From Pseudodesulfovibrio sp. (GTDB lineage: Bacteria > Desulfobacterota > Desulfovibrionia > Desulfovibrionales > Desulfovibrionaceae), in assembly GCA_016744135.1 (NCBI GenBank), contig JADGEX010000001.1:1809029-1873028 (forward strand): DNA of 64,000 nt, given 5' to 3'. Below, one piece after another: positions 1 to 64,000 of this stretch; positions within the stretch are counted from its first letter, which is position 1, and every line of letters starts with the position of its first letter. The notes beneath the pieces are model-generated. The model was not told the DNA's origin. It saw only the letters and a list, made by a program, of their open reading frames with translations, and did no database searches. Made by a program: the position numbers and the translations under genes.

Positions 1-160
1 GCCCGTCGCTGTAAGATGTTTTTGGGTGTAGGTGTTCATCTTTGATTCTAAGTTCTTCGATATCACACATGTTTTTTGAATCTTCATGTCATCGTGACCA
101 GTTTTTTCCATCATAAGTATTCGCTTTTGATTCCAAGCTCTTCGTTATCCATAGAGGGCC

Positions 161-182
161 TTGGGGTGCTCCAGCACCCCAA
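161..182. repeat. Perfect hairpin of R1 (left)
   Basis: Ten-base arms TTGGGGTGCT and AGCACCCCAA with a CC loop. The same hairpin is present at 54618-54639 in the other R1 copy with identical sequence. It has no T-tract, so it is unlikely to be a simple terminator. Confidence 0.85.
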
Positions 183-493
183 CACCGCTCTCCCTCCGAA
201 GAAGATTTCTTCCCCGTCCAACCAGACGAAGACCGAACCCAGCCCTTGATTGGCGGCTTAGAAGCTGACCAATCGAAGGAGGCGGCTCTGATAGGGGAAT
301 TAGATAATTTATCTTAAACTAAGAGATAAAAGGAGAGGCAGGGCTTATACTTTTAATCGGGTGGAGCCGACTCGATTGGATCAGATTCTCGCCGCCGATC
401 ATGGGGGCGGCCAAACTAGCGCAAGCGACCTTTTTTGCTCCTTTTTTGGGCGCTGCCAAAAAAGAAGGCCCGCCCGGCAGGGCATGGAAAGCC

Positions 494-513
494 TTGGGTG
501 CTCCAGCACCCAA
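494..513. repeat. Perfect hairpin of R1 (right)
   Basis: Nine-base arms TTGGGTGCT and AGCACCCAA with a CC loop. The equivalent in copy B is at 54952-54971, where the loop is TC; the arms are identical. It is a shortened version of the left hairpin. Confidence 0.85.
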
Positions 514-655
514 CAATGACTCTCGCCAAAGGCGCATCTTCAATTCTTCATCCCCAAAAACAAAAAAAAATAACCTCAATCCAAACTCACAGATAGACAG
601 AACTCACAGGTATGATTATCCTTACTAAAACAAAAGAAACAACCGGAGGAAAAAT

Positions 656-1009
656 ATGAGCGATGACACCAACACCTGCAAGCAATGGCTGAACGAAGTC
701 AACTGGGATATGATCCACGAAGATGCCGTCACCCTGTATCTTGAATGGGGCAACAACAATTACCGTGATGCCATGCGTTCACCGGTGACCACCAGCGGCG
801 AATATTCCATCTATTTCGCCATCGACACATGGGAAAGCCCCAAGGTTGTCCTGATGAAGATGGACAACTACGGGTCCACCATCCTGTGTGCCAAAAAACT
901 GCCGGAAAACCTTGCCAAGGAACTGCACGAAGAGATCAAGGGCATCAAGGGCATCCTTGAACTGACACCGTCCATCAAGGAATGGCTCATGAAGGAACTT
1001 GAAGCATAA
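656..1009 (+). CDS. Small acidic protein, DVU0772-like family
   Basis: This is a 117-residue soluble protein with no signal peptide or membrane segment. It is rich in Asp, Glu and Trp and has a predicted helical C-terminal half (PENLAKELHEEIKGIKGILE). The start is supported by a GGAGGAAAAAT ribosome binding site just upstream. The sequence resembles a conserved Desulfovibrio family that I recall under the name of D. vulgaris DVU0772; no biochemical function is known to me. It stands alone between repeat R1 and a strong terminator, so it is probably monocistronic. The family assignment rests on memory and should be taken as tentative; that it is a real gene is well supported. Confidence 0.75.
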   Translation: MSDDTNTCKQWLNEVNWDMIHEDAVTLYLEWGNNNYRDAMRSPVTTSGEYSIYFAIDTWESPKVVLMKMDNYGSTILCAKKLPENLAKELHEEIKGIKGILELTPSIKEWLMKELEA

Positions 1010-1042
1010 AGTTCGCCCGCATTTCATTGAATCAAAAAGACA

Positions 1043-1076
1043 ACGGCCCGGCGCACTGAGTGCACCGGGCCGTTTT
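1043..1076. terminator. Bidirectional intrinsic terminator
   Basis: A 13-pair stem (ACGGCCCGGCGCA against TGCACCGGGCCGT, one G-U type mismatch) is followed by TTTTT on the plus strand. It lies between the convergent 656 gene and rnhA. The ACGGCCCG core recurs at 12396, 38978 and 49995. Confidence 0.85.
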
Positions 1077-1097
1077 TCATTCTTGATTGATATGGAA

Positions 1098-1583
1098 CTA
1101 TTCCATGCCTTCATCTTCCAGAAGATCACGACCTGATGCAGCGTTACGCGCCAGATCATCGACACGTTCATTGAACATATGACCAGAATGGCCCTTGACC
1201 CAATTAAAATTGACGTCCTGCTTCTCGATAAGTGGCATGAGACGGCGCCACAGATCCTGATTCTTGACCGGTTTCTTAGCGGCGGTTTTCCACCCATTGC
1301 GCTGCCAGTTCTTAAGCCACCCTTTGGTAATGGCCTGCTGGACATATTTTGAATCAGTCCACAGCTCTACCGAACAGGGACGACTCAATGCGCCCAAACC
1401 AATAATTACGGCAAGCAACTCCATACGGTTGTTGGTCGTTCTTTTGTAGCCTTGGGCGAACTCCTTGTAGTTGTCCGCTCCTTCGCCTTTGTATTCGCCA
1501 TAAATCATGACCGCGCCATATCCGCCGGGACCGGGATTTCCCAAGCAGGAGCCATCGGTATACATGGTGACTCGCTCATTCAC
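1098..1583 (-). CDS. rnhA: Ribonuclease HI
   Basis: RNase HI cleaves the RNA strand of RNA-DNA hybrids such as primers and R-loops. At 161 residues it is close to the E. coli length (155). The four catalytic acids are visible: Asp10 in YTDGS, Glu55 in NNRMEL, Asp77 in WTDSKY and Asp142 in NERVDDLA; His132 in KGHSGH corresponds to the catalytic-loop His. The chosen start is a GTG with AGGAGACC seven bases upstream. It overlaps the end of the upstream membrane-protein gene by 8 bases, so it is the last gene of a minus-strand operon that begins at the ykgJ-like gene. It ends at the bidirectional terminator at 1043-1076. Confidence 0.97.
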   Translation of the reverse strand: MNERVTMYTDGSCLGNPGPGGYGAVMIYGEYKGEGADNYKEFAQGYKRTTNNRMELLAVIIGLGALSRPCSVELWTDSKYVQQAITKGWLKNWQRNGWKTAAKKPVKNQDLWRRLMPLIEKQDVNFNWVKGHSGHMFNERVDDLARNAASGRDLLEDEGME

Positions 1584-2091
1584 TGGCGGTCTCCTCTTTT
1601 TTCAATTGTTCGAGTTTCTTGTAGATTTCCATCAACACTTCCTGAATGGCCATGGGCCAATCGCCTTCCTGAAAAGACGGTAGCAGGAACGTTGTTTTAA
1701 GCGATTCGATAAAGTCTTTGCCGAGCGCCTGTCGCATCATGGGCGGAAACCGCAATTTGACCTCATTAATAGACGGGGCCAAACCCATATACATGGTTTT
1801 GCCATCCAGCTCAGGCATCACGAAATCGCCGCCGTAAATTTGAATCTTGCAATCCATGCCGTATTCTTCACGTAGAGACCGAGTGAATGACACAATAAAT
1901 TTCTTTTGTGTCTTGTCCAAAGTCTTAGTCTCGTCATAAACCGCGCCCTCCTGATTAAGGACGTCCACCACATGCTTGTTGTTCATGTAGAAGGCCCAGA
2001 TCACGGCCGCAAAGACCAGCACTAATGCCAAGGACCGAAACATCTTCTCTTTCGGCGACTCGCCGTGCACTCTGGGGATCTTGATTCGCAT
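1576..2091 (-). CDS. TPM-domain-like membrane-anchored protein
   Basis: This 171-residue protein has a basic N-terminus, one membrane segment (about residues 18-36, SLALVLVFAAVIWAFYM), then an exported-looking domain of about 130 residues. That domain opens with VYDETKTLDKTQKKFI and SLREEYGMDCKIQIYGG, which resembles the opening of TPM (TLP18.3/Psb32/MOLO-1) domains, where an acid-rich loop precedes a long helix and a beta strand. The usual TPM tail of Gly repeats is absent. The role is unknown; family members act in photosystem repair or as membrane phosphatase-like factors. The ATG at 2091 is preferred to an in-frame GTG at 2097. It overlaps rnhA and follows the ABC permease by 45 bases. 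Confidence 0.6.
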   Translation of the reverse strand: MRIKIPRVHGESPKEKMFRSLALVLVFAAVIWAFYMNNKHVVDVLNQEGAVYDETKTLDKTQKKFIVSFTRSLREEYGMDCKIQIYGGDFVMPELDGKTMYMGLAPSINEVKLRFPPMMRQALGKDFIESLKTTFLLPSFQEGDWPMAIQEVLMEIYKKLEQLKKEETASE

Positions 2092-2136
2092 ATGCACTCT
2101 CTACCGTGAGGTCGCTTTTCGTGCAAGCCCGACGGC

Positions 2137-3366
2137 TTACCCTTCGCCTCGCAACGCCTGAATCGGGTCAAGTCCTGCTGCCTGCTTTGCAGGCTTCAAA
2201 CCAAAGATCAATCCAACCGCTTGCGATCCGGCCAAGGCCATGAAAAACGCCTTCCATGAAAATTGAATCGTCAAAATATCCAACCGCGAAAGGAATTGGC
2301 CCAATCCTAATCCAAGGAACAGCCCAAGCACACCCCCAAGCATAGTCAACGCACAAGCCTCCACCAGGAACTGGCCCAGAATAGCAGAATTGCGTGCACC
2401 CATGGCCTTTTTCAACCCGATCTCCTCGGCGCGTTCACTCACTGAAATGGAAAAGAGATTGGCAAGCACGAATCCACCGACAAGCATGGCGATACCTGCG
2501 GTCACACCCAAAAAGATCGTCAGCCCGCCTTTAAACATAGACAAGAACTGCAAAACTTCATCAGCCGTCAGAATGGAAAAATCGTCGTCATCTTCAGGTG
2601 CCAAATGATGCAGATTCCGCAGCAGAGAACGCAGATTCTCGGTATGCGCCTCCATATAATCCGGCTCATAAAACTTCACCCGCAATGCACGAAAATATTT
2701 CCGGTCCATATTATATCGCTGCACCAATGTCGCCAACGGCACGATAATACGGTTGTCGATGTCACCACCTCCGCCCGAGGCGAACCCTCGGTAGGACAGT
2801 TTACCCACCACCTGAAACGGAATATCACTGATGTAGATAACTTTGCCGACCGGCGATTCATTGCCAAACAATTCCCGCGACGGCTTATCTCCCAACAGAG
2901 CAATCTTCGCGCCCGTGGCATCATCCTCAGCCGTAATATCGCGGCCCTCGGCCAGCGGCCAGTTCCATGCGGACGCATATTTCTCGGTCGTCCCGATAAT
3001 GCGGACGTTCTGATAATTCTTGTTGCCGACCTTGACCGTCTGCCCAAACTTGGCACGCATGGGCACGACCTGATACGCACCCGGCAGCGAGTCCCGAATC
3101 CGTTGCGCATCCTCCCGACTCAAGGTCAATGTACGCATACCCACGGCCCGCTGCTTGAAATTGCCACCAAACACCAACGCCGAGTCCGGCCCGAACATCT
3201 CAACAATTTCCACGGCCTTTCTGTTCGCGCCATCAACCGCCGTCACGATCAACGTCAAACTCGCAATGCCAAACGCAACCCCCAAAATCACGAAAAAAGA
3301 TCGGAGCTTAAAAGCCCACACAGCCTCAAACCCCATACTTATTATTCGTGCTACGAGTCGTATCAT
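2137..3366 (-). CDS. MacB/FtsX-type ABC transporter permease
   Basis: This 409-residue protein has the MacB-permease layout: a TM helix near residues 17-40 (RSFFVILGVAFGIASLTLI), a periplasmic MacB_PCD domain of about 230 residues, then three TM helices in the FtsX domain near 275-405. The segment VSERAEEIGLKKAMGARNSA is the typical cytoplasmic coupling loop. A reading frame extends upstream to 3465, but ATG 3366 has a GGAGG eight bases before it and starts the natural IRLVARI sequence, so I chose that. It acts with the ATPase at 3679 and the adaptor at 4392 as a tripartite efflux-type or lipoprotein-handling exporter. Unusually, it is separated from the ATPase gene by 312 bases holding repeat R2 and a very long hairpin. 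Confidence 0.9.
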   Translation of the reverse strand: MIRLVARIISMGFEAVWAFKLRSFFVILGVAFGIASLTLIVTAVDGANRKAVEIVEMFGPDSALVFGGNFKQRAVGMRTLTLSREDAQRIRDSLPGAYQVVPMRAKFGQTVKVGNKNYQNVRIIGTTEKYASAWNWPLAEGRDITAEDDATGAKIALLGDKPSRELFGNESPVGKVIYISDIPFQVVGKLSYRGFASGGGGDIDNRIIVPLATLVQRYNMDRKYFRALRVKFYEPDYMEAHTENLRSLLRNLHHLAPEDDDDFSILTADEVLQFLSMFKGGLTIFLGVTAGIAMLVGGFVLANLFSISVSERAEEIGLKKAMGARNSAILGQFLVEACALTMLGGVLGLFLGLGLGQFLSRLDILTIQFSWKAFFMALAGSQAVGLIFGLKPAKQAAGLDPIQALRGEG

Positions 3367-3382
3367 TGCAAGTGCCTCCGGC

Positions 3383-3442
3383 GGCTGGGGGAAGGGGAGA
3401 AAAAACCCTTTGAAAAGGGTCTTTTCTCCCCTTCCCCCAGCC
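3383..3442. repeat. 29-bp near-perfect hairpin inside an operon
   Basis: The arms start GGCTGGGGGAAGGGGAG and end CTCCCCTTCCCCCAGCC, run 29 bases each with a single mismatch, and enclose a loop of about two bases. It sits 16 bases upstream of the permease start and forms the left part of R2 copy A. On the minus strand it would form in the mRNA just before the permease ribosome binding site, so it could attenuate or stabilise the transcript. That effect is inference. Confidence 0.85.
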
Positions 3443-3650
3443 CCCCATCCCCTCTTTTTCCTCAACTTTTTATGTCGCTTCGCGAAGTAAAGGGAAATCG
3501 AAAGTCTATTCTATTTTACAAACATCAATCAAAATTTTTCATTTCAGGGAGCCACCACATCACACGCCCTCACCGCAGGCGACCCAAAAAGTTTTGGAGA
3601 GTCCAAAGAACCTTTTTCAAAAAGTTCTCTGGTCCCACTGAAAGCGACCG
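3436..3650. repeat. Dispersed repeat R2, copy A
   Basis: Three modules match 14421-14587 in the same order and orientation: CCCCCAGCCCCCCATCC at 3434, then CTTTTTATGTCGCTTCGCG near 3464, then a block from about 3586 to 3645 containing GGAGAGTCC, a hairpin (3603-3632) and GGTCCCACTGAAAG. The spacers between modules diverge. Intergenic blocks of this kind recur in Desulfovibrionaceae genomes as far as I recall. It fills most of the gap between the ATPase and permease genes. Confidence 0.75.
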
Positions 3651-3678
3651 CCGGTAGGCCCACCGGAGGCTCCCACTC

Positions 3679-4389
3679 CTAAACTCGTACATCCTCGACA
3701 ATACACCCATCGTGTAACCGGATAACTCGTCCGGCTTCCTTGGCAACCTCTTCGTCGTGCGTTACCAGCACAATGGTTTGTCCGGCTTCATGTACAGAAT
3801 GAAAAAGCTTCATGATCTCAGACGAAGTGGCGGAATCCAACTGCCCGGTCGGTTCGTCTGCGAGAATAATCTGCGGCTCGTTAAGCAACGCACGGGCCAT
3901 AGCCACTCGCTGCTGCTGACCACCGGAAAGTCGTGAAGGCTTAAAATCCATACGATCAGCCAACCCAATCTGCTCCATGAGCACACCGGCCCGAGCGAGC
4001 AACTCGGCTCGCGGCTTGCCAGAATACAATCCGGGCAGGATGACGTTCTCCAAGGCCGTGGCATAGGGAATAAGATAAAAGGACTGGAACACAAACCCGA
4101 GGGATAAATTACGCAGATCAGACTGGGCATCGTCATCGAGAGAAGCGGCATCCCTGCCAAGCAGTCGGTAGACCCCGGCCGTGGGCCGATCGAGCAAACC
4201 AATTATGTGCAAAAGTGTGGACTTGCCGGAGCCGGACGTACCTTGCAAGGCAATGAATTCACCGGAATCAACATCGAGTGTGATGGACTTGAGCACCTCG
4301 ATACCCGACTCGGTATCACCGTTCTTTTTTTCTCCCTGCGGGAAAAAGGTCTTATTGATAGCATCAAGACTGATGGCCGGATGGGACAT
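3679..4389 (-). CDS. MacB/LolD-type ABC transporter ATP-binding protein
   Basis: This 236-residue ATPase powers the permease encoded downstream. Visible motifs are Walker A GTSGSGKST (about residues 50-58), a Q-loop FQSFYL, signature LSGGQQQRVAMARAL, Walker B IILADEPTG and the H-loop VTHDEE. The sequence is of the LolD/MacB ATPase class (o228 family), used by transporters that extrude substrates from the periplasm or membrane rather than import them. An insertion of about 15 residues near the N-terminus (QGEKKNGDTESG) is unusual for the class. It starts 2 bases after the stop of the adaptor gene, so the two are coupled. The substrate cannot be read from the sequence. Confidence 0.93.
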   Translation of the reverse strand: MSHPAISLDAINKTFFPQGEKKNGDTESGIEVLKSITLDVDSGEFIALQGTSGSGKSTLLHIIGLLDRPTAGVYRLLGRDAASLDDDAQSDLRNLSLGFVFQSFYLIPYATALENVILPGLYSGKPRAELLARAGVLMEQIGLADRMDFKPSRLSGGQQQRVAMARALLNEPQIILADEPTGQLDSATSSEIMKLFHSVHEAGQTIVLVTHDEEVAKEAGRVIRLHDGCIVEDVRV

Positions 4390-4391
4390 GC

Positions 4392-5480
4392 TTAAATCCC
4401 CTTCTTGCCGACCTTGGCACCGGGCAGAACAAGCTGAGTGGCTACGGTATCACCTTCGGAGAGACCATCGAGCACTTCACTCGTTTTCAAACCGACCAAA
4501 CCAAGCTTGGGAGAAACTTCTACAGGCTCGATCTGGGGATCATCTACACGAAAACAGACCTGACGATTCTTAACCCACTTAAGCGCAGTGTTGGGGACCG
4601 TCAAAACGTCCTTTTTTGTTTCCACGATGATTTTACACTGGGTGGTCATTTCCGGACGCAACCACTTGGATTGCTCTGGGGAAACCTTCACGAGAGTCCT
4701 ATAATATACGATATTATCCCGAACTTCCGGCTCGGGATAAATGCGGTCCACAGTTCCTTTGAAAACTTCGTTGCGAAAGGCGTCCACAGTGTAGCGAACG
4801 GATAAATCGTCAGCCACGCGACCAACGTCGGTTTCGTCCACATAAATCCACATTTCCAATTTGGTAGGATCAAGAACCGTAATCAGATTGGACACGGATA
4901 GGCCGGACACGATGGTCTCACCTTCCTGAGCCGCCACCTGACTGACCACACCATCAATGGGAGAATGGATCTTGGTGTAGGAAAGCTGAACTTCAAGAGT
5001 CCTAAGCTTGGCACGAGAAGAGGCCACACTGTGCCGAGCCATTTCCGCGTCCTGATAGGCAATATCTAACGAATCCTGTGCTTCAAGCTTCTGCTTCACC
5101 AAAGAACGCTTTCTGGGCAGATTCTTCTGCATGTATTCAAGCTTGGCCTGTGACAAATTGAGATTGGCACGGGCTTCGGCAATACGGGAACGCAGTTCTC
5201 GGGAATCAATTTCGGCGATGAGGTCACCTTTTTTGACAAGGTCCCCTACCTTAACGGGAACAGAATCGAGTACACCAGTGGCCTGAGCACCAATCTTAAC
5301 CTGTGCGCCGACCTGCGCCTTGACGATGCCGGTGGCCTCAAGAACTTTTGAGACATCACCCCGCTGGACAGTGGCGGTCTTGATGATCTTGACCTTACCT
5401 TTGGATTGCCCTGCATTGAAATACCAAACACCCCCGCCGGTCAGAAGGGCGGCAATGAGAATGAATATGAACTTTTTCAT
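4392..5480 (-). CDS. MacA-like periplasmic adaptor (membrane fusion protein)
   Basis: This 362-residue protein has an N-terminal signal anchor (residues 4-20, FIFILIAALLTGGGVWYF), a lipoyl/barrel-sandwich half-motif (TGIVKAQVGAQVKIGAQATG), a coiled-coil hairpin at about 90-165, the second half-motif (IHSPIDGVVSQ) and beta-barrel and membrane-proximal domains. This is the HlyD/MacA family that links an inner-membrane ABC transporter to an outer-membrane channel. Its start overlaps the stop of the ykgJ-like gene by 4 bases (ATGA), and the ATPase follows directly. No outer-membrane TolC-like gene is in the window, so the channel must be encoded elsewhere. Confidence 0.93.
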   Translation of the reverse strand: MKKFIFILIAALLTGGGVWYFNAGQSKGKVKIIKTATVQRGDVSKVLEATGIVKAQVGAQVKIGAQATGVLDSVPVKVGDLVKKGDLIAEIDSRELRSRIAEARANLNLSQAKLEYMQKNLPRKRSLVKQKLEAQDSLDIAYQDAEMARHSVASSRAKLRTLEVQLSYTKIHSPIDGVVSQVAAQEGETIVSGLSVSNLITVLDPTKLEMWIYVDETDVGRVADDLSVRYTVDAFRNEVFKGTVDRIYPEPEVRDNIVYYRTLVKVSPEQSKWLRPEMTTQCKIIVETKKDVLTVPNTALKWVKNRQVCFRVDDPQIEPVEVSPKLGLVGLKTSEVLDGLSEGDTVATQLVLPGAKVGKKGI

Positions 5481-5962
5481 AATTTTCGCTTGTCTTTATC
5501 TTGTTCTATCTGTCCTTGGAGCACATCCGTAAACCGAGACTCTCCCCATGATTTACGCCGCATGAAAACGTCACGAAAGGTCACAGCCTTGAAGGAGTAT
5601 CCACAGTCATCACGCAACCAACCGCCGTGGTAATATAACGACTTGGCCGGGTAATTACTACATAAAGCAGGCCGAGATTCATAATCAGTGCAAATATTGT
5701 CGTTGCCAAGCTTTGAACAATTAAAAACGAGGACACCGAATTCATCCTGCCTGACAATACGAAAACATTCATGCAACGGATCGGACTGACAAAGTGCTCG
5801 AAACTGTTTTTCCGTTTTCAAAAACCGGCCAGCATCTTTGAGCAGAATACCTCGGCAACACTTACCGCACATTCGGCATTGGCCCACGACTTCTACATCA
5901 CGTTTCAGAACAAATGATCGGAAACGACGAAACAAACCTGTCAAAAATTTTACCATCGACAT
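5477..5962 (-). CDS. YkgJ-family cysteine-cluster protein
   Basis: This 161-residue protein belongs to the UPF0153/YkgJ family, thought to bind Zn or an Fe-S cluster through eight conserved Cys. The pattern is clear: CRMCGKCCRG near residues 28-37, a central CSKLGNDNICTDYESRPALC and a later DDCGY. A basic N-terminal stretch precedes the cluster. It is the first gene of the run ykgJ-like, macA-like, ATPase, permease, TPM-like, rnhA, with ATGA overlap to the adaptor gene. No function in the exporter is known, so linkage may be incidental. It is divergent from hflK across about 130 bases that must hold both promoters. Confidence 0.88.
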   Translation of the reverse strand: MSMVKFLTGLFRRFRSFVLKRDVEVVGQCRMCGKCCRGILLKDAGRFLKTEKQFRALCQSDPLHECFRIVRQDEFGVLVFNCSKLGNDNICTDYESRPALCSNYPAKSLYYHGGWLRDDCGYSFKAVTFRDVFMRRKSWGESRFTDVLQGQIEQDKDKRKL

Positions 5963-6091
5963 CTATATATTTCCTGTTTTTTCATATGAAATATACCCCA
6001 TACTCAAGCAGATATATGTTCGCCTAAAATACGTCGTTTTTTGCATGACTGCCTTGACCTGCCTTCGCAATGTGCCTACTTGTGAACTATT

Positions 6092-7165
6092 ATGAATTGG
6101 GATTGGGAAAAATTACAAAAGCAGCAACAGGGGCGCCCGGGCGGAAAACCGCCGAACTTTGATGATTTCCAGGATCAACTTGATAAATTCAAAAAATTCA
6201 ATTTGCCAAGCTGGAAATTCATCATACCAATTTTTATCGTTCTCTGGATCGCCAGCGGCTTCTATATCGTAGAACCCGATGAAGTGGGCGTGGTAAAACA
6301 GTTTGGACAATTTAACCGCATCACAACTGCGGGTCCGAATTACCACATTCCATTTCCTGTGGAAAGCGTACTGACGCCCAAGGTGACCCAGATCCGACGT
6401 ATTGAATTTGGTTTCCGCTCCGTGGGCACGGCGCGCAGCAACAACTTCCAACAAGGAGTCAGCCGAGAGGTCAAGGAAGAATCCCTGATGCTCACTGGCG
6501 ACGAAAACATCGTATCCGTACAGTTCATTGTTCAGTACATGATCAAAGACGCCGAGGAATACCTGTTCAACGTCAACGACCCCGAAAAAACCCTGGCTCA
6601 CGCAAGCGAAGCCGCCATGCGTGAAATCATCGGTAAAGGCAAAATCGATGATGCCCTGACCACAGGTAAACAGGAAATCCAAGCTGAAACACGCGTATTG
6701 ATGCAAAACATTCTGGACACGTACGAAACCGGCCTGTCCATCGTTGCTGTGCAGATGCAAAACGTTCATCCGCCCGCAGAAGTCGTGGACGCTTTTAAAG
6801 ATGTAGCCAGTGCTCGCGAGGACAAAAGCCGCTTCATCAACGAGGCCGAGGCTTACCAGCGCGATATTCTGCCCAATGCACGTGGTGAAGCCGCGCACAT
6901 CGTCAATGCAGCCCAGGCTTACAAGGAAGCCAAGATTCGCCAGTCCCAAGGTAATGCCGCGAGATTCCTGTCCGTGCTGACCGAATACAGCAAGGCCAAG
7001 GAAATTACCCGCAAACGCTTGTACCTTGAGACCGTGGAATCCGTCCTAGCCAACCCGGAAGTGGAAAAATTGATCATGTCCAGCGAGGCACTCAAGCAAT
7101 CCGTTCCCTACCTGCCCCTGGAGAAGCTGCCTAAAAAACAGGCCGCTCCCAAGGCAAAGCAATAA
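6092..7165 (+). CDS. hflK: HflK, membrane protease FtsH modulator subunit
   Basis: HflK and HflC form a large inner-membrane cage that encloses FtsH and modulates its proteolysis. The 357-residue protein has a Gly/Pro/Gln-rich cytoplasmic N-tail (QQQGRPGGKPPNFDDF), one membrane helix (about residues 44-62) and a band-7/SPFH domain beginning YIVEPDEVGVVKQFGQF, then a long helical segment rich in Ala and Glu (about 225-310). Gene order hflK-hflC with a 12-base gap is the standard arrangement. The start is ATG 6092, placed by the conserved MNWDWEKL opening. Confidence 0.95.
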   Translation: MNWDWEKLQKQQQGRPGGKPPNFDDFQDQLDKFKKFNLPSWKFIIPIFIVLWIASGFYIVEPDEVGVVKQFGQFNRITTAGPNYHIPFPVESVLTPKVTQIRRIEFGFRSVGTARSNNFQQGVSREVKEESLMLTGDENIVSVQFIVQYMIKDAEEYLFNVNDPEKTLAHASEAAMREIIGKGKIDDALTTGKQEIQAETRVLMQNILDTYETGLSIVAVQMQNVHPPAEVVDAFKDVASAREDKSRFINEAEAYQRDILPNARGEAAHIVNAAQAYKEAKIRQSQGNAARFLSVLTEYSKAKEITRKRLYLETVESVLANPEVEKLIMSSEALKQSVPYLPLEKLPKKQAAPKAKQ

Positions 7166-7177
7166 GGCAGGTTCACC

Positions 7178-8029
7178 ATGAAAAAAACTACCATACTCTT
7201 TAGTATACTGATTATTGTCGGCGCATTCGTGGTCACGTCAGCTGCCTTTACTGTTGACCAGACCCAATCCGCCATTGTCATTCAGCTCGGTCGTCCAGTT
7301 GGCAACCAAGCACTCGGCCCCGGGCTGCACTTCAAGCTACCTGTCATCCAAAATGTGGTATTCTTTGATGCCCGCATTCTGGACTTTGACGCCAGACCCG
7401 AAGAAATTACCACCACGGATAAGAAGTACATGAACGTGGACTCTTACACCAAGTGGCGAATCATCGACCCATTGACCTTCTACACCAAAGTGCGCACCAT
7501 TCAAGGTGCTCGGGCCAGACTGGACGACATCGTTCGTTCCCAGTTGCGCGTGGCTCTTGGTCGATACACCCTCATTGAGGTCGTATCCCACAAGCGTCAG
7601 GAAATCATGACTGCCGTCACTAAACGGTCCAAGGAACTGCTTCTGCCTTACGGCATTGACGTGATTGACGTACGCATTAAGCGTACCGACCTTCCTGCGG
7701 AAAACGCCCGTTCCATCTTCGGAAGGATGAAGGCTGAACGCGAACGTCAAGCCAAGCAATACAGATCGGAAGGGCGAGAAGCATCTGCCAGAATCAAGGC
7801 CACTGCCGACAAGGAAAGAACCATCATTTTGGCTGACGCAAACAAGCAGGCTGAAATTGTTCGAGGCAAGGGCGAAGCCCAGGCAACGAAAATTTACGCC
7901 GATGCTTTGAGCCAGTCTCCGGAGTTTTACGAGTTCACTAGAAGCTTGGAAGCGTACCGCAAAGGATTTAACAAAAATTCCCGGTTTATAATGACACCGG
8001 AAAGTCCCTTCCTAAAGTACATGCAATAA
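7178..8029 (+). CDS. hflC: HflC, membrane protease FtsH modulator subunit
   Basis: This is the partner of HflK in the FtsH-associated SPFH cage. The 283-residue protein has an N-terminal membrane helix (residues 5-24), the SPFH opening VDQTQSAIVIQLGRPVG, the family hallmark YTKWRIIDP and the ERERQAKQYRSEGREASARI helix that forms the cage wall. The C-terminus ends at FLKYM, typical of the family. It is co-transcribed with hflK and ends at the terminator at 8054-8096. Confidence 0.95.
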   Translation: MKKTTILFSILIIVGAFVVTSAAFTVDQTQSAIVIQLGRPVGNQALGPGLHFKLPVIQNVVFFDARILDFDARPEEITTTDKKYMNVDSYTKWRIIDPLTFYTKVRTIQGARARLDDIVRSQLRVALGRYTLIEVVSHKRQEIMTAVTKRSKELLLPYGIDVIDVRIKRTDLPAENARSIFGRMKAERERQAKQYRSEGREASARIKATADKERTIILADANKQAEIVRGKGEAQATKIYADALSQSPEFYEFTRSLEAYRKGFNKNSRFIMTPESPFLKYMQ

Positions 8030-8053
8030 CATACTGTTTTAGTCCGCAATTTT

Positions 8054-8096
8054 GGGAAAATGGTCATCTTTCAATGACCATTTTCCCTCTTTTTTT
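8054..8096 (+). terminator. Intrinsic terminator of hflKC
   Basis: A perfect 14-pair stem, GGGAAAATGGTCAT against ATGACCATTTTCCC, with a six-base loop is followed by CTCTTTTTTT. Confidence 0.93.
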
Positions 8097-8309
8097 GCCC
8101 AAAAACAGGACAACACGGGACTTGACAAAACCGGGACTTTCTCCCAATGTCTGCACGTATTTTTTGCACAAAACAGCTAACATGCTGATTTAAATAAAAG
8201 ATATTTCCAAATGTCACCAGTGAAGAAAATAGCACATTCTATTTCGTTGCGTATTGCAAACTAAACTGGTAGAAAAAACATCACTTAAACGTCACGAGAA
8301 GGAGCCTTT

Positions 8310-9032
8310 ATGCCGAAGAAGAAAAGGAGATGCGATGAGGCGCAGCTCAAATGGTTTGAAGAAGCGCTTGAAAGGATAAAAAAAGCCACTGGAGCTCGCA
8401 CACAGGTGCAGCTGGCAGAAGTGCTTGACGTTCGTCAATCCAGCATCTCTGATGCCAAGCGCCGGTGTTCCATTCCGGCCGACTGGTTCCTCAAACTCTA
8501 CCGCAGCCATGGGCTTGACCCGGACTGGTTGTCCGAAGGAGTAGAGCCTGTCTACATCAATGCAGACAAGGCCAAGGTCCCAGCTGACACCCTGCTTCGC
8601 GAAGCTCCAACGCCATATGGTCGCATGAACTCCAGAGGCCGCGTGGTTCCAGTATCCACCATGGCCGGCGCAGACAAAGAAGCCCCCGAGTGGGAACCCA
8701 AGTCCATCGAAGAATTATCCGTACCTGAATCTTACTGTCGCCCCAAACTTCTGGTGGTCAAGGTAGACTCAGCCAGCATGGAACCGGTTATTGCGCGCGG
8801 CGGTTTCGTCGGCATTGACCGTGATCAGAAAGAACATCCTGACGGCGACCTGTGCGCGGTCTACTTCCCTCATCAGGGGTTGACTATCCGCCGCGTCTTC
8901 CATCAGGGAGATTCCTTCCTGCTCAAAGCAGACAATGAAAAATATTCCGATCTGACCATTCCGGCTTCCGAAATGAATGATCGTACTGTGGGCCGCGTCA
9001 TCTGGGTCCTTCAGAATCTCGCTCCCATGTAA
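8310..9032 (+). CDS. CI-type repressor with S24 (LexA-like) C-terminal domain
   Basis: This 240-residue regulator has an N-terminal phage CI-repressor type helix-turn-helix (residues 28-75, TQVQLAEVLDVRQSSISDAK) and a C-terminal S24 domain (about 110-240). The catalytic Ser156 is present (DSASMEPV), but the Lys that normally activates it is Arg (R194 in LTIRRVF, where LexA has VKRL). Self-cleavage may therefore be impaired, so the domain may serve mainly for dimerisation. The start has GGAG seven bases upstream. No prophage genes surround it, which suggests a domesticated regulator. Its 210-base upstream region contains TTGCACAAAA near 8175, a half-site like the palindromes near 12501 and 21214. 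The DNA targets are unknown. Confidence 0.88.
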   Translation: MPKKKRRCDEAQLKWFEEALERIKKATGARTQVQLAEVLDVRQSSISDAKRRCSIPADWFLKLYRSHGLDPDWLSEGVEPVYINADKAKVPADTLLREAPTPYGRMNSRGRVVPVSTMAGADKEAPEWEPKSIEELSVPESYCRPKLLVVKVDSASMEPVIARGGFVGIDRDQKEHPDGDLCAVYFPHQGLTIRRVFHQGDSFLLKADNEKYSDLTIPASEMNDRTVGRVIWVLQNLAPM

Positions 9033-9052
9033 GCGACGAGAGAATGCACTTC

Positions 9053-9090
9053 AAAGCCGGCCAGGTTCTCCTGGTCGGCTTTTTTTATTT
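9053..9090 (+). terminator. Intrinsic terminator of the S24 regulator gene
   Basis: Stem AAAGCCGGCCAGG against CCTGGTCGGCTTT with one mismatch and loop TTCT, followed by a T-tract. Confidence 0.9.
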
Positions 9091-9139
9091 TCGTAAAATA
9101 ATCATGGCTCCACAAATCCGTCCATGTATACTGTAAGGT

Positions 9140-10447
9140 ATGCAAAGGAATCTCGACAAATCACCTCCCCATTTGGACACTCCTAAAGTTCTGCTGGTGG
9201 AAGACAGTAAATTCTTCGCTTCTATTGTGAGCAGAAGAATTGAAAAAGAGCTAGGCTTTCAGGTGGACTGGATGGAAACCTATGCCAAGGCCGCTGCCGC
9301 CATTGATTGTTGCAAGGATTCTTACATTGTAGCGCTTCTCGATCTGCACCTACCAGACGCCCCTAACGGTGAAATTATCCAACACGCCACCAAACGGGGC
9401 ATCCCCGGCATTATCTTCACAGCCGGAATCGACAGTGACTTTCGTTCCAACATGCTCACATGGAGTGTCGTGGACTATATCCTCAAGGATTCCGAATCCT
9501 GCGTGGACAATCTGATCGACGTCATCCGACGTATCCACAAGAACAGCGACATCAAAGTAATGGTCGTGGATGACTCCTTGCCCATGCGCAACGCTATAAT
9601 CCGGTTGCTCGAAACACAACGTTTTCAGGTGGTCGCTGCGGCCAATGGCGTCGAAGCATTGGAAGTTCTGGCCGAAAATCCGGACATAAAACTCATTGTC
9701 ACCGATTACGACATGCCAGAAATGGATGGCTTTGAACTCATCGCCAAAGTGCGAAAAGTTCATTCAAAAAACAATCTGGCCATCATCGGCATGTCCGCCA
9801 GCGGAGACCCGTTGCTCTCAGCAAAGCTTATCAAAAGCGGTGCTAATGACTTTGTTCCCAAGCCTTTTCAAGTGGAAGAATTTCATTGCCGCGTCGGGCA
9901 CTCCATTGAAATGCTTGAAAACATAGCCCTTATCCGGGACCTCTCCTACAAGGATTCGCTTACCCGACTGCACAATCGTCGCTATTTCTTTGAAAATGCG
10001 GATACATTTGTTGAAAGCGCACAAACCCGAGGCCAGACAGTGTCCGTAGCCATGCTCGACATCGACTTCTTCAAAAAAGTCAACGACACATACGGCCATG
10101 ACGGCGGCGATGTGGTACTGCGAAAAATATCGGCATTAATCCGTACAACCTTCTCGGAAGACGCCATTACCTGCCGTTTTGGCGGCGAAGAATTCTGTGT
10201 TCTGCTTGCTCATGAAGCTGGAACGGATGCTCTTGCCCGGTTCGATGAACTCAGACAATCCATTGAGGACACCGTTATTCAAGTTGATACCCAGACCACC
10301 CAGGTCACTATCTCCACCGGTATTTGTTCCGAACCCGATACCGTGGAAGCCATGCTCAAACTCGCGGACAGTCGTCTGTACACAGCCAAGGAAACTGGAC
10401 GCAATCGAGTCGTCGGAAAACCACCGACTTCAAACGTGCGCGATTAA
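9140..10447 (+). CDS. Response regulator with two receivers and a GGDEF domain (PleD-like)
   Basis: This 435-residue protein has REC1 (about 14-130), REC2 (about 143-265) and GGDEF (about 275-425). Both receivers keep the acidic pair, phospho-Asp and Lys (REC1: VEDS, LLDLHLP, LKD; REC2: VDDS, TDYDMP, PKPF). The active-site motif GGEEF lies at 348-352 with FKKVNDTYGHDGGD before it, so it should make cyclic di-GMP from two GTP when phosphorylated. The allosteric RxxD inhibitory site, normally five residues before GGEEF, is absent (FSED there), so product inhibition is unlikely. The ribosome binding site is poor (TAAGG next to the start). No cognate kinase is adjacent. Confidence 0.92.
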   Translation: MQRNLDKSPPHLDTPKVLLVEDSKFFASIVSRRIEKELGFQVDWMETYAKAAAAIDCCKDSYIVALLDLHLPDAPNGEIIQHATKRGIPGIIFTAGIDSDFRSNMLTWSVVDYILKDSESCVDNLIDVIRRIHKNSDIKVMVVDDSLPMRNAIIRLLETQRFQVVAAANGVEALEVLAENPDIKLIVTDYDMPEMDGFELIAKVRKVHSKNNLAIIGMSASGDPLLSAKLIKSGANDFVPKPFQVEEFHCRVGHSIEMLENIALIRDLSYKDSLTRLHNRRYFFENADTFVESAQTRGQTVSVAMLDIDFFKKVNDTYGHDGGDVVLRKISALIRTTFSEDAITCRFGGEEFCVLLAHEAGTDALARFDELRQSIEDTVIQVDTQTTQVTISTGICSEPDTVEAMLKLADSRLYTAKETGRNRVVGKPPTSNVRD

Positions 10448-10505
10448 CAATTCTTTAACAGACATCCACTTGACTCATCGGTTCGGCGATCATACTGTCC
10501 AGACC

Positions 10506-11399
10506 ATGAGTTATACCAAAAAGAAAACCACCACGAATAAGGCCGCTCCCATATCCGCCCCTGTCATTCAGGCCATGAAGGGAGACAGCAAAATATGCTG
10601 TATGACCGCTTACGACTATTCGTCCGGCATAATTGCGGACGCCGCTGGCATGGACCTCGTGCTCGTCGGTGACTCTTTGGCCATGGTCGTCCTCGGACAT
10701 GAAGACACTCTGTCGGTAACCGTGGATGAAATGATCCATCATATCCGGGCCACCAGCCGTGGCGTAAAGCACGCTCTGGTTGTTGGAGACATGCCGTTCA
10801 TGTCTTACTGCACCGTGGAACGCGCCCTTGAAACCGGCGGACGATTCATTGGTGAAGGACATGCCAAGGCCGTAAAGCTGGAAGGTGGAGCAAGCGTGTG
10901 CCCACAGATCAAGGCACTGACTGAGGCTGGCATTCCGGTTATGGCCCACGTGGGACTGACCCCGCAACACGTTGCCAAATTCGGTGGATTCAAAGCACAA
11001 GGCAAATCAGCAGAGGCCACCAAAACACTCATCGAAGATGCTCAAGCAGTGGAAGCGGCCGGAGCCTTCTGTGTGGTGTTGGAAGCCATCCCCGTAGAAG
11101 CCGCGGAACTCATCACTGCAGCCGTTGACATCCCGACCATCGGTATCGGCGCAGGCAACGTCACTGACGGCCAGATTTTGGTATATCATGACACCCTCGG
11201 CCTCTTTGATCGCTTCACTCCCAAATTCGTACGCCGTTTCGCAGAACTGGGCGAAGAATCTCGCACTGCCCTTGCACGTTACTGCGATGATGTCCGCCGA
11301 GGCACTTTCCCCGGTGACAAGAACACATTCTACATGCCTGAAGACCAACTGTCTCAGGTTCGCAAAATCAAGATCAAAAGCAAGCACAAGAAGAAATAA
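10506..11399 (+). CDS. panB: 3-methyl-2-oxobutanoate hydroxymethyltransferase (ketopantoate hydroxymethyltransferase)
   Basis: PanB transfers a hydroxymethyl group from 5,10-methylenetetrahydrofolate to 2-oxoisovalerate to make ketopantoate, the first step towards pantothenate and CoA. The 297-residue sequence has the hallmarks MTAYDYSSG, LVGDSLAMVVLGH (metal-binding Asp), GDMPFMSY, AVKLEGG, HVGLTPQ and TIGIGAG. An open frame extends to about 10179 without a start that fits; ATG 10506 begins the family-typical region and is chosen. A Lys-rich tail (KIKIKSKHKKK) is unusual. The stop directly abuts the start of the next gene, so they are coupled translationally. Confidence 0.96.
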   Translation: MSYTKKKTTTNKAAPISAPVIQAMKGDSKICCMTAYDYSSGIIADAAGMDLVLVGDSLAMVVLGHEDTLSVTVDEMIHHIRATSRGVKHALVVGDMPFMSYCTVERALETGGRFIGEGHAKAVKLEGGASVCPQIKALTEAGIPVMAHVGLTPQHVAKFGGFKAQGKSAEATKTLIEDAQAVEAAGAFCVVLEAIPVEAAELITAAVDIPTIGIGAGNVTDGQILVYHDTLGLFDRFTPKFVRRFAELGEESRTALARYCDDVRRGTFPGDKNTFYMPEDQLSQVRKIKIKSKHKKK

Positions 11400-12371
11400 A
11401 TGGAATTCGATCTCTCTTGGCCCGTTCTCTGGAACGGGCTTTTCTGGCCGCTCATCCGACTGACCTTCTTCATCTCTGTAGGGTTACTCGTGGGCAATCT
11501 CATTGAGTCCCTCCAATGGACAAGATATGCAGCCAAACTCGCGGATCCACTCGCTCGACGGGCAAGACTGGGAGACATCTCCGCAGCCAGTTTTACCATG
11601 GCCTTTTTCTCCGGCATCACAGCCAACACCATGCTTTCAGAAGCCCACGAGAAAGGTGAAATATCTGATCGAGAACTCATTCTATCCAACCTTTTTAACT
11701 CGTTGCCTACCTACTTTTTGCACCTTCCAACCATCTTTTTTATTGCCGCCCCGTTTATTGGCTCAGCTGCCGCTGTATATGTAGGATTAACTGCGTTTGC
11801 AGCCATTATTCGCACCATGGCAATCGTCTTTTCCGGCAAATTTCTGCTCCCCCCCATTAAAGAAGGGTGCTTGCCATGCAGGCTGGATGAAATGGAAAAG
11901 AAAAGGGATACAAAATCCGCTCTGCAAAAGACCTGGGCAAGATTCAAAAAAAGACTACCTAAAGTCCTATACCTAACCTGCCCCATTTATACGTTATTTT
12001 TTGTCTTCAAACAAATCGGCATGTTCGCATGGCTTCAGGGCTTCATGTCGGGAAGCGCCTCATTCTTCACATTCCTACCGCCAGAAGCCCTCGGCATAGT
12101 GGTCTTTCACATGGCCGCCGAATTCACCGCCGGACTGGCTGCGGCCGGTGCCATGATCTCTGATACCAGTCTGACGCAGACACAAGTCATACTCGCCCTC
12201 ATGCTTGGCAACGTGCTTTCATCGCCCATGAGAGCCTTCCGCCACCAATTCCCATACTATGCGGGCATCTTCAGACCACGCATGGCATTCAAGCTCATCC
12301 TCTACAATCAGGTGACCCGAGGCCTAACCATCGCCCTCGTCGGCACGGCTTACGCCCTGTTGATGACGTAG
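11400..12371 (+). CDS. Gate-domain (nucleoside recognition) inner-membrane protein
   Basis: This 323-residue polytopic protein has about eight hydrophobic segments. It belongs to the Gate (nucleoside recognition) superfamily seen in nucleoside permeases and the spore proteins SpmA/SpmB; SFTMAFFSGITANTMLSEA and LSNLFNSLPTYFLHLP match the conserved half-helix region. A paired CxxC (GCLPCRLDEME) sits in the central cytoplasmic loop. The substrate is unknown. It starts on the base after the panB stop, so it is translationally coupled, but a role in pantothenate supply is only a guess. A terminator follows at 12396. Confidence 0.85.
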   Translation: MEFDLSWPVLWNGLFWPLIRLTFFISVGLLVGNLIESLQWTRYAAKLADPLARRARLGDISAASFTMAFFSGITANTMLSEAHEKGEISDRELILSNLFNSLPTYFLHLPTIFFIAAPFIGSAAAVYVGLTAFAAIIRTMAIVFSGKFLLPPIKEGCLPCRLDEMEKKRDTKSALQKTWARFKKRLPKVLYLTCPIYTLFFVFKQIGMFAWLQGFMSGSASFFTFLPPEALGIVVFHMAAEFTAGLAAAGAMISDTSLTQTQVILALMLGNVLSSPMRAFRHQFPYYAGIFRPRMAFKLILYNQVTRGLTIALVGTAYALLMT

Positions 12372-12395
12372 AAATCTTTTCCCCTTACACTCTTC

Positions 12396-12433
12396 ACGGC
12401 CCGACAGCATGACGCTGCCGGGCCGTTTCTTTC
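12396..12433 (+). terminator. Intrinsic terminator of panB operon
   Basis: Stem ACGGCCCGACAGC against GCTGCCGGGCCGT with one mismatch, followed by TTTCTTTC. It is of the same ACGGCCCG family as the terminator at 1043. Confidence 0.85.
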
Positions 12434-12464
12434 ACCTTACGCTCACAAGCGCGGAAAGACCAAA

Positions 12465-12531
12465 TGCACTGTGTGCACAATGTGCAAATATGTACACTCG
12501 ACTTGTGCAATTCGCATCACTTTGCACAAGT
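12465..12531 (+). promoter_or_regulatory. Candidate enhancer (UAS) with TTGCACA/TGTGCAA palindromes
   Basis: TGCACTGTGTGCA (12465-12477), a following TGTGCAAA, and a perfect ten-base inverted repeat ACTTGTGCAA (12501-12510) / TTGCACAAGT (12522-12531) crowd this stretch. Its centre lies about 80-140 bases before the predicted sigma-54 start at 12609, the normal place for an enhancer-binding protein. A closely related element precedes the DUF2318 operon at 21201-21238. Confidence 0.6.
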
Positions 12532-12581
12532 GTTGAGCATGCAACTTTTTCCAACATACTGATTTTACAGGTATTCTAAGT

Positions 12582-12598
12582 TTGGCACGGCACATGCT
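12582..12598 (+). promoter_or_regulatory. Sigma-54 (-24/-12) promoter
   Basis: TTGGCACGGCACATGCT matches the consensus TGGCACG-N4-TTGCW almost fully. GG (12584-12585) and GC (12596-12597) are separated by exactly ten bases. The predicted start is at about 12609. Confidence 0.75.
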
Positions 12599-12817
12599 TT
12601 AAGAAATTCCATGATTGATGCAATCACTGTCACTCTCATCATCCTGACTGTCGCGTTGTTGCGGCGGTCCCTCCTCACCGACCCGGACGCCGACGAAGGC
12701 GTCTGGGAAGAGGAAGGAGACAAATACGGCATAAAGGCTCTTGTCCCGGTTCCCGTCAAAGCGAATAGCCCCCATCTCGCCAAACGGATACGGACCAGAT
12801 AACAGGCCATTAAGCAT
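12599..12817 (-). CDS. Candidate small protein antisense to the sigma-54 transcript
   Basis: This is a 72-residue reading frame starting at ATG 12817 with a good AAGGAGGT ribosome binding site nine bases upstream. The N-terminal half is hydrophobic and aromatic (LYAVFVSFLFPDAFVG) and the tail is acidic and hydrophilic (QQRDSQDDESDSD). It overlaps the plus-strand frame at 12611-12802 for almost its entire length, so at most one is likely to be a true gene. No family is recognised. The ribosome binding site favours this frame, while the promoter on the other strand favours the plus transcript. Confidence 0.3.
   Translation of the reverse strand: MLNGLLSGPYPFGEMGAIRFDGNRDKSLYAVFVSFLFPDAFVGVRVGEEGPPQQRDSQDDESDSDCINHGIS
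12611..12802 (+). CDS. Candidate leaderless small membrane protein
   Basis: This is a 63-residue frame with an N-terminal hydrophobic helix (residues 4-17, AITVTLIILTVALL), a basic stop (RR), an acidic middle (TDPDADEGVWEEEGD) and a basic end (KRIRTR). ATG 12611 is only two bases after the predicted sigma-54 start, and there is no ribosome binding site, so it would be a leaderless message. Codon choice (GTC, CTC, GAC, GCC) fits the host. No family is recognised, and the overlapping antisense frame is a competing reading. Confidence 0.35.
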   Translation: MIDAITVTLIILTVALLRRSLLTDPDADEGVWEEEGDKYGIKALVPVPVKANSPHLAKRIRTR

Positions 12818-12888
12818 ATACCATACCTCCTTGAAACTTTGTTTCAAACCTCAGACCCCTCCTCAAAAAAAGACCTCTAACCCCCCGG

Positions 12889-12914
12889 AAAGGGCCGCGA
12901 AAGCGGCCCTTTCT
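12889..12914 (+). terminator. GC-rich hairpin, weak terminator
   Basis: A perfect ten-pair stem AAAGGGCCGC/GCGGCCCTTT has a GAAA loop and is followed by CTCGTT. The T-tract is poor, so termination may be partial. It closes the short transcription unit starting at 12609. Confidence 0.6.
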
Positions 12915-13014
12915 CGTTACGCAATATCGTGTTTTTGACTCCACCTTGTCATGAAGGCATCAGGTAGGTATGGTGAAACCAGTATTCACTTTCCTCTCGC
13001 TGTAAGGAGTGAGC

Positions 13015-14415
13015 ATGACCGATCCTGACTGGACACAGCCAGACATGGAGCCCAACTTCCGCGATCAGGACGATACTGAACGCATCGAATATATGGTGAA
13101 ACGTATTGAAGCAAAACTTCGTGATTACGAGGTCTACGATTTTCCCATGCACCAGGTACGCGCCCTGAACATCTTTTTCGACCTCTCGCAAGAGGTTCGA
13201 CGGAGAGAGATGTTCTACGCGATCTGTATGGCCCTCCCCCGCATTCTGCTCGGGTTGGAATCAAACATATATATCCTTGAAGACGAAGACACCTTTGTTT
13301 TGGCGGGGTGTTCCACTGGACGCTGTGGCCGAACCACCACCAGAACGTGGGATCACGAATTTTCTCATAGCTCAGTACTTTCAGGCGAGCACTTATTTAT
13401 CCCTATCCAGAGCAACCCCGAATACAATGACATGCTCCCCTTTATACCGCCGCACAACATCCTTGGAGTATTCGAAATACACCCTTGTGGTTCACTCCCG
13501 AAGCACAAGCGTCTTTTTCTGGAAAAATTTATCAACAGAATCGGATTCCAACTTCACCACCGGATCATTCGCGCGCGAAACCGTGAGCATATCAGCTTCA
13601 TTAAATCACTTGTTCAGGACATCGGACACAATGTCATCGTGCCCAACATGTACTTCAAGCTCTATTTCAACAGGCTTAAACGCCAGATTGAACAGCTCCA
13701 TCTCACGACATCTGACATACTCACCCTCATGGCAGAATGTGGCACGCAGGAATGCGCGGCAGACGGCAATCGACTCGCCCGGATCACCGCGGGTATTGAA
13801 GCTCAATATCAGGAAATTTACAGCCACTACGAAACAACATCAATGTTCCTTGAAACGCTGCTTCGACGTCGGCATTTTGAAGAAGGTCGTTATGTGTTGG
13901 ACAAACGGGAAGTAAACCTCTCCCAAACCGTCATGACTCCGCTGATTGAACGATTCCGGCAACGATTCGAAGAACGTGGCATTGAAATCAACTATTCCCT
14001 CGGAGGAGCACCCGATCAGGTCATCAGATTGATCATGGACCGGGGACTTATCTCACAGGTCTTTGACAACCTCTTTTCCAATGCGCTTAAATACACTGAA
14101 AATGCTACGCTCCCGGATGGACGAAGAGGCAAATTCATTTCCTACGGATGGCAGATTCTCAAGGATTACTTTGCACCGGATATGCCCGGAATTCGTATGT
14201 GGGTGTCTTCTACCGGCAATCCATTGGAACTCAAAAATTCCATGGAAGTGTTCAAACCCGGGTTCCGTGCCGACAACGTGGCTCACAAAAGCGGCACTGG
14301 TCGAGGGCTGTACTTCGTGCGTCAGGTTGTGGAGCTTCACGGTGGTCAAGTCGGCTACTCACATACCGACAGCAGTAACGAATTCTATTTCATCCTGCCT
14401 TTTGAGCAGGCATAG
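13015..14415 (+). CDS. Sensor histidine kinase, cytoplasmic, GAF-like input
   Basis: This 466-residue protein has no membrane segments. The N-terminal ~200 residues look like a GAF-type sensory fold (ALPRILLGLESNIYILEDEDT), followed by a dimerisation helix with a plausible phospho-acceptor (QDIGHNVIVPN, around residue 205), a long helical region, then an HATPase domain: N-box DNLFSNALKYTEN, and GTGRGLYFVRQVVELHGG as G2 box. The first Gly-box (D-x-G-x-G) is weak (WVSSTGN), which is unusual and may reduce activity. ATG 13015 with AAGGAG upstream is preferred over GTG 13009. No response regulator gene is adjacent, so the partner is unknown. Confidence 0.82.
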   Translation: MTDPDWTQPDMEPNFRDQDDTERIEYMVKRIEAKLRDYEVYDFPMHQVRALNIFFDLSQEVRRREMFYAICMALPRILLGLESNIYILEDEDTFVLAGCSTGRCGRTTTRTWDHEFSHSSVLSGEHLFIPIQSNPEYNDMLPFIPPHNILGVFEIHPCGSLPKHKRLFLEKFINRIGFQLHHRIIRARNREHISFIKSLVQDIGHNVIVPNMYFKLYFNRLKRQIEQLHLTTSDILTLMAECGTQECAADGNRLARITAGIEAQYQEIYSHYETTSMFLETLLRRRHFEEGRYVLDKREVNLSQTVMTPLIERFRQRFEERGIEINYSLGGAPDQVIRLIMDRGLISQVFDNLFSNALKYTENATLPDGRRGKFISYGWQILKDYFAPDMPGIRMWVSSTGNPLELKNSMEVFKPGFRADNVAHKSGTGRGLYFVRQVVELHGGQVGYSHTDSSNEFYFILPFEQA

Positions 14416-14416
14416 G

Positions 14417-14587
14417 GAGCCCCCAGCCCCCCATCCTATCTTTTCCCTAAACTTTTTGGCGCCGCTTCGCGGAAATGATAAACGAAAACAAGTCCCTGAT
14501 ATATAAGTTAAACATATCAAGAGCGTGATTTAAGACCCCTAAAAAATTTGGGAGAGTCCAGGACAACATCCTGGTCCCGCTGAAAGT
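14417..14587. repeat. Dispersed repeat R2, copy B
   Basis: It contains the same ordered modules as copy A at 3436-3650: CCCCCAGCCCCCCATCC, CTTTTTGGCGCCGCTTCGCG, then TTTGGGAGAGTCC with a hairpin and GGTCCCGCTGAAAG. The hairpin stem here is CCAGGA/TCCTGG (14558-14574), whereas copy A has a longer stem of different sequence at the same place. It lies between convergent genes and lacks the 29-bp hairpin of copy A. Confidence 0.75.
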
Positions 14588-14590
14588 ATC

Positions 14591-15688
14591 TTACTCTCGT
14601 TGAGCGAGCATTCGACGATAATAGGACAGACACAGGCAGGTCATGGGGAGAGCGATAAGCAGACCGAGGAACCCGAGGAGCTTGCCCCAAATGGAAAGAG
14701 ACAACAGGATAAGCCAAGGAGACAGACCGAGGCTCTCGCCCTGAATCTTCGGAACAAGAAAGCCGTCCTGAATAACCTGAACAACCGCCATGACAAGTAC
14801 AACAAGACCTATACCCATCCAAACAGACTCTCCGGCTTCAAGGGAATTGAGAGCCGCCAGAAGGATCGCAGGGACCGCACCGGCGGCACCTAAATATGGG
14901 GCAATATTCAGCAGACCGATGAGCATGCCAAGCACGAGACCAAGAGGCAGACCGATAAGCGTAAAACCGATTGACATGAGAACGCCCACGATAAGACAAA
15001 CCGTAATCTGACCACGAAAATACAATCCCATAGTCTTTTCAAATTCACCAAGAAAACCGGTGATTCCCTCGCGATATTTTTTTGGCAAATAATTCTGCCA
15101 AGATTCCTTGATCTTGCCGAAATCCGCTAAAAGAAAAATCAAATAAAGCAGGATCACAAACAGCCCGATGAGTCCGGCCACGGCATTAAGTGCTCCCACG
15201 GCCACACCTTTTATACCGGGAACCACGGTCTGTAGCGCACCCTTGGCAACCTTTGAGGCCCCTGCTGACGAAAACAGATCTTTTACTTCGGGCGACTGAA
15301 CGGTATCACGCACCCAGTTCCAGATGTCCGGCGGCAAATAGCTCGCCACCTTGTCTGAAAACTCGGCATCAGAGACCAATTGCGACAGCACAGTCCCCAT
15401 GTGTGAAAATTCATCAACCATCATGGGGACAACCAACACAAAAATCCCCACGGTTACGCCGATCAGAGTAAGCATGGTCAACAGAACGGCAACACCGCGA
15501 TTCTTTACGTATTTTTCAAAAAAACAGGCAAGGGGATTTAACAGATAGGCCATGAGGAGGGCAGCCACGAATGGCACGAGAGCACTGGAAAGAAACCCGA
15601 GCAACCAGATAAGGCCGATAAAAAAACCGACGCCGAGAACCATGCGGACAACACTGTCCAAAGTATAGGGCTTATCCGAATCGAACAT
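14591..15688 (-). CDS. AI-2E family (PerM/YdiK-type) transporter
   Basis: This 365-residue inner-membrane protein has about eight TM helices in the AI-2E exporter arrangement: an N-terminal pair (FFIGLIWLLGFLSSALVPFV), a large loop at about 100-190 predicted outside the hydrophobic core, then the C-terminal block (VLGMLIGLLNIAPYLGAAGA) with the family-typical IAPYxG motif. Members export AI-2, act as Na+/H+ antiporters or have no known substrate, so the cargo is open. The start has a clean AGGAGG eight bases before ATG 15688. Confidence 0.9.
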   Translation of the reverse strand: MFDSDKPYTLDSVVRMVLGVGFFIGLIWLLGFLSSALVPFVAALLMAYLLNPLACFFEKYVKNRGVAVLLTMLTLIGVTVGIFVLVVPMMVDEFSHMGTVLSQLVSDAEFSDKVASYLPPDIWNWVRDTVQSPEVKDLFSSAGASKVAKGALQTVVPGIKGVAVGALNAVAGLIGLFVILLYLIFLLADFGKIKESWQNYLPKKYREGITGFLGEFEKTMGLYFRGQITVCLIVGVLMSIGFTLIGLPLGLVLGMLIGLLNIAPYLGAAGAVPAILLAALNSLEAGESVWMGIGLVVLVMAVVQVIQDGFLVPKIQGESLGLSPWLILLSLSIWGKLLGFLGLLIALPMTCLCLSYYRRMLAQRE

Positions 15689-15775
15689 GCGGGTGCCTCC
15701 TGAAAACGTTGGAAGAATTACCGTTCATTACCAGTCACACACGCTTTATTCAACGCCCACGGCGCAAAAAAGAAG

Positions 15776-16993
15776 TTATCCCTTGAGAACTTCGCGATCC
15801 CGGACACCAATGAGATACAGAATAGTGTCCAGTCCAAGGGTCGAAATAGACTGGCGTGCCCCTTTTTTAACCTTTGGTTTGGCGTGGAAAGCGATGCCCA
15901 AACCGGCCAGATTGAGCATGGGCAAATCGTTGGCACCGTCACCCACGGCAATAACCTGTTGCAGGGAAATACCCTCGAGGTCTGCAATAGATTGCAACAA
16001 TTTTGCTTTCTTGTCCGCATCCACGATTTCGCCAACAGTCTTGCCAGTCAGTTTGCCATTCTTGATTTCAAGTTCATTGGCGTACACATAATCAATACCA
16101 AAGCGTTGCTGAAGAATGTCCCCAAAATAGGTAAATCCACCGGAAAGAATGGCAATTTTATAGCCAACGTTCTTCAGGTTGGTGATAAGCTTTTCCGCGC
16201 CCTCGGTCATAGGCAAACGAGCCGCAACTTTCTGAAGCACGGACTCGTCAAGACCTTCGAGCAACGACAACCGTTTTCTAAGGCTCTGCTTAAAATCAAG
16301 CTCGCCACGCATGGCGGATTCCGTGATGGCCGCGACTTCTTCGCCCACACCGGCCTCTTTGGCCAGTTCGTCGATGACCTCGGCCTGAATGAGCGTGGAG
16401 TCCATGTCGAAACACACCAGTCGACGATTGCGACGGAAGATGTTGTCTTCCTGAAAAGCGATGTCCACCATAAGCTCTGAAGAAATTTCAAGGAAACGAG
16501 AACGAATGGCCCCGATGTCGTGTGGCGTACCACGCACAGTAAATTCAACGCACCCGCGAGAACATTCATAATCGTTACAGTCGAGCGGCACACGCCCGGA
16601 AAGTCGATGGATGGTGTCGATATTCAGGCCGGATTCGTGAACAACCTGAGTAATGGCCACAATCTGTTCCGCAGACACGGAACGGGCCAGCAAGGTAATA
16701 ATGTGCCGCGCCTTGTCAGCTTCACTCACCCAGCCGGAATAATCGCCTTCGGATTGAGGGTGTAACTTCATGGTCACGCCCAATTCATGGGCCTTAAACA
16801 ACAAATCCTTGAGCACAGGCTGAGAATTGGCTGGAAGCCGAATCAGAATACCAAGCGTCAGGAAATTATGAATGACGACCTGACCAATATCCAGGACGTC
16901 AACATCATAGCCTGCCAGAACTTCAGACAACTCAGAAGTCAAGCCGGGCCGGTCACTACCAGTCACATGAATCAAAATGATCTTTTCCATCAT
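15776..16993 (-). CDS. serB: Phosphoserine phosphatase with N-terminal ACT domains
   Basis: SerB removes phosphate from L-phosphoserine, the last step of serine synthesis. The 405-residue protein has two N-terminal ACT-like domains (IHVTGSDRPGLTSEL at about 8-22; second about 105-185) and a C-terminal HAD domain with DMDST (nucleophile Asp), SGGF and GDGANDLPML. The ACT domains are typical of long SerB forms and probably sense serine. An upstream extension to 17119 overlaps a terminator and is rejected; ATG 16993 or the adjacent ATG 16990 follow GAGGT. Confidence 0.95.
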   Translation of the reverse strand: MMEKIILIHVTGSDRPGLTSELSEVLAGYDVDVLDIGQVVIHNFLTLGILIRLPANSQPVLKDLLFKAHELGVTMKLHPQSEGDYSGWVSEADKARHIITLLARSVSAEQIVAITQVVHESGLNIDTIHRLSGRVPLDCNDYECSRGCVEFTVRGTPHDIGAIRSRFLEISSELMVDIAFQEDNIFRRNRRLVCFDMDSTLIQAEVIDELAKEAGVGEEVAAITESAMRGELDFKQSLRKRLSLLEGLDESVLQKVAARLPMTEGAEKLITNLKNVGYKIAILSGGFTYFGDILQQRFGIDYVYANELEIKNGKLTGKTVGEIVDADKKAKLLQSIADLEGISLQQVIAVGDGANDLPMLNLAGLGIAFHAKPKVKKGARQSISTLGLDTILYLIGVRDREVLKG

Positions 16994-17094
16994 AAACCTC
17001 GCACCGCGGACCTTGTCACAAAACGCTTTTGCAGTAAATAACTCGAACAACAGGAACACACGGCCGTCCCTGATTTCTTCCAGAATAAACGCAT

Positions 17095-17140
17095 AAAAAA
17101 AGACAAAACGACGAACCATGCATCAAAGCATGGATCGCCG
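17095..17140 (-). terminator. Intrinsic terminator of the bactofilin unit
   Basis: On the minus strand, CGGCGATCCATGC pairs with GCATGGTTCGTCG (one mismatch and one G-U) and is followed by TTTTGTCTTTTTTT. It lies between the small gene at 17195 and serB. Confidence 0.75.
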
Positions 17141-17194
17141 TTAGAATCACATAACTAAAGTGCCAAATACATTCAGCACAAGCATCGAACGATG

Positions 17195-17350
17195 CTATTT
17201 TTTTGCTTCTTCCTTGACTTCGCGCACGATAGCCAAACCAGAAGCCAAAGAACGAATATGACGCTGAGCAACCACTTCCACTTCTCTTTTCTTTTCTGCG
17301 GAAAAGGCCACGGTTTCTTCACCGTTGTAGTCTATTACCAATTCATACAT
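17195..17350 (-). CDS. 51-residue charged protein linked to bactofilin
   Basis: This short gene encodes 51 residues starting MYELVIDYNGEETVAF and ending REVKEEAKK. The ATG at 17350 has GGAG eight bases upstream and the gene begins 12 bases after the bactofilin stop. It has no membrane segment. A short beta-like N-terminus is followed by one long helix of alternating charge (EKKREVEVVAQRHIRSLASG). No family is recognised. Codon use, ribosome binding site, spacing and the terminator after it all support a real gene, and its position suggests a role with the bactofilin, for example as a partner or regulator of the filament. Confidence 0.7.
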   Translation of the reverse strand: MYELVIDYNGEETVAFSAEKKREVEVVAQRHIRSLASGLAIVREVKEEAKK

Positions 17351-17362
17351 TTGTTTGCTCCG

Positions 17363-17836
17363 TTATGCTTTGGAATCATCCGAGCCGGTCTTGTCGACAG
17401 CAGGTTCAGACTCGGACTCTGCATCTCTGGAAGAGTTGCCACCGAAATCCCCGGCCACGACCTTGGGCTTGGAAGTTGTTACAGAATCCGTACTCATGAC
17501 GATGGAACCTTCGAGAACGGCACCCTTTTCCACGACCAATACAGGGGTAGACAAACTGCCGTTAAGCACTGACGTCTTTTCCAGCACGGTACGCTCTCGC
17601 ACGATCACATCGCCTGTAATCTGTCCGCAGGATGTCAATTGGCCAACCCGCACGACACCAGTCACAGAGGCCTTCCGGCCAAGAACCAGATCACCGTCTG
17701 TAGAAATTTCACCGTCAAAACGACCGTCGATGCGGACCGTTCCCACGAAATCGAGTTTGCCTCTGTATTCGGTTCCTACGCCAAGAAAGGCGTTCAATTC
17801 GGAATGGCTTTTCTTATCACTTGAAAAAAGACCCAT
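17363..17836 (-). CDS. Bactofilin family cytoskeletal protein
   Basis: Bactofilins self-assemble into filaments that position cell-wall or other factors. This 157-residue protein starts MGLFSSDKKSHSELNAFLG, has the beta-helical core with repeating short strands (about 20-115: YRGKLDFVGTVRIDGRFDGEI, split here only by convention) and a disordered Ser/Glu-rich tail. ATG 17836 with CGGAG upstream is chosen over the longer frame to 17941. It is followed directly by the 51-residue gene. No peptidase M23 partner, often linked to bactofilins, is nearby. Confidence 0.92.
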   Translation of the reverse strand: MGLFSSDKKSHSELNAFLGVGTEYRGKLDFVGTVRIDGRFDGEISTDGDLVLGRKASVTGVVRVGQLTSCGQITGDVIVRERTVLEKTSVLNGSLSTPVLVVEKGAVLEGSIVMSTDSVTTSKPKVVAGDFGGNSSRDAESESEPAVDKTGSDDSKA

Positions 17837-18031
17837 AATTAAAACTCCGTATACGAAAGCTGACGACATGCGCCGCCTTCGGTAGCCTTGAAAACAGCTG
17901 AGCAGACACTCCCTATACCCTTGGCTTTCACCAAATGCCACTTTTTTTTCACAGTCTAAACTTCTCTCAGTAAAAGCACGCCAAAGCTCTCCTCTCTTGA
18001 CGCGTTAGCCACCCTCCCCTAAAACAGGGAT

Positions 18032-18703
18032 ATGAAACGTAGCGAAATAAATGCACTGATTACTGATGCCAAGGCATTTTTCGAATCCTTCCAATTCATG
18101 TTGCCGCCATGGGCCTTCTGGAGTCCTGCCGATTGGAAAGGTAAAGGTCTTAGCGATGTTGTCAAAAACCAACTCGGCTGGGACCTGACGGATTACGGAG
18201 CAGATGATTTCGAGAAACGTGGGCTGATTCTGTTCACCATCCGCAATGGCAATCTTGAGACCGGACATTCCAAGAAATACGCAGAAAAAATCATGATAGT
18301 TCGCGAGAATCAGATCTGCCCCATGCATTTTCACTGGTCCAAGACCGAGGATATCATCAACCGGGGCGGCGGTAATCTTGTCATTGAACTGTATGGTTCC
18401 ACTCCAAAGGAAGAACTGGCCTCAGAACCTCTGACCGTTTCTGTTGACGGTTTTGATAAACTAGTGGAACCGGGGGGCGCTGTCGTCCTCGCTCCGGGTG
18501 AATCCATCTTTCTTGAACAAGGTATGTACCACCGTTTCTACGGAGAAGCAGGCAAAGGCAACGTCCTTGTTGGTGAAGTTTCATCCGTCAACGATGACAA
18601 CACAGACAATCGCTTCCACCAACCCCAGGCTCGTTTCCCTGAGATTGAAGAAGATGAGCCCCCCGTGCACCTCCTGTGCACAGACTACCCCGACTATATC
18701 TAA
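18032..18703 (+). CDS. D-lyxose/D-mannose isomerase-like cupin
   Basis: This 223-residue protein belongs to the D-lyxose ketol-isomerase family, which interconverts D-lyxose with D-xylulose and D-mannose with D-fructose. The cupin metal site is visible: HFHWSKTED gives two His and a Glu, and MYHRFYGE provides the third His. The family-typical opening MKRSEINALI and PPWAFWSP are present, and length is normal for the family. It is a single gene ending at the terminator at 18703. The physiological substrate in a sulfate reducer is not evident; a role with the fructokinase-like gene at 55072 is speculative. Confidence 0.9.
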   Translation: MKRSEINALITDAKAFFESFQFMLPPWAFWSPADWKGKGLSDVVKNQLGWDLTDYGADDFEKRGLILFTIRNGNLETGHSKKYAEKIMIVRENQICPMHFHWSKTEDIINRGGGNLVIELYGSTPKEELASEPLTVSVDGFDKLVEPGGAVVLAPGESIFLEQGMYHRFYGEAGKGNVLVGEVSSVNDDNTDNRFHQPQARFPEIEEDEPPVHLLCTDYPDYI

Positions 18704-18738
18704 AGAAAGGCCACCTGAATCTTCAGGTGGCCTTTCTT
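18703..18738. terminator. Bidirectional terminator
   Basis: A perfect long stem, AAAGAAAGGCCACCTGAA against TTCAGGTGGCCTTTCTTT with loop TC, lies between the convergent isomerase and ABC ATPase genes. Confidence 0.92.
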
Positions 18739-18752
18739 TATGGAACAGAAAA

Positions 18753-19415
18753 CTAAACGACCTTACCATCCGCCATGGACACCAACCGGTCCGCCATGGC
18801 TGCATATTCGTTGTCATGTGTTACCATAACGATGGACAGCCCATCATTTTTTAAATCGGCCAAAAGATTCATAATCGATTCACCCGTTCCTTTATCCAGA
18901 TTACCTGTGGGTTCATCCGCAAAAAGCACAGATGATTCCTTCACCAAAGCACGAGCAATGGCCACTCGTTGCTGTTCACCGCCAGAAAGATGTCCTGGCA
19001 ATTTGGTCCCCTTGCCAGCCAGTCCCACACGTTCGAGGCATTGGTCCGCACGCAGACGGGCCTCTTTGGGAACCGGCGCAACCCCTTTCATATAAGGAAG
19101 CAGAACATTCTCCAGCGCAGAAAGGTATGGAAGCAAATAATGAAACTGAAAAACAACGGCAAAATCCTTCTGTCGCAATTCATTCAGACGCGACGCGGTC
19201 ATGGAGGTCACGTCCTCGCCTTTGTAGAGAATTTCGCCAGAATCCGGGAGCAGGAGCGTTGACAGAACATTGAGAAAAGTCGTCTTGCCAGAACCTGACC
19301 GGCCTACAATGGACACAAACTCGCCAGATTCCACCGCCAGATCAACACCAGTCAACGCATATGTATCAAGACCCTCGCTATGGAATGTCTTGGTAATATT
19401 CTTTGCTTCAAGCAT
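18753..19415 (-). CDS. LolD/MacB-type ABC ATPase of the DUF2318 transporter
   Basis: This 220-residue ATPase shows Walker A GRSGSGKTT, signature LSGGEQQRVAIARAL, Walker B VLFADEPTGNLD and H-loop VTHDNE. The PTGNLD segment marks the LolD/MacB class. A GGAGG seven bases before ATG 19415 sets the start. It is the last gene of the three-gene minus-strand set DUF2318 - permease - ATPase. In Campylobacter a similar set accompanies the P19/Ftr1 iron uptake system, so a role in metal or redox handling in the periplasm is likely, but the substrate is unknown. Confidence 0.93.
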   Translation of the reverse strand: MLEAKNITKTFHSEGLDTYALTGVDLAVESGEFVSIVGRSGSGKTTFLNVLSTLLLPDSGEILYKGEDVTSMTASRLNELRQKDFAVVFQFHYLLPYLSALENVLLPYMKGVAPVPKEARLRADQCLERVGLAGKGTKLPGHLSGGEQQRVAIARALVKESSVLFADEPTGNLDKGTGESIMNLLADLKNDGLSIVMVTHDNEYAAMADRLVSMADGKVV

Positions 19416-19427
19416 ATTTTCAACCTC

Positions 19428-20591
19428 CTACAAGGCGATAAGCGCTTCAGACGGCTCGACTGCCGAAGCTTTCCATGCCGGAAAAAAAGCAGACAGGACA
19501 GATACGATCACAATCAGCAGACCGGTCAGAGCCATGTGCCCGACATTAAAGACGGGTGATGCCCCCTGCGCCATATCGAGCATACTCAAAATCTTGAGAC
19601 TCAACGCATACCCACCGATATATCCCATGATACCCGCAGCAAAACCGATAAGCATAGCTTCAAAACAGAATATGGAAAAAATGGATGCACGCCCGAATCC
19701 CAATGACCGCATGAGGCCGATTTCCTTGATCCGCTCGTTGACAGAAGAAAGCATAGTCACGCCAACCATACAGCAGGCAATAAATAGAATAATCAAACTG
19801 ACAGTCAAAATCAGTTGCTTGACGAAATTGACCGAATACATGCGCTGTTTGACGATGGATTGTAATGCCTGAATGTCCGTGCCGGGAAGTGCGGCCTGAA
19901 TCTGTTCCACAATGTCTTCAATAGGACATCCCGCGCATAGGGCGGCAACTTCCACAAAATTCACACGATCTGTCTTTCCGAAATGAGATTGCGCAAAGCT
20001 CATGGACGCGAACACCACGGAATCGTCGTCGCTGCCCGTAGGCATAAGAACGCCGGAAACCGTGACCGGAATTTCATTCAATGTCAGACTCGACCCCGGC
20101 GACACGCCAAGGGAAGAAGCGGCTTTCGCTCCGACAACGACACCGTTATCCGTCGCAGGAAACTCGCCATTCACAGCCCAGTAGCCCTTGAGCACCTGTT
20201 CCTTGTCCCACCGCACGCCCACGACTCCCACAACGGTATCGCCAACCGAGGCCATGGAAACGAGCTTTGGCGCAACCACAGCAATCCGCTCCTTGAGCTC
20301 GATGCCCCCGACCATATTCACCACTTTGGATTCGCTCAGGTCATTGGCACCCAGGACCATGTCACCCATGGAAAAGCCGCCGTAACTGACGGTCAGCTTC
20401 TCACTTTTAGGCATAATCAAAATATTGGCCCCATACGCGGTAAGCTTCTTTTCCAAGGACTCGCCCACAACGCTGGATACGGAATTCAACGACACTATGG
20501 ATGTCACCCCAAGGGTGAACACGACCAGCAGAAGCAGTGTTTTGACCCACTTCCGCCGAGTATTTCTGAACGGTATTGTCAGAATGTTCAT
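19428..20591 (-). CDS. FtsX-type ABC permease of the DUF2318 transporter
   Basis: This 387-residue permease has a membrane helix at about 17-36, a MacB_PCD-like periplasmic domain (about 40-255) and three C-terminal helices of the FtsX domain with the coupling loop NERIKEIGLMRSLGFGRAS. The periplasmic domain contains an exposed pair ALCAGCPIEDI (CxxC), which may be redox active or metal binding; this is not usual for MacB-like permeases and fits the Fe-S/Cys-rich DUF2318 partner. The ATG follows the DUF2318 stop without a gap, and the ATPase gene follows 12 bases later. Confidence 0.9.
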   Translation of the reverse strand: MNILTIPFRNTRRKWVKTLLLLVVFTLGVTSIVSLNSVSSVVGESLEKKLTAYGANILIMPKSEKLTVSYGGFSMGDMVLGANDLSESKVVNMVGGIELKERIAVVAPKLVSMASVGDTVVGVVGVRWDKEQVLKGYWAVNGEFPATDNGVVVGAKAASSLGVSPGSSLTLNEIPVTVSGVLMPTGSDDDSVVFASMSFAQSHFGKTDRVNFVEVAALCAGCPIEDIVEQIQAALPGTDIQALQSIVKQRMYSVNFVKQLILTVSLIILFIACCMVGVTMLSSVNERIKEIGLMRSLGFGRASIFSIFCFEAMLIGFAAGIMGYIGGYALSLKILSMLDMAQGASPVFNVGHMALTGLLIVIVSVLSAFFPAWKASAVEPSEALIAL

Positions 20592-21041
20592 CTAGAAGTA
20601 CCCGCTTCCAGCCGCAATATCACTCGCCTGAATGGTAACATTGTCTGCATCATAGGTACGAGTCAAAGGCGAAGGGTTGCACCCACCCTGAACTTCGTTG
20701 ATACGCGAGGAATGAAAACGCATACCGCAATTGTTGCAAACCATGAACTCGCCATCCTGCGAATACCCTTTCTTTTCAAGATAACAGACATCACAAGCAT
20801 CAAAAGCCGCACGGATCACCCCATCTGAACTCTTAAGCAAAAAAAACTTTACTTCTTTTCCTTGATCAAACGAAAAATAATGAGCCTCTCCATCGGAAAC
20901 ATCCGCGACTGGAATGGTGACAACACCATTCTCCGCAGCCACACTCTTATATTTACCAAATCCAAAAAACGCCTTGCTTTCCACAGCCCAAGCCATGACA
21001 AACAGCATTACCAATACAGCTATATATTTTACTATTTTCAA
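20592..21041 (-). CDS. DUF2318 cysteine-rich exported protein
   Basis: This 149-residue protein has a signal-type N-terminus (residues 5-22) and a DUF2318 domain with the hallmark FDACDVCYLEKKGYSQDG, then VCNNCGMRF and GGCNPSP. The two CxxC pairs and later Cys suggest an Fe-S cluster or heme/metal site in the periplasm. The start is a TTG with AGGAG five bases upstream. It leads a three-gene operon with an ABC permease and ATPase. In better-known systems DUF2318 occurs next to the Ftr1 iron permease and P19; neither is present here. A sigma-54 type promoter lies about 80 bases upstream. Confidence 0.9.
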   Translation of the reverse strand: MKIVKYIAVLVMLFVMAWAVESKAFFGFGKYKSVAAENGVVTIPVADVSDGEAHYFSFDQGKEVKFFLLKSSDGVIRAAFDACDVCYLEKKGYSQDGEFMVCNNCGMRFHSSRINEVQGGCNPSPLTRTYDADNVTIQASDIAAGSGYF

Positions 21042-21129
21042 AGGATTCTCCTATGCTACACACTATTTCGGACTTTATTGGTATAGAATTAATAGACACC
21101 TTTCTGCTCACACCAACAAAACAAGAATA

Positions 21130-21147
21130 TTGCATCAATTATACCAA
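21130..21147 (-). promoter_or_regulatory. Sigma-54-like promoter of the DUF2318 operon
   Basis: On the minus strand the sequence is TTGGTATAATTGATGCAA: invariant GG (21145-21144) and GC (21133-21132) are ten bases apart, though the intervening bases deviate from the CACG consensus. The predicted start is near 21120, 79 bases before the TTG start codon. Confidence 0.5.
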
Positions 21148-21200
21148 AAAATAATATAAGTATTCCCTACCATTTGTCCAATTTGTCGATTCCAAAACCG

Positions 21201-21238
21201 TGCAAAAAGTGACCATAACTGCACAAAACGTGTGCAAT
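21201..21238 (-). promoter_or_regulatory. Candidate UAS with the same TGCACA palindrome
   Basis: GTGCAAAAAG, TGCACAAAAC and GTGTGCAAT lie in a row; TGCACA (21220-21225) and TGTGCA (21231-21236) form an inverted repeat with a five-base spacer. The element is about 100 bases upstream of the predicted start at 21120, as in the 12465-12531 element relative to 12609. Confidence 0.55.
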
Positions 21239-21278
21239 ATGACGCACATTTCACCCTATAACCCACTCTTATTTTCAT

Positions 21279-21308
21279 AAAAAAAGAGCCGCCAAAAGGC
21301 GGCTCTTC
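21279..21308 (-). terminator. Intrinsic terminator of the FmdE-fusion gene
   Basis: Stem AAGAGCCGCC/GGCGGCTCTT with loop TTTT (minus strand), followed by TTTTTTT. Confidence 0.9.
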
Positions 21309-21370
21309 ACTCTTTTCCAAATCAAAACAATTGGAAGTTACCCCGAGGAACAACTCCTAAAAAATGATGT

Positions 21371-22996
21371 CTATTTACCGAACGGACATTTGGGGAATGA
21401 ACAGGTCTTGCAACCCATGCAGAAACCACCTTCTCCAAGCCGGGCAAGATCTTTTCTTGTAATAGTTTGCCCTGACAGAACTCGCGGCAGCAGGATATCA
21501 AAGGCCGTAGTCTGATAAAACAGAGCGCAAGCGGGGACACCCAAGATAGAAGCATTCCGCAACTTGCCAACCAGCGACATGGTACCGGGCAGGACGGGAA
21601 CGCCGTAGAGGTCGTCTTTCAAGCCCGCATCAACGAGGCCCGCGCGAGTAACATCATCCGGATCTACAGACATGCCTGCAGTGGTTATGATGAGATTACA
21701 CCCGGCGTCCAGCATCTCCGTTGCAGCCTTGGTGATAGCCTCTCGCTCATCAGGTGCGATGGCTGTTTTAACCACTTCGCAACCGAGCTTAATGACCTTG
21801 GAAGAAATGATCGGAATGAACTTGTCTTCAATTAGTCCCTGAAAAACTTCAGTGCCAGTCACCAAAATACCAACCTTTGCGGCCTTGAGAGAATGAATCT
21901 CAAGGACAGGACCTTCACCCAAAGCAGTCAGAGCGCGGCTGAACCTGTCTCGAGCAATATACAGCGGTATTGCACGAGTGCCGCCCACGCCCTTGCCTTT
22001 GGGCATAACCGATCCATCATGACGGGTGGCAAGCATGACGTCAGGAGAGAGATTGAAACGGGAAAGCGCGTCCAGATCGATGGACAACATACCGGGTTCT
22101 TCGGCAAAGAAATTAATCTTCCCTTCTTCCGGGTTCGCATCATAGGTAATGCCCTTACCAGCCATACGCTTGGCAAAAGCCTTGACCGCATCATTCTCAT
22201 GAACCCATTCGTCACCAGGCAGGTTCTCTTCAAGATAGACGTTGTATTTGCCAATACGTTGCAGACGACAGACATCACCGATATCCAGAGTTTCTCCGGC
22301 TTTCATGATCGGCCCCTTGGAATCTCCGGGTACAATGCCGGTCATATCATGAGCTGCCTTCTTGCCTACAGCTTCTTCCACAGGAATAGCATGTAAGTCG
22401 GGCGCTTCATCGATACACGTGGCATTCCCCATAGTCTCGTACGGGGCCTCGCCCTGACAGCCACGACATATTGAGCCATCCGAACCGGGGTAGGCTTCAC
22501 CGCAGACCGGACAGACGTCAATGGTCGACATGTGACCATGCCCAATATATTTCTTAGCGATAGTAATAGGCTGAATGGAACAGATAGTGTCGCCTGCCTG
22601 CTCAATTTCGGAAAAAAGCTTGTCTGTATCCTGTTCGGCCTTGGGCTTTTCTTTCATGAACCAGCCACGAATCTCCGGCCATTTGTCGAGCTTTTTTTGA
22701 TCAACGGCGACGCGCACACCCTCACCGGTAAACTTGTCATACAGAGACACAGCATACCGACCAAGCAACGTAATCTTCATCCAATTGTTTCCGGTACTGC
22801 ATGGAGTCTGCATCTGCACAGCGTCAGGGAGACATTTGCCGGTTTCAACCATGGCTTCATACAATGTCCCCTCAGGGATACGCGCTTTAGCAGCCTCGAC
22901 CATGTACCCACCAATAAGCAGTCCCGGAGCCGGGTAACCGTGAAATTGTTTGGCCTTTTTCTTGAAATCTTCAAAGGTGTATTCACCGATATTCAT
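21371..22996 (-). CDS. FmdE-domain / molybdopterin-binding domain fusion protein
   Basis: This 541-residue protein joins an FmdE-like N-terminal domain (about 1-150, with HGYPAPGLLIGGYMVEAA) and a zinc ribbon (Cys162, Cys165, Cys177, Cys180) to a MoeA/MoaB-like molybdopterin-binding domain (about 330-510, VGILVTGTEVFQG and ITTAGMSVDPDD). The C-terminus carries a further Cys cluster (Cys526, 529, 532, 537; CMGCKTCSFPKCPFG). The likely role is handling or delivery of the molybdenum or tungsten cofactor for formate dehydrogenase or aldehyde oxidoreductase; this is inference from domains. ATG 22996 with GAGGA upstream is chosen over the longer frame to 23107. It is a single gene with a 230-base leader. 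Confidence 0.88.
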   Translation of the reverse strand: MNIGEYTFEDFKKKAKQFHGYPAPGLLIGGYMVEAAKARIPEGTLYEAMVETGKCLPDAVQMQTPCSTGNNWMKITLLGRYAVSLYDKFTGEGVRVAVDQKKLDKWPEIRGWFMKEKPKAEQDTDKLFSEIEQAGDTICSIQPITIAKKYIGHGHMSTIDVCPVCGEAYPGSDGSICRGCQGEAPYETMGNATCIDEAPDLHAIPVEEAVGKKAAHDMTGIVPGDSKGPIMKAGETLDIGDVCRLQRIGKYNVYLEENLPGDEWVHENDAVKAFAKRMAGKGITYDANPEEGKINFFAEEPGMLSIDLDALSRFNLSPDVMLATRHDGSVMPKGKGVGGTRAIPLYIARDRFSRALTALGEGPVLEIHSLKAAKVGILVTGTEVFQGLIEDKFIPIISSKVIKLGCEVVKTAIAPDEREAITKAATEMLDAGCNLIITTAGMSVDPDDVTRAGLVDAGLKDDLYGVPVLPGTMSLVGKLRNASILGVPACALFYQTTAFDILLPRVLSGQTITRKDLARLGEGGFCMGCKTCSFPKCPFGK

Positions 22997-23229
22997 ATAT
23001 TCCTCGATTGTCTTTTCAGCCCCCGTGAAGGGAAAATTGAACACGCCATGCCCTCTACGCCTGTTTCCGGGCGAAAGGACTATGCCATTATGATGAGATG
23101 GAAGCAATCCTCAGGGTGAAACTGTTCGCAAAGCGCCTTCATCCATTATGAACAATGGACCTTACAAGCGTTCCATTTCCACCATCTTCTCATGAAGATC
23201 GCCACCGGGTTCTCCTACATGTTACACAT
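22997..23229 (-). promoter_or_regulatory. Upstream region of the FmdE-fusion gene
   Basis: No certain gene lies here. Read on the minus strand there is a TCCATT/AATGGA hairpin (about 23139-23157), a GTG-started 19-codon frame rich in Trp (RRWWKW) with AGGAG six bases before it (near 23211-23152), and a 20-codon frame at 23142-23080. No match to a known cofactor riboswitch could be made by eye. Confidence 0.3.
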
Positions 23230-23264
23230 CACAAAAAAACCCGCTTATTTGAATAGCGGGCTTC
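23230..23264 (-). terminator. Intrinsic terminator of the lipoprotein pair
   Basis: Minus-strand stem CCCGCT/AGCGGG with flanking A-T pairs, followed by TTTTTTTG. It ends the 24393-23268 unit. Confidence 0.85.
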
Positions 23265-23267
23265 TTT

Positions 23268-23519
23268 TTAGCGACGTCTTGTAGGACGGGTTGCAGGTCT
23301 GTCTGGACGCGATGGTAACGGCTTTGGTTTCACTGCTGGCGGCCGTTCCGGTTTATAATTCGGCGGAGGCCTGTGATGATGATATCTGTAGTCATCATCA
23401 TAATGTCTCCAACTGGTCCCGTAGGAGTAGTTCATGCCATACCCCACGGTGCAGGCTGATAAAGCCGCCATGGAAAGACACAATGCCACGGCTATCAAAA
23501 AAAATTTAAGCATATGCAT
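23268..23519 (-). CDS. Small His/Pro-rich lipoprotein
   Basis: This 83-residue protein has a signal peptide (MHMLKFFLIAVALCLSMAAL) with lipobox LSAC, so Cys at about residue 23 should be lipidated. The mature part has a Tyr/Asp/His stretch (YDDDYRYHHHRPPP) and a basic Pro-rich tail. The ATG at 23519 has GGAGG six bases upstream, and the gene starts one base after the stop of the VOC lipoprotein, so the two are co-translated. The His run could bind metal, but no family is recognised. The longer frame to 23579 overlaps the upstream gene and is not used. Confidence 0.75.
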   Translation of the reverse strand: MHMLKFFLIAVALCLSMAALSACTVGYGMNYSYGTSWRHYDDDYRYHHHRPPPNYKPERPPAVKPKPLPSRPDRPATRPTRRR

Positions 23520-23520
23520 A

Positions 23521-24393
23521 TCAATCCTCCTCCGGCTCCATTTCCTGAATACCGAGAACGGCACCTGTCGGGTCAGCAAAGAGGGCCACCCGCCCGGACC
23601 TCACATCCATCTGCGGTTCAATTAGAATACGCCCACCATTAGCCCGAATCAATTCCACAGTGGCCTTGATATTTTCGACCGCCACATAGGGGACCCACTG
23701 GGGATCAACATCTTTCCACGGAATTGAAACCACGCCAGCCCGAGGCCGATCGTCCGTCAACAACAGTTTATATTGTACCTTGTCATGGACCGCGACATCT
23801 TCAGAGGTATATCCACCAAGTCGAGTATAAAACGCGACAGCTTCATCCACCTCATTCGTCCACAGCTCTGCCCCAATCCAGCCGTTAGCACGAGGTTTTG
23901 CATCCGGCGGATCACCAACAGGAGAATGTAGCAAAGCAACAGGAGCTTTCTGAGGGTCAATAACCACCGCTATGCGGCCTCTGTTCGGCATCTCCTTGGG
24001 CGATGTATAGCCGGTCGCTCCCGCACTCAAAGCAGCATCAAAGGCATGATCTGTATCCGCCACAGACATATAAGAAAGCCATTGAGAATCACCAGACGTT
24101 GAATTACGCCCTATCATATTCCCGACAAACTGCCCTTGATGCATGATGTTCTTCACTTGCGCGTTGCCTTCATTGGCCCGTTCAAAATCCCAATCAAAGA
24201 CGCGATCATAAAAATTCTGCGCGGTAGTCATATCTGTGGTGAACAAATCAAACCACACGAACTTTCCGTTCAGTTGCAACTTTGCGGCATCCATGGTGAC
24301 TGGCGGAACAATCACCTTGGTTGAACACGCGGTCAGTCCGGTTAACAATAGCAGTGTCAAAGTGAGTGATGCGCAACGCATAAAGTTGTTCAT
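23521..24393 (-). CDS. Exported lipoprotein with two VOC (glyoxalase-like) domains
   Basis: This 290-residue protein has a lipoprotein signal peptide (TLTLLLLTGLTAC; lipobox LTAC) and two tandem vicinal-oxygen-chelate domains (about 40-160 and 170-288), each opening with the family pattern (VWFDLFTTDMTTAQNFYDRV; AELWTNEVDEAVAFYTRLGG). Each ends with a DPTGAVLGIQE or DPQKAPVALL type strand. VOC proteins are usually cytosolic glyoxalases, dioxygenases or antibiotic-binding proteins; an envelope-anchored form is less common. The ligand is unknown. It heads a two-gene unit with the His-rich lipoprotein. Confidence 0.85.
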   Translation of the reverse strand: MNNFMRCASLTLTLLLLTGLTACSTKVIVPPVTMDAAKLQLNGKFVWFDLFTTDMTTAQNFYDRVFDWDFERANEGNAQVKNIMHQGQFVGNMIGRNSTSGDSQWLSYMSVADTDHAFDAALSAGATGYTSPKEMPNRGRIAVVIDPQKAPVALLHSPVGDPPDAKPRANGWIGAELWTNEVDEAVAFYTRLGGYTSEDVAVHDKVQYKLLLTDDRPRAGVVSIPWKDVDPQWVPYVAVENIKATVELIRANGGRILIEPQMDVRSGRVALFADPTGAVLGIQEMEPEED

Positions 24394-24482
24394 GCGGCTA
24401 TCCTATGTGTAAAAGATTTTTGCTTACAGCCTGTTGCGGCGTGCGCAAGTGTAACACACCCTGCGAATAAAAGTGAACTGCA

Positions 24483-24519
24483 ATAAAAAAGGGCCGCTCC
24501 AACCTTGGAGCGGCCCTTG
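24483..24519 (-). terminator. Intrinsic terminator of the dsr operon
   Basis: A perfect stem AAGGGCCGCTCCAA/TTGGAGCGGCCCTT is followed on the minus strand by TTTTTTATTG. It lies about 60 bases after the dsrP stop. Confidence 0.9.
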
Positions 24520-24581
24520 TTCGAGCCTTTGAACCTAACGAGGTGACGTTACGTGGCTAGGCTTTCTAGCGATTACCAATT

Positions 24582-25820
24582 TTACGCCTCAGCAGGGGTT
24601 TCTTCCTCGGCCGAAGTGCAATTGCACGCGTCCTCGGTAGAACAACCGCAAGGCAAGGCTTGGGAATGTCCCATTTCTTGTTTCACTTCAGTGGCAACCT
24701 TAAAGAGGATCGTCACGATGAGAGCACCAATGGCATAAATCATCATGGAGACCAGTAACTCTTTACCGGTAGGCCAGTAGGGAGTGATGGTATCAAACGG
24801 AGTCGGATTGAAACCACCGATCAGCAGACCAAGCCCCTTGTCAAGCCAAGTAGCGATCACGAGGATGACGAGAGTCCAAGGCAGAAGCTTCATGTTATTA
24901 CGGAACTTCGGCGTCACCAACAGGGTGATTGAGATGGCTGCGAAGCCAATGAAGGTCCACATGAGGCCGACCAGTTCATGATGGCCGTGGGCACCTGCAA
25001 ACAGGTAAACCAGCGGATGCATGTGGCCGGGCATATTGGAATAGAAGGCGGTGAAGACTTCAAGGGCAAAGAAGAACATGTTCACGCACATGGCGTAAGC
25101 AATGATCTTGACCAAAGTCTTCAAAGCGTTCTTGGGCATCTTGAAGGTGGTTACCCTCTCGGTGACCAACATTACGAGCGTCAAAATCGCAGGACCGGCG
25201 CAGAACGCAGAGGCAAGGAAGCGGGCAGCCAGAATGGCGGTAAGCCAATAGTGGCGGCCGGGCAGCCCCTGATACAGGAACGCGGTCACGGTATGGATCG
25301 AGAAAGCCCATATAATGGATATGTAGATGAACGGCTTGAGCCACTTCGGGTGCGACAGATTCGCACGGTCGGCAGTCAGGCAAGTCCAACCCACGAACAG
25401 GTTCAGGAACAGATAGCCATTAATGACCATCGCATCCCAGAACAGTACAGAGTTCGGAGAGGGGTGGAGGAACATGTTCATCATACGGCTCGGCTGACCG
25501 ATGTCGACAACGACGAACAGAAGGCACATTATACAGGCCGCGATCGCCATGAACTCACCGAAGATGACCATGTGCTTATTGGCCTTGTAGCCATGGAAGT
25601 AGTTTGGCAGCACGATCATGACACCGGAAGCGGCCAAACCAACGAGATAGGTGAGCTGGGAGATGTAAAATCCCCAAGACACATCACGGCTCATGCCGGT
25701 GGTTTTCAGACCGACCATCAGCTGATTGAGATATGCCAAAGCACCGATTCCAATCAGCACTAGGAGGAACGCAACCCAGGCATAGTATCTTTTGGAGCCT
25801 TTGAGAGCTAATTCAAGCAT
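24582..25820 (-). CDS. dsrP: DsrP, NrfD-like membrane subunit of the DsrMKJOP complex
   Basis: DsrP is the integral membrane quinone-interacting subunit. The 412-residue protein has ten predicted TM helices (from YYAWVAFLLVLIGIGALAYL onward), typical of the NrfD/PsrC superfamily, and a C-terminal Cys-containing acidic tail (PCGCSTEDACNCTSAEEE). The complex passes electrons between menaquinone and the DsrC disulfide in sulfite reduction. It is the last gene of the operon, starting 9 bases after the dsrO stop, with the terminator at 24483-24519 after it. Confidence 0.96.
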   Translation of the reverse strand: MLELALKGSKRYYAWVAFLLVLIGIGALAYLNQLMVGLKTTGMSRDVSWGFYISQLTYLVGLAASGVMIVLPNYFHGYKANKHMVIFGEFMAIAACIMCLLFVVVDIGQPSRMMNMFLHPSPNSVLFWDAMVINGYLFLNLFVGWTCLTADRANLSHPKWLKPFIYISIIWAFSIHTVTAFLYQGLPGRHYWLTAILAARFLASAFCAGPAILTLVMLVTERVTTFKMPKNALKTLVKIIAYAMCVNMFFFALEVFTAFYSNMPGHMHPLVYLFAGAHGHHELVGLMWTFIGFAAISITLLVTPKFRNNMKLLPWTLVILVIATWLDKGLGLLIGGFNPTPFDTITPYWPTGKELLVSMMIYAIGALIVTILFKVATEVKQEMGHSQALPCGCSTEDACNCTSAEEETPAEA

Positions 25821-25829
25821 GTAGTCCCC

Positions 25830-26600
25830 CTATATGATGTAGTAAACACTGGGCTCGGTGCCGACAGTGGGTTTACGACGAATGGTGAACCGCTCGCGAA
25901 GGACCTTGCGAACATCGGAATCGGGATCATTGAGATCACCGAAAATGATGGCGCCCTCGGAGGCTTCCACGCAGGCGGGCTGCTTGCCCACGGCCAGACG
26001 TTCGACACAGAAGTTGCACTTCTCGACGACGCCGCGCATGCGGGTGGGGAACTCAGGGTTCAACTTTGCCAAATCGAGGTTTTCACGGGGTTCGCCCCAG
26101 TTGAATGAACGGGAGCCGAAGGGGCATGCAGCCATACAATACCGACAGCCGATACAGCGGTGGTAATCCATGGCGACAATGCCGTCAGGACGCCTAAAGG
26201 TTGCCTTCGTCGGGCAGACGCGCACACAAGACGGCTCTTCACAATGGTTGCACAGCAACGGAAACGCGCGGTGGTGAATCTCTTCAGCCAGATGCGGATT
26301 TTCCTGTTCCGGGAAAGTGTGGGCATATGTATCAGACCACAGCCATTTCACTTCCTGTTTGTTCGCAATGCTTGGAACGTTGTGGATGGAGTGGCAGATT
26401 TCCGCCAGCTTGGCGATATCTTCCTCAGTGTGCAGCTTGGTGGTGTCGATGACCATGCCCCAATGTTTGGCATGGACAGCATCGGCATTCGCCTTGACCG
26501 GAGAATGTCCACCGCTGGATGCCATGGCTTTGGGAGCCAAGGCCAAACCAGCCGCAGCAAGACCGGCAAGCTTAACGAAGGTTCTTCTGTTTTTATTCAT
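25830..26600 (-). CDS. dsrO: DsrO, periplasmic 4Fe-4S ferredoxin-like subunit
   Basis: DsrO is exported by the Tat path: the N-terminus NRRTFVKLAGLAAAGLALA carries the twin-arginine motif. The 256-residue protein has ferredoxin-like cluster motifs, including CNHCEEPSCVRVCP, CIGCRYCMAACP and CNFCVER, in the arrangement of a four-cluster (NrfC-like) electron-transfer subunit. ATG 26600 overlaps the dsrJ stop by one base (TAATG), so the longer frame to 26711 is rejected. It relays electrons between DsrJ and DsrP on the periplasmic side. Confidence 0.96.
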   Translation of the reverse strand: MNKNRRTFVKLAGLAAAGLALAPKAMASSGGHSPVKANADAVHAKHWGMVIDTTKLHTEEDIAKLAEICHSIHNVPSIANKQEVKWLWSDTYAHTFPEQENPHLAEEIHHRAFPLLCNHCEEPSCVRVCPTKATFRRPDGIVAMDYHRCIGCRYCMAACPFGSRSFNWGEPRENLDLAKLNPEFPTRMRGVVEKCNFCVERLAVGKQPACVEASEGAIIFGDLNDPDSDVRKVLRERFTIRRKPTVGTEPSVYYII

Positions 26601-26989
26601 TATTTCAAACCCTCCGGCTGAATGTGGCAATCCCAGCAGTAGGGAGAAACACCGGCATCGGTATGACACTTGTCGCAGAATTCGGCCTTGTTCGTATGGC
26701 ACTTCATGCAAGTGTTCTGCAAAGAGATGGTAAACTCTTTGCCCTTGTGGTTCGTATAGATCCGCTTGCCGTCACGCAGGGCCCAGTCGCGCCAGTCGTT
26801 GAGAAGCTGCATGTGCTTTTCGCGCATGAACTCCTTGGACTCGATGCATTCCTTTTCGCCTGCGGGGAGTTTGAGCTCAGGCTGCTTGTATTCCTTGGTC
26901 ACGACTTTGCCGATCGCAAACGGAGCGCAAAGCAAGCCAAAGAAGATGAGCAGGCCGACGATGATGGGGAAACCATTCTGCATTTTCAT
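26600..26989 (-). CDS. dsrJ: DsrJ, triheme cytochrome c subunit
   Basis: This 129-residue protein has an uncleaved N-terminal anchor (about 8-28) and three c-type heme sites, CMKCH, CDKCH and CWDCH, all in the last 40 residues. DsrJ is known for unusual heme ligation, including a Cys ligand. It starts directly after the dsrK stop with GGAGG inside the dsrK end, and overlaps dsrO by one base. Confidence 0.97.
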   Translation of the reverse strand: MKMQNGFPIIVGLLIFFGLLCAPFAIGKVVTKEYKQPELKLPAGEKECIESKEFMREKHMQLLNDWRDWALRDGKRIYTNHKGKEFTISLQNTCMKCHTNKAEFCDKCHTDAGVSPYCWDCHIQPEGLK

Positions 26990-28660
26990 TTATGCATCCT
27001 CCATGTTCGGGGGAGTCCAATCGTCCTCTTCGTCCTCAAATCCGGGCAGATACTCCTGACGGAGATCCATCTTGCGTTCGGACTCGCCTTCCATGACCAA
27101 TGCGTTGGCGACCAGTTCGTGAACACCAGCGATAGTCACACCGGGTGCCCAGTAGTCGGCCAGCGGGATCAGGGTAGCGCGGTCAATGGCGCAAATGCAG
27201 GCCATGGTGTTGACACCATGTTTTTCCTGCACATATCTGAGAGCGTTACCGCGAGGCAGACCACCGCGCAGGCGGATTTCCATAATCTCATCGGTATTCA
27301 GACCGGAACCGCCAGCGCAGCAGAAAGTCTGCTCGCGAGTGGTACCGACAGGCATCTCGAAGTAATTATTGACCACGTGCTTGATAACGTAGCGAGGTTC
27401 TTCCAAAAGACCCATTCCCCGTGCAGGGTTGCAGGAATCATGGAAGGTGACACGCAAGTGATCGTTACGGCTGGGATCAAGTTTCAGCTTATTGTGCTTC
27501 ATCAAGTCAGCCGTGAATTCAGTGATATGCAACATTTTGGTGGCTGCAGAAGTCTCAAACACCGTGCCGGTGATCGGGGACTTCGGAGTGGTCATGCCAG
27601 CATGCTGAGTATCACCGGTCATGGTATCCATGTACTGGTGAACAACACGCCACATATGGCCACATTCGCCGCCAAGAATCCACTTACAACCAAGGCGTTC
27701 GGCTTCGGCGTACATCTTGGCGTTGAGCTTCTTCATGGTTTCGTTATTGGTAAACGAACCGAAGTTACCGCCCTCAGATGCGTAGGTGGACATGGTGTAA
27801 TCGAGACCGATTTCATCAAACAGCATCAAATATCCCATGAAGGTATAGATACCGGGGTCCGCGAACACGTCGCCGGACGGGGTGATGAACAGAATCTCGT
27901 GGCCCTTTTCGTTCAGCGGGGCCTTGACGCGCTTACCGGTGACTTCTTCGATATCGTCAACCATGAAGTCCACGATATCCTTGAAGGCGTGGGGCTGAAT
28001 ACCAAGATGGTTACCGGTGATATTACAATTTGAGACTGGCTCCATAATCCAGTTGATATTCAAACCAACCAGATGCATCAATTCGCGGGCCATCATGGTC
28101 ATTTCCGCGGTATCAATGCCATAGGGACAGTAGAGGGAGCAACGACGGCACTGGGTGCACTGATAGAAATAGATAAACCATTCTTTCAGGACATCCTCTT
28201 CCATGACGCGGGATCCGGTGAGCTTGCTCAGGATCTTGCCCGCCACGGTGAATTCACCACGGTAGACGGAGCGCATCAACTCGGCACGAAGAACAGGCAT
28301 GTTCTTGGGATCGCCGGAGCCAATAAAGAAGTGACATTTGTCAGCGCAAGCACCGCAACGCACGCAGATATCCATGAACACCTGCAAGCTACGGAACTTT
28401 TTCAGTCTTTCACGGAAGCCGTTGACCACAATTTCCTTCCAGTTGGAAGGTAGTTTCCAATCAGCTTCACCCGGATTCCATTGGCGGGCAGGACCCCAGA
28501 GACCGGGAAGCTTGGATTCCATATACTCCATCTTCTCGGGCTTGGCGGGGTAACACCAGTGACCCGGTGAGAAATCCACCGGGGTTTCCATCCAGCCAGT
28601 GGCCGGTGGATTGTAATCTATGCTCTTGAAGAGCTCATCTGCTTTTGGGATGTCGGACAT
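26990..28660 (-). CDS. dsrK: DsrK, HdrD-like Fe-S catalytic subunit
   Basis: DsrK is related to heterodisulfide reductase HdrD and is the likely site where the DsrC trisulfide/disulfide is reduced. The 556-residue cytoplasmic protein has two 4Fe-4S motifs (CVRCGACADKC and CTQCRRCSLYCP) and CCG-type motifs for the catalytic cluster (GGECGHM and FCCAGGSG, with CNPARG between). The start ATG 28660 has GAGGAG upstream. It follows dsrM after 51 bases in the canonical dsrMKJOP order. Confidence 0.97.
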   Translation of the reverse strand: MSDIPKADELFKSIDYNPPATGWMETPVDFSPGHWCYPAKPEKMEYMESKLPGLWGPARQWNPGEADWKLPSNWKEIVVNGFRERLKKFRSLQVFMDICVRCGACADKCHFFIGSGDPKNMPVLRAELMRSVYRGEFTVAGKILSKLTGSRVMEEDVLKEWFIYFYQCTQCRRCSLYCPYGIDTAEMTMMARELMHLVGLNINWIMEPVSNCNITGNHLGIQPHAFKDIVDFMVDDIEEVTGKRVKAPLNEKGHEILFITPSGDVFADPGIYTFMGYLMLFDEIGLDYTMSTYASEGGNFGSFTNNETMKKLNAKMYAEAERLGCKWILGGECGHMWRVVHQYMDTMTGDTQHAGMTTPKSPITGTVFETSAATKMLHITEFTADLMKHNKLKLDPSRNDHLRVTFHDSCNPARGMGLLEEPRYVIKHVVNNYFEMPVGTTREQTFCCAGGSGLNTDEIMEIRLRGGLPRGNALRYVQEKHGVNTMACICAIDRATLIPLADYWAPGVTIAGVHELVANALVMEGESERKMDLRQEYLPGFEDEEDDWTPPNMEDA

Positions 28661-28711
28661 ATCTTTTATCTCCTCAGATAAAGAAGTATCACCTAACGGT
28701 GAACCCTGGGC

Positions 28712-29752
28712 CTAAGCCTCTTCCTCGGGGGCCTTGCCATTCTCGGGATTGTCGAGCGGCAGACCAACCTCGGCCATGGGGACACCGAATTGCTTCTCGT
28801 AGTCCGCGTAGGCATGGGCCTTGATGTTAGGATCATTCCAGGGGTTCACATGATGCTTGGCACGCGAATCGTTCGGCAGGTTCCGTGTCGGAGACAGGAA
28901 GACACCGGGAAAGTGCATAAGCTTGCTGAACGGGAAGTACGCCATGAGGCAACTGACCAAGAAGACGTGAATGAAGAAGGAAACACCGATCACATCGGAG
29001 ACAACGTAGTTAAACGTCATCAGCCCCATGGTCAGTTCCTTGATCGCGATAACGTCGACCTTGGCGTAGTACCGCATGTAGATGCCCGACAGGGCGATAG
29101 CCAGGATCAGGAACAACGGAAAAAAGTCCGATGCATACGAGATGTAGTTGATCCTGGAATTAATCAGTCTGCGACCCAAGAGCAAAAGCACACCAGCCAA
29201 CAGACCGAGGTCGGTCAAATACATGGTCGGAGCACCTATCTGCAAGAGACCGTCCACGAAATCGAGACCATTCACGAAGAACGGAACCGGCTCGAGGAAC
29301 AGACGAAGGTGTCGCAGGGCTACAATGAAAAAAGAATAATGGAAAGTGATGGCAAAGAGCCACAGCCACTTACTGGATTTGTAAGCAACAATGGGATGAT
29401 CCTTTCCTTGGTGCAGGGACACTGCAGTGTTCCTGAACAAAGACCGGAACGCGAAGACTTCAAGCACCATACGGAAAAAAGTCTGAGCGCCGGTCTGGGG
29501 ACAGTCCAGCTTGTTCTGCGGGAACAGCTTGGGGTCAAAAGACTTGAACTGACCACCGGTTGTGGGGATGCGAAACGGCACGGCCGAACGACCCCAGATT
29601 ATGACTTTATAAATAAAGCCGACGACAAAGATGATGAAAGCCGTTGTCGGGATGCAGACACCGAAGAAAGTCCTCAGATGTGCCGCATCAACCCCAAACA
29701 ACGGGATCAACACCAGGAGAAAGACGAACAGAAGTGAGTAAAGAGCATTCAT
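28712..29752 (-). CDS. dsrM: DsrM, NarI-like b-type cytochrome membrane subunit
   Basis: DsrM carries two b hemes and exchanges electrons with menaquinone. The 346-residue protein has five or six hydrophobic segments and His residues on the helices (FHYSFFIVALRHLRLF; SFFIHVFLVSCLMAYFPF). A hydrophilic tail ends EEEA. The start ATG 29752 has GAGGTGACG upstream. It is the first gene of the operon; the promoter must lie in 29753-29948. Confidence 0.96.
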   Translation of the reverse strand: MNALYSLLFVFLLVLIPLFGVDAAHLRTFFGVCIPTTAFIIFVVGFIYKVIIWGRSAVPFRIPTTGGQFKSFDPKLFPQNKLDCPQTGAQTFFRMVLEVFAFRSLFRNTAVSLHQGKDHPIVAYKSSKWLWLFAITFHYSFFIVALRHLRLFLEPVPFFVNGLDFVDGLLQIGAPTMYLTDLGLLAGVLLLLGRRLINSRINYISYASDFFPLFLILAIALSGIYMRYYAKVDVIAIKELTMGLMTFNYVVSDVIGVSFFIHVFLVSCLMAYFPFSKLMHFPGVFLSPTRNLPNDSRAKHHVNPWNDPNIKAHAYADYEKQFGVPMAEVGLPLDNPENGKAPEEEA

Positions 29753-29867
29753 CTACCGTCACCTCGCTTGAAGGTTGGACCTGCCGATTTTACCGGAGGC
29801 CTGCCACTTTCGGTACACGCTCTCAAGGAATCGTCGATGCCTGAACGGCGACGCATGCGAAAAACAA

Positions 29868-29887
29868 ATTCGTAGAATACCACGAAT
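29868..29887. promoter_or_regulatory. Inverted repeat in the dsrM promoter region
   Basis: ATTCGT and ACGAAT arms are separated by eight bases and lie 116-135 bases upstream of dsrM. A TATTCT that could be a -10 box falls inside it on the minus strand, so a bound protein could control the dsr promoter. No regulator can be named. Confidence 0.3.
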
Positions 29888-29948
29888 CCACCCCCTTGCA
29901 CACCTCGTCCCGGTTCTCACACCGAGGCAAAACCCCTCGAACGGATCC

Positions 29949-30476
29949 TTAATCGACCGATGTTTCGGTCGTAACGTCCACAATCATTCCGGCCTTCCTG
30001 AGCAAGCTGCTCTGGGCGCGTTTCACCTCGTCAACGCGGAACCGGAATACCTCATCGCGACTTTTGGCATAGATGTCAAAAGACATCATAGCCAAATTGT
30101 CTATTTTAGCCTCAAACCTCAACAGGTTATCAAGTGTCCCATCTTTTTTCATTGCCTTGAAAAACTCGTCACGAAGAAGTTTTTTCAGCAAAAAAACAAA
30201 ACTGAGAGCCTGCGAGGGGGTGAAATCCTGTACCGCTCTGATACGTATGAGCTTATCCAGGCTTTTAGCAATTACCTCTGCATCTTGCCATTCAATCAAT
30301 TGATCGAACAGTTCCCCGGTTGCCTCGATGATGGCAGCCCCCACGGGGTTTTGAAATCGATCTTTTTGTTTAGTCCAAACTTTCTGTGTTTCGGTCGGAT
30401 ATGTCTTAAGGACTAGTTCCGCCCACTTTGTCGCCAGTTCGGCCTTACGTTCGGCCAGTACGGATTCAAATGTCAT
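29949..30476 (-). CDS. RsbRD N-terminal domain protein upstream of dsrMKJOP
   Basis: This 175-residue cytoplasmic protein matches the RsbRD_N domain (RsbR-like globin-fold sensor), with the opening ESVLAERKAELATKWAELVL and TYPTETQKVW. It lacks the STAS output domain that true RsbR proteins have. Genes of this type stand next to dsrMKJOP in Desulfovibrio genomes as I recall, so a role tied to that complex is likely but unproven. ATG 30476 (MTFESV) is favoured over the first codon at 30497. The stop is 196 bases before dsrM. Confidence 0.8.
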   Translation of the reverse strand: MTFESVLAERKAELATKWAELVLKTYPTETQKVWTKQKDRFQNPVGAAIIEATGELFDQLIEWQDAEVIAKSLDKLIRIRAVQDFTPSQALSFVFLLKKLLRDEFFKAMKKDGTLDNLLRFEAKIDNLAMMSFDIYAKSRDEVFRFRVDEVKRAQSSLLRKAGMIVDVTTETSVD

Positions 30477-30542
30477 TATATGCTCGCAATAACTCATGAA
30501 ACATCAAATCCTGACTGCCCGATCAAAGCGGGGAAGTCTCAG

Positions 30543-30573
30543 TTTCACAAGCGTGCATTGAAAAATTGTGAAA
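30543..30573. promoter_or_regulatory. TTTCACAA/TTGTGAAA inverted repeat upstream of the RsbRD_N gene
   Basis: Perfect eight-base arms (30543-30550 and 30566-30573) are separated by 15 bases. The half-sites resemble CRP/FNR- or Rex-family half-sites but point outward, unlike their standard operators. It lies 67-97 bases upstream of the start at 30476. Confidence 0.4.
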
Positions 30574-30700
30574 AACATCACGTAAAACTCAGAAACATAT
30601 TCCAAACCCCTTGGAAAACGTCAAGGCTTTTTCCAGGAAAAACTGACTAATGAGAAGGGGTATCAGGACGCGATAACGCCTGAATTCACACGAAAGAATC

Positions 30701-33256
30701 TCAACCTCGCTCCACCCTGTTTCGTCCCATACGCTTGGCCTTGTACAAGGCTTCATCCGCACGGTTGAGAACTTCTTCAATGGTCCTGTCAGATGTCCGA
30801 ACCACAGTCGTCCCGATAGAGACTGTGAATGTGACAACGGATTCTTCAACCCGAGCCTCCAAACCTGCATAGACTTCACGGAGCCTTTCGGCTGCTTCAA
30901 GTCCTTCTTGCAAGCCTGTTTCAGGAAGAATCACCGCGAACTCCTCACCGCCAAGGCGGCCGAAAATATCAGTCTCCCGCAGTGTTGTCGTGGACGCGGC
31001 AGCCAGCATTCTGAGGACCAGATCCCCGGTCTGATGGCCGTGGGTATCATTGATGGACTTAAAATAGTCGATATCAAGCATAAGCACGGCCAATGGATTC
31101 TTGTACCGTTTGGCGCGGACCAATTCCCTGGAACCAAGAACAAAAAAATTATGCCGGTTATTCACGCCGGTCAAACCATCGGTGGTAGCCAGCCGCTTCA
31201 TTTTCTGCTCAAGACGAATTCGCTGTGTCACATCATGAATAACAGAGTAAAGGCGCTGCTTTCCCTGCACCATGATCGGACCGGAATACACCTCCACATC
31301 ACGAATGTCACCATTAACTAAAATATGTTTCATGATGAAGTAGGAACGCCCCTCCTGCCTGGAAAGCTGCATTTCCCTAAAGATTTCATCTTGCGTCAAC
31401 GCATTGATACTTCCCATCGTCATGTCACGCATGTCGTCAACGGAATAACCATAAAAATCACTGGCAGCCGGATTGGCATCGATAATTCGCTCGGTTCTCG
31501 GGTCCACCAAAAGCATGATGGCATGGTTATTCTCAAAAAAAGCACGATACTGCTTCTCTCGCTCTTTAAGAATCCCTTCCGCTTCAATACGATCGGTAAT
31601 GTCGCGAAATGTCCCTTCCATGGCCACAGCGTTGCCCGACTCGTTTCTGATCAAATGTGTATTCGCTTCGACAACGATGGAAGACCCATCCTTACGCCGC
31701 GCCTGTACCTGAACGCCTCGAATGGCTCCCTTCTCAACCAGTTGCCTTCGCAAATGCATCCGCTCATCCTTGATTGAATACAAGGAGTCGATACTTTTCC
31801 CGAGAAGGTCACTTTCTTCGTAACCGAGCAGGCGACACGTCGCAGGGTTGACCATTTGAACGTCACCAGCCAAATCAGTGACCATGTACCCTTCTTCAAT
31901 GGATTCGAAAATACGACGAAACTTTTCCTCACTCTCCTGCAACACCTGCTCCGCTTTTTTCCGGGCGGAGATATCTCGAATGACATTGACAATGCCCAAG
32001 GCAAGGCCGTCATCGCCAAGTATAAGGGACACAGAATGATCAGCAGGAAAAAGAGTACCGTCACTTCGCCTCAAGGCCATTTCAAATTGGGCTTTTTCTC
32101 CCTTGTCGAAAGCCGCCTGAGATTTGACAAGAAACTCTGCGTAATGAGGCCTATCCACATGCAGTTCCAACAAGGACAGTTCGCTCAACTCTTCGTTGGT
32201 CATCCCAAACAGAATTTCAGCGGCCGGATTGGCATCAAGCACATTCCAATCCGGTGTCAGGATAAGTACGGTCTCGCCTAGGGCGACAAATGTGTTGCGA
32301 AGCCACAATTCCTTTTCGGAAAGGGCCTCTTCCATGGCCCGTTTCTCCGTAACATCCATCCCTGAACTCAGAACACCGATGACATTACCGCCCTCGTTGG
32401 TCAGCACCCTGTTTTGCCAATGCACCAAACGATGGCGACCATCTTTAGCAACAACATAGTTGGTATACTCGTCATCAATTTCCGTCTGACCGGAAAAAAT
32501 CATATAAAAATAATCGCGCACCTCGTCCCGCTGCTCAACAGGCACCATCAAATCAATCCAATTCTGTCCGAGCAATTCATTTTCCGCGTATCCGAGATGC
32601 TCACTTCCGGTCCGGTTAACCATGGTAATCGCCCCGGAAGCATCCTGCGCCAAGATGATCGATCCGACCACATCAAGATAATGAGCGACCCGGTTTCGTT
32701 CTCGACTCAACTGTTTTTCAGTCTCCACTCGAAAAGAAATATCTTCCAAAGTCAGAATGTAACCAGAAAATCCGGCAACCACTTCCGAAAACTTCGAAAC
32801 CGACACACTGAAATATTTTTCGCCATAAATCATTGGAGCAGCCACATCCATCCGACAGACACTCCCGACGTCTCGTTCACCGGGAAAAAACTCCTGTACG
32901 CAATCGGCAAGCCACGGGACAAGATCTGCTACGGCCATTGAAGCACTGGTTGCCAAAAAATCGTCACCAAGACTCAACGTATTTATCGCAGCCTTGTTAG
33001 CGGCACTGATTTCAAATGAATCACTGAGAATAAGGGCAGGGGTATCAAGGCTCTGAAAAAGCCGCAGCACATCTTCTTTTCTCTGTTCCTGATCAGAATG
33101 AACAGGAGAAGGCATCGTTCCAACTATCCCTGAAAAAAAGTCGGGCCACTCTTCAGCAATGGCATCCGGAGTGCTCCCATGTTTCTTAACATAGGCGAGA
33201 ATGCACTCTTTGAGCCATTCTTCATTCTCTGCAATATATGTTTTCAAACGATCCAT
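30701..33256 (-). CDS. Multi-PAS diguanylate cyclase
   Basis: This 851-residue cytoplasmic protein has an N-terminal helical segment (RsbRD_N-like opening, MDRLKTYIAENEEWLKECIL), then about five PAS domains (roughly 65-175, 190-310, 315-435, 440-555, 565-680) and a GGDEF domain (690-850). The active site GGEEF lies at 769-773; NGSGYF-type variants are absent. RETD five residues before it forms the RxxD inhibitory site, so cyclic di-GMP feedback is expected, unlike the 9140 protein. FMN or heme ligand residues cannot be assigned. It is a single gene. Confidence 0.93.
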   Translation of the reverse strand: MDRLKTYIAENEEWLKECILAYVKKHGSTPDAIAEEWPDFFSGIVGTMPSPVHSDQEQRKEDVLRLFQSLDTPALILSDSFEISAANKAAINTLSLGDDFLATSASMAVADLVPWLADCVQEFFPGERDVGSVCRMDVAAPMIYGEKYFSVSVSKFSEVVAGFSGYILTLEDISFRVETEKQLSRERNRVAHYLDVVGSIILAQDASGAITMVNRTGSEHLGYAENELLGQNWIDLMVPVEQRDEVRDYFYMIFSGQTEIDDEYTNYVVAKDGRHRLVHWQNRVLTNEGGNVIGVLSSGMDVTEKRAMEEALSEKELWLRNTFVALGETVLILTPDWNVLDANPAAEILFGMTNEELSELSLLELHVDRPHYAEFLVKSQAAFDKGEKAQFEMALRRSDGTLFPADHSVSLILGDDGLALGIVNVIRDISARKKAEQVLQESEEKFRRIFESIEEGYMVTDLAGDVQMVNPATCRLLGYEESDLLGKSIDSLYSIKDERMHLRRQLVEKGAIRGVQVQARRKDGSSIVVEANTHLIRNESGNAVAMEGTFRDITDRIEAEGILKEREKQYRAFFENNHAIMLLVDPRTERIIDANPAASDFYGYSVDDMRDMTMGSINALTQDEIFREMQLSRQEGRSYFIMKHILVNGDIRDVEVYSGPIMVQGKQRLYSVIHDVTQRIRLEQKMKRLATTDGLTGVNNRHNFFVLGSRELVRAKRYKNPLAVLMLDIDYFKSINDTHGHQTGDLVLRMLAAASTTTLRETDIFGRLGGEEFAVILPETGLQEGLEAAERLREVYAGLEARVEESVVTFTVSIGTTVVRTSDRTIEEVLNRADEALYKAKRMGRNRVERG

Positions 33257-33469
33257 TCTGATCCTGGATGAAATTTGAAGGCCACGGGGTTATGGGAAAG
33301 CATAACAAAAACGAACACGCGCGGGTAGACAAATCCTTTTTTTCTCATCGCCCCCTCCCTCACGACAAGCAAACGCATATACCTCTCATCTGGGCATATG
33401 TCGATTCCAAGGATCATATAACCAGCACGGCACAGAGCCAAAAGAACAAAAAAATGCTACGATAGCTAT

Positions 33470-33494
33470 AAAAAAGCCCGCTTATGCGGGCCTT
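33470..33494 (-). terminator. Intrinsic terminator of trmI
   Basis: Minus-strand stem GCCCGC/GCGGGC with loop ATAA is followed by TTTTTTATA. Confidence 0.88.
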
Positions 33495-33496
33495 GT

Positions 33497-34348
33497 TTAT
33501 TTCTCTTCAACACTGCTTTCAGCTTCGTCAGACGGTGCTGTCGGAGCCTCTTCAGCTTCAAGCTCTGGTCGGGGAGCAGCCTTGGGTGGTTCCATGTATC
33601 GAGCAAACACCAAAAAACCGGTGTGTGCCACCATACGATCATCAGGCCTGAGCCTGTCAGGCACAGGCTTCCAATGCCGAATAAGAATTTCCAAAACTTC
33701 CTGATCGGCAAAAGGACCGTCTTCCAGTCCCCGAAGCAACTCGGACACCTGGTTGACGGTAGGCAGCAAGAAACCGCACATAGCGCCCGGAATCACAGCC
33801 TCTGGGATGGAAGAAAGATATTCCCACGGCGTCCGTACATCCAAAAACAACGCATCTGCGCCCGAATGTTTGAAGCCATCCTCAATATTCTGATTAACCT
33901 GCTCAACACGATCAGCCAGACCAACACGCTCCAGATTCTTCCCGGCCAACTTGAAAAAGTCAGCGCGACGTTCATATGTGATAACCTTACCAGTATCACC
34001 TACAAACCAGGCCAAAGCGGTCGTCAGGCCACCCGAACCAGTACCGGATTCGATAACAGTAGAACCGGGACCAATCCCCAGTTTCATCATCAGGTACCCA
34101 ATTTCCTTGGGGTACATAATCTGAGTCTGACGTTTCACGCCCTTAATAAGATCATGCAGAGTCGGCTTAAGCACCAGGTAGGGCCTGCCGAGATGTGTCT
34201 TGACGTATTGGCCGAAACCGGCCTCGGCCACTTCGTCCATAAGCAACTTGCCATCATGGGTATGTACTTCTCCACCAGCTTCAAGCTTGCGAAGGTACCG
34301 TTTGCCCTTGTGGCTGATGAGCAAAATGAGTTGTCCGGGTTCGATCAT
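33497..34348 (-). CDS. trmI: tRNA (adenine-58-N1)-methyltransferase, TrmI family
   Basis: TrmI methylates A58 in the T-loop of tRNA using S-adenosylmethionine. The 283-residue protein has an N-terminal small beta domain (LILLISHKGKRYLRKL), the conserved QIMYPKEIGYLMMKLG segment and the Rossmann SAM site ESGTGSGGLTTALAWFVG. A C-terminal tail rich in Ala, Pro and Glu (about 255-283) is disordered. AGGAGG nine bases before ATG 34348 sets the start. Confidence 0.94.
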   Translation of the reverse strand: MIEPGQLILLISHKGKRYLRKLEAGGEVHTHDGKLLMDEVAEAGFGQYVKTHLGRPYLVLKPTLHDLIKGVKRQTQIMYPKEIGYLMMKLGIGPGSTVIESGTGSGGLTTALAWFVGDTGKVITYERRADFFKLAGKNLERVGLADRVEQVNQNIEDGFKHSGADALFLDVRTPWEYLSSIPEAVIPGAMCGFLLPTVNQVSELLRGLEDGPFADQEVLEILIRHWKPVPDRLRPDDRMVAHTGFLVFARYMEPPKAAPRPELEAEEAPTAPSDEAESSVEEK

Positions 34349-34421
34349 TGATTCGGCCTCCTAAAAAATATTGGCTTTGAGGTACGGTTAGGTTGAAGGG
34401 AAGTCAAGGGAAACGGCGTAA

Positions 34422-36275
34422 TCAACCACAAGGCAATGTCACAAAAACGGACGTTCGACCTTCTTCATCCGATGTTTCCATATGAATCTCGCCACCGACG
34501 GTTTTGACCACAAGACTGGCCGAATACGTCCCAAGTCCGGTGCCGGAACTCTTCCCCGATGTAGCGTATTTCTCAAAGAAAGTCTCACGAATATCCACCG
34601 GCACCACTCCGGAATTACTGATAGCCATTCGCATGACATCGGTGTCACACTTGCCCATTTCAAGAACAACCGTTCCTCCCGAAGGAGATGCTTCGATAGC
34701 ATTTTTCAACAAATTGGCAACCATGGATTCATATAAGATATCCTGCCCCAGAACCACCAAACTTGGAGACACAAGATCCGTACTGTCGCTAAAACGCACG
34801 TCCACGGTCACACTCAGCCCCCCAGCAAGATCGTCCAATTCAGTCAGTACATTATTGACCACATCAACGAAATTCACTTGAGACGGAATATACACATAAG
34901 ACCCCGCCTCCATCTTGTAGACTGTCATGCTCATGCCAATCATACGCAAAACCTTTCGCCCCTGTTGTTCGATGGTTTCCAAAATATCCCGAATCTCCCC
35001 CTGAACATCATCCTCGTCCATGAGCAGGACCTTGCACGCACTGATTACACCAATAATCGGCGCCTTGAGATCGTGAGCAATAATGCGGTCCACATCTTCC
35101 TTGAGATGCTCCAACCTTTTTTGTTCGGAAATATCCACAAAGGCTTCCAACAGACAGGCCATATTGTCCAGTGTCACGCGAGACACCGATTTAAGAACAG
35201 GCAGACTGTCCCCATTTTCCATTCGTATGATCCGCTCATCACTGGCAACAGCCTCCCCTTCATCAAGGGCAGGACACAAGGCTTTGTCTCGCTGACAAAG
35301 GAACTCACAACACTGATGACCAACAAGGCTCTCTCGGGAATATCCCGTCATCGACAGCATGGCGGCATTGACATCAACGACTTCCCGAGTCTTTTCATCC
35401 AAAAGAGTCAACCCAATAGGCATCGTGTCCATAATTGCTTTCATCCGCCGTTCGCTGCTGGCGAGAAGTTCTTCAGCTGCCCTGCGCTCGGTGATATCCT
35501 CGGCAAAACAATAAAAATAATAATTTACGCCATCTCGATCTTCAACCGTTGTGAAATCCATCCGTACCAGAATAATGGTTCCGTCCTTGCGCTGTAGGCG
35601 GGCTTCATAATTCAGGACAATTTTTTCAGCACGAAGCGCGGCAAGCATCTCTTCTGCTTCTGTACGGTAAGGCCACATAAAAAACGGATCACCAAATCCA
35701 CTGACCACATCAGACAATTCTTCGAAAGATTCATACCCAAGCATCTCGGCAAAAGTGGTATTCCATTCGACAAGATTTCCCCCGATAATCCCATGAACGA
35801 TAGGGACAGGAGCTTTTTCATACAGCATCATTCTCCGCTCTTCCGCTATAAGCAAACTCGCTTCAACCGCACGACGTTTGCGATTTTCGCGCTCAAGAGC
35901 ACGGGTCAATTCATCGTATTCTCGCCCGAGAACATGCTTATCTTTTTCCAAACAATCTTGTATATTCTCCATCGTTTGAAGGGTTGGAAGCCACATCAAC
36001 AGGCCGATGGCTATCAAAACAAATCCAGCGAGATACCCGACGATTTTTTCAAGGAAGGCCTGAACCGGCGTGTCGCCGCCAATCACAGTCCAGTTCAAAC
36101 TTTCAAAGTTGTCAGTTATATCCATAAAAGAACCGAACAGGACGAGCAAAAAACCAATCTTGATAAAAAGATACCCGCGACGACCATGCTCAACATCCTT
36201 GTCCGCACGGATGAAAAACACCAAAATACCGGCAAGGACAATGGTTCGCAAAGATTCAAGAACGACATCAAACAT
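34422..36275 (-). CDS. Membrane PAS sensor histidine kinase
   Basis: This 617-residue kinase has several N-terminal hydrophobic segments (about 5-20, 32-55 and 85-105), a coiled-coil, two PAS domains (about 160-285 and 290-400; the second holds several Cys, CCEFLCQRDKALC), a HisKA dimerisation domain with phospho-acceptor His (AHDLKAPI) and an HATPase domain (N-box LLKNAIEASPSGG; G2 SSGTGLGTYSASLV). Start ATG 36275 has AGGAGG seven bases upstream, so the longer frame to 36314 is not used. No response regulator is adjacent. Confidence 0.92.
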   Translation of the reverse strand: MFDVVLESLRTIVLAGILVFFIRADKDVEHGRRGYLFIKIGFLLVLFGSFMDITDNFESLNWTVIGGDTPVQAFLEKIVGYLAGFVLIAIGLLMWLPTLQTMENIQDCLEKDKHVLGREYDELTRALERENRKRRAVEASLLIAEERRMMLYEKAPVPIVHGIIGGNLVEWNTTFAEMLGYESFEELSDVVSGFGDPFFMWPYRTEAEEMLAALRAEKIVLNYEARLQRKDGTIILVRMDFTTVEDRDGVNYYFYCFAEDITERRAAEELLASSERRMKAIMDTMPIGLTLLDEKTREVVDVNAAMLSMTGYSRESLVGHQCCEFLCQRDKALCPALDEGEAVASDERIIRMENGDSLPVLKSVSRVTLDNMACLLEAFVDISEQKRLEHLKEDVDRIIAHDLKAPIIGVISACKVLLMDEDDVQGEIRDILETIEQQGRKVLRMIGMSMTVYKMEAGSYVYIPSQVNFVDVVNNVLTELDDLAGGLSVTVDVRFSDSTDLVSPSLVVLGQDILYESMVANLLKNAIEASPSGGTVVLEMGKCDTDVMRMAISNSGVVPVDIRETFFEKYATSGKSSGTGLGTYSASLVVKTVGGEIHMETSDEEGRTSVFVTLPCG

Positions 36276-36483
36276 AATGAAGACCTCCTGAGAATCACAG
36301 CCAACTCTACACATAAGATCGCGTATAATCCAATTATTTACTCAACGTTCACCCATCTTCTCCTTGCATAAACAGTACATGAACGGTAGCACCACATAGA
36401 CCATCCCCCTTGACAGTCGCCTCCCAGTTCTTAATAAACTCCCATAGATTTTGATTTCTACACTTCAAGGGATATGATACGTC

Positions 36484-37449
36484 ATGGCATATAAATACGT
36501 CTTTGGACCGGTTATGAGTGGACGACTGGGCCGCTCTCTCGGACTCGATTTGCTTGGAAACAGAATATGCTCCATGGACTGCGTCTACTGTGAAGTAGGA
36601 GCCACCAGGAACTTAACCATCAAACGGAAGCCATATGTCCCCGCTGCCGCCATTCTGGAAGAACTGGCCGCATGGAAAGACGAAGAATTGGCCAAACCGG
36701 ACATGGTGACGCTGGGAGGATTGGGAGAACCAATCCTGAACTCCGAGATGGCTGACGTCATCACTGGAGCTCGAAAGATTTTCCCGGACACGGACATTGC
36801 AGTGCTGACAAACGCCAGCCTCATAGGTGACCCGGAAGTGCGTAGAGAACTAGCTCTGGCCGACGTTGTCCTACCCAGCCTGGACTCTCTGATTGAAGAC
36901 GAATTCACCCGCGTGAACCGTCCCTGTAAAGGATTTTCGCCTTCCGGCATTGCCGACGGGCTGCTTGAATTCAAAAAAGGATTCAAGGGAAAAATATTTT
37001 TGGAAATTTTGCTTGCCGAAGGAATTAATGACACAGACGAGAACCTCGGCAGGTTAAAGGATTTTTGCAAACGACTTGCTCCCGACCGGGTAGATGTGGT
37101 CACGCTGACCCGTCCTGGAACGGTCAAGGGAGTCCGCCCCGTGGACGGGGAGGTCCTAAGTCGTTGGCGCATGGCGCTTGAGAGCGGAAAAGCCAGCGTA
37201 CACACGCAGCAAGTGACCGACAGGAAAGCGATGAGCACGGAGCATGTAACAGACTTCGTCAGCGCATCCCTGACCCGCAGGCCACAAACCCTCTCACAAC
37301 TGGCACAGGCCCTTAACGCAGACCCAAAACAGGTCAGTGCGGCCGTGGAAGCCCTTTTGGAAAAGGGCGAAATCACCCCTCGGGATGACCGGGGCGAGAT
37401 ATATTACCACGGCATGGGGCATGTTCTTGAAGACACAAAGGCACCATGA
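36484..37449 (+). CDS. Radical SAM protein of the COG0731 group
   Basis: This 321-residue protein carries the radical SAM cluster motif CSMDCVYC (three Cys, spacing CxxxCxxC) after the family-typical opening FGPVMSGRLGRSLGLDLLG. The rest forms the partial TIM barrel, with GGLGEP for SAM binding. The C-terminal ~70 residues (HVTDFVSASLTRRPQ to GEIYYHG) look like a winged-helix domain. The substrate is not known; COG0731 members include tRNA-modifying enzymes. It lies 33 bases before rng, so the two are probably co-transcribed. Confidence 0.88.
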   Translation: MAYKYVFGPVMSGRLGRSLGLDLLGNRICSMDCVYCEVGATRNLTIKRKPYVPAAAILEELAAWKDEELAKPDMVTLGGLGEPILNSEMADVITGARKIFPDTDIAVLTNASLIGDPEVRRELALADVVLPSLDSLIEDEFTRVNRPCKGFSPSGIADGLLEFKKGFKGKIFLEILLAEGINDTDENLGRLKDFCKRLAPDRVDVVTLTRPGTVKGVRPVDGEVLSRWRMALESGKASVHTQQVTDRKAMSTEHVTDFVSASLTRRPQTLSQLAQALNADPKQVSAAVEALLEKGEITPRDDRGEIYYHGMGHVLEDTKAP

Positions 37450-37482
37450 GACAAACCACACATTTCTCGTCATGAGGTTATC

Positions 37483-38952
37483 ATGCCCAACAAGAAGAAA
37501 CGGCAGAAGATGTTCATCTCTGTCCTCCCAGGAGAACAGGTTGAAGTCGTCATTGCCGAAGAAGGCAAAGTCAACGAATACTACGTCGAGATGGTGCACC
37601 AGGCTAAAACCAAGGGCAACATCTACAAAGGCTACATTCACAATATAGACAACGGACTTCAAGCCGCGTTCATCAACTACGGTGCCGAACGCAATGGCTT
37701 TCTCCAGATCGACGAAGTCCACCCCGAATACTACACGGGCAATTTCACTCAAAAGAAAGGCGCGCGCTATCCGCTCATGCAGAAAGTGCTTAAGGCCGGT
37801 CAGGAAGTGCTTGTTCAGGTGGTCAAAGAACCCACTGGCAAAAAAGGCGCATTCCTCACCTCTTATCTCTCCCTACCTGGACGCAGTTTCGTCTACACCG
37901 TGGGCCGCTCCCAAATGGGTGTTTCCCGCAAAATTGAAAATGAAAAGGAACGGACACGCCTAAAAAAGGCCCTCGAATCCTTTGAAACTACTGAAGGTGT
38001 GGGACTCATCGCCAGAACTGCAGCCGTGGGACAATCCAAGACTGCACTTGAGCGCGATTTCAAATACCTGAACCGACTCTGGACAGATATCCGGTCCAAT
38101 GCCCAAAAGGAAAAAGCTCCAGTCATCGTTTACAAAGAGCTGGGACTTGCTGCACGCGCCGTGCGCGACTACCTGACTTCTGATGTCACTGAAGTCTGGG
38201 TTGACGACAAGGAAACCTACGACCAGATCAGCAAATTCGTTAAGCTCGCCTTCCCGCGTAAAAACAATCTGGTTCGTCTGCATGACGAAAACGATCTTTC
38301 CCTGCTGGAACGCTTCAACCTCGTAAAACAGGTGGAAGAAATTTATACGCGCGAAGCATCCATGCCGTCCGGTGGTCGTCTGGTCTTCGACGCCACAGAA
38401 GCCCTGACTGCCGTAGACATCAACTCCGGCAAGATCGGGGGAGAACGGAACTTCCAAAAAATGGCCCTCAAGACGAATGTCGAGGCCGCCAAGGAAATCG
38501 CCCGCCAGCTCAGACTGCGCGACATCGGCGGTCAGGTGGTTATTGACTTCATCGAGATGAAGAATCCCAAAGACTGCCGTGAAGTAGAAAAGGTCATGCG
38601 CGCCGAACTAAAAAACGACCGGGCCCGCACAGACGTCAGCCGCATCTCATCTTTCGGACTTATGGAGCTGGTTCGTCAGCGCCTTGGGTCCTCGGCCATA
38701 GCCATCTCCACCGAAGCATGCCCCTGCTGTAAGGGCACAGGCATTCGCCGTAACATGGAATGGCAGGCTCTTCAGGCTCTCAAGGAAATCCATCGGGACA
38801 TTCGTAAACCCGGCATGGATCGGGTCGAGCACGATTGCGAAGAAGAACTCGCAATTTACCTGCTCAACACAAAACGAGGCATCCTGACCGACCTGGAAAA
38901 CAGGTATGGTAAAGAAATCCATATTGATCTTGAATACGAATACGACGATTAA
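37483..38952 (+). CDS. rng: Ribonuclease E/G family endoribonuclease
   Basis: This 489-residue enzyme cleaves single-stranded RNA in rRNA maturation and mRNA decay. The N-terminal S1 domain (about 35-125, KGYIHNIDNGLQAAFINYG), the 5'-sensor and catalytic DNase I-like domains are present, with the conserved magnesium site AVDINSGK and DFIEMKNP. The Zn-link motif is CPCCKGTG near residue 410. Length matches RNase G, with no long scaffold tail. Start ATG 37483 has GAGG upstream. Confidence 0.94.
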   Translation: MPNKKKRQKMFISVLPGEQVEVVIAEEGKVNEYYVEMVHQAKTKGNIYKGYIHNIDNGLQAAFINYGAERNGFLQIDEVHPEYYTGNFTQKKGARYPLMQKVLKAGQEVLVQVVKEPTGKKGAFLTSYLSLPGRSFVYTVGRSQMGVSRKIENEKERTRLKKALESFETTEGVGLIARTAAVGQSKTALERDFKYLNRLWTDIRSNAQKEKAPVIVYKELGLAARAVRDYLTSDVTEVWVDDKETYDQISKFVKLAFPRKNNLVRLHDENDLSLLERFNLVKQVEEIYTREASMPSGGRLVFDATEALTAVDINSGKIGGERNFQKMALKTNVEAAKEIARQLRLRDIGGQVVIDFIEMKNPKDCREVEKVMRAELKNDRARTDVSRISSFGLMELVRQRLGSSAIAISTEACPCCKGTGIRRNMEWQALQALKEIHRDIRKPGMDRVEHDCEEELAIYLLNTKRGILTDLENRYGKEIHIDLEYEYDD

Positions 38953-38967
38953 GATCCCTTTCACCGA

Positions 38968-39018
38968 GAATAAAGAAACGGCCCGAAGCGAATGCTCCGG
39001 GCCGTTTCTTTATTCTTC
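38968..39018. terminator. Bidirectional terminator after rng
   Basis: Arms GAATAAAGAAACGGCCCG and CGGGCCGTTTCTTTATTC are fully complementary, with a 12-base loop. The stem contains the ACGGCCCG core seen in other terminators here. Confidence 0.92.
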
Positions 39019-39091
39019 ATTAACAAAGGAATTATACAATTACCCAGTGCCTGAAAAAGGGACAAACAATCCGATCATCGTGTGCTGCGGA

Positions 39092-41017
39092 TTACTGTAC
39101 TGCGGGGAGGGTAAAAATAAAAGATGACCCTGCTCCGACCTCGGATTCGACCCAGATACGGCCACCATAATGTTCAACGATCTCTCGACAGATGGTTAAG
39201 CCAAGTCCCGTTCCTTGCGGCTTGTTGACCATGGTGTCAGAACGTGTCTGATGAAACTTCTCAAAGATCTGAGCCTGATCAACAGCATGGATACCTGTAC
39301 CGGTATCAACCACTTCCACGCGAATCTGACCAAAACGCGGAAAAGCCCGCAATGTAACTGTTCCCTGCTCGGTAAATTTCGCCGCATTGTTCAGAAGATT
39401 GATAAGTATCTGTTGAATACGATCCGGGTCCGCGACGACCGCTGGCAAATCAGGTTCAATCTCAGTAACGAGACTCAGAGTCGTCTGGGTGAACATCCCA
39501 CTGACAGAATTGGCGGCCACATCGATAACCTCATTCATATCCAGCCGCTCATCACGCCAACCCATGGAACCAGACTCAATCTTGTTGAGATCGAGCACAT
39601 CATTGATAAGCCGCGTCAAACGCTCACCTTCATGGCTGATAATATTGAGGTTACTCTGAATACGTTCACCCTTTCTGACCAGTCTGCCCTCTTCGACAAG
39701 CGGCATGAAATTCTTTGAAAATTCCTTATTCAACAGTTTGGCAAACCCAAGGATAGACGTCAAAGGAGTACGCAATTCATGCGAAACCGACGACAGGAAG
39801 GAGGACTTCATTTCATCAAGTTCCCGCAACCGTTGGTTGGCTTCTTCCAATTCGCGGGCCTTGGTCACCAAATCTTCGGTACGATCACGGACCAATTGTT
39901 CCAAATGCCGGTTAAGGTCGGCCAAATCCTGCTCAGCCTGTTTACGATCGGAAATATCTTCAAGAATACCATCGATAAAAACAAGCGTGCCGAATTCGTC
40001 ATAAATGGCGCGGGCGTTGAGTGAGCCCCACATGGTTTTGCCATCACGACGATAGTATTCCGCCTCAAACCGCTTAACTTCGCCCTCGGTCCGCACCTTT
40101 TCGAAAAAGTCCTGCATGTGCTCCGGGTTCACCATGATGCGAGAACTCAGACTCCGTACGTTGGAAAGAAATTCGTCGAGGGAGTCATAACCAAAAAGAC
40201 GGGCCATGGCAGGGTTTGCCCTGCGCAAAATGCCATCAGGTGTTGCCTGAAAAATACCTTCCACAGCATTCTCGAAGATACCGCGATACTTTTCTTCGGC
40301 CTCCTGCAACGTCTTATTCATAGCTTGCAGTTTGTTTTCACGCCCTTCAATCTCAATGGACATACGCCGAAAACGCTTGGCTATCTCCAAAAGCTCTGCA
40401 TGGTAAACTTCTCCGAAATCATACGAAAAATCACCCTTGGCAACACGAGCGATACCAGATTGAAGGACCATGAGAGGCTTGTTCAAAAAGACGCGCAAAA
40501 GCAAACCGGTGATGGCAAGAATGACGGAGATGGACACCACAATAATAATAATGGAAACAAGCATCTGTTCATCCAGACGTTTCTTGTCCCGTGCCAACGT
40601 GAAGTCGATTTCGGCCCGGCCAATGGTCCTTCCCTCAAAAACGATGGACCGGACCTTACTAAAATCCGCTTGCGAACCAGAAAATTTTTCATGCGCAAAT
40701 ACGACCTCATTCCGAGATCCATAAATACGAATGCCCTGCACCATATCATCATGCGTATACACCGACCCAATGAGTCGGGCGTTGTCATAATCAAGATTCC
40801 AAATGGGGACGGCCAATATCTCGGCCACACTGGTGATGGTATCTTCACCTTTCTCTTTGGCAGTGGTCCACATCTCCTGCGACTGTTGCCAATAGATATA
40901 ACTGCCCATAGCCGTAGCTATGATCATGACGATGACCACAAGACTGAAAGTCAGATCCCGAGAGATCGACCGACTCGTCATAAGGGGCTTAGTTCTTTTG
41001 GATTTATATGCGTTCAT
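39092..41017 (-). CDS. Membrane sensor histidine kinase with HAMP and PAS domains
   Basis: This 641-residue kinase has two TM helices (about 20-43 and 150-172) flanking a periplasmic sensor region of about 105 residues, then HAMP (about 172-225), PAS (about 240-360; with a PAC segment ILEDISDRK), HisKA with FLSSVSHELRTPLTSI as H-box and a full HATPase domain (QILINLLNNAAKF; GTGLGLTICREIVEHYGG). It ends at the bidirectional terminator. No ribosome binding site is obvious at ATG 41017, and an internal Met (residue 13) is an alternative. A cognate regulator is not nearby. Confidence 0.92.
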   Translation of the reverse strand: MNAYKSKRTKPLMTSRSISRDLTFSLVVIVMIIATAMGSYIYWQQSQEMWTTAKEKGEDTITSVAEILAVPIWNLDYDNARLIGSVYTHDDMVQGIRIYGSRNEVVFAHEKFSGSQADFSKVRSIVFEGRTIGRAEIDFTLARDKKRLDEQMLVSIIIIVVSISVILAITGLLLRVFLNKPLMVLQSGIARVAKGDFSYDFGEVYHAELLEIAKRFRRMSIEIEGRENKLQAMNKTLQEAEEKYRGIFENAVEGIFQATPDGILRRANPAMARLFGYDSLDEFLSNVRSLSSRIMVNPEHMQDFFEKVRTEGEVKRFEAEYYRRDGKTMWGSLNARAIYDEFGTLVFIDGILEDISDRKQAEQDLADLNRHLEQLVRDRTEDLVTKARELEEANQRLRELDEMKSSFLSSVSHELRTPLTSILGFAKLLNKEFSKNFMPLVEEGRLVRKGERIQSNLNIISHEGERLTRLINDVLDLNKIESGSMGWRDERLDMNEVIDVAANSVSGMFTQTTLSLVTEIEPDLPAVVADPDRIQQILINLLNNAAKFTEQGTVTLRAFPRFGQIRVEVVDTGTGIHAVDQAQIFEKFHQTRSDTMVNKPQGTGLGLTICREIVEHYGGRIWVESEVGAGSSFIFTLPAVQ

Positions 41018-41111
41018 GAGTATTATTGAGGAAGAGCATATTCACGGAGATCCCCTAGGGACTCTTCCATCAACAACCACTCTTACATAACTCGGGGCTG
41101 GCTGTCATCCG

Positions 41112-41120
41112 TGTTATAAT
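41112..41120 (+). promoter_or_regulatory. Possible extended -10 promoter
   Basis: TGTTATAAT fits the extended -10 pattern TGnTATAAT. It is about 245 bases upstream of the nickel/cobalt exporter gene. The -35 region is weak. Apart from an ACCGAT/ATCGGT pair near 41279 and 41319, the gap 41018-41365 shows nothing else. Confidence 0.35.
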
Positions 41121-41365
41121 AAAGACTTGGCCCGTATGTGCGAATCATGCCGTTCTCTATAAATCGCTGAATGATTATTCAAATTTTCTCAACAAAATCA
41201 GAAGAAGCCTGCCAAGACACTCGAAATGTAACGGAAATTCAAAACAACCAATAACAATCAATTCCTCACAAGACAGGAAACCGATAAGAAAAACCTTCTA
41301 TTCTGTAGAAATACAAATCGGTCTTGCCATCTCTCACCCCCTCCTTTATTTACGGGCCATTCGAT

Positions 41366-42805
41366 ATGCTTAAAAAATTATACACCATATGTCTGTTGGT
41401 CATGCTCACGCTCCTTTTGACACCGAGCCAAGGCCGTTGCCATCCTCACGTATTCGTGGACGCATCGTTGACCTTTTTCGTGGATGACTCGGGCCTGACA
41501 GGTGTCCGTGAACATTGGCTTTTTGACGATATCTTTACCCAGGCCATTCTGAGTGATCTGGGCCTTGATGCAGACAGTCTGCCGACGACTCTCGGCCAGG
41601 AGAAAATCCGGGATGGAGCCTTTGCCTACCTCGTGAACTTCGGATACTTCACGCTCATTGAATCCGAAGGAAAACGCATACCCGTTTCCAAAACAGAAGG
41701 GTTCCGCGCTTCGTTGGAAAACGGTCGCCTAGTCTACGACTTTCTCGTTCCGCTGAACCTGCCCTTTGAACACATCAAGAATTTTCGCATGGCCGTGTTC
41801 GACGAAGAATATTATTCGGACGTCGTGCTGGTCAAAGATAACATCTCTTTCGAGATAGACGGTATGGCTCAGGTCAGCCACACCGTCAGACCGGCAAAAG
41901 ATCATACATACTGGAAATTCATCGTTCCAGAAGCCGTCCACCTGTCGATCTCCAACTCCCCTTCCACTGCACCAGCGCCAGAAACCGCTCAGTTTGAAGA
42001 AATCGAAGGGCCCGGTCCCATCGAACAACTGATGACACTGGTTCGCTCCACGCAAAAACAACTGACGCAAAGACTCAACGGATTCGGCATGCAGCTCAAG
42101 GGCAACCCCTTCGGGCCTGCCCTGTGGATGTTCCTCGGCCTTTCATTCCTGTACGGCATTGTCCACGCCGTAGGTCCCGGCCATGGCAAAGCAGTTGTCT
42201 GCTCTTATTTTCTGAGCAACCCGGGGTCCCTGATGAACGGTGCTCTGATGGGAAATGCCATTACATTTGTCCATATGGGTTCCGCAGCCGTGGCCGTCGG
42301 TGCGGCCTATCTAATCTTTTCCTCTGGTATGGGAGGCTTCGCTGCCGCCAGTCGCGCCCTACAACCAGCCAGCTATGCACTCCTTGCACTCATGGGGCTT
42401 TTCCTGCTGATCAAGGCAATTCGTGACATCCTCAAGGGCGGCATGCTCGCGGACCCATCATGTGGTCACAGTCACGACGAACCAAAAGGCGGCGATCTCA
42501 AATCCATTCTGTCCGTCTCCTTTATCACAGGCCTCGTGCCATGCCCGGGCGCAGCCGTAATTCTTGCCTTTGCCATCGGATTGAATATTTTCTGGATCGG
42601 CATGCTCGCCTTGATCTGCATGGCGGCTGGCATGGGATTAACCACCACTTTGTTCGCTTGGGTCGCTGTAACCGCCCGGTCCGCCACTCTCAAACTCTCC
42701 GGCAAAAACAGAAAAGTTTTCAACCTGCTCTACGCGGGTTTATCCATCTGCGGAGCCGGTACGATCGCCCTATTCGGTTCGGCCCTATTCTTCGGCAGTC
42801 TGTAA
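41366..42805 (+). CDS. DUF1007 - NicO nickel/cobalt exporter fusion
   Basis: This 479-residue protein joins an exported DUF1007 domain (signal about 1-24; HPHVFVDASLTFFVDD, residues ~25-195) to a NicO/RcnA-like permease (about 250-479, six or more TM helices). The permease shows the family motifs HAVGPGHGKAVV and GLVPCPGAAVIL, and a His-rich loop (CGHSHDEPK) probably binds metal. The HPH opening is likely a metal site of DUF1007. The fusion is found in other proteobacteria and should export or import Ni/Co. ATG 41366 is chosen over 41324 because the signal peptide begins there; the ribosome binding site is weak. Confidence 0.88.
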   Translation: MLKKLYTICLLVMLTLLLTPSQGRCHPHVFVDASLTFFVDDSGLTGVREHWLFDDIFTQAILSDLGLDADSLPTTLGQEKIRDGAFAYLVNFGYFTLIESEGKRIPVSKTEGFRASLENGRLVYDFLVPLNLPFEHIKNFRMAVFDEEYYSDVVLVKDNISFEIDGMAQVSHTVRPAKDHTYWKFIVPEAVHLSISNSPSTAPAPETAQFEEIEGPGPIEQLMTLVRSTQKQLTQRLNGFGMQLKGNPFGPALWMFLGLSFLYGIVHAVGPGHGKAVVCSYFLSNPGSLMNGALMGNAITFVHMGSAAVAVGAAYLIFSSGMGGFAAASRALQPASYALLALMGLFLLIKAIRDILKGGMLADPSCGHSHDEPKGGDLKSILSVSFITGLVPCPGAAVILAFAIGLNIFWIGMLALICMAAGMGLTTTLFAWVAVTARSATLKLSGKNRKVFNLLYAGLSICGAGTIALFGSALFFGSL

Positions 42806-42884
42806 CGACGACATCTCCCACGCTTCTCTACTCCCGCAACAACGATTTTTTTGTGACCTTCCTTCCAAAACAACAAAAAAAATA

Positions 42885-42910
42885 TTGACAACATTTTTCA
42901 CTTTTAGATA
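42885..42910 (+). promoter_or_regulatory. Sigma-70 promoter of the lrp-ald unit
   Basis: TTGACA (42885-42890) is followed after 16-17 bases by GATAAA or ATAAAA. It lies about 50 bases upstream of the Lrp-family gene in a very AT-rich stretch. Confidence 0.5.
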
Positions 42911-42959
42911 AAAAAGCTTCACCAAGTTTTCGAAAAAGAAAATATCCGACAAAATTGAT

Positions 42960-43442
42960 ATGAAAAGCACTCTCGACATACAAGACAAGAAACTGGTGGC
43001 TGCGCTGACCCACGATGGCCAGCTGTCACCGGGAAAAATTGGTCAGGGCATGGGCGTAACAGCGCCGACAGTGCGATCTCGCATGAAAAATCTTATAACG
43101 GCTGGAGCACTCAAGGTTGCCGGCCTGATAAACCCCATGGAAGCCAAAGGGCTGACCGTGGCCATGGTGGGCATCACACTGCACAGCCATGAACAACTCG
43201 GTGAAAAACTGGAGCAGATCGGCTCCCTACCACGCGTCAACTGGTGCGCAGTAGTCACCGGCCGTTACGACATCATTGTCGAAATTATCTGCACGGATGA
43301 AATGAGCGACCTGTACGACTTTCTTGATCAGGACCTATCCAAAGTCGGCGGTGTCAATTCCAGCGAATCCTTTGTCGTCATGAAATCCAAACGCAAGTGG
43401 CTGTTACTGCCCGACGCTGTTGTCGACAGATTCAATAAATAA
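42960..43442 (+). CDS. Lrp/AsnC family transcriptional regulator
   Basis: This 160-residue regulator has an N-terminal winged HTH (about 5-60; [20 protein letters not shown]) and a C-terminal RAM ligand domain (about 70-150; [11 protein letters not shown]). The family senses amino acids. It lies 52 bases before the alanine dehydrogenase gene in the same direction, so it most likely controls that gene in response to alanine, as Lrp-like regulators of ald do elsewhere. The ribosome binding site is poor. Confidence 0.9.
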
Positions 43443-43447
43443 CCCCT

Positions 43448-43476
43448 TCTGCCGGGTACGGCAGGACCGTTTTTTC
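43448..43476 (+). terminator. Weak hairpin between lrp-like gene and ald
   Basis: CTGCCG/CGGCAG with loop GGTA, then GACCGTTTTTT. It may cause partial termination and so set the regulator-to-enzyme ratio. Confidence 0.5.
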
Positions 43477-43494
43477 AAAGGAGAGAGAGAAAAA

Positions 43495-44604
43495 ATGATT
43501 ATCGGTATCCCCAAGGAAATCAAAACACTTGAGAATCGCGTTTCCATGACCCCCGGGGCTGTGGAATCTCTGGTACGTCACGGCAACAAAGTGCTCGTCG
43601 AAGCTGGAGCCGGTCTTGGCAGTGGCCTGACCGATGCTGAGTACGAGACCGCAGGTGCCGCCATGGTATCCGCCGAGGAAGCATGGGGCGCGGAAATGGT
43701 CATCAAGGTCAAGGAACCACTGGATTCTGAATTCAAGTACCTCCGCAAAGGTCTTATCCTGTTCACCTACCTGCATCTGGCTGCTGCCGAGTCCCTGACT
43801 CACGCTCTGCTGGAATCCGGCACCACCGGCATCGCCTACGAAACAGTTGAATCCCCGGACCACACCCTGCCACTGCTTACCCCCATGTCCGAAGTGGCTG
43901 GCCGTATGGCAACACAGGTCGGCGCACACCACCTTGAAAAGACTCAGGGCGGCGAAGGAATTCTCCTCGGCGGCGTTCCCGGCGTATATCCGGCAGAAGT
44001 CATGGTTATCGGTGGCGGCGTGGTCGGCACTAACGCGGCTCGCATTGCCATGGGCATGGGCGCTCGCGTAACCATCCTCGATCTTTCCCACCAGCGTCTC
44101 CAGTATCTGGACGAAGTATTCCAGGGCCGCATCACCACCATGATGTCCACCGAGCCGAATATCCGTCAGATGATCACCAAAGCTGACCTTGTTGTCGGCG
44201 CGGTGCTCATTCCCGGCGCAAAGGCTCCGAACCTCATCACCCGCGACATGCTTTCGCTCATGAAAAAAGGTTCCGTCATCGTTGACGTCGCCGTTGATCA
44301 GGGTGGCTGCGTAGAGACCATCAAAGCCACCACGCACGACGATCCCACATACATCGTGGACGGCGTGGTTCACTACGGCGTAGCGAATATGCCCGGCGCA
44401 GTTCCCCGCACCTCCACCTTCGCATTGGTCAACCAGACCACGCCGTACGCCCTGCGTCTGGCCGCCAAGGGCGTTGATGCCCTCAAGGACGATCCGGGCC
44501 TGGCTCTCGGCCTGAACACTTACAAGGGCAAACTGACCTGTCCCGCTGTCGGCGAAGCCTTTGGCATGGAGTCCCAGACTCCCGAAGAAGCTCTCGGCAT
44601 ATAG
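43495..44604 (+). CDS. ald: Alanine dehydrogenase
   Basis: Ald interconverts L-alanine and pyruvate plus ammonia with NAD. The 369-residue protein has the family opening [21 protein letters not shown] split by convention here, the catalytic Lys (MVIKVKEP) and His (LFTYLHLA), and a Rossmann site ([20 protein letters not shown]). ATG 43495 has AAAGGAG upstream; the longer frame to 43420 overlaps the regulator gene and is rejected. A strong terminator follows. Confidence 0.97.
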
Positions 44605-44638
44605 TCTGGCTCCAAACTCAACATCATTCAAGAAAAGC

Positions 44639-44676
44639 AAAGGCCCCGATCAATTGATCGGGGCCTTTTTTTGCGC
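44639..44676 (+). terminator. Intrinsic terminator of ald
   Basis: A perfect stem, AAAGGCCCCGATCAA against TTGATCGGGGCCTTT, is followed by a T-tract. Confidence 0.94.
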
Positions 44677-44719
44677 TTTGCAACAGGCTCGGATATGGTG
44701 CGCCGACAAGGAGTTCCCA

Positions 44720-45067
44720 ATGAAAAAAGACATCCTCTTCACTCTGCCCGCCAGCTTCATGAATGGTATAGACGGCCCGTTGTTCTGACCGGAATGTGCA
44801 ATCCTGGAAGGATTGCTTGGCTACTTTCCTCAATTGCGGGAAGAACTTGATGTCAAAACCATCGAATTCGTACGTCCCAGAGCCTCAATCATCACATTTC
44901 TCGGTGAAAAAAATCAGGAATGCCCCTGCCTGATTCTGGCAGATCCGACCAAAGCAAAAGGGCTGCCGATCCAACAATATGGACCGCACACCTTCATCAC
45001 CGACGACAAAGTCATCATCGAATATCTGGCCCGCAACAACGGCATCAGCCGCCCAGCGCACGACTAA
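44720..45067 (+). CDS. DUF3088 thioredoxin-like selenoprotein (in-frame UGA = Sec23)
   Basis: Reading from ATG 44720 (AAGGAG six bases upstream) gives MKKDILFTLPASFMNGIDGP, then LF, an in-frame TGA (44786-44788), then PECAILEGLLGYFPQLREEL and on to TAA at 45065, 115 residues if TGA is decoded. Both sides match one DUF3088 protein: the family has F-C-x-x-C-A-x-x-E-G at this point, and TGA takes the place of the first Cys, giving U-P-E-C. Downstream RPRASIITFLGEKNQECPC also matches the family. A hairpin 16 bases after the TGA fits a bacterial SECIS element. UxxC replacing CxxC is the classic redox selenoprotein pattern, and Desulfovibrionaceae make selenocysteine. The function of DUF3088 is unknown. 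The alternative is a nonsense mutation in a Cys codon. Confidence 0.8.
44786..44820 (+). promoter_or_regulatory. Candidate bacterial SECIS element
   Basis: After the UGA (44786-44788) comes a seven-pair stem GCAATCC (44798-44804) / GGATTGC (44810-44816) with the loop TGGAA. The loop begins 16 bases after the UGA and has a G in its first two positions, which are the features expected for SelB-binding hairpins. A CC/GG pair (44789-44790 with 44819-44820) could extend the lower stem. Confidence 0.7.
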
Positions 45068-45113
45068 CACAGCTTATCGCCAATGAGGTGACATCAAAAT
45101 CACTTCAAACGGC

Positions 45114-46226
45114 TTATTTGCTCACGGAAAGCTTTTGCCCCGGCCTGATCGTGGACTTGGTTGAGAGCTTGTTCAGCTTGCAAAGCTGCCAAAGACTCAT
45201 TCGGTGTTTCCGGGCTATCGCCGTCAAGGAATCCCCCCGTTTGACCACATAGGTCTTGGGCTTGAGGGTTTTCCGGTACTTGGCGATAAGAGGATGATAC
45301 CGCTTGGCAAAATCTCCTGCCGCTCCTTGCGGCAAATAGAGAATATGATCGCCTCTTGGGATGGTATCGGACAGCAATTGCGGGTTCAAATCTCGAATAT
45401 TTTTATAATATGTCTTAGCGGCCTTGGCTACGAGAGTAACCGGTGTCGCATATTTGGCCTTGAGCTTAATACGATCGAACTGCTTCGGCGAATAATAATC
45501 ACCGGGTCGCAAATCAAATCCATAGCGGGCTGGATCGGACAAAATGAGCTTGGCAGCAATGGCGCGAGGAATATACCGTTGTGTCTCACGGGGCAGATGA
45601 AGCCGGTAATAATCCTTAACCTCCTGCTTCTCGATCCGCTTTTTCAATCCCTGCTCGCCCATATTGTACCCGGCACACCCGAGTGTCCATGAGCCAAACA
45701 TGTCATGCAACTCGTTCATATACCGAACGGCAGCTTTGGTGGCCGAATAGAAATTACGCCGCTCATCTATGGAATAGTTCACGACAAGTCCATAGTTCCG
45801 CGCTGTAGACGGGATAAACTGCCAAATACCACGCGCCCCTTTGTTTGAACCGGCATGGGGCTTGAGAGCACTCTCGATGACCGCGATATACTTGAGATCA
45901 TCGGGCATATTTGATCCCTTGAGCACGACTTCAATATGCGGGAAATACCGTCCTGTCCGCTTGAGCCAAAGGATGACCTGCGCACGATCCCAAAGCATAA
46001 GCAGCAGTTCCTTTTCCAGTCGTTCACGCACTTCAGGTAAATGAACGGGGACATATTCACCGCAAAACTCAAGCGGGCCGCGAATACGAATGGCCGATTC
46101 CAATGAAGGAAAAGCCGCGACTTTCATGGGTTCGGTAAGGGCTGGCGACTGAGCAAACCCTGACGCCGTCAAAAAGAACAGCAAAAAAACCGCCAAAAGC
46201 GGAATATGACCACGCCTTATGGGCAC
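45114..46226 (-). CDS. MltD-like lytic transglycosylase with LysM domain
   Basis: This 370-residue exported enzyme cleaves peptidoglycan glycan strands. After a signal peptide (LLAVFLLFFLTASGFA) come an SLT domain with catalytic Glu (VIESALKPHAGSNKGARGIW; about residue 115), AGYNMGEQG, and a C-terminal LysM repeat (KRGDSLTAIARKHRMSLWQL). It starts with GTG 46226 behind GGAG. It converges on the DUF3088 gene, leaving 46 bases between the stops. Confidence 0.93.
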   Translation of the reverse strand: MPIRRGHIPLLAVFLLFFLTASGFAQSPALTEPMKVAAFPSLESAIRIRGPLEFCGEYVPVHLPEVRERLEKELLLMLWDRAQVILWLKRTGRYFPHIEVVLKGSNMPDDLKYIAVIESALKPHAGSNKGARGIWQFIPSTARNYGLVVNYSIDERRNFYSATKAAVRYMNELHDMFGSWTLGCAGYNMGEQGLKKRIEKQEVKDYYRLHLPRETQRYIPRAIAAKLILSDPARYGFDLRPGDYYSPKQFDRIKLKAKYATPVTLVAKAAKTYYKNIRDLNPQLLSDTIPRGDHILYLPQGAAGDFAKRYHPLIAKYRKTLKPKTYVVKRGDSLTAIARKHRMSLWQLCKLNKLSTKSTIRPGQKLSVSK

Positions 46227-46280
46227 AATTAAACTCCATGAGACCCACGCCGAGTTCTACACCCGGCGCGGGAAGATATA

Positions 46281-47471
46281 TTACAGTTTTGATTTCAGCA
46301 CGATGTCCGTAATGGGACCACGAGAGCGGTCACCCTTGAGGACCATATGAGCATAATTCTTATACCCTTTGAGCTTGCGTACTGTCCAGTTGAGTCCGTT
46401 ATTCGATTCATTGAGATATGGATTGTCCACCTGTCTTGTATCGCCAAGACAGATGCATTTAACCCCATCACCCATACGAGTAAGCAAGGCACGGGTTTCG
46501 CCACGAGACAGATTCTGCATCTCATCCACGATAACCACTGCATTTTCGATGTTCATGCCACGCAGGAAAGCAACGGGCTGGACCTCGAATTTCTTGGGGT
46601 TGAACTTCAACGAATCCACAGCAGGATCCTGAAAGATACGGTTGGCAGGCCTGATATCATGAAGCTTAATGAGCAAATCCTGCACATACTTCACATATGG
46701 CAACATCTTCTCTTCAATGTCTCCCGGCAAATAGCCCATCTTGGCACCAATTTCCACGACCGGCTTGACCAAATAAATCTTTCGGTAAGGATTATCCTTG
46801 CGCTCCAACATGAGATACAAGGCAGCCGCCAGCGACAGAAAAGTCTTACCGTATCCCGCTTCGGACTGAATGGACACAAGATCAATCCCCTCCTGAAGCA
46901 TCAGCTCCAGAGCAAGATTCTGATAAATCGAACGAGGTTTCACTCCCCATATTTCATGGGAATATCCAATCTCCTTGGGGCCGTCCGGGCCATAAAAAAC
47001 CGGAGTACCGTTTTCCCATTTGAAACAATTACGAACAGGCTCCTCTTCTTCACTCACAAAACCCGTGTACTTTTGTGATTCGGACCGGAATGGATCGGAA
47101 TCACGATATTCCTCACTGGGAATACCATAGCACTTGGCCTTGATTTGAAGAATACGGTCATTGGTGATGAGCGTGGCATCTTGCGGCCCCACATGCAGAA
47201 TCTCCTTGAGGATACGATCATCCATCACTGGATCAGTGAGCGTACCTGCAAAATCGGGCGGAAAAATGTTAACGTCATCGTCGTGGAGGATAGCGCGCAC
47301 GGCTTGGGACACGATGTGCCCTATGCGCGGGTCTTTCTTGAGTCCGTCCAGCTCGGCAAGGACGGTGTATGGAATGTATATCTGGTTTTCCACCCCGTTT
47401 CTCAGGGCGGTGATGCATTTGGGGTTTTCAATAAGGACGTTGGTATCGAGGACAAACTGCTTTTGGGCCAT
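46281..47471 (-). CDS. PIN-PhoH fusion (YlaK-type) RNA-processing ATPase
   Basis: This 396-residue protein has an N-terminal PIN nuclease domain (about 1-140; LDTNVLIENP with the first catalytic Asp) and a C-terminal PhoH ATPase (about 170-396) with Walker A SEAGYGKTFLSLA and Walker B VIVDEMQN. PhoH2-type proteins unwind and cleave RNA. The ATG follows GGGGATT. It is probably a single gene. Confidence 0.93.
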   Translation of the reverse strand: MAQKQFVLDTNVLIENPKCITALRNGVENQIYIPYTVLAELDGLKKDPRIGHIVSQAVRAILHDDDVNIFPPDFAGTLTDPVMDDRILKEILHVGPQDATLITNDRILQIKAKCYGIPSEEYRDSDPFRSESQKYTGFVSEEEEPVRNCFKWENGTPVFYGPDGPKEIGYSHEIWGVKPRSIYQNLALELMLQEGIDLVSIQSEAGYGKTFLSLAAALYLMLERKDNPYRKIYLVKPVVEIGAKMGYLPGDIEEKMLPYVKYVQDLLIKLHDIRPANRIFQDPAVDSLKFNPKKFEVQPVAFLRGMNIENAVVIVDEMQNLSRGETRALLTRMGDGVKCICLGDTRQVDNPYLNESNNGLNWTVRKLKGYKNYAHMVLKGDRSRGPITDIVLKSKL

Positions 47472-47720
47472 AATCCCCCGTCCGTGGGTTTGAAAGTTGA
47501 TTCTAGAGCTTCACCACGCCTTGTACCCGAGGCCGGGAATCAGCGAATCAATTTCATCTGCACCTCCATTCTTTTCCTATTTTGATACTGAACCATGACG
47601 AGTTTTTAAGAAAAAGTCTAGACGCAAATTGCCTTATGCCAGAAGGAAAAGCATGACGGAAACGTGACGATCCGATGATATCAAGATCATTCAACAAGCA
47701 CGCAAAAAACCGCAAAAGTA

Positions 47721-49409
47721 TCAGTGATTCAACAATGGGATGATCAACCCGGAAGAATCCCGATTTTTCAGGACACGCATGAAGGCAGCCTCCTGCCCCT
47801 GCTGCGTGGCAAGACTCAGACCCAGACGTAATTCTTCGAGGCCGGAATCCAAACGATAGGAAGCAAGATTCGCCAACCCGATCTCAAGGGCAAGACGCCA
47901 ATCATCGCGCTTGAACAAAGTCAGAATGGAAAGGAATCCCACACGCGATTGCTCCAGTCCGGGCAATGGCCGAAGCATGGAATCCAAAAGTCGAAGGGTA
48001 GGCAAATCATTCGGATCATCCTCCAAAATGGTCAGCAGACATTCTGCCGCTGATCCCGGCAAATGTCGGGCCATATCAAAAGAAAATCCCTGTCGGGCCA
48101 CACACCCACACCGAACCAAATCCTTTGCCCACAAGGTCAATAATTCTTTGGGTGATTCAGGAGGAGCCAACTCAATACCCTTGGCCTCCAGATGCCGGTA
48201 CCAAAATGCCTTGGCCGCATCAAAATTCTTCAACCGCAAAGCCACCATCGATGCTGTCTGATTCAATTTCGAGGCATCTCCGGGGACAGGACTCGTCAAC
48301 AAGGCCATCACATTTTGCTCAAGGACGGAATCAACACCCGCCATGGCCTGAACTCGGAGAGCCATGCTCACCACATCCGCATCCTGTGACACGGAAGCGA
48401 GACTGGACAACAAATCTGCATGGGTTATATCCACCAGTCCGGCCTCAGCCAATGCACAGGCTGTAAGCACGGTCCATTTGTCGGCCTCACGCCCTGTAAC
48501 CCGATTTCGGCCTGCGTCCGCAGCGAATTCGAGAATACGCACCGCCCGATGATCAGGAAGATGTTCTGCCTTGATCCGCGCATGAGCGGCACGCCCCATG
48601 GCCCCGGCAAGACGAGGGTTGGCCTGATACTTGGACAGTTTTTCGCCCAGTTCAATAACATGCGAATAGGTATCGATCTCCCGTCCCGGCTCAAATAGCT
48701 CTACCTGCTCCCCTATATCCTGACCAAGAACCAAGCATCCGCAGGACGCACCTTCAAACAAACGAAAATTAACTTCGCCAAAAATGGATTCGTTAGGGAT
48801 AATACGACTGGCACGGTACAATGCCATCATCTCAGAAAAAGCTAATCCCTCTCGAAGAGTCAGGGGACTTCCAACGGTTTTGTCCCGCAAAAATTCAACC
48901 ATCCACTTCCGGGTCGGACGCTGATCAGTCACTCGTCCGACAAAAGTCAGGCTATGTTCTCGTTCCTTCCAGTCGACAAACGGCTCCTGATGGCCGTACC
49001 ACGGCAACCAGCGAACATCCGGCGCACCGCATTGGCTGAGCTTGTCAATCCACGCCTTTTGCGTCGAGCACACCACATCGAACAACCGAGCGTATACGCT
49101 GTGCCAATGTGCATTGAGATGAGGATCAATACACCAGAACATGACAGGAGCATCTACCTGATCCAAACCGATGAGAATGGTCCGTGAGGCCATACGCTCT
49201 ACCTGTAATATCAGATCGGGAGATTTTCCGGCACGTTCCAAGGCTGTGGGAAGATCAAAAAAAGGATTTTGAGGCGTATGAATGGCAAAAACATCCAAAC
49301 CGGCCCGAATAAAGGCCTTCTCAAGTTCAAGCTGCCCATCGATAAGGCACAGGGTACGAATGTCAGCGGCCATGACCGACGTATATACTGTTTTATGCAC
49401 ATTTGTCAT
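47721..49409 (-). CDS. CgeB-like glycosyltransferase with helical C-terminal repeats
   Basis: This 562-residue protein has a GT-B-like glycosyltransferase part (about 1-270) with the spore CgeB/DUF3880-like segment FRLFEGASCGCLVLGQDIGE, where the acceptor/nucleotide-binding turn of such enzymes lies. The C-terminal ~270 residues form helical, TPR-like repeats. It has no signal or membrane segment. The start at ATG 49409 has AAGGA six bases upstream. Similar genes in Desulfovibrionaceae lie near flagellar loci and may glycosylate flagellin; the flgM-like gene next door fits, but the target is inference. Confidence 0.75.
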   Translation of the reverse strand: MTNVHKTVYTSVMAADIRTLCLIDGQLELEKAFIRAGLDVFAIHTPQNPFFDLPTALERAGKSPDLILQVERMASRTILIGLDQVDAPVMFWCIDPHLNAHWHSVYARLFDVVCSTQKAWIDKLSQCGAPDVRWLPWYGHQEPFVDWKEREHSLTFVGRVTDQRPTRKWMVEFLRDKTVGSPLTLREGLAFSEMMALYRASRIIPNESIFGEVNFRLFEGASCGCLVLGQDIGEQVELFEPGREIDTYSHVIELGEKLSKYQANPRLAGAMGRAAHARIKAEHLPDHRAVRILEFAADAGRNRVTGREADKWTVLTACALAEAGLVDITHADLLSSLASVSQDADVVSMALRVQAMAGVDSVLEQNVMALLTSPVPGDASKLNQTASMVALRLKNFDAAKAFWYRHLEAKGIELAPPESPKELLTLWAKDLVRCGCVARQGFSFDMARHLPGSAAECLLTILEDDPNDLPTLRLLDSMLRPLPGLEQSRVGFLSILTLFKRDDWRLALEIGLANLASYRLDSGLEELRLGLSLATQQGQEAAFMRVLKNRDSSGLIIPLLNH

Positions 49410-49545
49410 GGGCATCCTTTATCAAGCACATCGTCCGAGAACCATTGCCGGCCGGGATTTTCCACGATTTTAGCCTTTACTCACAAAAACACAATATGCT
49501 GATTTTACAGAAAATAATTAATCGTGAAAAAGCATGGATTCCCCC

Positions 49546-49573
49546 TAAGCATTCTCAGCGTCCTGACCGATAA
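49546..49573 (+). promoter_or_regulatory. Possible sigma-28 promoter for flgM
   Basis: CTAAG, 16 bases, then ACCGATAA resembles the TAAA-N15-GCCGATAA flagellar promoter, one base too widely spaced. It lies 180 bases upstream of the flgM-like start. Confidence 0.35.
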
Positions 49574-49651
49574 GAGGTTCAACTGCGAATGAAAATCTGA
49601 TTGCCAGATACGCATAGCAGTCATTCCACAGGTTACGAGAGAATATGGCCG

Positions 49652-49750
49652 CAGGGACGTGGCCAGAGGCTGTCGCAACGGGATGAAGGGAGAACTTGGG
49701 GAGGACGTGAGACATCCTCCCACTGACTTCAATAACCCAGGGAGGGGTTA
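49652..49750 (+). promoter_or_regulatory. Structured leader of the flgM-like gene
   Basis: The leader carries GGA-rich segments CAGGGACGT (49652-49660) and ACGGGATG (49678-49685) that resemble CsrA sites. TCCTCCC (49715-49721) can pair with GGGAGGA (49699-49705), or its CCTCCC can pair with GGGAGG (49740-49745) of the Shine-Dalgarno. The two pairings exclude each other, so the leader may switch translation on and off. Confidence 0.5.
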
Positions 49751-49978
49751 ATGAAGGGTTATAATGAAAGCCGCGCCTGCCGCGTGGCCAATATAGAGAC
49801 CGAGCAGGTCTTCGACGACTTTGACGCAATCGAATCTGACCGTCCCCACCGGGATAGCCCTGATGAACGCGCCCTAAAGATCGCCCGCCTCAAAGCCAAG
49901 GTTAACGCCGGGGAATACGAGCCGGATGTCATGGATATCGCTAAACTGCTCACGTCGGCCATGGACCCGACACTGTAG
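49751..49978 (+). CDS. flgM: FlgM-like anti-sigma-28 factor
   Basis: This 75-residue protein has the FlgM C-terminal pattern: SPDERALKIARLKAKVNAGE, followed by YEPDVMDIAKLLTSAM, where the family has an R-x-x-K-V-x-x-L-K-x-x-V-x-x-G-x-Y helix that binds sigma-28 (FliA). The N-terminal half is acidic and probably disordered, as in FlgM. FlgM holds FliA inactive until the hook is complete and is then exported. The ribosome binding site GGAGG is five bases from ATG 49751. The family assignment is from pattern only. Confidence 0.72.
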   Translation: MKGYNESRACRVANIETEQVFDDFDAIESDRPHRDSPDERALKIARLKAKVNAGEYEPDVMDIAKLLTSAMDPTL

Positions 49979-49985
49979 TCCACTC

Positions 49986-50031
49986 CAACACAAACGGCCC
50001 GGAATGTTTTCATTCCGGGCCGTTTGTGTTG
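49986..50031 (+). terminator. Intrinsic terminator of flgM
   Basis: A perfect 21-base stem, CAACACAAACGGCCCGGAAT and its complement, has loop TTTT. The T-tract is short (TTTGTGTT), so termination may rely on the long stem. Confidence 0.85.
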
Positions 50032-50052
50032 AGAGCCCCCCTTTTGTGCACA

Positions 50053-50090
50053 CAAAAAAAGACCCGAATCGCATACAGCGACTCGGGTCA
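50053..50090 (-). terminator. Intrinsic terminator of htpG
   Basis: Minus-strand stem GACCCGAGTCGC/GCGATTCGGGTC (one mismatch) with loop TGTAT is followed by TTTTTTTG. Confidence 0.9.
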
Positions 50091-50135
50091 AATGATATAC
50101 AGACTCCGACCATTTCGGCCGGACACGACTTTCGT

Positions 50136-52025
50136 CTATTTATTGGAATCCACGTACCATCCGCTGGACTTGGTCAACAGATCCTGCACGCGACCCACAA
50201 GGGCGTGAGGATCAGTGAGATAGCCTTCAAGCAATAAAGCGGACTCGAAGAGCTGGTTGGCAGCCTGATCGATGAACGAATCGTTCTCGTCCTTCTTGAA
50301 GATGGTCAGCATATTGCGAACAAGCGCGTGATCAGGGTTAATCTCCAGCACCTTTTGGGGAATGGAGGAATCCTTGCTCATGACGCGCATAATCTTATCC
50401 ATGGACGAGGTCACATTACCGTCAGGATTGGCCAGGCAAACCGGAGAATCCGACAGGCGAGTAGAGGCCTTGACCTCGGTCACACCATCGCCCAGCACGT
50501 CCTTAATGCGAACAAGCAACTTGTCGAGCGTGGACTGCTGATCGTCGGACAATGCTTCGGGCTTGTCTTCCTTTTCCAGAGATTCGAACTGGTCGAGCTT
50601 AGATACATCGGCGTGCTCAGCGGAAACGAGTGTGTACCCATCAAAGTCACGCAGAGAGTCCATTACGAACTCGTCGATTGGTTCATAGAGATACAGGACC
50701 TCAATTCCTTTCTTGCGGAAAACTTCAAGGTGTGGCGACAGCCCCAAAGCTTCGCGACTGGGACCATATGCGTAGTAAATTTCCTTCTGTTCTTCCTTGG
50801 CGCGGGTGATGTACTCGGCGAACGAGGACAGTCCCTTGTCATCTTCGGAAGCGGAAGAATTGAAACGGACGAGATTGCCGAACTTGTCCTTGTTCAGGAA
50901 ATCCATGTAACCGGCCTTGAACAGCTCTCCATGGGCATTCCAGAACTCAGCATAACGGTCAGCATTGTCCTTGGCCATCTTGTCGAGATGATTCAATACC
51001 TGCTTGACCAGCGTGGAGCTGATCTTGCGCATGAGAATGTTGTCCTGCAATGTTTCACGAGAGATATTCAACGGCAGGTCTTCAGTGTCTACCACTCCCT
51101 TGACGAAGGCGAGGTATTCCGGGAGCAAATCTTTGTTCTGCTTTTCGATAAGCACACGACGCACATACAGGTCGAGGCCACGATTCTCACGGCCCATGCC
51201 GAACGGGTCGCCGCCTTCATTGGGAATGAACATCAAAGCATTGAACTGAACCGGCGCATCAACCGTCGTATGCAAAGTGTCAAACGGGTCCTCGGAATCA
51301 AAGGTGAGAAACTTGTAGAACTCGGCATACTGCTCCGGCTTGATCTGAAACTTCGGTTCGCGCCAAAGAGCCTGGATGGTGTTAACACGATCCTCGCCCA
51401 CAAAAATAGGGAAGTTGATGAAGTTGGAATGCGTATTAACGACATGTTTGAGATGCGCTTCGTTGGTAAACTGCGAGGCCATGTCTTCCTTGAGGAAGAC
51501 GGTGATCTCTGTGCCGTGCGGACGATCTTCGTCCAATTCCTGCAACTTGTAGTCGGTCCGACCATCAGAGGTCCAGGCAATGGCTTTGGCATCCGGCTCG
51601 ATAGAACGAGTGGTGACGGTCACTTCGTCAGCAACCATATACACGGAATAGAACCCAACACCGAAACGACCAATCAGGGAATCAAGAGACTCCTTGCCTT
51701 CCTCGGCCAGACGGGCCAACTCGGCAGTGCCGGAATGGGCGATAGTACCAATATTGCGCATCAACTCATCACGCGTCATACCGATACCGGTATCCGTGAT
51801 GGTCAGTGTCTTGGCATCTTCATCGGCGGTGATACGAATTTCCGGAGCAATCTCAGGTTCGCCACTGTCGGACTGCGCCTTGAAACGGACTTTTTCCAAT
51901 GCGTCAGATGCGTTGGAAATCAATTCGCGCAGGAAAATTTCCTTATTGGTATAAAGGGAATGAACCAGAATTTCGAGAAGTTGGCTGACCTCAGCCTTGA
52001 ATTTGTGCGTAGTTTTTCGACCCAT
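50136..52025 (-). CDS. htpG: Molecular chaperone HtpG (Hsp90)
   Basis: This is bacterial Hsp90, 629 residues, the usual length. The GHKL ATP-binding N-domain shows ELISNASDALEKVRF, TDTGIGMT and GRFGVGFYSVYMVA. The middle and C-terminal dimerisation domains follow, without the eukaryotic charged linker or MEEVD tail. ATG 52025 with TGGAGG eight bases upstream is preferred to 52043. It is a single gene. Confidence 0.98.
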   Translation of the reverse strand: MGRKTTHKFKAEVSQLLEILVHSLYTNKEIFLRELISNASDALEKVRFKAQSDSGEPEIAPEIRITADEDAKTLTITDTGIGMTRDELMRNIGTIAHSGTAELARLAEEGKESLDSLIGRFGVGFYSVYMVADEVTVTTRSIEPDAKAIAWTSDGRTDYKLQELDEDRPHGTEITVFLKEDMASQFTNEAHLKHVVNTHSNFINFPIFVGEDRVNTIQALWREPKFQIKPEQYAEFYKFLTFDSEDPFDTLHTTVDAPVQFNALMFIPNEGGDPFGMGRENRGLDLYVRRVLIEKQNKDLLPEYLAFVKGVVDTEDLPLNISRETLQDNILMRKISSTLVKQVLNHLDKMAKDNADRYAEFWNAHGELFKAGYMDFLNKDKFGNLVRFNSSASEDDKGLSSFAEYITRAKEEQKEIYYAYGPSREALGLSPHLEVFRKKGIEVLYLYEPIDEFVMDSLRDFDGYTLVSAEHADVSKLDQFESLEKEDKPEALSDDQQSTLDKLLVRIKDVLGDGVTEVKASTRLSDSPVCLANPDGNVTSSMDKIMRVMSKDSSIPQKVLEINPDHALVRNMLTIFKKDENDSFIDQAANQLFESALLLEGYLTDPHALVGRVQDLLTKSSGWYVDSNK

Positions 52026-52138
52026 GAATATTCCTCCAATCAAATGATATGAACGCCCGCCGAGTGAGCAACAGGACTCACCCGGCGGGACTTGCTGTAA
52101 AATGTGTGTGTTCGGGAAATAACGCCCCTGAACAGGGA

Positions 52139-52747
52139 CTAGGTAGATACTGATTTTATCTTGTCAAGAAGGTACTTTTCCATTTCACGGCGGTCCTTTC
52201 TAAGCCGGACCATTTCCGCCTCCATAACAGCGAGTTTTTCCTTGAGTTCCTGGTTCTCACTTTTGAGGGCTTCAGTCTCTTCCATAGTATTTGTAATGCG
52301 CCCGGCCGCTTCTTCCAGCCCACTGCGAATATCGGACACATCCGGCGGTTCTCCGCCGCCCTGATCAAGGACAGAACGGATACCCTCTCCCACGGATTTG
52401 GCGATTTCAAGACCAATGGCGGTGGCCATTTTCATGGCAGGTTCCATGGCGTTGACTGACACCACCGCCGGAGTTTCACCACCGCTCGGCACAGGCATGG
52501 CATCGGCCTGAAGTGGATAATTCTGAGATAACTGATCCATGACATCGCGGGCTGTATGCCCTTCTTTGAGCAAACGAGAGATAGTCCCGAAAATCTCTAT
52601 GGCTTCGGGCTTGAACCGCTTCTGGCGCCCACGCCCTACAGAAGGCAAATGCTGAGCGAACCGATTCTTCCAATAATGCACCGTGGACTCGGGCAGCTCC
52701 AACTCGCGGGCGATCTCGGCCACGGAAAGCACTTTCTTGCCAGTCAT
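52139..52747 (-). CDS. MerR-type regulator with C-terminal coiled coil
   Basis: This 202-residue protein begins with a MerR-like winged HTH (about 6-70; LSVAEIARELELPESTVHYW), with VGRGRQKRFKPEAIEIF as the wing. A middle helical part follows, and the last 50 residues are a coiled coil (TEALKSENQELKEKLAVMEA). No metal-binding Cys or drug-binding domain is seen, so the signal is unknown. It is transcribed away from the MauE-like gene, with a TG-rich AT-rich gap between. GGAG eight bases before ATG 52747 sets the start. Confidence 0.85.
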   Translation of the reverse strand: MTGKKVLSVAEIARELELPESTVHYWKNRFAQHLPSVGRGRQKRFKPEAIEIFGTISRLLKEGHTARDVMDQLSQNYPLQADAMPVPSGGETPAVVSVNAMEPAMKMATAIGLEIAKSVGEGIRSVLDQGGGEPPDVSDIRSGLEEAAGRITNTMEETEALKSENQELKEKLAVMEAEMVRLRKDRREMEKYLLDKIKSVST

Positions 52748-52861
52748 GTCACACTCCCTTAAAGACCTTGTTGTTCTTCATTGGAGTACATAATAATAAA
52801 GCTTACCACAAGTGAAAAACATTTCCATCCACTTCATATTAAAGAATTTTTACAGCAAAAC

Positions 52862-52882
52862 ACAACCTCACCCAATGGTTGT
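52862..52882. promoter_or_regulatory. ACAACC/GGTTGT inverted repeat between divergent genes
   Basis: Six-base arms are separated by nine bases, in the gap between the MerR-type gene and the MauE-like gene. It could be the regulator's operator, which is a guess based only on position. Confidence 0.3.
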
Positions 52883-53045
52883 GGTTGATATTCTTGATTT
52901 TTTCTAGACTTTTAATAGATTCCTCGACATAGAAAAAAGCATGCCGCCAGGAATGTATGCATGGTGCGGTTTGCGCTCAATGGAATATCTCTTTATGGTC
53001 GTGCGGTCGTCTCACGTTTTGCCTCACCAAAGGAACGCACTAAAC

Positions 53046-53522
53046 ATGAAATCGTTTTTCACATCTCAAGCTGCTTACCTGTCGCTCAGGTTGATCATTG
53101 GTGGATTATTTCTCTACGCTGGAGTCCTCAAGCTCTCGAATCCTTATGATTTTGCCATGACCATCAACCTCTACGGGCTGGTCACGTGGCGTATGTCCAT
53201 GGCATTGTCATATATTATCCCGTGCATCGAGATTATCAGTGGATTGGGGCTGATCCTGAACATCAGAGGAGCGTTGATTTTGGTTGTGGCACAGTTGTTG
53301 GGGTTCATGGTCGTACTTCTGTATGCCCTGCATCTCGGACTGGACGCGGACTGCGGGTGTTTCGGCACGCCGCGCGCCACGGACAACGACCCGGTTGGAC
53401 CGCTTGAAGCTTTCATTCGTGATGGCGCCATGCTTTCAGCCTGTGCAATCATGTATTGGCAACGTACGGTCGAAACCAATATCCCTCGTCTACTGTTACG
53501 ATCTTTTTCCAAAAGCGCATAA
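53046..53522 (+). CDS. MauE/DoxX-like membrane protein
   Basis: This 158-residue protein has four TM helices (about 8-28, 45-65, 70-95, 115-135) and the MauE-family cysteine motif LDADCGCFG, a CxC that may take part in thiol redox reactions in the membrane. MauE/DoxX proteins assist disulfide or quinone-linked redox. The first helices contain LRLIIGGLFLYAGVLKL. ATG 53046 is chosen because residues before it show no family match; the SD is AAAGGA. A terminator follows. Confidence 0.82.
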   Translation: MKSFFTSQAAYLSLRLIIGGLFLYAGVLKLSNPYDFAMTINLYGLVTWRMSMALSYIIPCIEIISGLGLILNIRGALILVVAQLLGFMVVLLYALHLGLDADCGCFGTPRATDNDPVGPLEAFIRDGAMLSACAIMYWQRTVETNIPRLLLRSFSKSA

Positions 53523-53523
53523 A

Positions 53524-53550
53524 AAAGGCCGCTTGATAACGGCCTTTTCA
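53524..53550. terminator. Bidirectional terminator
   Basis: Stem AAAAGGCC/GGCCTTTT with a ten-base loop lies between convergent genes. Confidence 0.8.
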
Positions 53551-53558
53551 ACTCCAAC

Positions 53559-54011
53559 TTACTGCACCAACTGCCATGTGCCATCAGGCTGTCTGTACGC
53601 CTTGGCATAAACGGTTTCCATCTTCCCATCTGGCATACGCGCTCGCAGCGTCACATCCCGCTCGATGCGTCCGTCGTTATACCGGCGGGGCGGCTGGGGA
53701 ATGGCCTGATGATGCATGCGCGTATCAGGGTTGGTCCACTGAGAAGTCTGACCAGACGGCATGGTTTCCAAGGTATTTGTAATCTGCCGTTCGTCATAGG
53801 CATCGTACTTTTCCATTTCATTGCCCACTATATAGCCGACTAACAAACCAGTACCAGCACCGATGGCCGCGCCGGAAACCTTATTTTTAAAAGTCAATGC
53901 ACCCAGCGTGGCTCCGGCGAGTGTGCCGAGTGTCGCAGCGTTCTGTGCAGTGGTGGTCGTGCAGCCTGTCATCAACGCTATCATCAGGGTCAGGGTGATT
54001 AGTATTCTCAT
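53559..54011 (-). CDS. Glycine-zipper outer-membrane lipoprotein
   Basis: This 150-residue protein has a lipoprotein signal (lipobox LMTGC) and a glycine zipper (about 25-70; LGTLAGATLGALTFKNKVSG AAIGAGTG, split for length) like the SlyB/Pcp/YMGG families, then a hydrophilic C-terminal domain (about 85-150) with a final beta segment MPDGKMETVYAKAYRQPDG. ATG 54011 is the start, with GAGG upstream. The role is unknown; related proteins stabilise the outer membrane. Confidence 0.8.
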   Translation of the reverse strand: MRILITLTLMIALMTGCTTTTAQNAATLGTLAGATLGALTFKNKVSGAAIGAGTGLLVGYIVGNEMEKYDAYDERQITNTLETMPSGQTSQWTNPDTRMHHQAIPQPPRRYNDGRIERDVTLRARMPDGKMETVYAKAYRQPDGTWQLVQ

Positions 54012-54044
54012 GGGTATTTCCTCATTTTTTGCCGCCGAAGGCAA

Positions 54045-54442
54045 AGTGTAGGCCTTGCAGGCGGCTTTCTCTCATACTGTTTTGTTGAATATGAGCAATG
54101 AGTGTACCGTTTTAAATACTCTGAAATTATTGAATATTTAGAATTTTTGAAAATTCTGTGAGCGCAAATTGTGGACAGGGACGCAAAAATTGTTCTCTTT
54201 GAGAAAGAGGGGCATCTTTTTTGGTGGGCGTTGTGTGCTTCGCAATGAGGATGCAAACGACATTGTTTCAAAGGTTTCGCCTTTACGGCGACCTGCTTTT
54301 TTTGAGGCGAAAAAAAGGAGGCAAAAAACGCCTTCTTCGTTGTGCCCCTGATAACGGACCCAAGAGCCTGTACACGGCTCCACTGCCCGACAGGATTGTC
54401 TGTGACACAGAACAGGACAGGCTCTAATGTTCGCTATCAATT
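54045..54442. other. Gene-free stretch before R1 copy B
   Basis: This 400-base stretch shows no convincing gene. It has GAGGGGCAT at 54212 and its near complement TGCCCCTGA at about 54343, and A-rich runs near 54300-54325. It may be the left part of a longer R1 unit whose equivalent lies before the window start. No match to another part of the window was found. Confidence 0.4.
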
Positions 54443-55000
54443 GCTCGTCGTTGTAAGGGATTTCTCGTTGTAGGTGTTCATTTTTGATTCTAGGTTCTTC
54501 GATAGCCATCAATAATTTTGAGATGTTAACTTTTCAATGCTGTTTTTCTTTCAAAGGTACTTTCTTTTTACCAACCAAACGAAAATCTAATCCGCTCTTC
54601 GCTCACCATAAAGGGCCTTGGGGTGCTCCAGCACCCCAACACCGCTCTCCCTCCAAAGACGATTTCTTCCCTTCCCAACCAGACGAAGACGGGACCCAGC
54701 CCTTGATCGGCTGCTTAGAAGCTGACCAATCGAAAGAGGCGGCTCTCGTAAGGGGATTAGATGATTTGTCTTAAACTGAAGGATAAAGGGAGAGGAAGGA
54801 CTTATGCTTTTGACAGGGTGGAGCCGACTCGATTGGATCAGATTCTTACCGCCGATCATGGGGGCGGCCAAGCTCGTGAGCCGAGTTTTTTGGTCCTTTT
54901 TGGGGCGGCTCAGCCAAAAAGATCCGCCGCCCGCGCAGGGCATGGAAAGCGTTGGGTGCTTCAGCACCCAAAAAAGACTCTCGCCGAAGGCGCATTTTCA
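54443..55000. repeat. Dispersed repeat R1, copy B
   Basis: This is the full-length match to 1-542, in the same orientation. Hairpins lie at 54618-54639 and 54952-54971. A reading frame ending TAA near 54774 (tail EADQSKEAALVRGLDDLS) is kept open in copy A too (EADQSKEAALIGELDNLS), with many changes at third codon positions and no frame shift. The copies otherwise differ by many substitutions, so they are not recent duplicates. Confidence 0.85.
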
Positions 55001-55025
55001 AAAGAAAGGCCGCATGAAAGCGGCC
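54999..55025 (-). terminator. Intrinsic terminator of the sugar kinase operon
   Basis: Minus-strand stem GGCCGC/GCGGCC with loop TTTCAT is followed by TTTCTTTTG. It abuts the right end of R1 copy B. Confidence 0.8.
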
Positions 55026-55071
55026 ATCCTTACTTCTTATTTCCCGTCGGGGTTTACCCCCGACTGCTTCA

Positions 55072-55947
55072 TCACAACTTATAGGAGTCAGGTATCTCAG
55101 GCATAGCCCCTGAACATCCACAAACGTACGCCGCCACCTTGGTGGCATACTCATTAATCTCATCAAGCGACTGCCCATCAAGATACGCAAGCACCATAGC
55201 AGCAGTAAACGAATCCCCCGCTCCAATCGTATCAACGACCTCAACAGGAACCCCCGGCAAATCAGAAATTTCATCAGGCGACATGATCAAACTGCCCTTG
55301 TCTCCACGGGTCAACACCGCCAACTTGAGGGAATGTCTCAGCATGAGTGCTTCCAGAGCTTCCCGCTCGCCAACAGGCAACGACAACATCTTTCGTACCA
55401 TGACAAGTTCGTCATCATTGATCTTCAACACATCGGCTACATCAAGAGACCGACCAATGACCTCAGGCGTATAAAAACTCTGTCGTAAATTAATATCATA
55501 CACCCTAAGCGCTCTGGAAGCAGCACCAAGAAATTGATGAATCGCCCGTCTAGAAGTTTCAGACCTTTGAGCCAATGTACCGAAACACACTGCGCCGGCC
55601 TTGGCTGCCAACGCAATGGCAGTATCGTTCAACGACAAAAAATCCCACGCTACATCATCGGGAAAAGCATAGGTTGCCACACCATGCCTATCAATTTTCG
55701 CATTTACTGTACCGGTAGGATGTACAGGATCAATACTTACACCATCAATGTTCACCCCACGAGCAGCCAAAAGCGACAATGCCTCACGGCCTAGTTTATC
55801 ATCCCCCACGCAGGAAACAGGAACCCCTGCCCCACCGAGACCATTCATATGATAGGCAAAGTTGGCAGGCGCACCGCCAAGCATCCGTTTATAGGGCAAC
55901 ACATCCCAAAGGATCTCACCCAAACCGACAGCGAAAACAGGCTCCAT
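55072..55947 (-). CDS. PfkB-family sugar kinase (fructokinase-like)
   Basis: This 291-residue kinase shows the PfkB/ribokinase hallmarks: GEILWDVLP and LGGAPANFAYHMNGLGG in the N-terminal substrate region, and DTIGAGDSFTAAM with the catalytic Asp at about residue 248. The closest group by eye is bacterial fructokinase (ScrK/FrkB-like), which makes fructose 6-phosphate. It starts two bases after the stop of the TPR-protein gene, so they form one unit, and ends at the terminator beside R1. Confidence 0.9.
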   Translation of the reverse strand: MEPVFAVGLGEILWDVLPYKRMLGGAPANFAYHMNGLGGAGVPVSCVGDDKLGREALSLLAARGVNIDGVSIDPVHPTGTVNAKIDRHGVATYAFPDDVAWDFLSLNDTAIALAAKAGAVCFGTLAQRSETSRRAIHQFLGAASRALRVYDINLRQSFYTPEVIGRSLDVADVLKINDDELVMVRKMLSLPVGEREALEALMLRHSLKLAVLTRGDKGSLIMSPDEISDLPGVPVEVVDTIGAGDSFTAAMVLAYLDGQSLDEINEYATKVAAYVCGCSGAMPEIPDSYKL

Positions 55948-55949
55948 GG

Positions 55950-57302
55950 TTATCCTGCCCTCTCCACGATCTTCTGTAACCGGGCCTCGGCTCTGGCGCG
56001 TAATTCACCCTGACCGGAAATAACGAGCTTTTCCAAAAGGGCGATAAAATTATTCAACGCAGGTTCCATAAGCGGATGACTCGGTCCGAGTGCGTATTCA
56101 TAGGCAGCCAACCCATTATCAAAATAATCGAAGGATTCTTCCACCCGACCGACAGAATCAAGCAATAATCCCATATTGCACATGGCCTGCGCCGTTTCCG
56201 GATGATCCGGGCCGTAAACCTGCTCACGAATGGCAAGACTCGTCTTGAAATGTTCCTCGGCTTTCGCCGCGTTGCCAAGTCGATCATACAGCAAGGCTAC
56301 CGTGTTATGATCTCCGGCCACTTCCGGGTGATGGTCGCCGTAGAGCCTACGGTTGATAACAAGCCCCTGCTCTGCCAATTCCAAAGCCTGTTCCGGTTGA
56401 TCCATGGCCTCGTACAGCAGGGCCATATTTGAAAGACAGGACGCCGTGGCAGGATGACCTTCACCCTGCGTAGCACGTAATACGGTCAGGCACTCTTCAA
56501 ACGTGGCCTTGGCTTCATCAAAACACCCACGAGCCTGACGAATCACGCCTAAGCTGTTGAGAATCGGCGCGGTCGCGACATTGCCCTCGGTAAAAATTTC
56601 TTTTTGCAACTCAAGACAGGCCATAAATGTCGCTTCGGCCCGATCAAAATCATCAGCGGCCCAATAGACTGTTGCCAGTCCTTCGAGATCGGCCACAATA
56701 TCGGGATGCTGCCCGCCCTTCAGAGCCACATCCACCGCCATGGCCGCTTCCAAGAACTCGACGGCCTCTGCGTACTGTTGTTGATGATAGAGCGAAAAAC
56801 CCGTCTGATGCAAAACTCTGTTGGCAGCGGCGGTATTCACACCAAGCTCGCTCACAAGATCCCGACAGGCTTGAATATGTGGCATAAGCCACTGCACCGT
56901 GGGCCAATTCTGTGGTTCTGCGTCTGGCAGGGCAAGATTAAGACCATAGATAGCCCGTCCCGCCCAATCCAACGTCTGTTCTTCATTCATGGAAGCCCGA
57001 AGTTCAGTCCGAACATCTTGCTTGAGCGCAAAGATCTGATTGTCCGCGTCCACATCGATCAGCTCATACGTCACAAGTGGGTCAATCAATGCCGTAGCTG
57101 CAAAAAAGGCCGCTGCCGGATTAATCAGCGCGGGATTATGAGGGGTCCCGTCCATGGACAGGGCGTAATCATAGGGGAGCGGCGAATCAGCCAACATGGC
57201 TGCCATGAACAAAGCTTCGGCCCCACCCGGGGCATCCTTCTCCACTATGCCTATAGCTTCCAAAATCGCTTCACTGCTTCGGTATTCATTCTGCTCGGTC
57301 AC
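55950..57302 (-). CDS. Tetratricopeptide repeat protein
   Basis: This 450-residue cytoplasmic protein has an N-terminal ~150-residue region with no family match and seven or more TPRs of the kinesin-light-chain (42-residue) type from about 185 to 440; HPEVAGDHNTVALLYDRLGN and HPETAQAMCNMGLLLDSVGR are two of them. These form protein-binding solenoids. The start is GTG 57302 with AAGGAG upstream. It is in one unit with the fructokinase-like gene; no role is evident. Confidence 0.88.
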   Translation of the reverse strand: MTEQNEYRSSEAILEAIGIVEKDAPGGAEALFMAAMLADSPLPYDYALSMDGTPHNPALINPAAAFFAATALIDPLVTYELIDVDADNQIFALKQDVRTELRASMNEEQTLDWAGRAIYGLNLALPDAEPQNWPTVQWLMPHIQACRDLVSELGVNTAAANRVLHQTGFSLYHQQQYAEAVEFLEAAMAVDVALKGGQHPDIVADLEGLATVYWAADDFDRAEATFMACLELQKEIFTEGNVATAPILNSLGVIRQARGCFDEAKATFEECLTVLRATQGEGHPATASCLSNMALLYEAMDQPEQALELAEQGLVINRRLYGDHHPEVAGDHNTVALLYDRLGNAAKAEEHFKTSLAIREQVYGPDHPETAQAMCNMGLLLDSVGRVEESFDYFDNGLAAYEYALGPSHPLMEPALNNFIALLEKLVISGQGELRARAEARLQKIVERAG

Positions 57303-57399
57303 GGATAACTCCTTGGTTGGCTAACACACGGTTCCACTATCCCGTTTGCACAGGGAATTCAAGGCAGGCACAGAATATGACCATACACATGAAACACAA

Positions 57400-57432
57400 A
57401 AGACGCTGCCCGGACCAAACCGGACAGCGTCT
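57400..57432 (-). terminator. Intrinsic terminator of flgE
   Basis: Minus-strand stem AGACGCTG-CCGG against CCGG-CAGCGTCT with an internal mismatch and loop TTTGGT, followed by TTTTGTG. Confidence 0.8.
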
Positions 57433-57455
57433 CAAAAACCGTATGTCATACAGAA

Positions 57456-59072
57456 TTATCGTTTAACGCTGATAAGTGTGTTTAGCATGGAATCACTGGT
57501 AGAAATAACCTTGGTATTAGCCTGAAATCCTCGCTGAGTGAGAATCATGTTGGCAAATTCCTGGGCCATATCCACGTTACTTCCCTCAAGAGTATTTCCT
57601 GAGATTGTCCCACGGCCACCGTCCTTGGCAACACCTGCCATGGCCGCCCCCGAATCCTGTGTAGCCGTAAAATTAGTTGACCCGGAACGATCCAGGCCCC
57701 ACGGACTGTTAAACCGATACATGGCGACCTGATACAAGGCCTCACTCTGATTATTGCTAAAATGACCGGTCAAGAATCCCTCGTCATCAACGCTGACGTT
57801 TCGAAGATATCCCCAACTGTATCCGTTCTGAATATGATACATGGTGGAAGACGGTGAATCATAACTGGTGGAGACGCGTGCGTCACGATTCATCTCACCC
57901 ATTTGGGCAAGGTTGCCCACGTCTGTTCCCACGGACGCGGGAGATCCTGCGCCGGAAAGCCATGTGGAATTGTCAGAATTAATGCCGAAATCATAAGAAA
58001 TTGTCCGACTTTGCCCAACGGCTCCACCATTACTCCCAAACGTGTATGTCACCTGAGGCAATCCATCTTCACTAAACGTACTGGGTGTCCACGCCCCAAG
58101 ACTCGTGCCGCCGCTCGCAACAGTTGGGTCCAAAGAATAAGCGGCCTGTCCCACCAGTATGCCCTGATCATTGAAAGTTAGGACTCCGACACCGGCTAAC
58201 CCTGCGGAAGAGGTGCCATAGGCACTGGAACCGTCAGACTCGGAAGGCATCGCCACAAGATATTCCCAATAGCTGTATCCCGGCACGGCGTTCGAAAGAT
58301 TGTTGGCACTGACGGGGTCAAAATAAACCGTCATTTCGTGCCCGCCACCTTCTTCATCATATACGGTGATACTTGAAGAATACTCAGGCAAATCTCCACC
58401 GAATGGAGTGGAGGCATTACTCTGAGTGGTATTGTACGCCTGAAGCATGGAAAACATCGGATTGTTGGAATCGGTAAAAAGATCGGCAGCGGAATGATTC
58501 AGGTTCGTAACCATTTCCACAGATGACGTTGCAAGCGGTTCGGAACGAACTAGACGAGCTGGTTCCCCGTCCACTATGACATCTTCATATGGAAGCTGTA
58601 TGTCGGAAACACCTGCTGCCACTTCGCCTGTTTCGCGATCAATGGCATACCCTTGCAGACGGTAATCATGAGCATTCACAAGATAAGCTTCATTATTAAA
58701 ACGAAATGCTCCGGCACGGGTATAATTTGAGGCCCCGGCAGTCGCACCGTTCACGTTGCGTACGCCAAAGAACCCCTGCCCGGAAATGGCAAGATCTGTG
58801 GACGTATCGGTGTTCTCCAACGCCCCAGGTTTGAAGATAGTCCTGATTTCGGACACCCCTACACCCTTGCCTATTTGGCTCATGGCATAACTGCCCGATT
58901 GGTTCTGAGAACCACTCGTTCCGAGCTGCTGACTCATGAGCGTCCCGAACTGAACGTCTGCTCGTTTATAGCCAGTGGTACTAACGTTGGCGAGGTTGTT
59001 GGCCACCACCTGCATACTGGCATTGTGGGCGACCACCCCGGTAGCCCCAACATACATACTACTAAAACTCAT
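57456..59072 (-). CDS. flgE: Flagellar hook protein FlgE
   Basis: FlgE builds the flagellar hook. The 538-residue protein starts with the flagellar rod/hook signature (SSMYVGATGVVAHNASMQVV, then ANNLANVSTTGYKRADVQFG), has a FlgE/F/G-type middle and ends with the C-terminal coiled-coil region (NVDMAQEFANMILTQRGFQA, then NTKVISTSDSMLNTLISVKR). ATG 59072 has TGGAGG six bases upstream; the longer frame to 59252 runs through the promoter. It is transcribed from a sigma-54 promoter at 59168, consistent with a middle-class flagellar gene. Other flagellar genes are not adjacent. Confidence 0.93.
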   Translation of the reverse strand: MSFSSMYVGATGVVAHNASMQVVANNLANVSTTGYKRADVQFGTLMSQQLGTSGSQNQSGSYAMSQIGKGVGVSEIRTIFKPGALENTDTSTDLAISGQGFFGVRNVNGATAGASNYTRAGAFRFNNEAYLVNAHDYRLQGYAIDRETGEVAAGVSDIQLPYEDVIVDGEPARLVRSEPLATSSVEMVTNLNHSAADLFTDSNNPMFSMLQAYNTTQSNASTPFGGDLPEYSSSITVYDEEGGGHEMTVYFDPVSANNLSNAVPGYSYWEYLVAMPSESDGSSAYGTSSAGLAGVGVLTFNDQGILVGQAAYSLDPTVASGGTSLGAWTPSTFSEDGLPQVTYTFGSNGGAVGQSRTISYDFGINSDNSTWLSGAGSPASVGTDVGNLAQMGEMNRDARVSTSYDSPSSTMYHIQNGYSWGYLRNVSVDDEGFLTGHFSNNQSEALYQVAMYRFNSPWGLDRSGSTNFTATQDSGAAMAGVAKDGGRGTISGNTLEGSNVDMAQEFANMILTQRGFQANTKVISTSDSMLNTLISVKR

Positions 59073-59167
59073 ACTTCCTCCAATCCGGTCTCTGCCGAAT
59101 ATGGTGGGAACCTCCAGGAGACCCATTCCCGGAAAAAAATTCCCGATTCCTTCTCTCCAGAGGAATG

Positions 59168-59183
59168 AGCAAGGTGTATGCCA
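59168..59183 (-). promoter_or_regulatory. Sigma-54 promoter of flgE
   Basis: On the minus strand the sequence is TGGCATACACCTTGCT, with GG and GC ten bases apart and a match to TGGCAC-N5-TTGC at nearly every conserved position. The predicted start is about 59157, 85 bases before flgE. Confidence 0.72.
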
Positions 59184-59387
59184 TATGAATTCAGTTGTTA
59201 TTTCAACGCGAAAGCCATGAAAAGGAGTAGGCATATCGTTCCCCTGCCCCATATTTCCCTGAATTACCTACACACAAAAGAAGAACCCGAGCCAACCATG
59301 TTTCCCCTTGCCACCCACACGCCTCCCGCGTAGTCTAGCTCGACTTTATAAAAGAGTGACATCAACCAAACAATGGAGACAAAGAAT

Positions 59388-59942
59388 ATGAAACGGATGA
59401 TTACCCTGCTTCTGGCTGCAACCCTCTGCCTCGGCCTGATGGCCTGCAACCAGCAGGAAACCTCGGTCAAGATCGGCGTCGTAGACGAAGCAGCCGCCTT
59501 CAAAGACAACAAGGTCGCTCAAGGCGCCATGGCATACCTCAAGGAAGTTGGTACGCCGTTGCAGACCAAGGCTGAAACCGCTTACAAAGCCATGCAGGAA
59601 AACCAGAGCGAAGAAACCGTGGCAGCGTACAAACTGGCCATGGGCGAATTGCAGAACACCATGGGCACTGAGCAGCAACGCGTTGTCGGCTTGGTGGAAA
59701 AAGAATTCAGCAATGCACTGGAAGCTTACCGCGCCGAAAAAGGCCTGGAAGTCATCCTGAGCAAGCAGTCCGTCATCGCTTCCAGCGATACTGTCGACAT
59801 CACCAGCGACATTGTTGCTGCCATGGACGGCGTGACCGTTGACTTCACCAAACCCGAAGCTCCGGCCGCACCAGAAGAAGCCAAGGCCGAAACAGTCGCC
59901 CCGGAAGAAGTTAAAGCTGAAGAGACCAAACCCGCTGAATAA
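59388..59942 (+). CDS. OmpH/Skp-like lipoprotein
   Basis: This 184-residue protein has a lipoprotein signal (LLLAATLCLGLMAC, lipobox LMAC) and an OmpH/Skp-like helical body, with IGVVDEAAAFKDNKVAQGAM as the opening beta-helix element. The C-terminal tail is Ala/Pro/Glu rich (APAAPEEAKAETVAPEEV). Skp-type proteins chaperone outer-membrane proteins in the periplasm; a lipid-anchored version would be membrane-bound. ATG 59388 with TGGAG upstream is chosen over ATG 59373. It ends at a terminator. Confidence 0.82.
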   Translation: MKRMITLLLAATLCLGLMACNQQETSVKIGVVDEAAAFKDNKVAQGAMAYLKEVGTPLQTKAETAYKAMQENQSEETVAAYKLAMGELQNTMGTEQQRVVGLVEKEFSNALEAYRAEKGLEVILSKQSVIASSDTVDITSDIVAAMDGVTVDFTKPEAPAAPEEAKAETVAPEEVKAEETKPAE

Positions 59943-59963
59943 GAAAACTCTCATTCAAGAATA

Positions 59964-60001
59964 AAGGCCTGTCCACGCTGTGGACAGGCCTTCTGTTTTT
60001 T
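59964..60001 (+). terminator. Intrinsic terminator of the OmpH-like gene
   Basis: A perfect stem AAGGCCTGTCCAC/GTGGACAGGCCTT is followed by CTGTTTTTT. Confidence 0.92.
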
Positions 60002-60016
60002 CTTCAACAAAAGTCT

Positions 60017-60364
60017 TTATCTATCAGCCTTAAACTCTTTCAATAAGATATATACCTGCTTCAAAAGACTAACAAAAGTTGCAAGCATCACACGCACTGA
60101 ATCCAGTTTTCCTTCACGAGCAGCCAATTCCATATCAAAGGCAAGCTCGGACAAAGCATCTGTACGAACCACGCCGCACATGCCCTTGAGCGAATGTGCC
60201 ATTTTCGAAGTCGTGACAGCGTCATTCGCATCCAACGCTTCAAGAAGGGATTGCATTCTTAGCGGACAGTCTTCCAAAAAAGCACCTATCAGCTCGCATG
60301 CCAATTCTTCATCATCGGCCAAACTTGCCAAAAAAGCATCCTTGTCGAATAAACTCTGAGCCAT
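60017..60364 (-). CDS. Histidine phosphotransfer (HPt) protein
   Basis: This 115-residue single-domain protein carries the HPt signature: AHSLKGMCGVV, in which His is the phospho-acceptor (about residue 57), between two helical hairpins (DEELACELIGAFLEDCPLRM; DALSELAFDMELAAREGKLD). It would shuttle phosphate between a hybrid kinase and a response regulator, but neither is adjacent. The start at ATG 60364 has TGGAG eight bases upstream. Confidence 0.9.
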   Translation of the reverse strand: MAQSLFDKDAFLASLADDEELACELIGAFLEDCPLRMQSLLEALDANDAVTTSKMAHSLKGMCGVVRTDALSELAFDMELAAREGKLDSVRVMLATFVSLLKQVYILLKEFKADR

Positions 60365-60484
60365 AGATCTACTCCATACGTGAGAGAATTCCGACGTTTC
60401 AGGTATCATTTTGAATAAAGGAATAAAAGAAATATCACACCTTGAGATAAAAACAAAATAGCCGAGAAAGGAATACGACACCTG

Positions 60485-61741
60485 CTAGCCGCACACGCAA
60501 CCGCCTCCGGCGAGCCAATCCCATCGCCCGTCCGAAAAGGACAAAAGTACTTCTTGTACTGTTCGATGCGCACAATTGTTCAGGCATATTTTGTTGGGAC
60601 GTTTCTTGAAAGCATCTGAAACCTTACAGGCGTACGAATAATGAGACCGAACCCAAACATTATTCTCTGGATTGACCGACAGAATATACTTATAAGCCTG
60701 GTCCGCAGAAGCCCCTCCCTGTCTGGGAGCAGCGACCACCGTGGGTTGGTCAAGCAGCAACGAACGGTGCTTGTTCAAAAAAGAAAGTGTCGTATCTCCA
60801 CAAAAAAGAGCGCCACAGGAAGCATCTCCATAGCGTAACACCAGCCCTTTGCCTTTACAAAAGGGACGATACGCCGCCGACAACAAAATTTCAGGGGTGA
60901 CAATTTGCGGCACTCCCTCCCAAAATTTAACTTCCACACCATTGACCATTTTGAAAGGGTGTCGAGGGACAAGATGTTCCTCAAGCTGGCCAGTCTGCTT
61001 GAAATAACGAACATTCCCGTCGATGCTCGCCGTCAACGCCATGGTCATAACAGCCAGGGCTATACCCTTGGCTGCGGACTTCCGTCCCCTGTAGCCGTCC
61101 CCAGGCATGGCGTCGGCTTCATGGTGCAACAAACGTCCGCACAAGAGGACAACCTCTTCCACACCTCCCCAATCTCGGAAGCCTCGTCCCAGAACACGCA
61201 AAGCCTGTCCAACGCCCCCAGGCGCACCGACCACCCTTCCGGCAACCTGCTCTGAGAGAACTTCCAACGACGTATTCAACACATTCTTCGCACTTCCGCC
61301 CATGGCGGCACGCCCGAAGCAGGCGGCCACTCCCAATGCGACAAGTATGGCGGCACTCTTGAGCCATTCCCCATCCGATGTCGAATGTAATGAGTACCCA
61401 ACAAAATTCACATCTTCGGGAACCGACCAGCCGCACAGGTCGAACCACCCTGGCCAGTCATTATTGAAACCACGAGCAAGCAGAGGCATGGTCTCCACCC
61501 AATCCGGGAGCCAATATTCCGAGACTTTGTACCCCTCTTCCATGAGATCAAGAATACCGCCCAATCGCTCCGGGCTCGGAGATGTGCACACGGCAGCACG
61601 AATTTTGCCCACTATGCGTTCATGAAGCATCTCTGGCAAAAAACCTGAAAGAGAACCACCGTCCACGAGATAAACACCCCGAGAACTCCGAAGTAAATAC
61701 GCGTCCCCACATCGGACCGGAAGCATTCTGAATTGCGTCAA
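60485..61741 (-). CDS. Metallo-beta-lactamase-like protein lacking metal ligands
   Basis: This 418-residue protein has an MBL-like beginning (CGDAYLLRSSRGVYLVDGGS) but the HxHxDH metal motif is replaced by S-P-S-P-E-R (TSPSPERLGG, residues 53-62, aligned with THxHxDHxGG). A hydrophobic stretch (AAILVALGVAACFGRAAMGG) occurs at about 132-151. The second half contains FCGDTTLSFLNKH and HSYACKVSDAFKK and ends GGGCVCG. It is probably a binding or scaffold relative of MBL hydrolases with a large insertion, but the family match is weak. No neighbouring gene suggests a pathway. ATG 61741 is the start. Confidence 0.5.
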   Translation of the reverse strand: MTQFRMLPVRCGDAYLLRSSRGVYLVDGGSLSGFLPEMLHERIVGKIRAAVCTSPSPERLGGILDLMEEGYKVSEYWLPDWVETMPLLARGFNNDWPGWFDLCGWSVPEDVNFVGYSLHSTSDGEWLKSAAILVALGVAACFGRAAMGGSAKNVLNTSLEVLSEQVAGRVVGAPGGVGQALRVLGRGFRDWGGVEEVVLLCGRLLHHEADAMPGDGYRGRKSAAKGIALAVMTMALTASIDGNVRYFKQTGQLEEHLVPRHPFKMVNGVEVKFWEGVPQIVTPEILLSAAYRPFCKGKGLVLRYGDASCGALFCGDTTLSFLNKHRSLLLDQPTVVAAPRQGGASADQAYKYILSVNPENNVWVRSHYSYACKVSDAFKKRPNKICLNNCAHRTVQEVLLSFSDGRWDWLAGGGCVCG

Positions 61742-61982
61742 ACCGCCATAATCCTTGCATTCGTTAGATCAACGGCACAAATTAGGACATAATATATTAA
61801 ACATGTCAATCTATATTGGCTGTACTGGATAATGACAAGAATCCGTCCTTCAAAAAGCCATGGAATTACCACAACCTGCAAAAGAATCCACAATTGATCA
61901 ACGAGTCAATTTGCTTTTTATACAAATTAATTCAAATATTTATGACAAAGCTGTTCAAAATTTGCAAAAAAGAAATTATTCG

Positions 61983-62011
61983 TTGACAAGGGCTGGCCCG
62001 GTCATTATATG
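61983..62011 (+). promoter_or_regulatory. Sigma-70 promoter of the 3D-domain gene
   Basis: TTGACA, 17 bases, TATATG. The predicted start is near 62018, about 28 bases before ATG 62046. Confidence 0.75.
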
Positions 62012-62045
62012 CACCAAGTTAAAAAATAACGGGAGACACCTATAC

Positions 62046-62540
62046 ATGAAAATATTACTCAACTACGTCATCACTGCGACCCTGTGTGCGGTCATTACAG
62101 TCATGGCTGTGGTTGTTGTCGTCAAACAACAACGCATCGACGATCTCAGCCACAGGCTCACTTTGGCTCAAAAGACCGCCATTGCGCGCAAACAGCTTGT
62201 TGAAGAAGCCCGTCTTCTTCAAAAAGCCATGAATATGTCGCCGGTCCGCACGGTCACAGTTACCGCTTACAATCCGACCACTGACCAGTGTGACGCCGAT
62301 CCGCTCATCGCGGCATCCATGCGCAAAGTACGTTCCGGCACCATTGCCGTTTCCCGCGACCTCTTCGACCAAGGCTGGGTATTCGGCCGCAAGGTTCGTA
62401 TCGAAGGTTACGGTATATTTGAAATCAACGACCTCATGAACAAACGCTTCACCCAACGCATCGACATCTTCATGTGGGATGAAGGCCAGGCCAGAAACTT
62501 TGGTAAAAAGAATATCAAGGCAGCTCTGCTGGAAATCTAG
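62046..62540 (+). CDS. 3D-domain protein, membrane anchored
   Basis: This 164-residue protein has an N-terminal TM anchor (residues 4-27, ILLNYVITATLCAVITVMAV), a short coiled region and a 3D domain (about 70-160), named for its three conserved Asp. TVTAYNPTTDQCDADPLIAA, then FEINDLMNKRFTQRIDIFMW, match the MltA/YuiC-like barrel used in peptidoglycan cleavage or binding. The start follows the promoter at 61983 and a GGGAG ten bases upstream; an in-frame extension to 61860 precedes the promoter and is rejected. Confidence 0.87.
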   Translation: MKILLNYVITATLCAVITVMAVVVVVKQQRIDDLSHRLTLAQKTAIARKQLVEEARLLQKAMNMSPVRTVTVTAYNPTTDQCDADPLIAASMRKVRSGTIAVSRDLFDQGWVFGRKVRIEGYGIFEINDLMNKRFTQRIDIFMWDEGQARNFGKKNIKAALLEI

Positions 62541-62554
62541 TTCAGTTGAAATAA

Positions 62555-62605
62555 CAAAAACAAAACCCTTGGAAGCATATGCTTCCAAGGGTTTTGTTTT
62601 TGGCG
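62555..62605 (+). terminator. Long palindromic terminator
   Basis: Bases 62555-62602 form a perfect 48-base palindrome centred on GCATATGC, with CAAAACCCTTGGAAGCAT as part of each arm. The transcript would form a 20-pair or longer stem ending in a T-run. It can act in both directions. Confidence 0.88.
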
Positions 62606-62724
62606 AATTCTTTTGCTATGCTTAAAAAAAACTCATCTCAGCTTCGTCATTAACGAAGAGGATGAACGTACCCCATAATATCAATTCATTAATTTCAAAG
62701 AAAACGGCAATATGGAAGAATGAA

Positions 62725-63069
62725 ATGGAACAAAGCGAAAAGACAGGATTCACCACGTTGGAATTTCAAAAGATCATGCTCCTGCTGGCTGAAAAACGGA
62801 CAGCTCACACGACTCTCAGATCAGGCGTGGCTGTTTGCGCCTTTACATTGACCATAATATCATTTCTCATTGCACTTTCTGCTCATTCCAAAGATAAAAT
62901 AAATGTTATTTTGCTAACATTTGTCCTTGTCGGTGCCACCCTTTTATTTCTGGGGGGAGGGTATTTGCTCATAAGAGGTTTTATGAGAATGCGCTTTCAT
63001 AATAAACTTATTTTGAAAATGTTACAGGCGAACAAAGAACTGGCAACCTTATTCTATCATAAGCAATAA
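62725..63069 (+). CDS. DUF202-like small membrane protein
   Basis: This 114-residue protein has two TM helices (about 33-52 and 60-85) preceded by LAEKRTAHTTLRSGVAV, which resembles the LAxERTxLAxxRT signature of YidH/DUF202 proteins. The C-terminal part is a basic amphipathic helix (RMRFHNKLILKMLQANKEL). Function is unknown. ATG 62725 is chosen; the frame extends to 62662 without a better ribosome binding site. It lies just before a DsrE-like gene in the same direction. Confidence 0.7.
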   Translation: MEQSEKTGFTTLEFQKIMLLLAEKRTAHTTLRSGVAVCAFTLTIISFLIALSAHSKDKINVILLTFVLVGATLLFLGGGYLLIRGFMRMRFHNKLILKMLQANKELATLFYHKQ

Positions 63070-63094
63070 ATATATCAGACTAAAAAGGCAAAAA

Positions 63095-63436
63095 ATGTAC
63101 TATGATATCGTTTTTCATTTTGACAAAGGAATTGATGAACTCAACATAACCATCAGCAATATAAAGAACTACTACACCGGATTGCCAAAAGAAAACTTCA
63201 AAGCTGTCTTGGTCGTAAATGGCCCCGGAATCAAGCTGATGGGTAAAGAAAGTTCGTTTTCCCCGGACCTAAAAAAACTCCACGAAAAGGGCTTGAATAT
63301 ACGCGTTTGCAACAATGCAATGATCCACTTCAACCTAAAATCGGAATGGCTCAACCCCGTGTGCCACATTGTTCCTGCGGGACTGCTTGAACTCGTTGAT
63401 TTGCAACGCAAAGGGTTTGTCTACATCAAGCCATAA
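63095..63436 (+). CDS. DsrE/F-like family protein
   Basis: This 113-residue protein matches the DsrE/YchN alpha-beta fold: MYYDIVFHFDKGIDELNITI, then KAVLVVNGPGIKLMGK, RVCNNAMIHFNLKSEWL and the end GLLELVDLQRKGFVYIKP. The Cys in RVCNN is conserved in this subgroup. Such proteins move sulfur or bind small ligands; the substrate is unknown. It is 25 bases after the DUF202-like gene, so the two are probably co-transcribed. Confidence 0.88.
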   Translation: MYYDIVFHFDKGIDELNITISNIKNYYTGLPKENFKAVLVVNGPGIKLMGKESSFSPDLKKLHEKGLNIRVCNNAMIHFNLKSEWLNPVCHIVPAGLLELVDLQRKGFVYIKP

Positions 63437-63495
63437 AAATCCACTATACCCCATGCTCAAAATCCCATAGAATTTTGATGCCCGTCACCCCCCCC

Positions 63496-64000
63496 TTAGT
63501 CCAGCCAGGAAACCTCGACATCCCGACGGGCAGGAATACGTTTATAGCGATATTTGGGGTAGCCAAGCATAAGAGCGGCATAGACACCATGGCCTTCAGG
63601 AATACCGAGCATCTCACGAATGGCACAACATCCTTCTGCCACTTCCATGAGGAACCCGGCCCAACACGCCCCTATACCGTGAGCATGGGCTGCCAATTCA
63701 AGATAGGCAGCCGAAAGAGAACAATCCTCGGCAGGATTGAAACCATCTTCGGGGGCATGGGCAACAGCCACATGCGGTGCACCGTGCAATATCTTATCGA
63801 ACCCCTTTTCCCAATTCTTGACCACACCGGGAAAAACAGAATGCGTCGCCATATATTCCACGGTCAACCCGGCAAGACGACGTGTAGCCAGCGGATTTCG
63901 CGTTATGATCCAACGGGCGGGCTGACCATTCTTGGCACTGGGTGCGAATCGGGACACTTTAAACAAATGATTCAACACATCCTCAGGGACAACTTTGTCC
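63496..64000 (-). CDS. Nitroreductase family protein (5' end outside the window)
   Basis: The C-terminal 168 residues are visible; the frame stays open to base 64000 (DKVVPEDVLNHLFKVSRFAP), so the N-terminus is outside. The FMN-binding pattern SRFAPSAKNGQPARW, GIGACWAGF and ALMLGYPKYRYKRIP are typical of nitroreductase proteins. These use FMN and NAD(P)H or ferredoxin. Whether a ferredoxin domain precedes it, as in many anaerobes, cannot be seen. Confidence 0.92.
   Translation of the reverse strand, partial: DKVVPEDVLNHLFKVSRFAPSAKNGQPARWIITRNPLATRRLAGLTVEYMATHSVFPGVVKNWEKGFDKILHGAPHVAVAHAPEDGFNPAEDCSLSAAYLELAAHAHGIGACWAGFLMEVAEGCCAIREMLGIPEGHGVYAALMLGYPKYRYKRIPARRDVEVSWLD

Follow-up and report, generated by a model that had tools for sequence, protein, structure and literature searches.

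The window is the whole stretch of DNA that was analysed, 64,000 nucleotides long. Within the window, a gene for a protein of the DUF3088 family (Pfam PF11287) is flanked by the genes for alanine dehydrogenase and an SLT transglycosylase, and its frame carries an in-frame TGA that is predicted to encode selenocysteine (Sec). The genes and features of the locus are as follows.

43495-44604, plus strand: alanine dehydrogenase gene, upstream neighbour
44639-44672, plus strand: GC-rich palindrome followed by a T run, 3' of the alanine dehydrogenase gene (read from the sequence)
44708-44713, plus strand: AAGGAG ribosome binding site, 6 nt 5' of the ATG (read from the sequence)
44720-45067, plus strand: predicted DUF3088 selenoprotein gene, 115 aa with the TGA read through, stop codon TAA
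44786-44788, plus strand: in-frame TGA, codon 23, predicted to encode Sec where the CPxC motif has its invariant first Cys
44795-44797, plus strand: TGT, codon for Cys26 (UPEC motif), which may act as the resolving Cys
44798-44816, plus strand: predicted bacterial SECIS hairpin, 8 bp (GCAAUCCU/AGGAUUGC), GGA apical loop at 44806-44808
45114-46226, minus strand: SLT transglycosylase gene with LysM, convergent downstream neighbour

The frame at 44720-45067 comprises 116 codons (115 residues and the stop), running from the ATG at 44720 to the TAA at 45065-45067, and it contains only one in-frame TGA. Standard gene-calling software will probably truncate genes of this kind at their TGA or place their start too far downstream. 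When the TGA was read as a residue, residues 3-110 matched positions 1-111 of the 112-position DUF3088 model with an E-value of 8.4e-29 and a score of 100.2 bits against the curated cut-off of 26.4, which places the protein in PF11287. The initial annotation had described a single family match broken by a lone TGA at residue 23 and preceded by a good ribosome binding site, and both descriptions hold, as no indel is needed to join the two parts of the match and the AAGGAG stands at the expected place. The palindrome at 44639-44672 looks like a terminator that would divide the alanine dehydrogenase gene from the DUF3088 gene; in a terminator scan, the palindrome (44639-44668) was called terminator-like for the minus strand alone. 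No sigma-70-type promoter was detected ahead of the DUF3088 gene by a consensus scan, none of the 22 Rfam matches in the DUF3088 region reached its gathering score, no NCBIfam model reached its cut-off for the DUF3088 protein, and a phage protein search with this protein returned no match. Further upstream, at 41366-42805 of the window, lies a gene in which DUF1007 is fused to NicO (nickel-transport-like).

To place the TGA among relatives, we searched for DUF3088 in each of the 348 genomes retrieved for the order; 36 of these constitute the genus. Eleven of the 348 carry it, the window's own genome (G000) included, and all of them belong to the window's genus. The TGA form is present in seven of these carriers (G000, G287, which is of the same species as G000, G312, G311, G304, G303 and G296) and the Cys form, with the codon TGC or TGT, in the other four (G285, G291, G293 and G298). 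In the oriented translations all seven TGAs fall in the same alignment column, opposite the Cys of the four others, so that the UGA/Cys pairs for which the initial annotation had proposed a search do exist within the genus. None of the 11 genes has a TAA or TAG inside the matched stretch, and each TGA gene has its one TGA and no other stop. In the class of G599, a carrier more remote from the window's genome, DUF3088 was found in 6 of 257 genomes, all without stops and all with a CPDC motif, and in a phylum sample of 395 genomes it was found in the window genome and G599 only; in total, TGA is carried by 7 of the 17 DUF3088 genes located in whole genomes. Plasmids contributed 41 homologous records, all below 60% identity, and the six in which the motif was examined all have Cys at the TGA position. 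The identity of the Cys forms to the window protein is 32-65%. Two further loci (L028 and L029), found by scanning genome contigs with the window protein, were dropped, their translations reading as UDP-galactopyranose mutases that share a QQYGPHTF stretch; a UDP-galactopyranose mutase model also matches weakly in the NCBIfam search.

The alignment of 22 protein sequences, made up of the window protein, nine of the other ten genus copies (G296 was left out), six copies from the G599 class and six plasmid copies, has 12 invariant columns: L6, F7, position 23, E30, G31, P37, P53, R54, Q66, P69, I99 and L103. Position 23 is Cys, or TGA read as Cys, in all 22 sequences, in agreement with the earlier placement of the TGA at the family's first CxxC Cys; the second Cys of the motif (Cys26) is present in 19. 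Downstream of the TGA, the comparison of G000 with G312 gave a Ka of 0.12 and a Ks of 0.38 (Ka/Ks 0.32), and that with G311 a Ka of 0.18 and a Ks of 1.36 (Ka/Ks 0.14). G304 gave a Ka of 0.30 and a Ks of 1.98, and G303 a Ka of 0.36 with synonymous sites saturated. Ks exceeds 1 in 12 of the 15 pairs of intact copies, and the finite Ka/Ks values range from 0.14 to 0.36, the closest pairs giving the largest ratios. Such ratios at high Ks indicate that the downstream frame is under constraint, unlike a dead reading frame.

Immediately after the UPEC motif, the letters at 44798-44816 form a hairpin, GCAATCC and GGATTGC enclosing TGGAA, with a G at the second loop position. The stem starts at the 10th base after the TGA (a 9-nt spacer), and the loop begins after 16 nt, or after 17 if a U-A pair closes the stem. 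The stem, the five-base loop and its G had been described correctly in the initial annotation, and it is the start given there, 16 bases after the UGA, that needs correction, since that distance is close to the position of the loop. Hairpins were scored by an exact-stem scan under the published bSECIS limits (PMC13188914), namely a loop of 3-9 nt, a stem of 4-16 bp, a G within the first two positions of the loop, a UGA-to-loop distance of 16-37 nt and a minimum free energy of -7.5 kcal/mol or lower. All six intact TGA genes fall within these limits, each with an 8-bp stem and a GGA loop 17 nt after the TGA, and their energies are -9.4 (G000), -9.4 (G287), -9.1 (G312), -11.0 (G311), -8.5 (G304) and -10.2 (G303) kcal/mol; the bSECIS-type scan suggested earlier thus returned -8.5 to -11.0 kcal/mol in six of six. 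The four Cys genes of the genus gave 0, 0, -5.4 and -4.0 kcal/mol, where the two non-zero values belong to hairpins placed elsewhere, and energies in the six G599-class Cys genes ranged from 0 to -3.7 kcal/mol.

Across the five distinct TGA rows, 40 of 40 cells of the hairpin alignment are paired, and three pairs have changed on both sides (compensatory changes). Slid versions of the alignment reach at most 55% pairing, and five Cys genes at the hairpin site reach 60%. In the shuffle control 8 of 500 shuffles paired as fully, a figure obtained with only five distinct and related rows. We also kept each protein fixed and generated 4000 synonymous recodings per gene, with codon usage taken from the window's ATG open reading frames (both strands, 350 aa or longer). 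The observed energy was reached by 0.53% of recodings for G000, 0.80% for G312, 0.80% for G311, 1.3% for G304 and 0.10% for G303; in G293 and G298, whose genes carry Cys, the corresponding values were 8.1% and 18.7%. As background, a hairpin of -7.5 kcal/mol or better follows 2.9% of 12,113 codon positions in window reading frames of at least 350 aa, and 7 of the 152 Cys codons in those frames precede one. Folds of the whole segment lie 0.7 sd (61 nt), 1.6 sd (64 nt) and 2.1 sd (46 nt) below those of shuffled sequences.

Among the 16 Cys genes scored, three pass -7.5 kcal/mol, all of them among the six proteobacterial plasmid copies (Agrobacterium, -8.5; L053, -9.3; L056, -12.6 kcal/mol). Since half of the plasmid Cys genes pass, generic hairpins are not specific. 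The Cys-type gene on the Agrobacterium plasmid NZ_CP048527.1 (L051) has an 8-bp, GGA-loop hairpin at the site matching the SECIS of the Sec forms, with an energy reached by 4.5% of recodings. The coding sequence at this site may favour such a stem, and the Agrobacterium hairpin could be due to chance, or to a coding bias that could ease a switch from Cys to Sec. A single hairpin is weak evidence, and the strength lies in the conservation of the hairpin.

The genome of the window encodes the complete selenocysteine machinery. In G000, the tRNA-Sec gene (selC) scored 78.7 bits (cut-off 47), selB, which was sought in this genome only, 398.8 bits (cut-off 242), selA 612.5 bits and selD 340.8 bits. 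All four genes are therefore present, and a genome without selA-D, which had been named beforehand as an outcome against a selenoprotein, is excluded. Matches to tRNA-Sec, selA and selD over their cut-offs were found in all 11 DUF3088 carriers. Other genes of the genus provide a yardstick for the hairpin: in the selD genes of G000, G287, G312 and G302, a stem of 7-8 bp topped by a GGA loop comes after an in-frame TGA, and in six full-length formate dehydrogenase genes (from G000, G303 and G304) the TGA precedes an 8-bp stem that ends in a U-A closing pair and carries a GGC or GGG loop. Two shorter formate dehydrogenase-like matches have a 6-bp stem and a GGUCU loop, and one of them, at -7.4 kcal/mol, lies just outside the limit. 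The predicted DUF3088 hairpin is built like those of the six full-length formate dehydrogenase and four selD genes, sharing with them a stem of 7-8 bp and an apical loop starting with GG, but its distance from UGA to loop is 17 nt, compared with 23 nt in the full-length formate dehydrogenase genes and 20 nt in selD.

Given the TGA/Cys column, the conserved hairpin, the constrained downstream frame and the presence of selA-D, which together support the proposal of a probable DUF3088 selenoprotein with a UxxC motif, we predict, with a probability of about 0.94, that 44720-45067 encodes a 115-residue selenoprotein of the putatively thioredoxin-like DUF3088 family. A pseudogene, in which the TGA would be an ordinary nonsense mutation, is extremely unlikely as an explanation of this gene. 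It does describe one of the seven TGA copies, that of G296 (L027, G296:C14:2206-5484), which keeps the TGA and has its N-terminal part in another frame; R54, P69 and L103, all invariant in the other 22 sequences, are changed, and its hairpin is down to -1.4 kcal/mol, outside the bSECIS limits. We read this copy as a probable pseudogene, and an assembly error could explain its frame, but hardly its other changes. The pattern that the initial annotation had set against its own reading, relatives with the TGA but with no hairpin and a decayed frame, thus fits one copy in seven, and the other six keep both the hairpin and a constrained frame. In these six intact copies, which come from five species, the TGA is retained with no other stop and with purifying selection downstream of it, and the hairpin covaries, all of which speaks against a nonsense mutation.

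It is also very unlikely that the UGA is read as another amino acid, or that two products arise by re-initiation at the TTG at 44813, in either case without selenium. An 84-aa open reading frame does begin at that TTG, yet its product would lose the invariant Cys/Sec and be split from the invariant L6 and F7. As for read-through without Sec, the alternation of TGA with Cys is the usual Sec signature, and a SECIS-type hairpin is found together with all the sel genes; TGA is also not generally reassigned, because G304, G311 and G312 use it as the stop codon of this same gene. A sequencing or assembly error is scarcely credible, as the TGA recurs in seven genomes, three of which are single-contig assemblies (G287, G311 and G312).

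For the predicted selenoprotein, the insertion mechanism would be the ordinary bacterial one. SelB with Sec-tRNA, both encoded in the genome, would bind the hairpin just after the UGA and deliver selenocysteine at codon 23 in place of termination, so that Sec would occupy the position that is an invariant Cys in the alignment of the family. The most likely job of the protein would be that of a glutaredoxin- or GST-like selenol oxidoreductase, in which the selenolate would attack a disulfide, a persulfide or another substrate with oxidised sulfur. The intermediate would then be resolved either by Cys26, the Cys of UPEC, or by a second thiol. Since some family members lack the second Cys, the protein may instead run a monothiol cycle.

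Pfam assigns DUF3088 no function. PMC3091736 assigns the family to the thioredoxin-like clan, its best HHpred matches being glutaredoxin 2 and GST_N, of which GST_N is the top Pfam match, and a table in PMC12828279 connects it with the electron transport chain, with glutathione metabolism and with Fe-S-cluster biogenesis. Single-sequence structure prediction of the window protein gave a pLDDT of 35, PDB sequence searches with it gave no convincing match, and its profile matches to thioredoxin or DsbA (E 0.23-0.43) ranked below zinc-finger matches (E 0.0018). Among the 22 aligned members, weak Pfam matches were obtained to Thioredoxin_9 in two (best E 0.002) and to a zinc ribbon in five (best E 0.0012). 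The putative thioredoxin-like fold of DUF3088 rests on the HHpred scores published in PMC3091736. In such a fold, residue 23 may stand where helix 1 begins, facing P69 as a candidate cis-Pro.

The gene neighbourhoods were also compared. In 8 of the 12 annotated plasmid neighbourhoods, DUF3088 has near it a monooxygenase-type gene of the flavin-dependent (LLM or FMN) kind, accompanied in five by an acyl-CoA dehydrogenase-family gene and once by msuE, and the remaining four are without a monooxygenase-type gene; these counts refer to flanks of 1.5-3 kb, include some closely related records and leave aside two unannotated ones. Such plasmid gene sets (monooxygenase, acyl-CoA dehydrogenase, msuE) presumably recall organosulfur use. 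At the proteobacterial plasmid loci L055, L070, L053, L054 and L076, DUF3088 adjoins flavin monooxygenase-type and acyl-CoA dehydrogenase-family genes, which offers a lead to function. Within the genus, a radical SAM gene lies 3' of DUF3088 in G293 and G298 (Cys forms) and G303 (TGA form), and a rhodanese-YceI fusion gene lies downstream in G293, G298, G303 and G291 (loci L049, L050, L048 and L045), the identities of both being taken from a Pfam run on one gene of each. A sulfur-handling redox role for DUF3088 would fit these neighbourhoods.

On a tree of 23 protein rows, two switches between Sec and Cys are required (bootstrap range 2-3), each of which may have run in either direction, and well-supported branches force two. 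Six of the seven TGA genes fall within a well-supported clade (99/100). The remaining one, that of G303, stands outside this clade and shares an unresolved fork with the Cys-type copies from G291, G293 and G298, and the Cys gene of G285 pairs with the TGA gene of G304 (support 94/90). We tentatively suggest, at slightly less than even odds, that DUF3088 may be an unrecognised family of selenol/thiol oxidoreductases acting on reduced or organic sulfur compounds, whose catalytic residue would be marked by a natural Sec/Cys exchange that took place at least twice in one sulfate-reducer-type genus, the SECIS hairpin being gained or lost along with it.

Compared with the Cys forms that DUF3088 takes in Proteobacteria and in same-phylum relatives, the window gene shares the full-length family match and the invariant motif position, but has a TGA codon with a SECIS hairpin in place of the first Cys of CPxC. 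Selenocysteine-containing thioredoxin and glutaredoxin with UxxC are listed as experimentally verified in PMC13188914; the window protein, as predicted from its gene, resembles them in its UxxC motif, in being a small putative redox protein and in the bacterial SECIS right after the UGA, but they belong to PF00085 and PF00462, whereas the window protein matches PF11287 only. The GST-like selenoprotein (PF13409 in PMC13188914, and also found in the ocean survey PMC2398784) is perhaps a distant fold relative by way of the GST_N match of DUF3088, but no UxxC motif is listed for it and the window protein has no PF13409 match. The initial annotation knew of no described DUF3088 selenoprotein, and none was found in the main texts searched, in which PF11287 or pfam11287 goes unmentioned; the protein may have been described under another name. 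Neither PF11287 nor 3088 occurs in the main text of the 2026 selenoprotein catalogue PMC13188914, and neither "selenoprotein" nor "selenocysteine" occurs in the main text of the DUF3088-naming papers PMC3091736 and PMC12828279. The novelty is thus the family, which is not listed as selenium-containing in the main text of the catalogue, and the predicted insertion mechanism is conventional.

The predicted gene would add a selenoprotein family missing from the main text of the catalogue PMC13188914, and would mark a functional residue in a protein family of unknown function. Moreover, Sec and Cys orthologues, some with a SECIS hairpin and some lacking it, can be paired within a single genus, a setting for testing the contribution of selenium and the gain or loss of a SECIS.
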